DNA from: Candidatus Bathyarchaeota archaeon
GTDB taxonomy: Archaea > Thermoproteota > Bathyarchaeia > Bathyarchaeales > Bathycorpusculaceae
Reading direction: 5' to 3'
Assembly: GCA_026014545.1 (NCBI GenBank)
Contig: JAOZIH010000012.1
Span: 1-35,645 of the forward strand
DNA length: 35,645 nt
Below, piece after piece: positions 1 to 35,645 of the stretch. The position numbers and the translations under genes were made by a program. Under the pieces are notes generated by a model. It made no database searches. It saw nothing but the letters and a program-made list of their open reading frames with translations, and had not been told where the DNA came from. Numbering within the stretch: the first letter of the stretch is position 1; every line of letters starts with the position of its first letter.

Positions 1-186
1 GAAATCTTTGACGCAGAAAAATTTGTGGCAATGAGCGCCAAGGCAAAATACTGCGCCGTTAAGCGGCTTAAGGATGCTGTGAAGCTTAAGCTTCGCACGC
101 CAAGTGGGCTTTATACTTTGAAGGTGGAGCCGCTTAAGGCAGAGGAAATTATTAAGAAGCTCAAATGTGAAATCAAAGAGTTATAG
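1..186 (+). CDS. rpl38e: Ribosomal protein L38e, 3' part (5' end outside window)
   Basis: Frame 1 is open from base 1 to a TAG stop at 184-186 and gives 61 residues. The segment EIFDAEKFVAMSAKAKYC followed by VKLKLRTPSGLYTLKVEP reads like the archaeal/eukaryotic L38e large-subunit protein, including the characteristic KLK-R-P--LYTL strand. L38e is normally about 65-70 residues, so only a few N-terminal residues and the start codon are missing. In archaea the family is mostly confined to TACK lineages, so it also hints at taxonomy. It is convergent with ilvC; the 106 bp between them holds no recognisable gene. Recognition is from memory of the family, not a search. Confidence 0.85.
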   Translation, partial: EIFDAEKFVAMSAKAKYCAVKRLKDAVKLKLRTPSGLYTLKVEPLKAEEIIKKLKCEIKEL

Positions 187-292
187 ACGTTTTCTTCTGT
201 TATAGTTTCCAGCAATTGTTAGAAATTCCAAACTTCAAAATTCGAAATCTCAAGAAAACGAGAAAGAAAATTGTGGTATGGGATTTTAGCGT

Positions 293-1360
293 TTATTCGG
301 TGGTCTTCGGCTTTTTCGGTCTTAACGATCGCACGGTTGCGCCTGCACGCCACATCTCCGAATTGCCCATAGCAGCTAATTCTTCGGCAAGTTTCTGCCT
401 GTAATCTGGCGCTTGGCTTTTTTCAAGCACAATTCGTGTTTCTTCGCCTGAGGCTACAAGCTCGTAAAGCGACTCAAATAATGGCTTGGTGCAATCTCGG
501 AATCGCTCCTTCCATCGTAACGCGCCGATGCGTGCAGTTTCGCTGCAGTTTGCGTACATCCAGTCCATGCCGTTTTCGTCAACCAAGCGTATAAGGCTCT
601 GCGTGAGCTCTTCCACGGTCTCATTGAAGGCCTCGCTTGGGCTATGCCCATGCTCTCGTAGCGTGTAGTATTGTGCTTCCATTATTCCGGCTAGGGCGCC
701 CATCAAAACTCCGCGCTCGCCAGTCAAGTCGCTGTAAACTTCTTTCTCGAACGTAGTGGGAAAGAGGTAGCCTGAGCCTATGGCTATTCCAATGGCTTTG
801 GCGCGGTCTTCTGCTCTGCCCGTATAGTCTTGGTAAACGGCGTAGCTGCTGTTTATGCCGCTTCCATCTAGGAAATTGCGCCTAACAGATGTTCCAGAGC
901 CTTTCGGCGCAACCAATATCACGTCAATGTTTTTTGGCGGAACCACGCCTGTTTGATCCTTGTAAACTATTGAAAAGCCATGTGAGAAGTAAAGCGCATC
1001 GCCTTCTTTCAAGGTCTTCTTGATGACAGGCCACATTTCCCGCTGTCCCGCGTCGGTAAGCAGATACATTTTGATGGTTCCGCGCTTTGCGGCTTCTTCC
1101 ATGGGAAACAAGTTTTTTCCCGGTACCCAGCCGTCCTGCACTGCCAAGTCATAGTACGCTTTGTGTACGCCTGTGCTTTCTTGTCCGATGATGACGTTTA
1201 TGCCATTATCGCGCATGTTTAACGATTGCGCGCGACCCTGAATGCCATACCCAAGCGAAACGACAATCTCGTCCTTCAATATTTCTCGGGCTTTTTCCAC
1301 AGGAAACTCTTGCCTTGTGACAACATGTTCTTTTACGCCACCAAAGTCTAATTCCACCAT
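293..1360 (-). CDS. ilvC: Ketol-acid reductoisomerase (class I, fungal/Bacteroidetes-like)
   Basis: Converts acetolactate or acetohydroxybutyrate to the dihydroxy acid using NAD(P)H, the second common step of valine, leucine and isoleucine synthesis. The N-terminal Rossmann motif GYGIQGRAQ, the FSHGF loop, VAPKGSGTSVRR, INSSYAVYQDYTGRA and SDLTGERGVLMGA are all present, and the helical C-terminal domain contains SPSEAFNETVEELTQSL. The pattern matches yeast Ilv5 and Bacteroidetes IlvC much better than the usual archaeal/cyanobacterial form. An upstream GTG at 1393 would add 11 residues, but the ATG at 1360 has a GAGG ribosome site 8 bases upstream and matches the family start (M-x-x-L-x-FGG), so I chose it. 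It stands alone, without ilvB, ilvN or ilvD nearby. A 19-bp palindrome lies 39 bp upstream of the start. Confidence 0.95.
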   Translation of the reverse strand: MVELDFGGVKEHVVTRQEFPVEKAREILKDEIVVSLGYGIQGRAQSLNMRDNGINVIIGQESTGVHKAYYDLAVQDGWVPGKNLFPMEEAAKRGTIKMYLLTDAGQREMWPVIKKTLKEGDALYFSHGFSIVYKDQTGVVPPKNIDVILVAPKGSGTSVRRNFLDGSGINSSYAVYQDYTGRAEDRAKAIGIAIGSGYLFPTTFEKEVYSDLTGERGVLMGALAGIMEAQYYTLREHGHSPSEAFNETVEELTQSLIRLVDENGMDWMYANCSETARIGALRWKERFRDCTKPLFESLYELVASGEETRIVLEKSQAPDYRQKLAEELAAMGNSEMWRAGATVRSLRPKKPKTTE

Positions 1361-1398
1361 GGCTGATTCCTCAAATCCAGTGGTATGAGACACATATG

Positions 1399-1417
1399 AA
1401 GTAATTAAGAATTACTT
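1399..1417. promoter_or_regulatory. Perfect 8+3+8 palindrome upstream of ilvC
   Basis: AAGTAATT-AAG-AATTACTT is a perfect inverted repeat with 8-bp arms and a 3-bp spacer. It lies 39 bp upstream of the ilvC ATG at 1360, where the TATA box or transcription start would be expected. The geometry suits a homodimeric helix-turn-helix repressor. The cognate protein is unknown; an Lrp-type leucine-responsive regulator is a reasonable guess for an ilv gene. Confidence 0.5.
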
Positions 1418-1555
1418 TCGCATGAACACATAACGGTTCAGCGGCGGGCGCGCTCTTTATGGACTCAGCAGCTGAAAAGCTTTCTTATTCCCCACTATGT
1501 TGCAGTCACCAATCGTAAACGCCGACTTTTACCTATAATTGAAGATGGCTGGGTC

Positions 1556-1963
1556 CTATTCTGCAACGGCTGTATAAACAAACCTGTTGCCTTTCGCGGT
1601 CTGAAAAGCTATCTGATAAGTTACTGCTTGAACAGAAGCGGTAGATACTCGCAGAACAACTAGTTCGCCTCTGCCTATTTGGCATGTTCCAGCGATATAG
1701 ACCACTGCAGCGGGCTGAGAGTTCACCTTAACACTTCTCAACAGCACGGTTTGCGTACCATTGTTATATAATGCAACATCAATATATGCGCAGTTTGGCC
1801 CCCATCGATAATTCGTAACCTGCAAATTCTCACTGTACAGGTTCGCTGTTGGCAAGCCATTTATCCAAGCCACAGTGGCTAAAGAAACCGAGGTGGCTAT
1901 GCATAACAAAGTCAAACTGGCCGCAAGTGACAGAAAACTTTTGCTTGTGTTGCGTGGAGCCAT
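1556..1963 (-). CDS. Pilin-like secreted or membrane-anchored small protein
   Basis: A 135-residue protein with a basic N-terminus (MAPRNTSKS), a hydrophobic segment at about residues 10-33 ending in VAWINGLP, and a beta-strand-rich remainder with two Cys (about 58 and 94). The hydrophobic helix followed by an AW-x-x-GL boundary resembles archaeal type IV pilin or archaellin-like proteins, but I do not see the classic charged-residue/Gly processing site, so a plain signal anchor is equally possible. No catalytic motif is visible. The gene is monocistronic, between tRNA-Pro and ilvC. The start is the ATG at 1963; no good ribosome site precedes it, so translation may be leaderless. The function is unknown; an extracellular structural role is inferred. 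Confidence 0.65.
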   Translation of the reverse strand: MAPRNTSKSFLSLAASLTLLCIATSVSLATVAWINGLPTANLYSENLQVTNYRWGPNCAYIDVALYNNGTQTVLLRSVKVNSQPAAVVYIAGTCQIGRGELVVLRVSTASVQAVTYQIAFQTAKGNRFVYTAVAE

Positions 1964-2114
1964 AGCGCACGTTTAGGCGCACTTAATGGATAGCGTTTAT
2001 GAATTCAAAATCAGAATTGGCAGTTAGCTTTGCCAGACCTTTCTATTGAAGCTTTTTGCTGGCACAGAACCTTTAAGTTTTATTAGAGCCGTAATAATTT
2101 TACCTTTAAGTTGC

Positions 2115-2193
2115 GGGGTAGTCGTCTAGCTTGGTTTAGGATACCAGCCTGGGGCGTTGGCGATCCTGGGTTCAAATCCCAGCTACCCCACCA
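2115..2193 (+). tRNA. tRNA-Pro (anticodon GGG)
   Basis: A complete cloverleaf can be drawn. The acceptor stem is GGGGTAG paired with CTACCCC (2115-2121 / 2183-2189). The D arm GTCT...GGAT has a GG-containing loop. The anticodon stem CCAGC/GTTGG holds loop CTGGGGC, with anticodon GGG at 2151-2153. The T arm is CTGGG-TTCAAAT-CCCAG. The discriminator is A2190, and CCA is encoded at 2191-2193. There is no intron. A TATA-like CTTTAAGTTT lies at 2071-2080, about 35-40 bp upstream. It reads CCC, and CCU by wobble. Confidence 0.95.
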
Positions 2194-2239
2194 CTACCAA
2201 AGTCAAGGGCACGCGTACCCGTTCTGGCTATTGCAATTT

Positions 2240-2362
2240 TCAGCCAGAGTTGCACGCACTTTCACAAAGGCAACCTTCGAGCACAAAGCCCTCAACCTGC
2301 TCGCCGAGCACGTCCACAACCCAGAATCCGCCTTTAAGGGGCAGTAGGCCGCGCTTTTCCAC
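2240..2362 (-). CDS. Possible 40-residue protein downstream of the zinc-ribbon gene
   Basis: A GTG-initiated frame runs directly after the zinc-ribbon stop codon (TAA-A-GTG) with a GGAGAGG ribosome site about 9 bases upstream. It encodes 40 residues beginning MEKRGLLPLKGGFWVVDVLG and ending with a Cys-rich tail (GCLCESACNSG). An in-frame GTG at 2380 would lengthen it to 46 residues and overlap the upstream gene. The spacing and ribosome site argue for translation; the short length argues for caution. I recognise no family. Confidence 0.35.
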   Translation of the reverse strand: MEKRGLLPLKGGFWVVDVLGEQVEGFVLEGCLCESACNSG

Positions 2363-2363
2363 T

Positions 2364-2588
2364 TTAACTGGCCTCTCCACGGTTAGGTTGCTTCTTTACG
2401 AACTGGGCGACGGTGGCGCCGCATCGGGGGCAGTGCACGTGGAACCCGTAGGGGTGGCCCGCCCAACCGCTGACTTCAGCGCCTTTCTTGGGGAAAACGT
2501 AACCGCACTGGCTGCACGTGTAAGAATCTTTGCGGCGCCGCAGTAGCTGCAGAAGCCGCTTCAAAGGGTTCCCCAACCCGCAACCCAC
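2364..2588 (-). CDS. Small zinc-ribbon protein
   Basis: A 74-residue frame with a CSQCGYVFPK knuckle (about residues 25-34) and a second HCPRCGATV knuckle (about 52-60). This is a two-CxxC zinc ribbon of the kind found in many small archaeal nucleic-acid or complex-associated proteins. A basic N-terminal stretch (LKRLLQLLRRRKDS) precedes it. The start GTG at 2588 has no clear ribosome site. TATA-like TCATAAATCATAAAGC lies 25-40 bp upstream on the minus strand, and a CTTCAG-AAG-CTGAAG palindrome (2631-2645) lies just beyond it. Two competing frames overlap this region (2157-2546 plus, 2476-2697 minus), but only this one has a recognisable fold. The exact function is unknown. Confidence 0.6.
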   Translation of the reverse strand: MGCGLGNPLKRLLQLLRRRKDSYTCSQCGYVFPKKGAEVSGWAGHPYGFHVHCPRCGATVAQFVKKQPNRGEAS

Positions 2589-2787
2589 AACTGAAGCGTA
2601 GACGCCAGCAAGCTTTATGATTTATGACATCTTCAGAAGCTGAAGCTGCAACGCTTTGGATACTGACCCTTTGCATTGGAAAAACGTCGAGTTCCATGTT
2701 GCAAACAGAATCCGCTTCACGTTTTATCCGAAGTCATTTTCTTGAAGTTTTAGTAGGCTTAAATGACGCCTTCTAGTCAATGCCTGT

Positions 2788-5700
2788 TTATCTTGGGAAA
2801 AACCAGCCTGAGGAGCCAATCTGTGTCACTTTGCTAGTTATTGTGAACGTGGTGTACTTTGTTCCAGGAGTATATACTCCTCCTAAGTAAAGCCCGTCTT
2901 TGAGTGTGCCTGTATGGCTACCGCCAATATAGACGTCATAAGTGGCGCCTAATGCCAGTTCTGGCATAGAAAACACGATTGACTGATACTGCTTTGTTGG
3001 TCTGAAAGTAAACAATTCAGTGCCATCGCTTGCTCGAACACTTACCAGCGTGCCTGCCCGATTTACTGTTCGGAAATTAAGCAACACCGAATATTGCGCA
3101 GATAAGTCTCCAGGAGGCAGCGCCATTCCAGCGCTTCCCCCAGCCACCAAATAGCCCATGGTCATGTTAAAGGCAACGTGATCCAGCGCCGAGTTCATAT
3201 CCGATGATGGGCCGTCCACTATTACAACTCCGCCGTTCATCACAACCGCACCGTTTGAGTCGATGCCGTCGCCTAAGGCGTTAACAAAGATGTAGCCGCC
3301 GTTAATGTACAAGTAATAGTCGCCTGAGTAAATGGAGAATCTCGCGCCTGGCTGCCCTGCTGGCGGAATAGTATTCGGGTCAACGCCCAAGTTTATGCCG
3401 TCATCGCTTGAAACAATGTGAATGGTTCCGCCGTTGATTGTTATGATCGGCGCTTCAATGCCTTCGTAAGAATTCGTGATGTTGATATCTCCATTGTTAA
3501 TGGTAATTGCTGTTTCAGCGCGGATGCCGTCATCCGCCGTTGAGAGCACGAAAGACCCGCCGTTCACGGTTAGAGTGCCGTCCGAGTGAACTGCGTCATC
3601 AGCCGAATTAATCGCAAATGAGCCGTAATCGATGGTTATGTCCACTTTTCCTTTGATGCCTTTGGCCGAGGTGCCTGCGCCTACAGTCATGGTGCTTCCG
3701 CCGCCGCATGTCAAATCAAAGTTTCCGCCAGTAATCAAAACATTTGTTTCTGCTTGAATTGCGTCGCCGCCAGCAACGATGTTTACTGAACCGTTTTCAA
3801 TCTTCACATATCCCAATGTGGCATTTAGCGCGTTATCAGCTTTCAGTCCATCTCCACCCGTGTTCAAGGTGAGCTTGCCGCCCTTTATGATTAAGTAATC
3901 TTTGCCTCGAATTCCATCGTCAACTGCGCTGACGAAGATTGTGCCGCTCTCTATGATTAATCCGTCTTTACCCGCTATGCCATCATTATATTTGCCGGTA
4001 ACTCTCAGCGATCCAGAACCTGTAATCTTCATGTCGGCTCTGCTGAAAAGTGCCGCGTTTGGCTCGTCCGCGTTTGGGCTTGCAAAAACATACAAGGCGC
4101 CATCCGTTACAGTATTTTCCGTTCCGGCTTCAAGCTGGATAATAACTTCATCCGCAGCTAAAACACAGATTGGCGCGTTGTTGGAGCAGCTGATTTGTGC
4201 ATTGTCCAAGATTAGCTTCACTGCTCCTGCATCTTTGGTATTCACGATTATCTGCCCATCATTTAAGGCGCCAGTTATTCTGTATGTGCCCGCTGATCTA
4301 ATCATCACTTTGTTGCCGCTGACATATGCCGGGCGGGAAGCACTAACCTCAATCGAGTTGCCTTTCAAACGCACATCTACAATTGTAGAGCTGTTCCATG
4401 GGCCATCTCCGTGATCCCCGGGAGCATTTAAAATTTTGATGTCTCCGCCAGTAACTGCTACAGAACTGCCACCATGAATTGTGTCGTCTCCTGTCAGGAG
4501 AGTGAAAGATCCGCCTGTAATTGTTACTTTGCCGTCTGAATGGATGGCGTCATCGGCTGAATCAATCCTGAAGGTTCCGCCGTTTATGGTCAAACTAACA
4601 GCCGCCTTGATGCCCTTGGCTGAATCATTTCCACCTATAATGCTCAGACTGCCTCCAGCCGCGATGAGGTTAAAGTTTCCGCCAGTGATCAAAGCATCTG
4701 TGCCTGCTTGCATAGCGTCTCCACCAGATTGGATACTTATCGCTCCCTTCGTGATTGTTAGGCTTCCTCTTGCGTCTATGCCGTCATCGTTTGAGGCAAT
4801 GCTGATTTCGCCGCCGTTGATAGCTATGACCTCGCCTTCTATTCCCTCAAAGGCTTTTGCAATACTGATGCTGCCGCCGTTGATCTCTATGGCGCCATCA
4901 GCGTGAATCGTGTCGTCGGTGGATGAAAGAATAAGGGTGCCCGCGTTCACTGTTATTGCGCCATTTGAATGGACAGCGTCGTTAGCTGAATTAATCGTGA
5001 ATTTTCCGCCTTTAATCGAGATGCCGGCAACACTCTTTATTCCCTTCGCGGAAGCATTAGCAGCCACGGTGCCACCGCTACCGCCTCCAGTGGTGAAAAC
5101 AAAATTGCCATCTATTATCGTAACGTTTCTTTCGGCTTGTATCGCGTCTCCACCCACTTTAATTTCTATGGTCCCGTTTAGAATAATGGCGTCTCCAGAG
5201 TTAGGATTCTGTAGGGTTAGAACTGCGTCTATGCCATCATTAGATGAGGTAACACGTATGTCTCCGCCGCTGATCGTGATGGTGGCGCTTTCTATACCCT
5301 CAAAAGATCTGACGATGTTGATGTTTCCGCCTGTGATTTCCACCCGATTGTTTGCATGAATGGCATCGTTGCCAGAGGAAAGGGTCAGCGTTCCGCCATT
5401 AACCGTTATCGTTCCATCCGAATGTAATGCGTCATCTGCTGAGTCAACATCAAACGTGCCGCCGTCAATTGTCACGCTAGCAAGCGCCTTAATGCCTTTA
5501 GCTGAAACATTACCTGCCAGTACGCTGTTGCTTCCGCCGCCCGTTTTCAAGCTGAAGCTGCCGCCTTTGATCAGAACGTTCTTTTCAGCTTGGAAGGCAT
5601 CGCCACCTGAAAAAATATTGATAGTGCCATTCTCGATGGAAATGTTGCCTAATGTTGCGTTTTCTGGATTATCCGACTTCAAGCCGTCGCCGCCTACTTC

Positions 5701-6378
5701 AAGATTCAAAACGCCACTTTTGACTATAATGCAGTCTCTGCCTCGGATGCCATCGTCAACTGACTTTACATTGATGATTCCACTTTGTATGATCAATGTG
5801 TCCTTGCCGGCTATGCCATCATTATAGTTGCTTTTCACATTGAGCACGCCGTTGCCCGCTATGGTAAGGTTGGATTTGCAGAAAATGGCTGCATTCGGCT
5901 CATTTTTCGCCGCGTCATCAAAAATGTACGAGGCTGAATCTTCAATGAAGTTCTCGGTGCCGTCAGCTATGATTATGACCACTTCTTCTGCATTCATGAT
6001 GCATATCGGAGCGCCAGTAGAACAGCGAAGATTGACGCCGTTTAGAACGAGCTTAACCGGGTCTTTATCGTTTGTGTACACAATTATGCGGCCGTCGTTT
6101 AAGGAGCCTGTTATCCTGTATGTGCCGCCAAATAGGATTGTGGCCTTGCTGCCGTTGACGGTTACAGGCTTGGAGTTGCTGACCTCTATTGAGTCTCCTT
6201 TCAGTGTTAACTCCACAGTAATGGCTGGATCCCAGTCAGCAGCATCGTCTGCCCCTGTTTTTCTTGGAGAACCGCCTGTAGAGATCTGGTAGCCTATAAA
6301 AAACGCCAACATCACAATGCACGCGATGGCTACGGCTATTAGTCCTTTATCCAAGCGGCTCACACTCGTTTCTTTCAA
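2788..6378 (-). CDS. Giant Cthe_2159-type beta-helix surface protein (carbohydrate-binding domain)
   Basis: A 1196-residue extracytoplasmic protein. Residues about 12-32 form an N-terminal membrane anchor or signal (LIAVAIACIVMLAFFIGYQ). The rest is built from short beta-strand repeats of the kind TI-GG-F-I-S-DDAIHSDG, GGDAIQAE, SFEGIE and SNDGIDA, which is the right-handed parallel beta-helix pattern of the Cthe_2159/DUF4353 family, known for acidic-polysaccharide and calcium binding. Two family modules are in tandem: each opens with a LKG-SIEVS...GTYRITG-LNDG-IIV unit (about residues 55 and 672). The SAKGIK marker recurs near residues 289, 440, 584 and 901, so module 1 carries three copies of a roughly 145-residue block and module 2 one. 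It is the last gene of the cassette, 35 bp after the VTC gene. The start TTG at 6378 lacks a good ribosome site; GTG codons follow nearby. Confidence 0.85.
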   Translation of the reverse strand: MKETSVSRLDKGLIAVAIACIVMLAFFIGYQISTGGSPRKTGADDAADWDPAITVELTLKGDSIEVSNSKPVTVNGSKATILFGGTYRITGSLNDGRIIVYTNDKDPVKLVLNGVNLRCSTGAPICIMNAEEVVIIIADGTENFIEDSASYIFDDAAKNEPNAAIFCKSNLTIAGNGVLNVKSNYNDGIAGKDTLIIQSGIINVKSVDDGIRGRDCIIVKSGVLNLEVGGDGLKSDNPENATLGNISIENGTINIFSGGDAFQAEKNVLIKGGSFSLKTGGGSNSVLAGNVSAKGIKALASVTIDGGTFDVDSADDALHSDGTITVNGGTLTLSSGNDAIHANNRVEITGGNINIVRSFEGIESATITISGGDIRVTSSNDGIDAVLTLQNPNSGDAIILNGTIEIKVGGDAIQAERNVTIIDGNFVFTTGGGSGGTVAANASAKGIKSVAGISIKGGKFTINSANDAVHSNGAITVNAGTLILSSTDDTIHADGAIEINGGSISIAKAFEGIEGEVIAINGGEISIASNDDGIDARGSLTITKGAISIQSGGDAMQAGTDALITGGNFNLIAAGGSLSIIGGNDSAKGIKAAVSLTINGGTFRIDSADDAIHSDGKVTITGGSFTLLTGDDTIHGGSSVAVTGGDIKILNAPGDHGDGPWNSSTIVDVRLKGNSIEVSASRPAYVSGNKVMIRSAGTYRITGALNDGQIIVNTKDAGAVKLILDNAQISCSNNAPICVLAADEVIIQLEAGTENTVTDGALYVFASPNADEPNAALFSRADMKITGSGSLRVTGKYNDGIAGKDGLIIESGTIFVSAVDDGIRGKDYLIIKGGKLTLNTGGDGLKADNALNATLGYVKIENGSVNIVAGGDAIQAETNVLITGGNFDLTCGGGSTMTVGAGTSAKGIKGKVDITIDYGSFAINSADDAVHSDGTLTVNGGSFVLSTADDGIRAETAITINNGDINITNSYEGIEAPIITINGGTIHIVSSDDGINLGVDPNTIPPAGQPGARFSIYSGDYYLYINGGYIFVNALGDGIDSNGAVVMNGGVVIVDGPSSDMNSALDHVAFNMTMGYLVAGGSAGMALPPGDLSAQYSVLLNFRTVNRAGTLVSVRASDGTELFTFRPTKQYQSIVFSMPELALGATYDVYIGGSHTGTLKDGLYLGGVYTPGTKYTTFTITSKVTQIGSSGWFFPR

Positions 6379-6413
6379 GATAGCTTAGCAAGACTTGAAT
6401 AGAAAAGGTCATG

Positions 6414-7157
6414 TTATCCGCTACCTCTACATTTCAAGTAGCAAGCAGGATTGCCTGTCAATGTGAAGTACTGTTCTCTGCACATCACAAATTTTCCTAT
6501 GGCTGATCTTGGCTGAATAGTATCAGGGAATAAACCGCTGATGAAGGTTGGCAGCACTTCATCGTATTTTACTTCTAAAACGATGCTTGGCTCGTTAATT
6601 ATGTTGACTGTGCAAATGTTTGGGTCAAAAAGGGTAATTTCTCCTAAGCCCATACGTATTTCTTTGTCAAAGGTTATGCGAACATTGCCTAGTGGGTGAA
6701 CGTAGGCTACGCGATTGTACTCTACAACAGCAACGGGTTTCATAAGGTCGCATCGAGCTTTATGATAAAAGCATCTGAGAAGCTTATGCTGCGAATTAGC
6801 TAAGAAATCCACGTCACCAGCGATAATGCGGTCTGCTTCTTTCCGTGTGATTCTCACGCTTTCTTTGAGAACATAATTGTGGATTTTCGTTTTCCGCTCA
6901 AACTTTATGAATGCATCGCTGTAATTATAAATGCGAATTCGATACTTATCTCGACTGTATACGCCTGCTTGCTTCTCCCAAAAAGCCGAGTTTCTGAAGT
7001 CATCAAAATACAAACTTCTAACATGATATTGCCCGGCAGCGCCCATGTTCGGATCTGGTTTTAGAACTTTGGCGAGGTTCTTCTTTAGAACATCAAATTG
7101 TAAGCGGTCAATCTTGTATTTGAACTCGTGTCTCAAGTAAAGCAATCGAGTGCTCAT
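6414..7157 (-). CDS. VTC-domain protein (triphosphate-tunnel / polyphosphate polymerase fold)
   Basis: About 247 residues of soluble VTC domain, the fold of the yeast Vtc4 catalytic domain that makes polyphosphate from ATP. Tunnel motifs occur in the expected order: LRHEFKYKI (ExK strand), SLYFDD, DKYRIRIYN, FIKFERKTK, AVVEYNRVAY, VRITFDKEIR, VLEVKYDE and QPRSAIGKF. The basic tunnel residues and the glutamate expected to hold the metal are therefore kept, so catalysis is plausible but unproven. No membrane segment is seen. The start is chosen at the ATG at 7157, 4 bp after the stop of the lamin-tail gene; an upstream ATG at 7184 would add nine residues, overlap that gene and has no ribosome site. 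In bacteria, VTC-domain genes commonly sit beside DUF4956, CotH/lamin-tail and Cthe_2159 genes, exactly the company found here. Confidence 0.85.
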   Translation of the reverse strand: MSTRLLYLRHEFKYKIDRLQFDVLKKNLAKVLKPDPNMGAAGQYHVRSLYFDDFRNSAFWEKQAGVYSRDKYRIRIYNYSDAFIKFERKTKIHNYVLKESVRITRKEADRIIAGDVDFLANSQHKLLRCFYHKARCDLMKPVAVVEYNRVAYVHPLGNVRITFDKEIRMGLGEITLFDPNICTVNIINEPSIVLEVKYDEVLPTFISGLFPDTIQPRSAIGKFVMCREQYFTLTGNPACYLKCRGSG

Positions 7158-7161
7158 AGTT

Positions 7162-7776
7162 TTACTTGCTCCGCTTCCTTCCATGTATAACTATAAACGC
7201 GCAAACGGCAAGAACTCCGCCAATGAATGCCCAAATTAGCCAATTAGTTGCGATGCCAGTTTGAGGATTTGCTATATTTGGTTTGCCCGGTGTTGGATTT
7301 ACTAGGTGGCACCAAGTGGATGCCCCGTCGGGGATTCGCCCATACGACACATCCCTAATTTGTTTTTTAAATGTTACTTGATCAATCACTGTGGTTCCAT
7401 CTGCAGCCAACAGCGTTAATGTGCCCCCGTTTGCGTTGGGCGAAAAGTTTGTGTGAAGCATATCTGGTCCAGAACCTCTGTTACCCCAAACTATAAGGAA
7501 CTCCCCTGGCGCTAATATGGTGCCGTTGGGGAACCTCCATGGGGGGCTGTCTAAATCCTCGGTGAGTATCATCCCGCTTAGATCAATCGGCGTGCTTCCG
7601 CCGTTGTAGATTTCAATCCAATCAGGGAAAGTCATATATGGCCCGGGAACGGCGCCGTCGTTGTCCGCCATGAACTCGTTAATTACAAGCCCGCCCTCTG
7701 ACTGCCCTGATGCCGGTACAAGCATTGACGGCAGTAAAAGTGCTAAAATCAAGATGATGCACAACGGGCTTTTCAA
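7162..7776 (-). CDS. Membrane-anchored lamin-tail-domain (LTD) surface protein
   Basis: A 204-residue protein with a signal peptide (residues 1-24, LCIILILALLLPSMLVPASG). A lamin-tail domain follows at about 28-145, recognised from LVINEFMADND, PDWIEIYNGG, IDLSGMILTED, LAPGEFLIVWG and YGRIPDGASTW. A C-terminal transmembrane helix lies at about 179-199, with a basic cytoplasmic tail (HGRKRSK). The topology is outside domain, membrane anchor, stop-transfer. In bacterial relatives the LTD is often fused to or next to a CotH kinase; no CotH is present here. The start is a TTG at 7776 preceded by GGAAGGCGAG. The gene lies 56 bp after the DUF4956 gene and is immediately followed by the VTC gene, so it is very likely co-transcribed with both. 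LTDs are thought to bind proteins or surface polymers; the ligand is unknown. Confidence 0.85.
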   Translation of the reverse strand: MKSPLCIILILALLLPSMLVPASGQSEGGLVINEFMADNDGAVPGPYMTFPDWIEIYNGGSTPIDLSGMILTEDLDSPPWRFPNGTILAPGEFLIVWGNRGSGPDMLHTNFSPNANGGTLTLLAADGTTVIDQVTFKKQIRDVSYGRIPDGASTWCHLVNPTPGKPNIANPQTGIATNWLIWAFIGGVLAVCAFIVIHGRKRSK

Positions 7777-7832
7777 TATACTCGCCTTCCGGTGTTTCTT
7801 TTTTAGATGTTTTTCTCTAATGGAGCTATTTC

Positions 7833-8498
7833 TCAGGTAGAGTCAGACCTGTAGCTGACTAGTGAAACATCCTTTACGCCTTTTATCTTCAAGAGTTCAT
7901 CCACTTTGTTTGCCTCTTTCGTGCTCATTCTAACTTCTCCCATGAGCTCTACGCCGTTGGCGCTGACGGTGCGTGATCGAAGCTTATACCTTGGAAGGGC
8001 TGCTTGAACAGCTTTCTCTGCTTCGTTATCGTAATGGATCACCAGCAAGTATGGGTCGGGGCCGCGGAAGCTGGTTCGTTCCAATACAAGTAGCAGTAAG
8101 CCGATTACTGGGGCTCCTACGATGGCGATCATGTACAATCCTGCGCCGCAGATAATTCCTACGGCTATTGCCCAGAATGTGAAGACTATGTCTTTTGGGT
8201 CTTTGATGGCGGTGCGGAAGCGAATGATGCTTAATGCGCCAACCATCCCTAATGAGAGGGCGATGTTTGAGCTGATGGGCAGGACGACTAGCGTTACTAC
8301 GAGGCCTGTGAGGACTAGTCCCACATTGAATTCTCTGGTGTAGATTACTCCTTTGAAGGTTTTTCGGTAAATGTAAAAAATAAACATGTTGATAATAAAA
8401 GATACAAGTAAGGCCACCAAAACCCGGTCTACAGTCAACTGCTGGTAAGTATTTGGTGGGTTCAAAAAATCTGTGATTAGTTGGTTCCAATCGATCAT
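7833..8498 (-). CDS. DUF4956 integral membrane protein
   Basis: A 221-residue protein with four to five hydrophobic segments (about 26-45, 55-75, 78-97, 108-125, 125-142). It carries the family signature GALSIIRFRTAIKDPKD, which links two helices, then a soluble C-terminal domain (about 150-221) with a small alpha/beta pattern ending in LLKIKGVKDVSLVSY. This matches DUF4956, a bacterial family of unknown biochemistry that travels with VTC-domain, CotH and Cthe_2159 genes. It is first in the four-gene minus-strand cassette and faces a 470-bp upstream region shared with the Lrp regulator. A role in membrane transfer or export coupled to the VTC protein is inference from neighbourhood only. Start ATG at 8498; the upstream GGGCAAAGC is a weak ribosome site. 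Confidence 0.85.
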   Translation of the reverse strand: MIDWNQLITDFLNPPNTYQQLTVDRVLVALLVSFIINMFIFYIYRKTFKGVIYTREFNVGLVLTGLVVTLVVLPISSNIALSLGMVGALSIIRFRTAIKDPKDIVFTFWAIAVGIICGAGLYMIAIVGAPVIGLLLLVLERTSFRGPDPYLLVIHYDNEAEKAVQAALPRYKLRSRTVSANGVELMGEVRMSTKEANKVDELLKIKGVKDVSLVSYRSDST

Positions 8499-8689
8499 GC
8501 TTTGCCCACAAAAGCCTAAACATCAGTTTTGTTTAAAAAGTTTTTTCTGAATTGGCTCCGAATCGGTTGCCTTTTTTTGTGGAAAAGTAAAAATTTGCCT
8601 TTTTTGCGGTTTATAGCTGATATTTGTGATTAGAATCGACAAAGCAGGTCTTAAAGGGTGAGGCGCGGTGGAGTTAGAAATTCACGGTT

Positions 8690-8833
8690 TCATGTTTTGC
8701 TGTGCGCTTTTTTGCTTTTTAATGAAATGCTTGCATTGATTGAATGAGCAACCTTTGAACTACTTTTTGCCGAGTAGCGTTTGGGTTGCTTACTTGCTTT
8801 TTCTGTTCCTTTCCCCATCGTTTTTGGGAACAT
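8690..8833 (-). CDS. Possible 47-residue lysine-rich protein, perhaps leaderless
   Basis: A frame from the ATG at 8833 encodes 47 residues with 11 lysines (MGKGTEKASKQPKRYSAKSS, then SLKSKKAHSKT). There are no acidic clusters or hydrophobic segments, so it may bind nucleic acid. On the minus strand, ATTTATACG (8855-8863) is centred about 26 bases upstream of this ATG, the spacing expected for a leaderless archaeal transcript. An in-frame GTG/ATG further upstream would give 62 residues but would overlap the TATA-like element. No family is recognised. A chance frame in AT-rich DNA remains quite possible. Confidence 0.35.
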   Translation of the reverse strand: MFPKTMGKGTEKASKQPKRYSAKSSSKVAHSINASISLKSKKAHSKT

Positions 8834-8898
8834 TTGTAAAGTTAAGTGTGTATTTCGTATAAATATATGCGCAAGCATTCCATTTTTTATAGGAAATG

Positions 8899-8931
8899 TT
8901 TATATAATTTTTAATTAAATGAACAATTGTT
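8899..8931 (+). promoter_or_regulatory. Lrp-gene promoter with AACAATTGTT palindrome
   Basis: TTTATATAA at 8899-8907 is a good archaeal TATA box. A perfect 10-bp palindrome, AACAATTGTT, lies at 8922-8931, about where transcription would begin (some 20-28 bp downstream of the TATA box). That position suits repression by occlusion, possibly autoregulation by the Lrp-like product. The flanking ATGAACAA also occurs in the two transporter promoters downstream. Confidence 0.55.
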
Positions 8932-8970
8932 TAAAAAGGTTTATGAGGATGGCAGCGAGGTGCAATTAAA

Positions 8971-9435
8971 GTGCAAACAAACTCGATTGAAAGTATGCAT
9001 TCTATTGATTTCCAAATAATTAGTTTACTTCAAGAAGATTGCCGATTAAGCTTCAATAAAATAGCGCGTAACCTTGGGATATCTGTTGGCACTGCATTTA
9101 ATCACGTCAAAGATTTGGAGAAAAAGGGTATAGTGAAAAGCTATACGGCAGTTGTTGACGCTGCCAAGCTTGGTTACACTTTGACTGCTTTAATACTGGT
9201 TCAAACCGAAGGAAGTCAGCTTTCACAAATTGAACAAGAAATTGCTAATACAGCAGCTGCAACGGCTGTTTACGATATCACAAGCGATTACGATATTGCT
9301 GTTATCGCCAAATTCAAAGACCGCGCCAGCTTAAACACCTACTTAAAAAATCTGCTGGCCAGCCCTCATATAAAAAGAACCGTCACCAATATTGCTCTAA
9401 ACGTAATTAAAGAGGACATGAGAATTAAATTGTAA
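8971..9435 (+). CDS. Lrp/AsnC-family transcriptional regulator
   Basis: A 154-residue protein. Residues about 9-60 form an N-terminal winged helix-turn-helix of AsnC type (SIDFQIISLLQEDCRLSF, then NKIARNLGISVGTAFNHVKDLEKKGIV). The C-terminal RAM/ligand-binding domain covers about 70-150 (LTALILVQTEG, YDITSDYDIAVIAKFKD). Lrp/AsnC proteins are octameric or dimeric feast/famine regulators that sense amino acids. The start is GTG at 8971, with GAGGTG about 9 bases upstream. It is followed after 21 bp by a ribbon-helix-helix regulator and then by amt, which suggests local control of nitrogen uptake. The effector is not deducible from sequence. Confidence 0.9.
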   Translation: MQTNSIESMHSIDFQIISLLQEDCRLSFNKIARNLGISVGTAFNHVKDLEKKGIVKSYTAVVDAAKLGYTLTALILVQTEGSQLSQIEQEIANTAAATAVYDITSDYDIAVIAKFKDRASLNTYLKNLLASPHIKRTVTNIALNVIKEDMRIKL

Positions 9436-9456
9436 TTAATTTTGAGGCGAAAAAGC

Positions 9457-9996
9457 ATGAACCCAACAAGAATAACCGTGGCCTTCGACCCTGCAACCGC
9501 GGCTTTACTTGAAAAGATCAGCAAAGAAACCGAGCTTTCACAAAGCGAAGTAATGCGGCGTGCTCTGCGGTTTTATAGCGAAAACAAGATGCTGCTGGAT
9601 CCGGCTGTAAAAAGGAAAGTTTACACTTACATGGACTTGTTGCTAAGTGGCGAGCATGTCATTTTAGATGTTGACCATTGGATTCTAATTCTAAATTTGC
9701 TTAAGTCCTTGCCTGATCAAGAAAAGTTTTGGGATGCGCATAGGACAGTAGCGCAATCTCACAGAGATCAATTGAAAAGCAAGTTTCATACTGCCGAAGA
9801 AGTGTTGGTGAGGCTGGAGGCATGCAACTTTTTTAGGTTGATAAAAAATTCTGATAAAGATTTTACTTTGATCTTGGGCTTAGAGCAGTCTAAAAAATTT
9901 GTCAAGATCCTGCTCGAAGAATTCTTCGCTGCAATAGGTGTTCAAGCTGAAATTAAGGAAAACTTGACGAAGCTGAACGTCTATGTTAAGCCATAA
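9457..9996 (+). CDS. Ribbon-helix-helix regulator with extra C-terminal domain
   Basis: A 179-residue protein. Residues 1-45 (TRITVAFDPATAALLEKI...LSQSEVMRRALRFYSEN) are a CopG/Arc-type ribbon-helix-helix DNA-binding domain. The remaining 130 residues are a mixed alpha/beta domain that I do not recognise (HWILILNLLKSLPDQEKFW, then FFRLIKNSDKDFTLILG, ending KLNVYVKP), presumably for sensing or oligomerisation. The ATG at 9457 has GAGG 9 bases upstream, and I prefer it to the TTG at 9442. It is probably co-transcribed with the Lrp gene. It is the best candidate to bind the TTCATAA-n3-TTATGAA palindromes in front of amt and the next transporter, because ribbon-helix-helix dimers favour such short symmetric sites (inference). 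Confidence 0.8.
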   Translation: MNPTRITVAFDPATAALLEKISKETELSQSEVMRRALRFYSENKMLLDPAVKRKVYTYMDLLLSGEHVILDVDHWILILNLLKSLPDQEKFWDAHRTVAQSHRDQLKSKFHTAEEVLVRLEACNFFRLIKNSDKDFTLILGLEQSKKFVKILLEEFFAAIGVQAEIKENLTKLNVYVKP

Positions 9997-10007
9997 TTAA
10001 TGAACAT

Positions 10008-10032
10008 ATGAAGAGTTTTACTTCATTTTTCT
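10008..10032 (+). terminator. Hairpin and T-run after the RHH gene
   Basis: ATGAAG-AGTTTTA-CTTCAT (10008-10026) forms a 6-bp stem followed by TTTTTC. It begins 11 bases after the stop codon of the ribbon-helix-helix gene, where a terminator is expected before the separate amt promoter. The hairpin is weak; archaeal termination depends mainly on the T-rich tract. Confidence 0.4.
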
Positions 10033-10049
10033 ATATATTTTTTTATTTT

Positions 10050-10088
10050 TTCATAAATTTTATGAACAAATCATAAATAGCTTTATAT
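10050..10088 (+). promoter_or_regulatory. amt promoter: TTCATAA-ATT-TTATGAA operator plus TATA box
   Basis: A perfect palindrome with 7-bp arms (10050-10066) is followed by a third half-site, TCATAA (10071-10076), and after 15 bp from the palindrome by the TATA box TTTATAT (10082-10088). The same arrangement with the same 15-bp spacing precedes the next transporter gene (11803-11841). The TATA box covers the ATG at 10087, which therefore cannot be the amt start. Confidence 0.75.
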
Positions 10089-10134
10089 GAAGTCCCAGCG
10101 CTTTCCTCTGTCAAAAATAAATTGGGAATACACT

Positions 10135-11670
10135 ATGCAAAAAGGAAAAACATCAAAAATACGTAGAATAGCTGAAACAGCAATAGCAAAGCATTCGACA
10201 CTTTTCATGCGCAAAAAATGGTTCATACTAACAGGTATTCTAGTGACCTGCCTGTCAATGAGTGTTGGCCGAGCATGTGCGCAGACAACTAACCCATTGG
10301 CAGATACCGGTACAGCGATAAGCATCGCTTGGACATTAGCAATGGGCGCATTAGTCTGGTTCATGCAGCTGGGCTTTGCCTTCTTAGGCGCAGGCTACAT
10401 TAGACAAAAAAACCAAGTTAACTATTGGTCAAAAAGCTATCTAGACTTTAGCATAGGCGTAATAGTCTTTGCACTAATAGGCTTCGGCTTGATGTTCGGC
10501 GGTTCAGGCGCCACTTTCCCAACAGGTTTCGACGCAACAGGCGCCATTATCTACACACCAATTCCGGGACTGGATCACGGCAACGCTTTCATAGGCTGGA
10601 GCGGTTTCGCGCTTGCAGGCGAAGCGTATAACGGCTTGACACTGGTTTTCTTCTTCTGGCAAGCAGTCTTTGCAGCAACTACAGTAACAATAGTCGCGGG
10701 TATGTTAGCTGAACGCTTAAAATTCCAAGCATACCTACTCTACACAGTGCTCATCAACATATTCATCTACCCAATTTACGGTCACTGGGTCTGGGGAGGC
10801 GGCTGGCTTGCAACACTACCCTTAGGCGTAGGGGTCAGAGACTTCGCCGGCTCAAGCGTAGTTCACGCAGTGGGTGGCTTCACGGGGCTCGCTGGCGCAT
10901 TGCTAGTAGGTCCACGCATAGGCAAATACGATAAAAAAGGCAGAGCAAGAAGTTTCGGTTACACAAACGTACCATACATCGTCATCGGCACCATGATTCT
11001 CTTCTTAGGCTGGTTTGGCTTTAACCCAGGAAGCACATTGACTACACTCGATTTCAGGACACCTTTAGTTGCGGTTACCACGTACTTGGCAGGCGGCGCA
11101 GGTGCTACAATGGCGCTTATAATCTCTTACTTTGACAAAAGCAAATTCAAGGGTCCAGACGTTCAAGCAGTCTGCACTGGGGCATTGGCAGGTCTCGTTG
11201 CGATCACCGCACCGTGCGCATATGTTCCACCATGGGCGGCAATAATTATAGGTTTGCTTGCTGCGCCCATAGCCATCTACGGTAACTTCTTCGTTGAACG
11301 GAAACTGAAAATTGACGATCCAGTAGGCGCTTTCGGCATACACGGCTTAGGCGGTCTCTTTGGCATGCTATCAGTCGGCTTGTTTGCTGATGGAACTTAC
11401 GGCGGCGTGCAAGGCGTCCTCGTCAATGGCGCTGCAGGTTTGGGTCAACTTGCTGCACAGTTAATCGCTATTGCCGTCGTCGCTTGTTTCAGCTTCGGTA
11501 TGGGCCTTATAATATTCGGCTTAATTAAGTACACTATAGGCTTGCGGGCACCAGTAGAACATGAAATTGAGGGCTTAGACTTAAGTGAGCATGGCTTTGC
11601 TGCTTACCCTGAGATTGTCATGAAACCTGAAGATCCTGAATGGGTTCGCAAGGATACTGAAGACGATTAA
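10135..11670 (+). CDS. amt: Ammonium transporter, Amt family
   Basis: About 511 residues: an N-terminal signal-like segment (WFILTGILVTCLSMSVGRACA), then eleven predicted membrane helices of the Amt/Mep/Rh fold. Hallmarks are IYGHWVWGGGWL, the conserved Asp in VRDFAGSSVVHAVGG with the first pore histidine, and DPVGAFGIHGLGGLFG with the second. Amt proteins conduct ammonium across the cytoplasmic membrane as a trimer. The first possible ATG (10087) lies within the TATA box, so the next in-frame ATG at 10135 is chosen; a later ATG at 10207 is also possible. No GlnK follows, unlike most amt loci; two regulator genes precede it instead. A T8 tract follows the stop. Confidence 0.95.
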   Translation: MQKGKTSKIRRIAETAIAKHSTLFMRKKWFILTGILVTCLSMSVGRACAQTTNPLADTGTAISIAWTLAMGALVWFMQLGFAFLGAGYIRQKNQVNYWSKSYLDFSIGVIVFALIGFGLMFGGSGATFPTGFDATGAIIYTPIPGLDHGNAFIGWSGFALAGEAYNGLTLVFFFWQAVFAATTVTIVAGMLAERLKFQAYLLYTVLINIFIYPIYGHWVWGGGWLATLPLGVGVRDFAGSSVVHAVGGFTGLAGALLVGPRIGKYDKKGRARSFGYTNVPYIVIGTMILFLGWFGFNPGSTLTTLDFRTPLVAVTTYLAGGAGATMALIISYFDKSKFKGPDVQAVCTGALAGLVAITAPCAYVPPWAAIIIGLLAAPIAIYGNFFVERKLKIDDPVGAFGIHGLGGLFGMLSVGLFADGTYGGVQGVLVNGAAGLGQLAAQLIAIAVVACFSFGMGLIIFGLIKYTIGLRAPVEHEIEGLDLSEHGFAAYPEIVMKPEDPEWVRKDTEDD

Positions 11671-11671
11671 C

Positions 11672-11696
11672 CTTCCCTTCCTCTTTTTTTTCTTTG
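11672..11696 (+). terminator. Oligo-T terminator after amt
   Basis: A pyrimidine-rich stretch with eight consecutive T (11684-11691) begins within a few bases of the amt stop codon. It is typical of archaeal intrinsic termination and separates amt from the next transporter, which has its own promoter. Confidence 0.55.
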
Positions 11697-11746
11697 TAAA
11701 ATCTTCTTTCGACTTTTCATAAAAACGTTTGTCGCAGGTTTGGCTC

Positions 11747-11772
11747 ATAACTGTTCACAACCGTTCAGTTAT
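11747..11772. promoter_or_regulatory. Inverted repeat ATAACTG-n12-CAGTTAT
   Basis: Perfect 7-bp arms flank a 12-bp centre that itself contains two GTTCA direct repeats (GTTCACAACCGTTCA). It lies about 30 bp upstream of the transporter operator and could be a second regulator site or a structure at the end of the amt transcript. Confidence 0.35.
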
Positions 11773-11802
11773 AATAAGTTTTTATGGTGATTTTTCTATT
11801 TT

Positions 11803-11841
11803 TTCATAAAAATTATGAACAAATCACAACCAACTTTATAT
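11803..11841 (+). promoter_or_regulatory. Transporter promoter: TTCATAA-AAA-TTATGAA operator plus TATA box
   Basis: A perfect 7-bp-arm palindrome (11803-11819), a degenerate third half-site TCACAA (11824-11829) and TATA box TTTATAT (11835-11841), the last again 15 bp after the palindrome. It is nearly identical to the amt promoter over about 40 bp, indicating shared regulation. Confidence 0.75.
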
Positions 11842-11891
11842 CAAGCTCAACCTATGGATAACCAAAACAGGACCATGAAGGTTGAGCCATA

Positions 11892-13148
11892 TTGCCACTT
11901 GACGCCAAAATCATAGTGCTACCCATATTCATCGCATGCTACGCTCTCGCCATCAGCCGCAAAGTAAAACTTGCCTACATATCAACAGGAACACTGGCGA
12001 CACTAATACTCCTAGGCATAATGTCTTGGCAAGACACGATCTTTCAAGCGATACAATGGGACGTACTCGCGGTTATCTGGGGCTTCATGATGGTTTCATT
12101 CGTATTTTCCGAAAGTAAAATGCCTGAACTCATCGCAAACAAGATTCTCACACACATAAAAACAGAAAAGTACGCGTTGTTAGCTTTATGTGCTCTTTCA
12201 GCGTTTCTTTCAGCGTTTATGGCAAACGTAGCGGTGCTTTTCCTAATGGCCCCAATAGCTATGCAAATGGCAAGAAAACTTGGCTCTCCACTCTTTCGCT
12301 ACATAGTCTCTGTAGGCGTATGCGCAAACATGGTAACAACCACAACAATAATTGCCGATCCACCCGCGCTAATTCTAGCTGCTCAGACAGGTTTACAACC
12401 CCTAGATTTCTACTGGTTTCAAGGTAAATTAGGGCTGGGGTCAATCACAATCATCGGCGTAGCCGCCGCATTATTGGTTCTTCTCTTTTTGCTGAAAGAT
12501 ATGACCAAAAAAATCGAAATTGAGCCTGAAACAATAACAGTGTCCAAGCTGCCCGGTTTGCTTTTTGTACTTGGGATAGTTGTTTTGGCCATAGCACCAC
12601 AAATCGGGGTAAGCACAGGAATAGTGGGAATAGCAGTTGGTTCCGCTGCATTACTTCTAGGACGGAAAAAGCTAAAGCAGATGCTTTACGATTTCGATTG
12701 GAACTCATTTATTTTCTTAGCAAGCATATTTGGCGTTATCTACGCTGTAACCGCTTCTGGGTTACTACTAGATTTTGCTCAAGCCGCAGTAGACATGGGT
12801 ATAACAAATCCAACTGTTATGTTAGCTTCTGTCATGTGGCTTTCTGTGGGGTTATCCACCTTTATCGACCCTAACGCTTACACGGTATTCATGATTCCCT
12901 TATGCCAGCAACTAGCAAAACTAGCGAACATAAGCGCTTGGCCACTGCTTTTCGGCACACTGGTAGCTACAGGAAGCGGCGCCAACATACTGCCGATGGG
13001 CGCTGCTACAAACGTGTTTGCATGCGGTTTACTTGAAAAACAAAACTGCTTAGTCAGCACAAAAGAGTACATGAAGATAGGATTGCCACTTTCCGTTACT
13101 GCCGTTGCAACTTCAAACATAATACTATGGCTTGTATGGTTGCGATAA
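11892..13148 (+). CDS. ArsB/NhaD/SLC13-superfamily ion or anion transporter
   Basis: A 418-residue polytopic membrane protein with 10-12 hydrophobic segments. Two inverted halves each carry the superfamily hairpin: ANMVTTTTIIADPPALIL (about residues 145-162) and ATGSGANILPMGAATNVFA (about 357-375). This is the ion-transporter superfamily that includes arsenite (ArsB), Na+/H+ (NhaD) and di/tricarboxylate carriers; the substrate cannot be read from sequence. The start is TTG at 11892; an in-frame stop just upstream rules out a longer protein. Its promoter is a near copy of the amt promoter, so it is probably induced or repressed with ammonium uptake. A 20-codon frame (11854-11916) overlaps its start. 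Confidence 0.85.
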   Translation: MPLDAKIIVLPIFIACYALAISRKVKLAYISTGTLATLILLGIMSWQDTIFQAIQWDVLAVIWGFMMVSFVFSESKMPELIANKILTHIKTEKYALLALCALSAFLSAFMANVAVLFLMAPIAMQMARKLGSPLFRYIVSVGVCANMVTTTTIIADPPALILAAQTGLQPLDFYWFQGKLGLGSITIIGVAAALLVLLFLLKDMTKKIEIEPETITVSKLPGLLFVLGIVVLAIAPQIGVSTGIVGIAVGSAALLLGRKKLKQMLYDFDWNSFIFLASIFGVIYAVTASGLLLDFAQAAVDMGITNPTVMLASVMWLSVGLSTFIDPNAYTVFMIPLCQQLAKLANISAWPLLFGTLVATGSGANILPMGAATNVFACGLLEKQNCLVSTKEYMKIGLPLSVTAVATSNIILWLVWLR

Positions 13149-13172
13149 GAATGCATGGAACCTTAACAGCAA

Positions 13173-13197
13173 TTTATATCACTGGTGAACCATAATA
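13173..13197 (+). promoter_or_regulatory. TATA box of the small membrane protein gene
   Basis: AATTTATATC has its TATA core around 13174-13179, only about 21 bp before the ATG at 13197. That spacing fits a very short leader or a leaderless transcript. Confidence 0.45.
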
Positions 13198-13499
13198 TGT
13201 CAGAAGATGAATTGCCACCCAGCAAAAGTTTCAAAGAAATAATCGCGGAAAAACAGAAAAAAGGAAAAACACGCAAGAAACTGATGAAGCTGCTCACAAG
13301 CCTCAATTCATCAGTAATATATTGCTTTCTCTTCCTCTGTCCGTTCGCAACAGCGTCCATAGTATTCTATTATGTTGCTCTGCCTGACATCTTACTTTGG
13401 GCGCTGTTCCTCGTGGTTATCGCAATAGTTTGCTCTATTACCGCACAATACCTAACAAGGGCTATAAAGAAAAGACAATGGCGCTATGCGCAATACTAA
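13197..13499 (+). CDS. Small two-helix membrane protein, function unknown
   Basis: About 100 residues. A highly charged N-terminal cytoplasmic part (KEIIAEKQKKGKTRKKLMK) is followed by two transmembrane helices (about residues 41-60 and 64-85) separated by only LPD, and a basic end (RAIKKRQWRYAQY). No family is recognised. The start is set at the ATG at 13197 with GGTG upstream; an in-frame GTG at 13185 would add four residues. It lies 48 bp after the transporter gene on the same strand but has its own TATA box. It could be an accessory subunit of the transporter; that is only an inference from position. Confidence 0.65.
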   Translation: MSEDELPPSKSFKEIIAEKQKKGKTRKKLMKLLTSLNSSVIYCFLFLCPFATASIVFYYVALPDILLWALFLVVIAIVCSITAQYLTRAIKKRQWRYAQY

Positions 13500-13614
13500 A
13501 ATTTTTCAAAATTATACAAGCTTACTTTGGACCTGTTGTATAGCAACAATTCTTTCTATGATCTTCTAACGTTGCTGTGTAGTGAATACCGCAAGCCATG
13601 TATCGTATTTCACC

Positions 13615-13641
13615 TTTATAAAATAATTACATAATAGTAAT
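13615..13641 (+). promoter_or_regulatory. Promoter of the luciferase-like gene
   Basis: TATA box TTTATAAA (13615-13622) is followed by an ATTAC-n6-GTAAT inverted repeat (13626-13641) where transcription should start, and then a ribosome site TTGGGGAA before the GTG at 13656. The repeat may be an operator. Confidence 0.45.
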
Positions 13642-13655
13642 TTGGGGAAGCTATA

Positions 13656-14618
13656 GTGGGGTCTAAAGTTAATTTCGGCGTATTTCTCCCATTCTATGCT
13701 TTTGGCTTTAAAGAGGCCCGCTCTTCTGTGCTGTTTAGTCGTGTGCGCGATGTTGTTTTAGAGTGTGAGCGTTTGGGTTATCATTCCGTGTGGCTGGATG
13801 ACCACCTAATGTTCGGCAATAGCCCCGTACTCGAGTGCTGGACTACTCTCACCGCACTTTCCCAGCTAACCACGAGGATACGACTGGGCACAATGGTGCT
13901 GTGTGCCTCGTTCAGAAATCCTGCTTTACTTGCCAAGATGGCCGCTACGCTCGATGTCATCTCAAGTGGCAGATTAGAGCTTGGCATAGGCGCCGGCATC
14001 CAAAAAGAGGAGCACATCGCTTATGGCTTCTCATTTCCTGAAGCGCGAAGCCGCATAGAACGGTTAGAGGAAGCAGTTGCGATCATAAAGGAGCTATGGA
14101 CTGAGGAAAAGGCCAGTTACAAAGGGAAGCATTACGAGATTAATGAGGCTGTTTGTGAGCCTAAGCCCTTGCAGAAGCCGCATCCCCCAATAACGATAGG
14201 CGGCAGCGGAGAAAAATTAACTTTAAAGGTAACGGCGCGGTACGCTGACAGATGCGACTTCGGCTACTTGCCCTCAATAGAGCTTTACAAACGCAAAATA
14301 GAGGTTTTAGAGACACATTGCCGTGGGGTAGGAAGAGACCCCAATGAGATAGTGATGTCATGCTGGCCGGGTGGCCAAGTATTGATTGCCCGTAGCCAAA
14401 AAGAGCTAAGCAAAGCAGTTTTAGCGCACAAGCCCAAAAATGTCAGTCGAAAAGACTTCGAGCGTCTTAACCTTATAGGAACTCCAGAAGTCTGCCTGAA
14501 AAAACTGCGGTCATACCTTGATTTAGGCTTTACCCACTTCATGCTGTTTTTCGGTGACCTTCCTTGCTTGGATGGTCTGGCGTTATTTGCTGAGTATGTT
14601 ATGAAAAAGCTGAAGTGA
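13656..14618 (+). CDS. Luciferase-like (LLM) F420-dependent oxidoreductase
   Basis: A 320-residue TIM-barrel protein of the bacterial-luciferase superfamily. Seen motifs: FGVFLPFYAFGF at the N-terminus, RLGYHSVWLDDH, TRIRLGTMVLCASFRNPALL, SSGRLELGIGAG (flavin-phosphate loop), KPLQKPHPPITIGGSG, and a C-terminal GTPEVCLKKLRSYLDLGFTH. In archaea such enzymes usually use coenzyme F420 and include MER and F420-dependent alcohol or glucose-6-phosphate dehydrogenases; this one is closest to the general LLM group and its substrate is unknown. The start is GTG at 13656 with a GGGGA ribosome site. It is monocistronic with its own promoter and ends convergently with kamA. Confidence 0.9.
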   Translation: MGSKVNFGVFLPFYAFGFKEARSSVLFSRVRDVVLECERLGYHSVWLDDHLMFGNSPVLECWTTLTALSQLTTRIRLGTMVLCASFRNPALLAKMAATLDVISSGRLELGIGAGIQKEEHIAYGFSFPEARSRIERLEEAVAIIKELWTEEKASYKGKHYEINEAVCEPKPLQKPHPPITIGGSGEKLTLKVTARYADRCDFGYLPSIELYKRKIEVLETHCRGVGRDPNEIVMSCWPGGQVLIARSQKELSKAVLAHKPKNVSRKDFERLNLIGTPEVCLKKLRSYLDLGFTHFMLFFGDLPCLDGLALFAEYVMKKLK

Positions 14619-14663
14619 AACAATTCTACTTAAAAGAAGTTGCAGCAGATTTTCTTTTTGTCA

Positions 14664-14682
14664 CCAAAATAAACTATTTTGG
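14664..14682. terminator. Hairpin between convergent LLM and kamA genes
   Basis: CCAAAATA-AAC-TATTTTGG is a perfect 8-bp-arm inverted repeat between the stop codons of the two convergent genes. T-rich tracts lie on the left (TTTTCTTTTTG) and right (AATTTTTTGC), so it may act as a bidirectional terminator. Confidence 0.55.
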
Positions 14683-14702
14683 CACCGAATTTTTTGCTTG
14701 TT

Positions 14703-15818
14703 TTAAGCTAGTTCCGATATTAAATCGAAGTCGTCTAGCCAGCCTGCTTGCTCGTTAACTGGGCGCTTGAACATCATGCCCAAGTTTTTTCTATCTTTAG
14801 CTTGGTGATATTTGAAATATACCTCGTTGTTCAGTATACCAAGTATCTCTATCTTGCCTGTTCTGTGCGCCATGATATACTTGAAACGTTTACTTATGCC
14901 ACTGCAGTTTTCTTTTGCCTTCTCCACTATGCGCACCCCTTCACAAATTGGAACTTGAAAGTGATGTTTAACTCGCTTTACTGGGCGACATTGAAAAACA
15001 TAGTAAGGTGTAACACCGATACTTGCTAACCTATTCATTAATTTCGCAAGAGTTTCGGGATCATCATTAACTCCTCTTAAAAGAACCGTCTGATTGCACA
15101 ACAATACGCCTGACTTAATCAAATTATTTATCGCCTTAATAGACTGAGGAGTAATTTCGCGTGGATGATTAAAATGCGTAACAATGTAAAGTCTCCTTTC
15201 ACTCTTTGAATATTTTCTGAAAATTGCCAGTATCCCCTGATCAAAGAGTCTACGTGGAAGGGTTACTGGAACCCTGCTGCCAATCCTCACGAACTGGATA
15301 TGTTTTATGCTCGATAGTGCTTCGAGAAATCTTTCGATAATTTCGTTCTTAAGCACCAGCGGATCTCCACCGCTAATCAATACATTATTTATTTCTTCGT
15401 GCTTAGCCACGTAAGCGACTGCCTCTTCGAAGCGCTTCAAAATTTCATCGGTAGGCAACCCAACAAGTCTTTTCCTGAAGCAGTGTCGGCAGTAAACAGC
15501 GCAACGATTTGTCGCCAGAATTAACGCGGTTTCATTGTATTTGTGCTGCAGCCCTGGCATTTTCGTGTTCTCCGCCTCACCGCTTGTATCGTACACCCCG
15601 TCAACATTAAGCTCCTCAATAGACGGCAACGCCATTTTCCTTATCGGATCATTCGGATCATTCCAATCTATCAGCGATAAATAGTATGGGCTAATTCGCA
15701 TTGGATGAATTTGAATAACTTGCTCCAGCTGCCGCTCCACTTGTGGCGGAATGGTTGCGTGCTTCTTAAGCTGCTGTAATGTTGAGATGTTCTCCTCTAA
15801 TTCTTTATGTTCTGGCAT
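14703..15818 (-). CDS. KamA-family radical SAM aminomutase, altered substrate site
   Basis: A 371-residue protein with the radical SAM cluster motif NRCAVYCRHCF (Cys106, Cys110, Cys113), the downstream LISGGDPL strand, VRIGSRVPVTLP, and a C-terminal GK (Lys322 in AHRTGKIEI) in the position of the PLP-binding lysine of lysine 2,3-aminomutase. The family moves an alpha-amino group to the beta carbon using SAM, a [4Fe-4S] cluster and PLP. Aligned by eye to clostridial KamA, the two aspartates that grip the lysine side chain become Arg278 (in FQCRPV) and Ala317 (in YIMAHR), so lysine is an unlikely substrate. A glutamate 2,3-aminomutase-like activity is possible. No ablB acetyltransferase is adjacent. 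The start ATG has AGGGGTAGAG upstream. Confidence 0.85.
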   Translation of the reverse strand: MPEHKELEENISTLQQLKKHATIPPQVERQLEQVIQIHPMRISPYYLSLIDWNDPNDPIRKMALPSIEELNVDGVYDTSGEAENTKMPGLQHKYNETALILATNRCAVYCRHCFRKRLVGLPTDEILKRFEEAVAYVAKHEEINNVLISGGDPLVLKNEIIERFLEALSSIKHIQFVRIGSRVPVTLPRRLFDQGILAIFRKYSKSERRLYIVTHFNHPREITPQSIKAINNLIKSGVLLCNQTVLLRGVNDDPETLAKLMNRLASIGVTPYYVFQCRPVKRVKHHFQVPICEGVRIVEKAKENCSGISKRFKYIMAHRTGKIEILGILNNEVYFKYHQAKDRKNLGMMFKRPVNEQAGWLDDFDLISELA

Positions 15819-15850
15819 TTTACTCTACCCCTATTGAAGTTCTATGCTTC

Positions 15851-15908
15851 GGAAAACCAGCAGAAATAAGCAAAGCGACATAACATTAATCAATTCAACT
15901 GGTTTTCC
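15851..15908. repeat. Perfect 10-bp inverted repeat, arms 38 bp apart, upstream of kamA
   Basis: GGAAAACCAG (15851-15860) and CTGGTTTTCC (15899-15908) are exact reverse complements. They lie 33-90 bp upstream of the kamA start. They could be paired operator half-sites that loop DNA, or the closing stem of a leader RNA with a 38-nt loop. Confidence 0.45.
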
Positions 15909-16042
15909 ATGACTAAATTACTTTTTATCACTTAAAAAAGTTATGCTGCAGCTAAGTTTCATCTACTGGCGTCCTTTCGAAAAAAATTTAAGCTACTAAA
16001 CTTATCTGATTATAACTTGCAGACTTGTGCTGAATAGTGCTT

Positions 16043-16098
16043 GGTTGCAACCTTTTAGGTCTAAAGCGTGCAGTTGCATGCTGGTATATCATGTTGCA
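16043..16098 (+). promoter_or_regulatory. Citrate synthase promoter with three GTTGCA motifs
   Basis: A perfect palindrome GGTTGCAACC (16043-16052) is followed by GTTGCA at 16073-16078 and 16093-16098. The TATA-like GTATAT (16084-16089) sits between the last two. The repeated core flanking the promoter suggests a regulator-binding cluster. Confidence 0.4.
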
Positions 16099-16146
16099 AG
16101 GGTTTCCTTGTTTCTGCACCAAGCACGGCAAGCTGTCTAGTAGTCA

Positions 16147-17298
16147 ATGTCTGGTGAAAATAAAATGGCTACGACTGAAGATAGGATAGTAATCCGTGGG
16201 TTAAGAGATGTTGCCGCAGCTGAAACCAGACTTAGCTTTGTAGATCCTAATGGTGCTCTATACTATTTAGGCTATAACATTGATGATCTTGTAGGTCGAG
16301 TTATCTACGCTGAAATTGCTTACTTGCTAATCCACAAGAAGCTCCCTAACAAGGATGAATTGGCTGAGTTTAAAAGTAATCTTATTTCTGCGATGCAGCT
16401 CCCTGATGCTATTGTCGAAAGCATTAAAGCGGCGCCTAAAAATTGCCATCCAATGGATATTTTGCGCACCGAGGTTTCCCATCTTGGAGAATATGATCCT
16501 GAAGGATATGATCTTTCGCGACCTGCAAACATCCGAAGAGCCACGAGACTAATAGCTCAGGTTCCCGCTATAGTTGCTACCATTTATAGGAGCCGTATTG
16601 ACCAAACTGTTCCAGAGCCAAGGAAAGACTTTGACTTGGCCAAAAACTTCCTTTACATGTTCCGTGGATCACCACCTGATGATAATGAGACAGCTGTTAT
16701 TCACCAGTTTATGGTGCTTCACGCTGACCACGGTTTTAACGCCTCCACTTTCGCTGCACGTGTGACCGCAAGCACAAATTCAGATATGTATTCTGCGGTG
16801 ACTTCTGCTATTGGAACACTTAAAGGTCCATTGCATGGAGGAGCGAGCGAAAAAGTGATGGATATGCTTGACGATATAAATCTGGAAGAAGAAGTTGAAG
16901 AGTATATTCAAGGAATGTTGGATGAAAACAAGAAAATTATGGGTTTTGGTCACCGCGTATATAAAACAGAAGACCCGCGTACCAAACATCTGAGAGGCAT
17001 TGTTGAAAATCTCTGTCACCGCGAAAGAACTTTGAGTTTATATAATAAATGCATAAAAATTGAAAAGATTGTTTATGAGCGGAAAAAGATATATCCGAAC
17101 GTAGATTTCTACGCTGCAGTTGCCATGGACGCGCTTGGTGTTCCTAAGGAATATTTTACTCCGTTCTTTGCGTCAAGCAGAATCTCTGGTTGGGTTGCTC
17201 ATGTAATCGAGCAATATGAGGACGCTGTGCTTCTACGGCCCTCATCAAAATATGTCGGCGAATATGGAAGGCCTTTCATTCCAATCGCGCAACGATAA
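16147..17298 (+). CDS. gltA: Citrate synthase
   Basis: Condenses acetyl-CoA and oxaloacetate to citrate. The 383-residue length is that of the short archaeal/Gram-positive (CitZ-like) form. Catalytic elements are visible: LHADHGFNAST (His about 192/195), GTLKGPLHGGASE with catalytic His230, IMGFGHRVYKTEDPR, and PNVDFYAAV with catalytic Asp320. N-terminal GLRDV and GYNIDDLV match the family. An in-frame ATG at 16165 has a better ribosome site (GGTGA 8 bases upstream) than the ATG at 16147, so the first six residues are doubtful. No other tricarboxylic-acid-cycle gene is in the window. 2-Methylcitrate synthase activity is an alternative that sequence alone cannot exclude. Confidence 0.92.
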   Translation: MSGENKMATTEDRIVIRGLRDVAAAETRLSFVDPNGALYYLGYNIDDLVGRVIYAEIAYLLIHKKLPNKDELAEFKSNLISAMQLPDAIVESIKAAPKNCHPMDILRTEVSHLGEYDPEGYDLSRPANIRRATRLIAQVPAIVATIYRSRIDQTVPEPRKDFDLAKNFLYMFRGSPPDDNETAVIHQFMVLHADHGFNASTFAARVTASTNSDMYSAVTSAIGTLKGPLHGGASEKVMDMLDDINLEEEVEEYIQGMLDENKKIMGFGHRVYKTEDPRTKHLRGIVENLCHRERTLSLYNKCIKIEKIVYERKKIYPNVDFYAAVAMDALGVPKEYFTPFFASSRISGWVAHVIEQYEDAVLLRPSSKYVGEYGRPFIPIAQR

Positions 17299-17366
17299 AC
17301 ATTAACTCTTGCTGCCAGGTGATATATAAAAAAACTGGATGAGAAGTGGGCAGCTAAGAAGCAGCG

Positions 17367-19010
17367 CTACTTCATGATTGCCTTTAAGTCTTCTTCCGCT
17401 GTTGTTATGGGCATTATGTTAAACTTTTCCACCAGCACTTTAAGTATGTTCTGTGTTATGAACGCTGGCAGGCTCGGTCCTAAACGTATGTTCCTTATGC
17501 CTAGGTAAAGCAGCGACAGCAGTATGGCCACGGCTTTCTGCTCATACCACGATAGCACCAGAGAAAGCGGCAACTCATTCACTGTCACGTTGAATGCTTC
17601 GGCCAACGCCTGCGCGATTTTAATTGCTGAGTAGGCGTCGTTGCATTGTCCTATGTCTAGGAGCCGCGGAATCTCGTCAATTGTGCCTAAGTCTTTGTCG
17701 AAGAATCTAAATTTTCCGCAAGCAAGTGTTAGCACGACGGTGTCCTTAGGCGCTTTTTCCACGAATTCTGTGTAGTAGCTTCTTCCAGGTTTCGCGCCGT
17801 CGCAGCCGCCGACGAGCAGAAACTTTTTAATGCGGCCGCTTTTCACAGCAGCTATTATTTTGTCTGCCACGCTTAGCACTGCGTTTCTGCCGAAACCGGC
17901 GGTTACATACTTGCCTTCTCTATCAGCTGAAAAGCCCGGCAACTCCAACGCCCGCTTTATCGCCGGAGAAAAGTCTCTGCCTTCTATATGCGGCGTTCCC
18001 GGCCAGCCAACTGGACCCGAGGTGAAGATGTTGTCTTTGTAGCTTTCTATTGGCCTCTGGAGGCAATTGGTTGTCATGACTATGGCGCCGGGGAATTCTG
18101 CGAATTCGCGTTGCTGATTTTGCCATGCCGTGCCGTAGTGACCGTAAAAGTGCGGGTAAGCTTTCAACTTTGGATATCCATGCGCTGGCAGCATTTCGCC
18201 GTGTGTGTAAACGTAGATTCCTTTTCCTGCACTCTGTTTTAGAATTTCCTCGAGGTCTTTGAGGTCATGCCCTGACACGAGGATGGCTTTGCCCTTTTTC
18301 ACTCCAAGCGGCACCTTTGTTGGCACGGGATGCCCGTAGGTTTCAGTGTTTCCAGCGTCAAGGAGCTCCATGGCTCGGAGGTTTATTTCTCCGCATTTCA
18401 TGGCTAAGCCTACAAAATCGTTTATGCCGAGCGACTTGTCTAATGGTGCAGCGAGTCCTTGGTGGATGAAGTCGAAGACTTTCTCGTCTTTTTTGCCAAG
18501 GATATATGCGTGATAGGTGTAGGCTGCTACGCCTTTTAAGCCGTAAGTGAGTAGCCACTGAAGCGAGTGTAAGTCCTCGTTTACGATGGGTTCCGATTTT
18601 ATTCCATACAGTTTTCCTTGCGCTATTAAGCCTTCTCTGGTTTTATCTAAAGCCAAGTTGGCAGGACCATCGCTTGCATCTATGTTGCCTCCCACAAGCC
18701 GTATTTGTTGCTTCAGTTGATCGCGCAAATCCGCCGTTTTCTTAATGTACTCGATAATTCTGTCTGGGTCGAAGTTCACATTCGTTAAAGTAGAGAACAG
18801 TGCTTCGCAGGTGAATACGCTGATTTCTTCGGTTCTGATGCCTGCCTTCTTCGCTTCGATGACTAATTGTGAAAGCCCTCTGAGCAAATAAACAAGCAGG
18901 TCTTGGAGTGCAGCTACGTCTGGAGTTTTCCCGCAGACGCCGATTATTGTGCAGCCTTGCCCTTTAGCGGTTTGTTCGCACTGGTAACAAAACATTTGTT
19001 CTTGACTCAT
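17367..19010 (-). CDS. hcp: Hybrid-cluster protein (hydroxylamine reductase / NO-stress enzyme)
   Basis: About 547 residues, the full length of the class with a long N-terminal domain. The N-terminal cluster motif is CYQCEQTAKGQGC-x5-C. Hybrid-cluster ligands appear in order: SGHDL (His), YTHGEMLP (Glu), TTNCLQRP, VGGCDGAKPGR, LACGKFRF, IGQCNDAYSA, and SWYEQKAVA (Glu and Lys). Hcp reduces hydroxylamine in vitro and nitric oxide in vivo, protecting anaerobes from nitrosative stress. The ATG at 19010 is preferred over the one at 19019 because GAGG lies 10 bases before the former and only 2 before the latter. It follows an HTH_10 regulator by 61 bp with a perfect palindrome between them. Its electron donor (Hcr) is absent nearby. 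Confidence 0.95.
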   Translation of the reverse strand: MSQEQMFCYQCEQTAKGQGCTIIGVCGKTPDVAALQDLLVYLLRGLSQLVIEAKKAGIRTEEISVFTCEALFSTLTNVNFDPDRIIEYIKKTADLRDQLKQQIRLVGGNIDASDGPANLALDKTREGLIAQGKLYGIKSEPIVNEDLHSLQWLLTYGLKGVAAYTYHAYILGKKDEKVFDFIHQGLAAPLDKSLGINDFVGLAMKCGEINLRAMELLDAGNTETYGHPVPTKVPLGVKKGKAILVSGHDLKDLEEILKQSAGKGIYVYTHGEMLPAHGYPKLKAYPHFYGHYGTAWQNQQREFAEFPGAIVMTTNCLQRPIESYKDNIFTSGPVGWPGTPHIEGRDFSPAIKRALELPGFSADREGKYVTAGFGRNAVLSVADKIIAAVKSGRIKKFLLVGGCDGAKPGRSYYTEFVEKAPKDTVVLTLACGKFRFFDKDLGTIDEIPRLLDIGQCNDAYSAIKIAQALAEAFNVTVNELPLSLVLSWYEQKAVAILLSLLYLGIRNIRLGPSLPAFITQNILKVLVEKFNIMPITTAEEDLKAIMK

Positions 19011-19059
19011 TTTTCTCATTCCTCGTAAGATTAATAGTCAGCAGTGTCAAATAGCGCTT

Positions 19060-19079
19060 ATCCCTAAAATGTTAGGGAT
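19060..19079. promoter_or_regulatory. Perfect 8+4+8 palindrome upstream of hcp
   Basis: ATCCCTAA-AATG-TTAGGGAT straddles the stop codon of the HTH_10 regulator gene and ends 50 bp upstream of the hcp ATG. It is a likely operator for hcp, possibly bound by the product of the adjacent regulator gene. A transcript hairpin between the two genes is the alternative. Confidence 0.55.
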
Positions 19080-19737
19080 TGCCTGCCAGTTTAGCCTGTT
19101 CACTTTCAAAATACTGCTTCAACAACCTCTTTGTTCCTCTTCGAATAATCTCTGAAAGAGTTGAAGGCCTCACGCCTAGTTTAGCAGCCAGCTCGCGTAA
19201 ACCAATTTTCCGTGGATAATCAAAAAACCCGCTTTTCAACGCTAACCAAAATATTCTCTCCTGATTCTCAGTCAAAACACCGCTTTTTGCTTCAAAACTT
19301 CCACGCTTAAGCACGTTGACTTTGTGCCCCGCCTTTTCTAGTGCAGATATGATGCCCGTGTACACTTCAAACGTGGGCACGATGAAACTATACATTATCG
19401 TATGCTCCTCTACGCTTCTGCCTGAAATCAGAAAGGCACCATGAGATAGGATGGTGTTGCAGACTTCGCAGCCTTGACTTTCAAACCACAGCGAATGCTT
19501 GACTTCACCTTTACGCTGGGCTGTTGATTTCCAATCTTTTGAGATTTTCTCAGCAGCTTTCGCGTCAAGCTCCACCAAATGCTTAACTGTGCCGCTGCTT
19601 GAGCCCCTGATGTCTGTTACTTTAAGCTGCTTTAGTCCAAGAGAAGCAAATTCTTCCAGTATTCTGCATTGCTTGTTTTCCACCGCGATAACTACGTGAT
19701 ACGGCTTAAGCCAAGTTTCCGTCATTAAGTCTAACAT
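19072..19737 (-). CDS. HTH_10 (Bat-type) transcriptional regulator with Cys pair
   Basis: A 221-residue protein ending in the archaeal HTH_10 domain (about 165-215: LTENQERIFWLALKSGFFD, IGLRELAAKLGVRPSTLSEIIRRG). The N-terminal 160 residues form an unassigned sensor domain with Cys24 and a GCEVCN pair (Cys90, Cys93). Being directly upstream of hcp, it probably senses redox or nitrosative stress and controls hcp; the cysteines could bind metal or react (inference). The start may be the ATG at 19737 or the in-frame ATG at 19725; neither has a well-spaced ribosome site. It lies 42 bp after the HtrA-like gene on the same strand. Confidence 0.85.
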   Translation of the reverse strand: MLDLMTETWLKPYHVVIAVENKQCRILEEFASLGLKQLKVTDIRGSSSGTVKHLVELDAKAAEKISKDWKSTAQRKGEVKHSLWFESQGCEVCNTILSHGAFLISGRSVEEHTIMYSFIVPTFEVYTGIISALEKAGHKVNVLKRGSFEAKSGVLTENQERIFWLALKSGFFDYPRKIGLRELAAKLGVRPSTLSEIIRRGTKRLLKQYFESEQAKLAGNP

Positions 19738-19779
19738 GCTCCATGGTATTTTTTGGGTCTGGCCTTGAAAGGTTCGAGT

Positions 19780-20919
19780 TTACGTTGAAGGTGGGGGTCT
19801 CCGTCCCAAGACAACATCTACATCGATTGTTGAATTGCCGCGCACAACAGTTATTCTTAAAAGCTGCCCCGGCAACGTGTTCTCCGCAAGATAACTTGCC
19901 AAGTCATCATTATTCCTTATTCGAGTTTGATTCAGTGCAATTATTATGTCGTTAACTCTCAGCTTGCCATCTGAGGGGCCTCCGGCGACGACTGAAGCTA
20001 TTCGCCAGCCGTAAGTAACTGATGCCCCTATCTGCTGGGCTATTCTGTAGCTCATGTCCTGGCCTGTAACTCCTAGATACGAGTGGTCGCGGTAGGTTCC
20101 AGTTGTAACCAAGGCTGATATTTCCCTGAGGATTGTGTTTGATGGAACAGCGAAGCCTAAGCCCTGTGAGTCTGATAGGATAGCGGTTGTTACACCTACC
20201 ACTTTTCCCGCCGCGTTCAGCAGTGGTCCTCCAGAGTTTCCAGGGTTTATCGGCGCGCTTGTTTGTATAATATTTGCGATTGCGAAGCCGCCGGCGTATT
20301 CTTCTTCAGTAATTGTTCGGCCTACTGCGCTAACTACGCCTGTTGTTAATGAACCGACCAGGCCGTAGGGGTTTCCTATGGCTATAACGGGGTCGCCTAC
20401 GCGTAGCGTGGATGAACTGACGATTTCGACAGGTTTAAACTCACGCTCCGGCGCGTCAACCGAAAGAACCGCCAAGTCAGCATAAGGGTCGCTTCCCAGA
20501 ACCCGTGCTGGATAGCCGTTGCCATTTGAGAAAGTGACGCTTAGGCTTGTTGCGCCATGTACTACATGATAGTTAGTTATTACCACGTTTCTACCAGAAT
20601 AAGTGTATACAAATCCCGAGCCCTGTGCTTCGCCGCCGCTTGTGGTTCCTTGAATCAAAACCACCGAGTCGCGGACACTCTCGTAAATGTTCGCCAACTC
20701 GGTTTCATTCTGATAGATTATGATGTTTTGATAGGTGATGTTCTGTGTGCTCGTGAGCCCGGCTACACGGTTTTGAAGCGCTGACACTTCAGCGCTTAGT
20801 TCTGCCATTTCTTGATATGTGATGTAGAAACTTGCTAGTGCGCCTGTGAGTAAGCCGGCTGCAAATAAGAGTGCCAGCAGACTAAGTGATGTTTTACCAT
20901 AACCGTTTGAAGCGTACAT
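19780..20919 (-). CDS. HtrA/DegP-like membrane-anchored serine protease with PDZ domain
   Basis: A 379-residue protein: an N-terminal membrane helix (about 11-34), a short coiled coil (about 37-57), a trypsin-like domain with complete triad His118 (TNYHVV), Asp148 (YADLAVL) and Ser229 (NPGNSGGP), and a C-terminal PDZ domain (about 280-372) containing SVVAGGPSDGKLRVNDIII. It should act outside the membrane as a protein-quality-control protease/chaperone. The ATG at 20919 has GAGGT 8 bases upstream. It lies 50 bp after purA and 42 bp before the HTH_10 regulator, all on the same strand; co-transcription is possible. Confidence 0.92.
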   Translation of the reverse strand: MYASNGYGKTSLSLLALLFAAGLLTGALASFYITYQEMAELSAEVSALQNRVAGLTSTQNITYQNIIIYQNETELANIYESVRDSVVLIQGTTSGGEAQGSGFVYTYSGRNVVITNYHVVHGATSLSVTFSNGNGYPARVLGSDPYADLAVLSVDAPEREFKPVEIVSSSTLRVGDPVIAIGNPYGLVGSLTTGVVSAVGRTITEEEYAGGFAIANIIQTSAPINPGNSGGPLLNAAGKVVGVTTAILSDSQGLGFAVPSNTILREISALVTTGTYRDHSYLGVTGQDMSYRIAQQIGASVTYGWRIASVVAGGPSDGKLRVNDIIIALNQTRIRNNDDLASYLAENTLPGQLLRITVVRGNSTIDVDVVLGRRPPPST

Positions 20920-20969
20920 TTAGCGTTACCTCTAAATGAAGCATAAGGGTTTTTGAAAATAAAGGTTTA

Positions 20970-21968
20970 CTATTTCCTTCTGTCAATGATGTCCAGCGCG
21001 TCTGGACCTGTGCCTATTAGAACCACCGGCACCCCAGCCGTTTTTTCAATTTCCCTGATGAACTGCTTAGCTTCCGAGGGTAAAGCGTCAAATTCCCTGA
21101 TGCCTTGGCACTTTGGAAAGAGGCTGTCAAGCTTTGTGACCGCTGCTTGTGTCGCACCGTTTATTTTCGCCACTTTCCTTGCCAATTCAAAATCAAAAGG
21201 CGCAGAACGTCTGTCGCGGCCTGTTCCCGCAGCAGTTTCAAACCAGCCTCTTTTTATGGCTTCCTCCTTGCTTAATTCGCCAGGCAAGGGACCCGCGCCA
21301 ACACGGGTTATGAATGACTTGTATACTATGAGAACGTCATCTACTCTTGTTGGGCCTACTCCAGCTTCAGAGCATATAGCCGAGGCACCCGTGTCTCTTC
21401 CCGTCACATATGGGTATGTTCCGTAAAAAAGCGAAAGCATAAAGCCCTGTGTTCCTTCCAGCAAAACATTTTTACCTGCATCGATGCCCTCGTTAACTTC
21501 TGTGGTCACATCCGCTAGATACGGCTTCAACTCAGGAATGTCCCGGGCAAGCTTAGCGGTTCTTCGAACACGTTCCTCAAGGGCGGGGCCAACACCCCAA
21601 CCTGTGGTGCCCAGCCCCTTCAAGTGAGCGCTAGTTTTATCCTGTATAGAATGTTTCTCTTCAATTATCGAGGCTTGGTAATCCACGCCTATGCGGTTGT
21701 GCACTTTAGTTAACTCTACTTCTTCAAGAAATTTTCCAACATGGACGTTGGCGCCTGCACCGATTAGCAAGCGGCATTTTGGGTTTAGGAAGGCAGCTGG
21801 CACCATGTGTAGTGCGTAGCGTTTTCCTTCCATCCAAACTGTATGTGCAGCGTTTACGGAGCCTGTTCTAACGCAGAAATCCAATTTATCTTTCAGTGCG
21901 AGATAGGAGATTATTTTTCCTTTGCCTTCATCGCCCCAGAAGGCGCCTACAATAACCGTGCAAGGCAT
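20970..21968 (-). CDS. purA: Adenylosuccinate synthetase, short archaeal form
   Basis: Makes adenylosuccinate from IMP, aspartate and GTP, the first committed step to AMP. The N-terminal GAFWGDEGKGK P-loop contains catalytic Asp13, followed by SVNAAHTV with catalytic His42, the IMP loop, LEGTQGFML, VTGRDTGAS and VGAGPLPGEL. The C-terminal guanine-binding TKLDSL segment is present. At 332 residues it lacks about 100 residues compared with the bacterial enzyme, as in methanogens and other archaea. The first G of the usual NAGHT motif is Ala here (NAAHT). Start ATG at 21968 with GGGGA upstream. Confidence 0.94.
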   Translation of the reverse strand: MPCTVIVGAFWGDEGKGKIISYLALKDKLDFCVRTGSVNAAHTVWMEGKRYALHMVPAAFLNPKCRLLIGAGANVHVGKFLEEVELTKVHNRIGVDYQASIIEEKHSIQDKTSAHLKGLGTTGWGVGPALEERVRRTAKLARDIPELKPYLADVTTEVNEGIDAGKNVLLEGTQGFMLSLFYGTYPYVTGRDTGASAICSEAGVGPTRVDDVLIVYKSFITRVGAGPLPGELSKEEAIKRGWFETAAGTGRDRRSAPFDFELARKVAKINGATQAAVTKLDSLFPKCQGIREFDALPSEAKQFIREIEKTAGVPVVLIGTGPDALDIIDRRK

Positions 21969-22207
21969 ATGGTTCCCCGCTGAAAGGTCGCATCAGAATT
22001 ATTTAAGATTGTTGGAATAAATTGAAATCGTCTTAGATGGAATAAACTTTTTCATTTAAAGCCATCTCGCCGAAGAGTGCTTTCTATCAAGTGTGAAACG
22101 CGCGGTGTACTTTTGCAAGTGGGTTATAACATGAAAGTGAGTAAGACTACATAATCCTTTAATTCCTATGTTTGCATCACCATAAATCAGGGAAGGCTAC
22201 TGACCTA

Positions 22208-25012
22208 ATGGTAACTTTGAACTTGGACAAAATTTTCAACCCCAAAAGTGTAGCCATAATAGGAGCCAGCGATGAAGAAGGATCGGTAGGTTACTTTTTA
22301 GTCAAAAATTTAACTCAACTCGGCTACGCCGGGAAAGTCTACTTTGTTAACGCGCATAAGCCTAATATTCTTGGAGTGAAAACTTACCCGTCAATAGAGC
22401 AAATACCTGCGCCAGTTGACTTAGCGGTTATTGCTACACCAGCGGAGACTGTTCCAAGCGTTTTGGAACAATGCGGTAAAGCTGGTTTTAAAGGTGCAAT
22501 CATAGTTTCAACGGGCTTCAGAGAAGCAAGTGCTGAGGGCAAGGCGCTTGAAGAGAAGATTTTGGCGGCAAGGAAAAAATACGGCATACGAGTAATAGGG
22601 CCAAATTGTATAGGCGTAATCTGCCCGAGAATAAATCTGAACGCTACCTTCTTGGATAAGATGCCAAAGCCTGGCAAAGTAGCCTTCATAACGCAGAGCG
22701 GCGCCTTAGGCTCAGCAATTCTGGACTGGGCTATACATAAGAACATTGGCTTCAGCAACTTTGTTTCTGTCGGCTCGATGATAGATGTAGACTTCGGCGA
22801 CCTCATAGACTACTTCGGCACTGACCCGCAGACCCGCAGCATCCTCATGTACATGGAAAACCTAACAGAAGCGAGGAAATTCATGAGCGCCGCTAGGCAC
22901 TTTGCGCGAACCAAACCCATAATTGTGGTTAAGGCCGGAAAATTCAGAGATAGTGTAAAGGCAGCGGCTACACATATTGGTTCGCTTTCGAGTGAAGATG
23001 CGATTTATGAAGCCGCTTTTAAGCGTGCAGGTATAGTTCGCGTAGAGGAAATTGAAGATTTATTTAACACCGCTGAAGTTTTGGAAAACCAGCCTCTTCC
23101 AAAGGGGCCGAATATGGCGGTGATTACAAACGCTGGCAGCTTAGGCGTGATGGCTACGGATGCCCTGATCGCTAAGGGCGGTAAGCTTGCACAATTAAGC
23201 AAAAAAACCATAGACATGCTCAATGGCGTTCTGCCGTCTTTCTGGAGTAAAGGCAACCCGCTTGATATTCTTGGAGATGCTGATGCTGAGCGCTACAGAA
23301 TCGCGTTAGAAGCGTGTTTGAATGATGAAAACGTAGATGGCATACTGATAATTTTCACTCAACAGTCTACGTCAGAGCCTATTGAAATCGCTAAAAACAT
23401 AGTTGAGCTTGTAAAAAGTAAAATGTATCAGAACAAGACGATATTGACTAATTTCATGGGTTACGGTGCAGTGCAAGAGGCAAACCGGATTTTCACGGAG
23501 AATAACATCCCAACTTATTCCACGCCAGAGCATGCTGTCAAAGCGTATATGTACATGTACCAGTATCAGCGTAATCTTGAGCTCATTTATGAGACGCCTG
23601 AGGAGCTTCCAGTTGATGCTGCTCCGCCTAAAAGGCCCATAATGGTTATACTTAGAAATGCTGCAGTGGAAAGCCGTGAGTTATTAACTGAAGTCGAAGC
23701 CAAGAAAATCTTGGAATACTACAATTTTCCACTCATAAACACCATGGTCGCGACAACTGCTGATGAAGCTGTGGCTTACGCCAAGCAGATGGGTTATCCC
23801 GTGGTTCTAAAGGTTCTTTCCCAGCAAATAGCACATACGGCTGATGCAAGCGGCGTAATTTTGGATATAAACTCAGACGAGGAGGTTAGGCAAGCGTTTA
23901 ATCTCATTATGCATCAAGCAAAGGAATACGACGGAAAAGCCCATGTAATCGGCGTTACTGTTCAACCAATGATTAAGCATAGAGGTTATGAGGTTATAAT
24001 TGGCGGGAAAAAAGAGCCGCCTTTCGGGCCCGTAATACTTTTCGGAATGGGCGGAGTAGGCGCAGAACTGTTCAAAGATTACTCAATAGGGCTTCCGCCT
24101 TTAAATACGACTCTCATAAGGCGGATGCTGGAAGAAACACGAGTATATCAGCTTCTAAAGGGATATGGGAACTTTCCGCCAGCTAACTTTAAGCTGTTAG
24201 AAGAAATTCTATTGCTTCTCTCACAGTTGCTTATTGATTTTCCGCAGCTAAAAGAAGTCGACATTCCGCTTTATATCAGCGAAAAAGAGGCGTTGATTCT
24301 CGACGCGAGAATGGCAATCGACAAGGAAGCTGTGTTCAAAAAGTTTGAGCCTCATGAGCATTTGGTGATAAGTCCTTACCCGAAAAAATATGAAACTTTA
24401 TGGACGCTTAGAAACGGGCAAGAAGTGCTTTTAAGGCCTATAAAGCCTGAAGATGAGCCTTTATGGCTGGAGATGTTTCAAAGCTTCTCTGAAGAGTCCA
24501 TACGTTACAGGTTCTTCCAAGTGATAAAGGATACGCCGCATGAAGTTCGCGTGCGTTATTGCAACATAGATTACGACCGTGAAATCGCCATAGTGGCTGA
24601 ACTCACTGAGGAAGGTCGCAGAAAAATCCTGGGTGTGGCAAGACTCAGCATTGAGCCTGACGGGAAAAGCGGTGAACTAGCCTTCATCGTCAGCGACAAG
24701 TGGCAGGGGCTGGGATTAGGAACTAAAATGGTGGATTACGTGCTGGAAATAGCCAAAGAAATGGGCGTTGAAACAGTCTATGCCATAATGCTTCCTGATA
24801 ACAAGCGCGCCTTAAGCTTGACACAGAAAATGGGCTTCACTCTCGAATACCTAAGCGATGGTACAGTCAAGGGCGTGCTGAGCCTTAAAGAAGAGGCCGC
24901 TGGATGCGCTGAACCGCCGCGTCAGCAGCAGACTAATGCGCCAGAAAAACAAGCGCCCACAGTTTCAAAAGAAACGGGAAAAGCTGTAGCAATCAGCAGT
25001 GGCGCTACTTAA
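22208..25012 (+). CDS. ADP-forming acyl-CoA synthetase fused to GNAT acetyltransferase
   Basis: About 934 residues. Domains: CoA-binding Rossmann (1-130, IFNPKSVAIIGAS), succinyl-CoA-synthetase-like flavodoxin domains (about 140-465) with the phosphorylatable His near 256 (THIGSLSSED), ATP-grasp (about 495-715) with a second His near 541 (QIAHTADASGV), and a C-terminal GNAT domain (about 725-900, RYRFFQV, DKWQGLGLGTKMV), then a disordered tail. ADP-forming synthetases turn acetyl-CoA into acetate and ATP. Proteins with this fusion (Pat/YfiQ type) acetylate lysines instead and have often lost the histidines; here both His are retained, so synthetase activity remains plausible. The ATG at 22208 with GGAAGG upstream is preferred to a TTG at 22172. 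Confidence 0.9.
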   Translation: MVTLNLDKIFNPKSVAIIGASDEEGSVGYFLVKNLTQLGYAGKVYFVNAHKPNILGVKTYPSIEQIPAPVDLAVIATPAETVPSVLEQCGKAGFKGAIIVSTGFREASAEGKALEEKILAARKKYGIRVIGPNCIGVICPRINLNATFLDKMPKPGKVAFITQSGALGSAILDWAIHKNIGFSNFVSVGSMIDVDFGDLIDYFGTDPQTRSILMYMENLTEARKFMSAARHFARTKPIIVVKAGKFRDSVKAAATHIGSLSSEDAIYEAAFKRAGIVRVEEIEDLFNTAEVLENQPLPKGPNMAVITNAGSLGVMATDALIAKGGKLAQLSKKTIDMLNGVLPSFWSKGNPLDILGDADAERYRIALEACLNDENVDGILIIFTQQSTSEPIEIAKNIVELVKSKMYQNKTILTNFMGYGAVQEANRIFTENNIPTYSTPEHAVKAYMYMYQYQRNLELIYETPEELPVDAAPPKRPIMVILRNAAVESRELLTEVEAKKILEYYNFPLINTMVATTADEAVAYAKQMGYPVVLKVLSQQIAHTADASGVILDINSDEEVRQAFNLIMHQAKEYDGKAHVIGVTVQPMIKHRGYEVIIGGKKEPPFGPVILFGMGGVGAELFKDYSIGLPPLNTTLIRRMLEETRVYQLLKGYGNFPPANFKLLEEILLLLSQLLIDFPQLKEVDIPLYISEKEALILDARMAIDKEAVFKKFEPHEHLVISPYPKKYETLWTLRNGQEVLLRPIKPEDEPLWLEMFQSFSEESIRYRFFQVIKDTPHEVRVRYCNIDYDREIAIVAELTEEGRRKILGVARLSIEPDGKSGELAFIVSDKWQGLGLGTKMVDYVLEIAKEMGVETVYAIMLPDNKRALSLTQKMGFTLEYLSDGTVKGVLSLKEEAAGCAEPPRQQQTNAPEKQAPTVSKETGKAVAISSGAT

Positions 25013-25041
25013 AGAGGGCGCTTCAATTTAGTTATTGTCTA

Positions 25042-25062
25042 TTCTTTTGTCAGTTAAAAGAA
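25042..25062. terminator. Weak hairpin between convergent genes
   Basis: TTCTTTT-n7-AAAAGAA, a 7-bp A/T-rich stem between the acyl-CoA synthetase and hydrogenase large-subunit stop codons. It is T-rich on both strands and so may terminate either transcript. Only weak support. Confidence 0.3.
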
Positions 25063-25071
25063 AAGAAGAGT

Positions 25072-26385
25072 TTAGACAAAGTGCACTTTAACGCAGTGTG
25101 TAGAGCATGAGATGCATGGGTCATAGGCTCTCACCAGCATTTCTAGGCTTAGCTCGATCTCTTTTGGTGTCTTGTCAAGTATCTTGGGTAGCAATGCTTT
25201 CAAGTCTAGCTCAATGTTGCCATGGTTCTGGTTCGTTGGAATAATACAGTTAGCTTTTACGCAAACGCCTTTCTCATTGTATTTGTAATCGTGGAAGAGT
25301 ATGCCCCTTGGAACTTCAACTGCGCCGACGCCGCGGCCTGCCTTAACTTTTACTTCTGGCTTATAGTAGTCTGGTTGACTCCGTAAACCTGCGGCTTCTA
25401 ACTCATTGATTAGCTTAATTGAATCTTCTACGCTGTGAACGACTTCAACAAGCTGCGCAATGTTGTTCATGAATGGATTGTGACATATGGGCTTTAGCTT
25501 GAACATTTCAGCCGTTTTCTTCGCTAATGGCGAAAGCAGATTATAATTAATGTTGAACCTTGCAAGTGCGCCCACCATGTAGGATTCACGTGCATGTTTT
25601 GCCCATTTCGCAGTAGAGTGGGGGACAATGTATTCGTTGGTAAATAGGAGGTACTCGTTTACTGGTGCTGTGCCTGTGTCAGTTGACGCAATTTTTCCAT
25701 CGTAAAGCGCGTATTCCTCTGGATTGGTTAGCGCGATGAATTCTGTTTCGCGAGTAAAGTCTGGGAATTTGTGCATTCTACTCTTGAATAGTTCTGCGAG
25801 CGCTTGAAGATCTGGGATGGCAGCTTTCAGTCTATCTCTGAGTGCAGTTAGTTCCTTCATGGTAGGAATCTTAGAGAACCCGCCTGGTAGCAGCCTCTGC
25901 GGGTGCGTTGTCCTGCCGCAGATCATATTTGACATTTCATTTGCTAGTCTATGTACGCGTAAAACAGTTTTTACTTCATTCGGGTGCGTCGATGCAAGGG
26001 GGATGACTGAACCGACATCCATTAAGTCAGGAAGAACCAGAAAGCCCAAGTGTAAGATGTGACTTTGCATGTTCTCGGCGTGCAATGCAAGTTTTCTCAA
26101 TTTAAGATCCTGTTCGCTGATGGTTATACCCATCGCGGCTTCTGTCGCCTTTAAAGATGCAAGCGTATGCCCTATCGAGCAGATGCCGCATATGCGCGAA
26201 GTTATATGATGCAGCTCATTCCATTGCCGACCTACTACCATGGCTTCAAAGAATCTTGGCGCCTCAGAAATCGCCCATTCGCAGCGTTCTATGGTGCCAT
26301 TTTTTACGTTTACGTAGATGTTGCCGTGTCCTTCAACCCGTGTCACGTGGTGTACTTCAATATTAAAGCTTGGTTTGTCTTTCAT
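25072..26385 (-). CDS. hydA: Group 3b [NiFe] hydrogenase large (alpha) subunit
   Basis: The catalytic subunit of a cytosolic sulfhydrogenase-type [NiFe] hydrogenase. N-terminal ligands are in TSRICGICSIGH (CxxC, about residues 63-66) and C-terminal ligands in DPCISCSTH, with HHVTRVEGHG at the start. A short tail CVKVHFV follows the last conserved His and is presumably removed during maturation. The start is the ATG at 26385: it overlaps the small-subunit stop as ATGA and has GGAGAGG upstream; the ATG at 26403 is less likely. Gene order (beta-gamma, delta, alpha) is that of Pyrococcus sulfhydrogenase I. No hyp or protease gene lies in the window. Confidence 0.93.
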   Translation of the reverse strand: MKDKPSFNIEVHHVTRVEGHGNIYVNVKNGTIERCEWAISEAPRFFEAMVVGRQWNELHHITSRICGICSIGHTLASLKATEAAMGITISEQDLKLRKLALHAENMQSHILHLGFLVLPDLMDVGSVIPLASTHPNEVKTVLRVHRLANEMSNMICGRTTHPQRLLPGGFSKIPTMKELTALRDRLKAAIPDLQALAELFKSRMHKFPDFTRETEFIALTNPEEYALYDGKIASTDTGTAPVNEYLLFTNEYIVPHSTAKWAKHARESYMVGALARFNINYNLLSPLAKKTAEMFKLKPICHNPFMNNIAQLVEVVHSVEDSIKLINELEAAGLRSQPDYYKPEVKVKAGRGVGAVEVPRGILFHDYKYNEKGVCVKANCIIPTNQNHGNIELDLKALLPKILDKTPKEIELSLEMLVRAYDPCISCSTHCVKVHFV

Positions 26386-27122
26386 CTTTTCCTCTCCTGC
26401 CAACCGAAATATAACCTAAACTTGTTTATTGCCTCATCAACTGTGAGGCCATACTTGATTAGAACTTCTTTCTGCGAATTCTCATTCGGATTGTCGACAA
26501 GCCCGCGACATCCCCAGCATATCGTTCCCTCGTTTACGCAGCATGAGTTGCAGCCTGCTCTGGTTACGGGGCCTACACAGAATTGGCCTCTTTCGAACGC
26601 GCAGACATTCTCGTTTTTCTTGCATTCAACGCAGACAGGATAATTGGGTATGTCTGGTTTTTTGCCCAGCAAAAGCGATTTAACAACGCTTAGAAATTCT
26701 TCCTTGTCTATTGGGCATCCATGTACGTAGGCGTCAACAGGAATCACCGCGTCTATCGGTCTAGCAGCATAAGTATCAAACAAGTAAGCTTTGTCTCCGT
26801 ACACTGTCTTTCTAACTTCGTCTAAGTCTTGGTAGTTTTTTAGCGAGTTGATACCGCCTATTGTTGCACATGAGCCTATAGCGACCACGATTTTTGCGTT
26901 CTTTCTTATCTGTTTCAACCTATCTTCGTCCTGAAGCCGCGTACATGAGCCCTCAATGAAGGCTATGTCATAGTTGTCGCTGTGCTCTTTCATGACTTCT
27001 CTGAAACTCACAACTTCCACTTGACCTAGAAGGGTAAGCAATTCCTCTTCTAAATTGGCGATTTGCAGCTGGTCTCCCTCGCATCCTGCAAAGTCAAAGA
27101 AAGCAACTTTCGGTTTCATCAT
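26382..27122 (-). CDS. hydD: Group 3b [NiFe] hydrogenase small (delta) subunit
   Basis: A 246-residue small subunit that carries the Fe-S relay next to the active site. The proximal-cluster ligands are in FAGCEGDQLQ, IEGSCTR, AIGSCATIGG and HGCPIDKEE. The C-terminal part has further Cys-rich motifs (CVECKKNENVC, CVGPVTRAGCNSCC, CWGCRG) for additional [4Fe-4S] clusters, typical of the group 3b/3c delta subunit. The ATG at 27122 overlaps the upstream gene's stop by four bases (ATGA), so it is translationally coupled. Confidence 0.93.
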   Translation of the reverse strand: MMKPKVAFFDFAGCEGDQLQIANLEEELLTLLGQVEVVSFREVMKEHSDNYDIAFIEGSCTRLQDEDRLKQIRKNAKIVVAIGSCATIGGINSLKNYQDLDEVRKTVYGDKAYLFDTYAARPIDAVIPVDAYVHGCPIDKEEFLSVVKSLLLGKKPDIPNYPVCVECKKNENVCAFERGQFCVGPVTRAGCNSCCVNEGTICWGCRGLVDNPNENSQKEVLIKYGLTVDEAINKFRLYFGWQERKR

Positions 27123-29035
27123 AACGCCTCCGGTATTCCTTTAATTTTTGAGTAATTGAATACTGGCCCATCTTTACACACATAGATCTGGTTGATTTGG
27201 CAGTGGCCACATTTCCCGACGCCGCATTTCATTCTCCGCTCAAGCGAGAGAATTATGTGGTCATCTGGAACCTTTCTGCTTTTGAGATCCGCGATAACAA
27301 ACTTGTACATAATCGGTGGGCCACATACTATTGCGTAAGTGGTTTCTGGGTCAAAATTGACTTGAGGAATTAAGGTAGTGATTACGCCTATGTTACCTTC
27401 CCATAATTCATTTTCAGGGCACCAGTCTACAGTGGGCTTAAATTCCACATCATTCCTTTTCGCGAGCGCCCGAAGCTCATCACCGAACAGCATTTCTCTG
27501 GGTTCTTTGCAACCGTAGAGTAGGATAATACGGCCGTAATCTTTTCGGTTGTCCAAAACGTAGTTAAATAATGACCGCAACGGTGCAATTCCAAGGCCGC
27601 CGGCTATGAAAAGCAGGTCTTTGCCTTTCAACTGTTTAGCGTCAAAGCCGTTTCCAAACGGGCCTCTGATTCCTACTTTATCGCCTACGTTAAGCGCATG
27701 TAATCTGGTTGTTACGCTTCCTACTTTGCGTACACATAGTTCAAATGTGCCCTTTTTTGTTGGCGACGACGATATAGAAATTGGTGCTTCACCGACGCCG
27801 AAAACCGAGACTTCAACAAATTGCCCGGGTTTGTGGTTTAAGTCGGTTCCATCATCCAGCTTGATTTCAAACAATGTTTCTTTAGCCGTCATCGGCACTT
27901 TTCTGACAATAGTTGCTAATTTCGGAACATAATCTATATTGCCTTCAGTTTGGATTTCCACTTCCGGCGCAGCAGCAGGCGCCACCTGCTCGCCCATGCT
28001 GCGAAGTTCATGGTACATATCGTTGAATAATTTGATTGGATTAGCTATGTCCGGCAGGCAATTTGAAGAGCATCTGCCACAGCCAACGCATGAAATGAAA
28101 CCAAATCTGTCAAAAAGGTATTTCCCCTTCTTAAAGTACCTATGTCTATATCTAGTCGGCCTAGTGGGGCGGAAGTTTTCGCCTGAAGCAATTTTGGCAA
28201 AGTCTTCCAGTAGGCAACCGTCCCATGTTCTTATTCTTTCGCCGTATTCCAGTGATAAGTCTGCTTGGTCTTTAACGTCAAAGCAGTAGCATGTAGGACA
28301 CACTAGCACGCAGGAACCGCAGGCTAAGCATTTTTCGGCGTGCTTTTCCCAAAAACCGCTTTTTTCATAGCTTTTGCTTAGCAATTCGGGGATTAGTTCT
28401 GGTGGGAAATCAAACTTTTGTTGAGCCATATCCATTACTTCACGCTTCTTCTGCCCAACCAGCTGGATGTCCCGTGCAAGCGCCGGTTTCACATTCTTAG
28501 CATATTTATCCAGCAGTTGTTCTCCTTTCTGCGAGCCAATATTTATGGCATATCTATTCCCAAGGTCAGTCAACATTAGGTCGTAGCCATAGTCAATTAC
28601 AGCGCAGCCCATGGCTGGCGCAAAGCACCATTTTGACATTTTTTGAATGTTGATGCCTATGATTATAGAGGCTTGTCTTTTCTCGAAGTAGTAGGGGTCT
28701 GATTTTGTTTCTCTGAATATCTCATCCATATGTAAAAGCGCTACTATGTCGTAAGGGTGAACTCCAATTATTACCATCGGCTTGGCTTCGGCAGGGCTCT
28801 TAGCGGCGAATCCCTTAGCTAAATCATAGGTTACCAATGTTTCGCGTTGAGGGAAAAAATACTTCTTCGGCGGAAGAATTGTTACATCATAGTCCAATCG
28901 CAATTCGCTGGCGGATTCCAATGGGCCAAAGGCGAATTTGTCTCCTTTTGCTTTGACGCCTATAACATTTAATGTCTTATCTTTTATTAGAGCTTCGACA
29001 AAATTAGCGAAGTCTTCTTTGGAAATTATGCGCAT
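27119..29035 (-). CDS. Fused beta-gamma electron-transfer subunit of group 3b hydrogenase
   Basis: 638 residues joining two proteins that are usually separate. Residues 1-340 are the beta (HydB) part with ferredoxin-type clusters CLACGSCVLVCPTCYC (about 235) and CVGCGRCSSNC (about 313). An Ala/Pro/Glu-rich linker (GEQVAPAAAPEVEIQTEG, about 347-364) leads to the gamma (HydG) part: an FAD domain (PGQFVEVSVFGVGEAPISIS), a nucleotide domain (FIAGGLGIAPLRSL) and a [2Fe-2S] site CGVGKCGHC...C (about 602-618). It passes electrons between the hydrogenase core and NAD(P). The reading frame is continuous through the linker. The ATG at 29035 has GGGAG 8 bases upstream. It is the first gene of the minus-strand operon. 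Confidence 0.93.
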   Translation of the reverse strand: MRIISKEDFANFVEALIKDKTLNVIGVKAKGDKFAFGPLESASELRLDYDVTILPPKKYFFPQRETLVTYDLAKGFAAKSPAEAKPMVIIGVHPYDIVALLHMDEIFRETKSDPYYFEKRQASIIIGINIQKMSKWCFAPAMGCAVIDYGYDLMLTDLGNRYAINIGSQKGEQLLDKYAKNVKPALARDIQLVGQKKREVMDMAQQKFDFPPELIPELLSKSYEKSGFWEKHAEKCLACGSCVLVCPTCYCFDVKDQADLSLEYGERIRTWDGCLLEDFAKIASGENFRPTRPTRYRHRYFKKGKYLFDRFGFISCVGCGRCSSNCLPDIANPIKLFNDMYHELRSMGEQVAPAAAPEVEIQTEGNIDYVPKLATIVRKVPMTAKETLFEIKLDDGTDLNHKPGQFVEVSVFGVGEAPISISSSPTKKGTFELCVRKVGSVTTRLHALNVGDKVGIRGPFGNGFDAKQLKGKDLLFIAGGLGIAPLRSLFNYVLDNRKDYGRIILLYGCKEPREMLFGDELRALAKRNDVEFKPTVDWCPENELWEGNIGVITTLIPQVNFDPETTYAIVCGPPIMYKFVIADLKSRKVPDDHIILSLERRMKCGVGKCGHCQINQIYVCKDGPVFNYSKIKGIPEAL

Positions 29036-29351
29036 TTTTATTCTCCCTTTTAATGCTCCTAATTGGGCAAATTTATTGTAGATAATGCTTAGTCGTAAAA
29101 TTTAATCCTTTCTAATAATGTATTTTTTGGAACTGAATCAGCGCATTCGGAGTTGGCATATTTTTAAAATTGTTTGGATAATCTGGGCAAATAATGCCCG
29201 TTGTTACTGCTGTTTCCAATTTTCAATTTTCCAAGAAGATTTCGTGTTTTTTGTTGCTCATAGTTTATATATCACAGTTTTTCACTACAGCACGAGATAT
29301 GTGGGTGTGTTTAGACAATGCTTAACCCTCACTGATCTGGAGGTCTGATTT
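29036..29351. promoter_or_regulatory. 316-bp divergent promoter region between two hydrogenase operons
   Basis: On the plus strand a strong TATA box, TTTATATATC (29264-29273), serves hoxE. On the minus strand, AAAGGATTAAATTTTA around 29095-29110 looks like a BRE/TATA for the group 3b operon. An inverted repeat GGGCA-n5-TGCCC (29185-29199) lies near the centre and could be a shared operator. No gene is recognised inside; a 76-codon plus-strand frame there looks spurious. Confidence 0.55.
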
Positions 29352-29834
29352 TTGTCAAAAGAGGATAATCGCCGAATGTTATTAGAAAAAGCATTGAAGG
29401 AGTATGACTTTCAAGCAAGCGCTCTGCTAGAAATTCTTCACAAAGCTCAAAGCATCTACGGCTATTTGAGCAAAGACTTGCTAATGGATATCGCTCAATC
29501 GCTACATCTTCCACCGAGCACAGTGTTTGGTGTAGCCACCTTCTACAGCTTCTTCAACTTAACAAAACCTGGCGAGCACATAGTTACCGGATGCCTCGGC
29601 ACTGCTTGCTATGTAAAAGGCAGCGAGCAAATCATGCAGGCTATTGAACGCGAATTTAACGTGAAAAGAGGTGGCACGACTGCGGATGGAAAACTCTCGC
29701 TATTTGTAACTCGTTGTATCGGAGCTTGCGCATTATCGCCAGCTATAATCGTGGATGACGAAGTTATAGGTAAGGCAACAAAGGAAGTTGTAATAGAACG
29801 AATCAAACAGCTTCTTGGAGGTTCAAACCAATGA
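29352..29834 (+). CDS. hoxE: HoxE/NuoE-like [2Fe-2S] subunit of NAD-linked hydrogenase
   Basis: A 160-residue subunit with an N-terminal helical bundle (ALLEILHKAQSIYGYL) and a thioredoxin-like [2Fe-2S] domain with ligands in GCLGTACYVKG and TRCIGACALSP. It belongs to the NuoE/HoxE/HndA family and helps pass electrons to the flavin subunit. It starts at TTG 29352 with a near-perfect GGAGGT eight bases upstream. It is the first gene of a five-gene operon and ends in an ATGA overlap with hoxF. Confidence 0.9.
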   Translation: MSKEDNRRMLLEKALKEYDFQASALLEILHKAQSIYGYLSKDLLMDIAQSLHLPPSTVFGVATFYSFFNLTKPGEHIVTGCLGTACYVKGSEQIMQAIEREFNVKRGGTTADGKLSLFVTRCIGACALSPAIIVDDEVIGKATKEVVIERIKQLLGGSNQ

Positions 29835-31477
29835 AACTTGCTGACCTGCAGAAAATCGCTGAACAAGAAGTTGACTTCCAAAGAGCCTACAAATACAGAA
29901 TAAATGTTTGCTGCTCAAGCGGTTGCATGCCGCTAGGCGCTTTGAAAGTCTTAGAAGCATTCGAAAAGGCAGTTAAAGAGTTTGGCGTTGAAAAAGAATG
30001 CAAAGTTGCCCGAACCGGATGCCCAGGCACCTGCTCCGTAGGCCCAGTTGTGGTGGTTGAGCCCGGAGATTATCTTTACCAGAACGTTACTCCCGAGAAA
30101 GCGAGAGAAATAGTTCGAGATCACATTGTTTTAGGGTTACCTGCAAAAGATCTGCTCTACAGCAACGAGCAGTTCTTTAAGAAACAGAAGCGCTTAGTCC
30201 TAAGAAACGCTGGTAAAATAGATCCCTACCGAATTCAAGACTACATTGCGATGGGCGGGTACTCTGCTCTTGTCAAATGCTTAGCAACTATGACACCTCA
30301 AGGTGTTATTTACGAAGTAATGACAAGCGGCCTTAGAGGTCGCGGCGGTGCAGGCTTTCCAACGGGCCAAAAATGGAGTCTAGTCGCGCGCGCACATGGC
30401 TCACCTAAGTATATCGTGGCTAATTTGGACGAAGGCGACCCAGGCGTCTTTGCAAACCGAACGTTAGCTGAAGCGGATCCGCATGCCATTCTTGAGGGCA
30501 TGGCAATAGCAGCATTTGCAGTGGGTGCAGAAAAAGGATACATCTACATACGCGCGGAATATCCACTGGCGATTCAAACACTGCAGAGAGCTATCACTCA
30601 AGCTCGTTCAATGTCCCTTTTAGGCAACAATATTCTCGAGACCTCCTTCAAATTTGACGTTGAACTTAGGTTAGGCGCCGGCGCATTTGTCGCTGGTGAA
30701 GAAACCGCTATACTTGCTTCAGTTGAAGGCAGACGCGCCATGCCTCGACCACGCCCGCCTTACCCTGCAAACTCTGGTCTATGGGGAAAGCCGACTTTGA
30801 TACAGAATGTGGAGACATTGGCGAATATTCCTCTGATAATCATGAATGGCGGTTTATGGTTCTCCAAAATTGGCACGCCAAAATGCACAGGCACTAAATG
30901 TTTCTCCTTAACAGGCAAAGTCAATACTCCAGGCTTAATAGAGGTGCCTATGGGCATTACGCTTCGAGAGGTAATCTTCGACATAGGTGGAGGAGTGCAG
31001 AAAGACCGAAAGTTTAAGGCAGTCTTGGTCGGCGGTCCCTCAGGCGGCTGCATTCCTGAAACTCACATCGATCAGCCTATAGACTATGAGTCATTGAAGA
31101 ATCTTGGTGCAATAATGGGTTCAGGCGGCATAGTGGTGCTCGATGATCAGTCATGCATGGTGGACACTGCCAAGTTCTTCACAGAATTCTGTGTCGACGA
31201 ATCCTGCGGCAAATGCACACCCTGCCGTGTAGGGCTCACAAAGATAAAAGGAATTTATGATGCCATCACCCAGGGAAACGGAAGAATGGAGGACATTACA
31301 GTGCTGGAGAAAACCAGCGTTTACATCAGGGACGCCAGCCTTTGTGGTCTTGGGCAAACAGCGCCTAACCCTGTGCTTACCACCTTACGCTACTTCAAAG
31401 ATGAGTACATCCAGCATATTAAGGACAAAAAGTGTCCTGCTGGTCGTTGTTTCAAAACAAAGGAGGGTGAACAATGA
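29831..31477 (+). CDS. hoxF: HoxF/NuoF-like diaphorase subunit (FMN, NAD, Fe-S)
   Basis: A 548-residue protein. Residues about 15-110 form a thioredoxin-like [2Fe-2S] domain (CCSSGCMP, RTGCPGTCSVGP). Residues about 120-430 are the NuoF core with the NAD/FMN loop GLRGRGGAGFPTGQKW and NLDEGDPGVFANR. Residues about 445-540 contain the [4Fe-4S] motif ESCGKCTPCRVG. It oxidises or reduces NAD(H), linking the hydrogenase to the nucleotide pool. It lacks an extra ferredoxin domain at the C-terminus. It is translationally coupled on both sides by ATGA overlaps, with GGAGGT before its start. Confidence 0.93.
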   Translation: MKLADLQKIAEQEVDFQRAYKYRINVCCSSGCMPLGALKVLEAFEKAVKEFGVEKECKVARTGCPGTCSVGPVVVVEPGDYLYQNVTPEKAREIVRDHIVLGLPAKDLLYSNEQFFKKQKRLVLRNAGKIDPYRIQDYIAMGGYSALVKCLATMTPQGVIYEVMTSGLRGRGGAGFPTGQKWSLVARAHGSPKYIVANLDEGDPGVFANRTLAEADPHAILEGMAIAAFAVGAEKGYIYIRAEYPLAIQTLQRAITQARSMSLLGNNILETSFKFDVELRLGAGAFVAGEETAILASVEGRRAMPRPRPPYPANSGLWGKPTLIQNVETLANIPLIIMNGGLWFSKIGTPKCTGTKCFSLTGKVNTPGLIEVPMGITLREVIFDIGGGVQKDRKFKAVLVGGPSGGCIPETHIDQPIDYESLKNLGAIMGSGGIVVLDDQSCMVDTAKFFTEFCVDESCGKCTPCRVGLTKIKGIYDAITQGNGRMEDITVLEKTSVYIRDASLCGLGQTAPNPVLTTLRYFKDEYIQHIKDKKCPAGRCFKTKEGEQ

Positions 31478-32181
31478 GCGCATTAACTGTCAAGCTGAAA
31501 ATAGACAACATTGAAGTTGAAGTACCCGAAGGCACAACAATTCTAAAAGCTGCCAGAGACAATGGCATTGAAATTCCAACTCTATGCTCATTGGAAGGCT
31601 TAACCAACTATGGCGGATGCCGCTTATGCCTCGTAGAAGTCAAGGGCGCGCCTAAACTCTTCCCCGCTTGCACAACACCCGTAAGCGCTGGCATGGAGGT
31701 CATAACAAACTCCGAGCAACTCCGCGAGTACCGCAAGATGACCATCCAGCTGCTTCTTTCTGAAAGAACGCATGTATGCTCCGTTTGCGTAGCTAATGAC
31801 CATTGTGAATTGCAGAGCCTAGCAAACAAATTGGGCGTTGATCACTCAATCTTCGAGCGCAACTGGACCCGAAAAGAGATTGATTCCTCGCATGACTTCC
31901 TTGTTATCGACCGAAACCGGTGCATATTGTGCACGCGGTGCATACGTGTTTGCGATGAAATAGAAGGTGTCCACACACTGGATTTGAAGCAGCGAGGTAG
32001 AAAAGCCGAGGTTATAATGGATCTAGATGAAGATTGGGTAAACTCTTGTTCTTGCACATCATGCAGGAAGTGCGCCAAAGTTTGCCCTGTAGGCGCCATC
32101 TACATTGAAGGCGAACCCATCACACGAACCAAGAATAAGGATGTTGCTGAATTTATATTGACAAGGAGACAGCGGAAATGA
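31474..32181 (+). CDS. hoxU: HoxU/NuoG-N-like iron-sulfur subunit
   Basis: A 235-residue relay subunit: an N-terminal plant-type [2Fe-2S] domain (PTLCSLEGLTNYGGCRLCLV, then FPACTTPV), a His-Cys3 [4Fe-4S] site (HVCSVCVANDHC), and two ferredoxin-type clusters, CILCTRCIRVC and CTSCRKCAKVCPVGA. The length matches HoxU of bidirectional hydrogenases and not full NuoG. It connects the diaphorase HoxEF with the hydrogenase module HoxYH. GGAGGGTGA precedes the start; four-base overlaps couple it to both neighbours. Confidence 0.93.
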   Translation: MSALTVKLKIDNIEVEVPEGTTILKAARDNGIEIPTLCSLEGLTNYGGCRLCLVEVKGAPKLFPACTTPVSAGMEVITNSEQLREYRKMTIQLLLSERTHVCSVCVANDHCELQSLANKLGVDHSIFERNWTRKEIDSSHDFLVIDRNRCILCTRCIRVCDEIEGVHTLDLKQRGRKAEVIMDLDEDWVNSCSCTSCRKCAKVCPVGAIYIEGEPITRTKNKDVAEFILTRRQRK

Positions 32182-32720
32182 GCGCCCAAGAAAAAACCCG
32201 AGTTGCAACCATCTGGCTAAGCGGCTGTTCAGGCTGCCACATGTCATTTCTCGACCAGGACGAGCTAATTCTAGATTTGGCTAAAAAAATCCAAGTGGTT
32301 TACGGCCCCCTCGTGGACACGAAGGCTTTCCCAGAGAACGTTGACGTAACTCTCATTGAAGGCGCAGTTGCGAACGAGGAGCAACAGAGCCTACTCAAAG
32401 AGGCACGCGCCAAAACAAAAATCCTAATTTCTCTCGGCGATTGCGCTGTGACAGGAAATGTTCCTGCTTTGAGGAACGCTTGGGAAGACAGTGCAAAGTT
32501 AGTGTTAGAGCGCGGTTACATCGAGAATGCTGACGTGAATAAGCAGATTCCGACAGAAGTTCCAGGATTGCTGGAGAAGGTTAGACCGTTACATGAAGTT
32601 GTGAAAGTAGACTACTTCATTCCCGGTTGTCCGCCGTCAGCCTCTGTCATAAACTATGTGCTAACAGAATTGTTGGCTGGAAGAACTCCTAACATGGAGG
32701 GTAGATCCAAGTATGGTTGA
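32178..32720 (+). CDS. hoxY: HoxY-like [NiFe] hydrogenase small subunit
   Basis: A 180-residue compact small subunit with only the proximal [4Fe-4S] ligands: LSGCSGCHMSF, LGDCAVTG and FIPGCPPSA. It has no signal peptide, so it is cytosolic. The size and the SGCSGCHMS motif are those of HoxY (group 3d) and MvhG-type subunits; the diaphorase genes in front favour HoxY. The start ATG overlaps the hoxU stop (ATGA) with GGAG upstream. Confidence 0.92.
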   Translation: MSAQEKTRVATIWLSGCSGCHMSFLDQDELILDLAKKIQVVYGPLVDTKAFPENVDVTLIEGAVANEEQQSLLKEARAKTKILISLGDCAVTGNVPALRNAWEDSAKLVLERGYIENADVNKQIPTEVPGLLEKVRPLHEVVKVDYFIPGCPPSASVINYVLTELLAGRTPNMEGRSKYG

Positions 32721-32730
32721 GGGGAAGAAT

Positions 32731-34158
32731 ATGGGTAAAGAAATTGAGATACATCCAGTAACGAGAATAGAAGGACACGCCAAGGTAACCATTCATCTGA
32801 ATAAGGATGACAGCGTCAAAGAAGCACGATTCCACGTTCTTGACTTCCGAGGATTCGAGAAATTCAGCGAAGGCCGCCCGTTCTATGAGATGCCCGGCAT
32901 AACTTCAAGATCATGCGGCATCTGCCCAGTTAGTCACCTGCTGGCTTCAGCAAAAGCATGCGATGCAATTGTTGGCGTGAAACCGCCGAAAGCCGCCGTC
33001 CTCTTACGCCGTCTGATGCACATGGGGCAATTGATTCAGTCGCATGCGTTGAGCTTCTTCCATCTTTCCGCGCCAGACCTGCTGCTGGGAATGGACGCCC
33101 CACCAGAAACAAGAAACATTTTCGGTCTAATCGAAAAGAAGCCTGACTTAGCTATTCAAGGGGTCAAACTGCGAAAGTTCGGACAAGAAATCATCGAAAA
33201 AGTAGCTGGCAAACGTATCCACTCATATGACTGGATAATTCCAGGAGGCGCAAAGTGGCCTTTATCCAAGGAAAATGCTGATTACCTTCGCTCTAACCTG
33301 CCTGAAGCATTAGACATTGCGCTTAAGACGCTTAAAATGTTCAAGAGTTCCTTACAAGGATTTGACGATGAGGTGGAGAACTTCGGCAACTTCCCCACTT
33401 ACTACTTGGGTTTGGTAACACCGAAGGGTGGGCTGGAACATTATGATGGCAAGATACGCATAGTCGACGCTGAAGGCAAAATCGTAGCCGATCAGCTTGA
33501 TCCAGAGGCTTATCAGGAGTATATTGGCGAGGCAGTTGAACCATGGTCTTACATGAAGTTCCCCTACTACAAGCCGCTGGGCTACCCAGAAGGAATCTAC
33601 CGCGTAGGCCCATTAGCTCGGCTTAACATAGCTTCGCACTGCGGCACACCATTAGCGGACGAAGAGCTTAAAGAGTTTAAGAAACTCGGCAAAAAAGGCG
33701 TAGTCCAAAGCACTTTCCACTATCACTACGCGCGACTAATAGAACTTCTCTTCTGCCTCGAGACTGCGAAAGAGCTTCTTGAAGACCCTGCCATACTTTC
33801 TGAACGGGTAAGCTCTAAGGCTTCCGTCAACAACGAACAAGGCGTCGGCGTGGCTGAGGCTCCGCGCGGAACATTGATTCACCATTACAAGGTTGACGCG
33901 CAAGGCAGGATTCTGTGGGCTAACATGATAATCGCAACGGAGCACAACAACTTGGCTTTCAACAAGGCAGTAACGCAAGTTGCAAAGAAGTATGTGAAGG
34001 CAAAGCAGCTGCAGGAAGGCATGCTCAATAGGGTTGAGGCGGTTATACGGGCGTTTGATCCATGCTTAAGCTGCGCAACCCATGCCGTTGGGCAAATGCC
34101 CTTGCAAGTGCAGCTCATTGACGCAGAAGGCCGCCTTGTAGACCAAAAAGTCCGTTAA
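32731..34158 (+). CDS. hoxH: HoxH-like [NiFe] hydrogenase large subunit
   Basis: About 475 residues. Active-site ligands are in [12 protein letters not shown] (N-terminal CxxC) and DPCLSCATH (C-terminal CxxC). [15 protein letters not shown] opens the protein. After the final His a 24-residue tail ([20 protein letters not shown], then QKVR) remains; such a tail is cut off by a HoxW-type protease after nickel insertion. The ATG at 32731 has GAGGGG 8 bases upstream and gives the family-typical start; the ATG at 32713 would overlap hoxY. This is the last gene of the hox operon. No maturation protease or hyp gene is in view. Confidence 0.93.
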
Positions 34159-34310
34159 CTTTTAGGCTGCCTTCAATTTTCCCTATTTTATTTCGGTATT
34201 GTTCATTTGTAGCAAATAGTTACGGTTTGTTTTTAAGCCATTTGAAAACAGAATGGAGACGGTTATGTCAATTGTAATTCGTTATAAAAAGTGGTTACTC
34301 GAGGTAAAAG

Positions 34311-34320
34311 CATATATACC
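34311..34320 (+). promoter_or_regulatory. TATA box of nadA
   Basis: CATATATACC lies about 45 bp before the nadA ATG, with AAGGCG as the ribosome site just before the start. It separates nadA transcription from the hox operon. Confidence 0.5.
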
Positions 34321-34360
34321 TTCGCACGCGCCTTTTCTGGTCGCAAGTTAAGGCGAAAAA

Positions 34361-35281
34361 ATGAGCTTAACTGAAAAAATCCTGAGCTTGAAAAAGGAAA
34401 AGAAAGCTATAATTCTGGCGCATAATTATCAGAGGCCAGAAATTCAGGATGTAGCCGATTACGTAGGCGACAGTATAGAGCTAAGCCGCAAAGCCATGGA
34501 GGAAAAAGACGCGTCGATCATCGTGTTTGCGGCTGTGGATTTTATGGCTGAATCTGCTGCTATACTTAATCCTTCAAAAAAGGTGCTTTTGCCTTCTTTG
34601 GGCGCGCGTTGTCCTATGGCGCAGATGCTTACGGTTGACGAGATTAAACGGTGGAAGGTGCATTATCCTGACGCGCCTGTGGTGCTTTATGTGAACACTT
34701 TAGCTTCAGCCAAGGCTTACTGCGACATTTGCTGCACATCCGCTAACTTTGTGGAAGTCATAAACTCGCTGGATGCTGATACTATTCTTTTCGGGCCAGA
34801 CCGCAACTTAGCCGAGTATGCAGCGGAGAAGACGGGCAAGACGTTAATTCCTATTCCCGAGTGGGGCTTCTGTCCGACGCATCTGCTTTTCCAGCCTGAG
34901 GATGTGATGGTGCTTAGGATGAAGTATCCTAATGCTAAGGTCATAGTGCACCCGGAATGTAGCGCTGAAATGCGCAAAATAGCTGATTTTGTGGGTAGCA
35001 CCTCAAAAATGTGTCATTACGTGAAAGAGTCTGAGGCTCAAACATTTATTGTTGGCACTGAAGTGGGGCTTCTGCATCGCTTAAAGAAAGAAAATCCGCG
35101 TAAACAGTTCATTTCTGCCTACAAAGACGCTGTTTGCCCAAACATGAAGTTAACAACGCTTGAGAGACTTTACGACTCGCTTAAGCATGAAAAGCACTTG
35201 GTTAAAGTTCCCGATAATGTAGCGCGGAAAGCGCGCATTGCATTGGAAAGAATGTTTGCGGTTAATGGTTTAAAGCGTTAG
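34361..35281 (+). CDS. nadA: Quinolinate synthase
   Basis: A [4Fe-4S] enzyme that condenses iminoaspartate with dihydroxyacetone phosphate to quinolinate in NAD synthesis. At 306 residues it is the standard length. The three cluster cysteines are in GARCPMAQM, HPECSAEM and DAVCPNMK. ILAHNYQRPEIQDVADYVGD at the N-terminus and FAAVDFMAESAAIL are family hallmarks. It has its own TATA box, has no nadB or nadC next to it, and its stop overlaps that of the convergent NikR-like gene by four bases. Confidence 0.95.
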   Translation: MSLTEKILSLKKEKKAIILAHNYQRPEIQDVADYVGDSIELSRKAMEEKDASIIVFAAVDFMAESAAILNPSKKVLLPSLGARCPMAQMLTVDEIKRWKVHYPDAPVVLYVNTLASAKAYCDICCTSANFVEVINSLDADTILFGPDRNLAEYAAEKTGKTLIPIPEWGFCPTHLLFQPEDVMVLRMKYPNAKVIVHPECSAEMRKIADFVGSTSKMCHYVKESEAQTFIVGTEVGLLHRLKKENPRKQFISAYKDAVCPNMKLTTLERLYDSLKHEKHLVKVPDNVARKARIALERMFAVNGLKR

Positions 35282-35645
35282 ACGGAAATTATCATTTCTT
35301 TGAGGATTTTTACGCCTCTTTTTGTGGTGAGTTCATCGCTTAATTCTCGAATATCCGAGGCCTTGCCCTTAACGGCTATCACTTCCAAGCAGTCTCGCTC
35401 GCCTAGGTGAATGTGCATTGTGGACGAAATTAAAGGTGCATGGCGATGCTGTATCTCTGTAAGTTCGCTTTCCAATCCTCTGACTTCGTGGTCGTAAACC
35501 ATTAGCAGCACGCCTACCTGGTCGGCTTTTTCTTCTCCAAGCCATTTTTTATCTGAAACGTAAAGCCTCACGGCATCTTGGATGGCTTTTGAGCGGCTTT
35601 CATAGCCCATTTTGCTGATAATCTCGTCAAACTCCTTCAGAAGGT
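35278..35645 (-). CDS. nikR: NikR-type nickel-responsive regulator, 5' end outside window
   Basis: The frame stays open to the window edge and continues upstream of an internal ATG at 35610 as LLKEFDEIISK, so the gene is truncated at its 5' end. The visible part contains the end of the ribbon-helix-helix domain (SRSKAIQDAVRLYVSD) and an ACT-like metal domain with the nickel-site pattern QHRHAP, then MHIHLGERDCLEV (His-x-His...Cys), followed by AVKGKASDIRELSDELTTKRGV. NikR represses nickel uptake and related genes when nickel is plentiful. Its position beside two [NiFe] hydrogenases fits this. It is tail-to-tail with nadA. Confidence 0.88.
   Translation of the reverse strand, partial: LLKEFDEIISKMGYESRSKAIQDAVRLYVSDKKWLGEEKADQVGVLLMVYDHEVRGLESELTEIQHRHAPLISSTMHIHLGERDCLEVIAVKGKASDIRELSDELTTKRGVKILKEMIISV

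Follow-up and report, generated by a model that had tools for sequence, protein, structure and literature searches.

The window analysed here, 35,645 nucleotides long, is an entire contig (C38) of a Candidatus Bathyarchaeota archaeon genome of 1.86 Mb that is 98% complete. ORF calling found four consecutive genes on the minus strand (Table 1), at the positions given in an earlier note made from the letters of the DNA. The gaps of 56, 4 and 35 bases reported there were also recovered, given a VTC start at 7157. This ATG is preferred, with a purine-rich stretch resembling a ribosome-binding site upstream of it, and another in-frame ATG lies further upstream at 7184. The four domains named in the note, DUF4956, lamin-tail (LTD), VTC and Cthe_2159, all scored above their Pfam cut-offs. 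Topology predictions agreed as well with what it had described: a polytopic DUF4956 protein, an anchored LTD protein facing outside, a soluble VTC protein and a membrane-tethered beta-helix protein.

Table 1. Genes of the cassette and units of the duplicated surface protein (positions in the window).
Feature	Position	Strand	Evidence
DUF4956 membrane protein, 221 aa	7833..8498	-	PF16316, 58.4 bits (cut-off 30.6)
Lamin-tail-domain (LTD) surface protein, 204 aa	7162..7776	-	PF00932, 68.6 bits, above cut-off
VTC-domain triphosphate-tunnel protein, putative polyphosphate polymerase	6414..7157	-	PF09359, 118.4 bits (cut-off 23)
Giant Cthe_2159 beta-helix surface protein, 1196 aa	2788..6378	-	PF14262, 763 bits, above cut-off
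N-terminal Cthe_2159 unit of the tandem duplication, aa 44-654	4417..6249	-	46.6% identity with the C-terminal unit over 436 columns
C-terminal Cthe_2159 unit, aa 655-1196	2791..4416	-	about 50% identity over about 540 aa with single-unit relatives

Elsewhere in the window, a NiFe hydrogenase large-subunit-like gene with a FAD/NAD and 4Fe-4S reductase gene (25072-29035, minus strand) and a prismane-family gene (17367-19019) belong to ordinary anaerobe metabolism. A small membrane-anchored protein encoded at 1556-1963 on the minus strand matched the UpsA pilin weakly (E 0.0012, below the cut-off), and a tRNA-Pro was the only match of an RNA family scan. Contamination of the assembly by a bacterial contig is unlikely, since the VTC and DUF4956 proteins of the window are nested in a supported archaeal clade (SH-aLRT 99-100).

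Yeast Vtc4 polymerises phosphate from ATP, and Vtc1, Vtc3 and Vtc4 form a transmembrane channel. The best PDB fold match of the predicted model of the archaeal VTC protein (pLDDT 91) was the Vtc4-AppNHp-Mn structure 3g3r (E 4e-12), with hydrolase and cyclase members of the triphosphate-tunnel (TTM) enzymes all behind; a single-sequence PDB search gave no match. A profile alignment to Vtc4, in whose numbering chain residue 241 corresponds to E426, paired R18, K22, R82, R84, E96 and K98 with R196, K200, R264, R266, E279 and K281, and K107, R158, R169, D173, E204 and K206 with K294, R361, R373, D377, E426 and K428, respectively. The pairing of Vtc4 K458 with K231 is positional only. All 12 paired residues are invariant wherever the column is covered in 55 sequences. 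The invariance of R56, R78, K80, R82 and R84 in the fetched loci is partly selected, since these residues lie in the patterns used to search GTDB; the other paired residues do not, and the 11 positive genomes of the phylum were found by HMM. Yeast VTC is inactivated by mutating R264, R266 and E426 of Vtc4 (PMC9911596).

The active site differs from that of Vtc4 at E20, a glutamate kept across the prokaryotic VTC family and matched by a threonine in the yeast enzyme. The archaeal protein (248-256 aa) consists of the VTC domain only, with no SPX domain, DUF202-type transmembrane domain or transmembrane segment detected in it. Since a genome search found neither PPK1 nor PPK2, VTC is the only recognised polyphosphate polymerase candidate of this archaeon. 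It is no simple substitute for PPK1, because some VTC-bearing genomes carry PPK1 as well. Judged by its retention of the Vtc4 catalytic residues, the protein is probably a polyphosphate polymerase.

In the AlphaFold model of the DUF4956 protein (pLDDT 86), the membrane region contains five helices; the C-terminal domain, which is cytosolic, has the order beta-alpha-beta-beta-alpha-beta and resembles ferredoxin and ACT folds. The nearest structures to this domain were the MgtC C-terminal domains 2lqj and 7qa5 and ACT domains, at a weak E of about 1e-3. The family has been described as MgtC-like, with four transmembrane segments and an ACT domain (PMC12345266). The protein resembles the MgtC/SapB family in combining a membrane region with such a C-terminal domain, but it scored 21 bits against PF02308, below the cut-off of 31.4, and belongs to a separate family with an invariant motif of its own, SLGMxGALSIxRFRT..K.P, in which R93, R95 and K99 are invariant in 46 sequences. 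By the positive-inside rule, this basic motif would face the cytosol, the side of the VTC enzyme. A profile search with DUF4956 found no similarity to the Vtc transmembrane chains or to any solved structure.

The conserved clustering that would mark a system, as proposed in the earlier note, was found to be strict for VTC and DUF4956. VTC was present in 11 of 398 genomes of the phylum by HMM search, and DUF4956 was above its cut-off in the same 11 and in none of the other 387; two further genomes of the phylum gave only sub-threshold DUF4956 matches. The probability of this coincidence is 1e-21 under independence of genomes, a figure made too strong by kinship among them. The positive genomes cover six genera, with patchy presence inside one of them (g4). 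In all 11, DUF4956 and VTC are adjacent or have only an LTD or CotH-LTD gene between them, which in the window is the LTD gene. The 10 relatives examined in full carry both genes on the same strand in this arrangement, with mostly different flanking genes. The two domains also mark the same three of 14 named control genomes. Chance clustering of the cassette is ruled out by its phylum-wide co-occurrence.

The same linkage was found in 80 GTDB loci fetched by similarity. As the top matches to an archaeal query they are no random sample, and three of them (L035, L037 and L047) repeat contigs of G184, G175 and G261 from the phylum sample. DUF4956 adjoins VTC or lies one gene away in 79 of the 80; in the remaining one (L042), the contig is 3.7 kb long and stops just past VTC. 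Bathyarchaeota, Methanomethylicus, a Methanocellaceae MAG, a Lokiarchaeota MAG and many Firmicutes are represented. A search of the class to which the Methanocellaceae MAG belongs returned 11 genomes, of which one was positive. No VTC-DUF4956 fusion was seen among the relatives and the 80 fetched loci, and a literature search found no paper on DUF4956 together with the VTC domain. VTC and DUF4956 are thus the core of the cassette, the surface proteins being variable, and DUF4956 is the near-constant membrane partner of VTC.

Some individual genomes and loci deserve mention. Methanosarcina acetivorans and Corynebacterium glutamicum, among the control scans, each matched VTC, DUF4956 and CotH. 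Another control genome, Bacteroides ihuae, matched VTC, DUF4956 and Cthe_2159 and did not match CotH, a set much like that of the window. The VTC-DUF4956-Cthe_2159 module of G249 (L023, 11465-14605) falls outside the archaeal clade in the tree, on a long branch beside Cohnella, a position that suggests a separate transfer. In G097 (L032, 14960-16421), a TGA splits DUF4956 and VTC is shortened, by decay or assembly error, and in G087 (L028) the VTC gene at 8157-9065 is interrupted near its C-terminus by a run of N of about 34 codons.

The LTD protein comprises a signal peptide, one LTD and a C-terminal transmembrane anchor (transmembrane segments 5-23 and 179-197). In G184, G261 and a Bathyarchaeum chromosome (L036), the same slot encodes a fusion in which two to five LTDs come after a CotH kinase domain. 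Over its LTD and anchor, the window protein shares 51% identity with the C-terminus of this fusion in G261. Locus L034 encodes four LTDs without CotH and clusters with the CotH-bearing G184 (SH-aLRT 88). CotH scored above its cut-off in two of the 398 genomes, both among the 11 with VTC and DUF4956; it was found nowhere in the window's genome and is missing from most archaeal loci examined, and the LTD gene itself is missing in some relatives. In bacterial loci, CotH is the commonest third gene (57/71). The order of domains varies, with CotH first and then LTDs in archaea (L027:7989-11855, L031:8425-10920, L036:4613-7969), and LTDs first and then CotH in Clostridia loci (L043:4098-7217, L089:5050-8022).

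To judge by its match to the G261 fusion, the LTD protein of the window is probably what remains of a CotH-LTD protein after loss of the CotH part. The pattern is most simply read as several losses of CotH, starting from an ancestral fusion; repeated gain could also have produced it. The description of the host as an archaeon without CotH is true of the genome and misses the CotH-LTD fusion in the same slot of close relatives. Since that slot is shared, the cassette probably represents a derived version lacking CotH and no separate archaeal system.

The founder of the Cthe_2159 family binds polysaccharides in a calcium-dependent manner. The giant protein of the window has the same beta-helix domain, by sequence, as the Clostridium thermocellum structures 4peu and 4phb (E 3.9e-35). 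It differs from them in being membrane-anchored, duplicated in tandem and encoded beside VTC and DUF4956. It has one N-terminal transmembrane segment (12-30) and is strongly acidic, with a net charge of -49. The proteins of relatives comprise one unit each, about 600-645 aa long, and sequence comparison identifies the 1196-aa protein as an internal tandem duplication whose C-terminal unit is colinear with these full-length proteins. Strong matches to the family were obtained in seven of the 398 genomes, all of them among the 11 core-bearing ones and all beside the core; one weak match lies outside these 11. The coincidence probability is about 1e-12 under independence of genomes, which does not hold, and kinship makes this figure, too, too strong.

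For the surface genes, the clustering proposed in the note is looser than for the core: Cthe_2159 occurs in seven of the 11 genomes and is absent from four, LTD recurs as well, and neither is constant. Cthe_2159 is co-directional with the core in the window, L023 and L028 and convergent in L024, L025, L029 and L030. A fixed four-gene operon was ruled out, since this orientation varies and LTD or Cthe_2159 is missing in some relatives.

Part of this module is known from bacteria. Genes for CotH, a polyphosphate polymerase and DUF4956 are accessory genes contiguous with pel operons of Gram-positive bacteria (PMC7112168), and SIR_1592-1594 of S. intermedius form such a CotH/VTC/DUF4956 trio (PMC12345266). 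Deletion mutants of that species in DUF4956 or cotH lost more than half of their aggregation in artificial sputum medium and had an altered amount of Pel, and after deletion of VTC (SIR_1593) aggregation persisted, with no defect reported (PMC12345266). The statement of the earlier note that no function has been established for the set was nearly right, and is qualified by the description of the bacterial trio as genes accessory to Pel whose deletion has mild effects (PMC7112168, PMC12345266). According to the 2025 paper, the CotH-VTC-DUF4956 synteny was not found beyond Pel loci (PMC12345266).

PelG was searched for in genomes compared here. It was found in none of the 17 archaeal or archaea-like genomes tested, that of the window included; among 40 bacterial genomes it was present in 14 and absent from 26, single absences being soft because some of the genomes are draft MAGs. 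All 14 genomes with PelG have the order VTC-DUF4956 without LTD, and PelG occurs in none of the 23 loci with the order DUF4956-VTC among the tested GTDB loci (L033-L111). CotH is retained in many PelG-free loci, including those of two Cohnella isolates (L041, L068). This distribution revises the published statement, since the VTC/DUF4956 arrangement with CotH also occurs outside Pel loci, and an accessory function for Pel as the general role is ruled out for archaea and many Firmicutes by the lack of PelG. The cassette shares with the Pel accessory genes the VTC and DUF4956 families, their neighbourhood and a secreted partner protein, but differs in its archaeal host, the order DUF4956-LTD-VTC, the lack of PelG and of a CotH domain, and the addition of the giant Cthe_2159 protein. 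The VTC-DUF4956 module is thus known in part, and its CotH-less, Pel-free archaeal variant is new.

A possible mechanism can be proposed for the cassette. Like Vtc4 in yeast, the VTC protein would use ATP to polymerise phosphate on the cytosolic side. DUF4956, as its obligate membrane partner, would anchor the enzyme and regulate it through the ACT-like domain. It would probably also hand the polyanion, as it grows, to the membrane or across it, a task that in yeast falls to the Vtc transmembrane domains. The LTD and Cthe_2159 surface proteins may then form or organise an extracellular matrix that retains the polymer or makes use of it. The computed basis comprises the domains, the retention of catalytic residues, the strict linkage of VTC with DUF4956, the surface topology, the variability of CotH and the lack of PPK1 and PPK2; that the polymer is polyphosphate, that it is exported and that it has a role in the matrix is what we infer from these. 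The earlier note had proposed such an interplay of a cytosolic phosphate-polymer enzyme, a membrane protein and a surface scaffold, a working hypothesis that fits the evidence; its reading as a whole is partly supported. The recurrence of surface partners beside the core and the phenotypes of the S. intermedius DUF4956 and CotH deletions speak for the proposal. The main point against it is the lack of a VTC-deletion phenotype in S. intermedius (PMC12345266), to which the dissimilarity of DUF4956 from the Vtc transmembrane chains, the lack of a fusion, E20 and the presence of PPK1 in some VTC-bearing genomes are added. Synthesis of polyphosphate by VTC, with DUF4956 anchoring, regulating and probably passing the polymer and the surface proteins as matrix partners, is therefore advanced tentatively, at somewhat less than an even chance.

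Other explanations were weighed against this one. The core might serve phosphate or energy homeostasis in the cytosol, with VTC building a polyphosphate store that the MgtC-like DUF4956 senses or limits, no export and the surface genes loosely attached. The likeness to MgtC, which in Salmonella alters phosphate metabolism (discussed in PMC12345266), and the constancy of the core beside variable surface genes agree with it. However, LTD or CotH-LTD and Cthe_2159 recur beside the core in archaea and bacteria, and strong Cthe_2159 matches in the phylum are limited to core-bearing genomes, so that this explanation is rather unlikely. Another idea is that LTD and Cthe_2159 adjoin VTC and DUF4956 by chance or by hitch-hiking, without any link in function. 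The varying orientation of Cthe_2159 and its absence from four of the 11 genomes would suit it, but all seven strong matches in the 398 genomes lie beside the core in differing flanking contexts, and it is considered very improbable.

The VTC protein could also be a triphosphate hydrolase or a nucleotide-signal enzyme instead of a polymerase, as other triphosphate-tunnel enzymes are, since the TTM fold is common to hydrolases and cyclases and E20 is kept. In hydrolytic TTMs, however, glutamates are reported to take the place of the basic exit residues of Vtc4 (PMC4641920), whereas basic residues are kept here at the three sites paired with Vtc4 R196, K294 and K428, which would correspond to those exit residues. 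With Vtc4 as the best structural match in addition, a hydrolase or signalling role seems improbable. We give as little credence to an ancestral system that feeds a secreted CotH kinase with exported polyphosphate as its extracellular phosphate donor, from which the archaeon lost the kinase and kept the delivery core. The prevalence of CotH as third gene in bacterial loci, its secretion (PMC12345266) to where ATP should be scarce and the slot shared with CotH-bearing relatives would favour it, but no evidence was found of CotH using polyphosphate. In addition, the core persists without CotH in several lineages, among them most of the archaeal loci examined, so feeding a kinase cannot be its sole role.

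Returning to polyphosphate synthesis at the membrane, the cassette resembles the yeast VTC complex in its TTM catalytic domain with conserved catalytic residues and in having a polymerase in the cytosol that is probably coupled to a membrane component. It differs in that the membrane protein is separate, apparently unrelated and MgtC-like with an ACT domain, and no SPX or DUF202-type domain is seen. A bolder generalisation, which we regard as possible though on balance unlikely, is that VTC and DUF4956 are the prokaryotic counterpart of the VTC complex, a two-gene machine for polyphosphate synthesis and translocation whose polymer, delivered to the surface of archaeal and bacterial cells, cross-links a matrix or supplies secreted CotH kinases. 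Since the irreducible unit is VTC plus DUF4956, its function can be tested in tractable hosts such as Methanosarcina acetivorans and Corynebacterium glutamicum. If the mechanism favoured here is right, the module would constitute a second, VTC-type route to polyphosphate in prokaryotes, with its own membrane partner, directed to the surface and independent of PPK.
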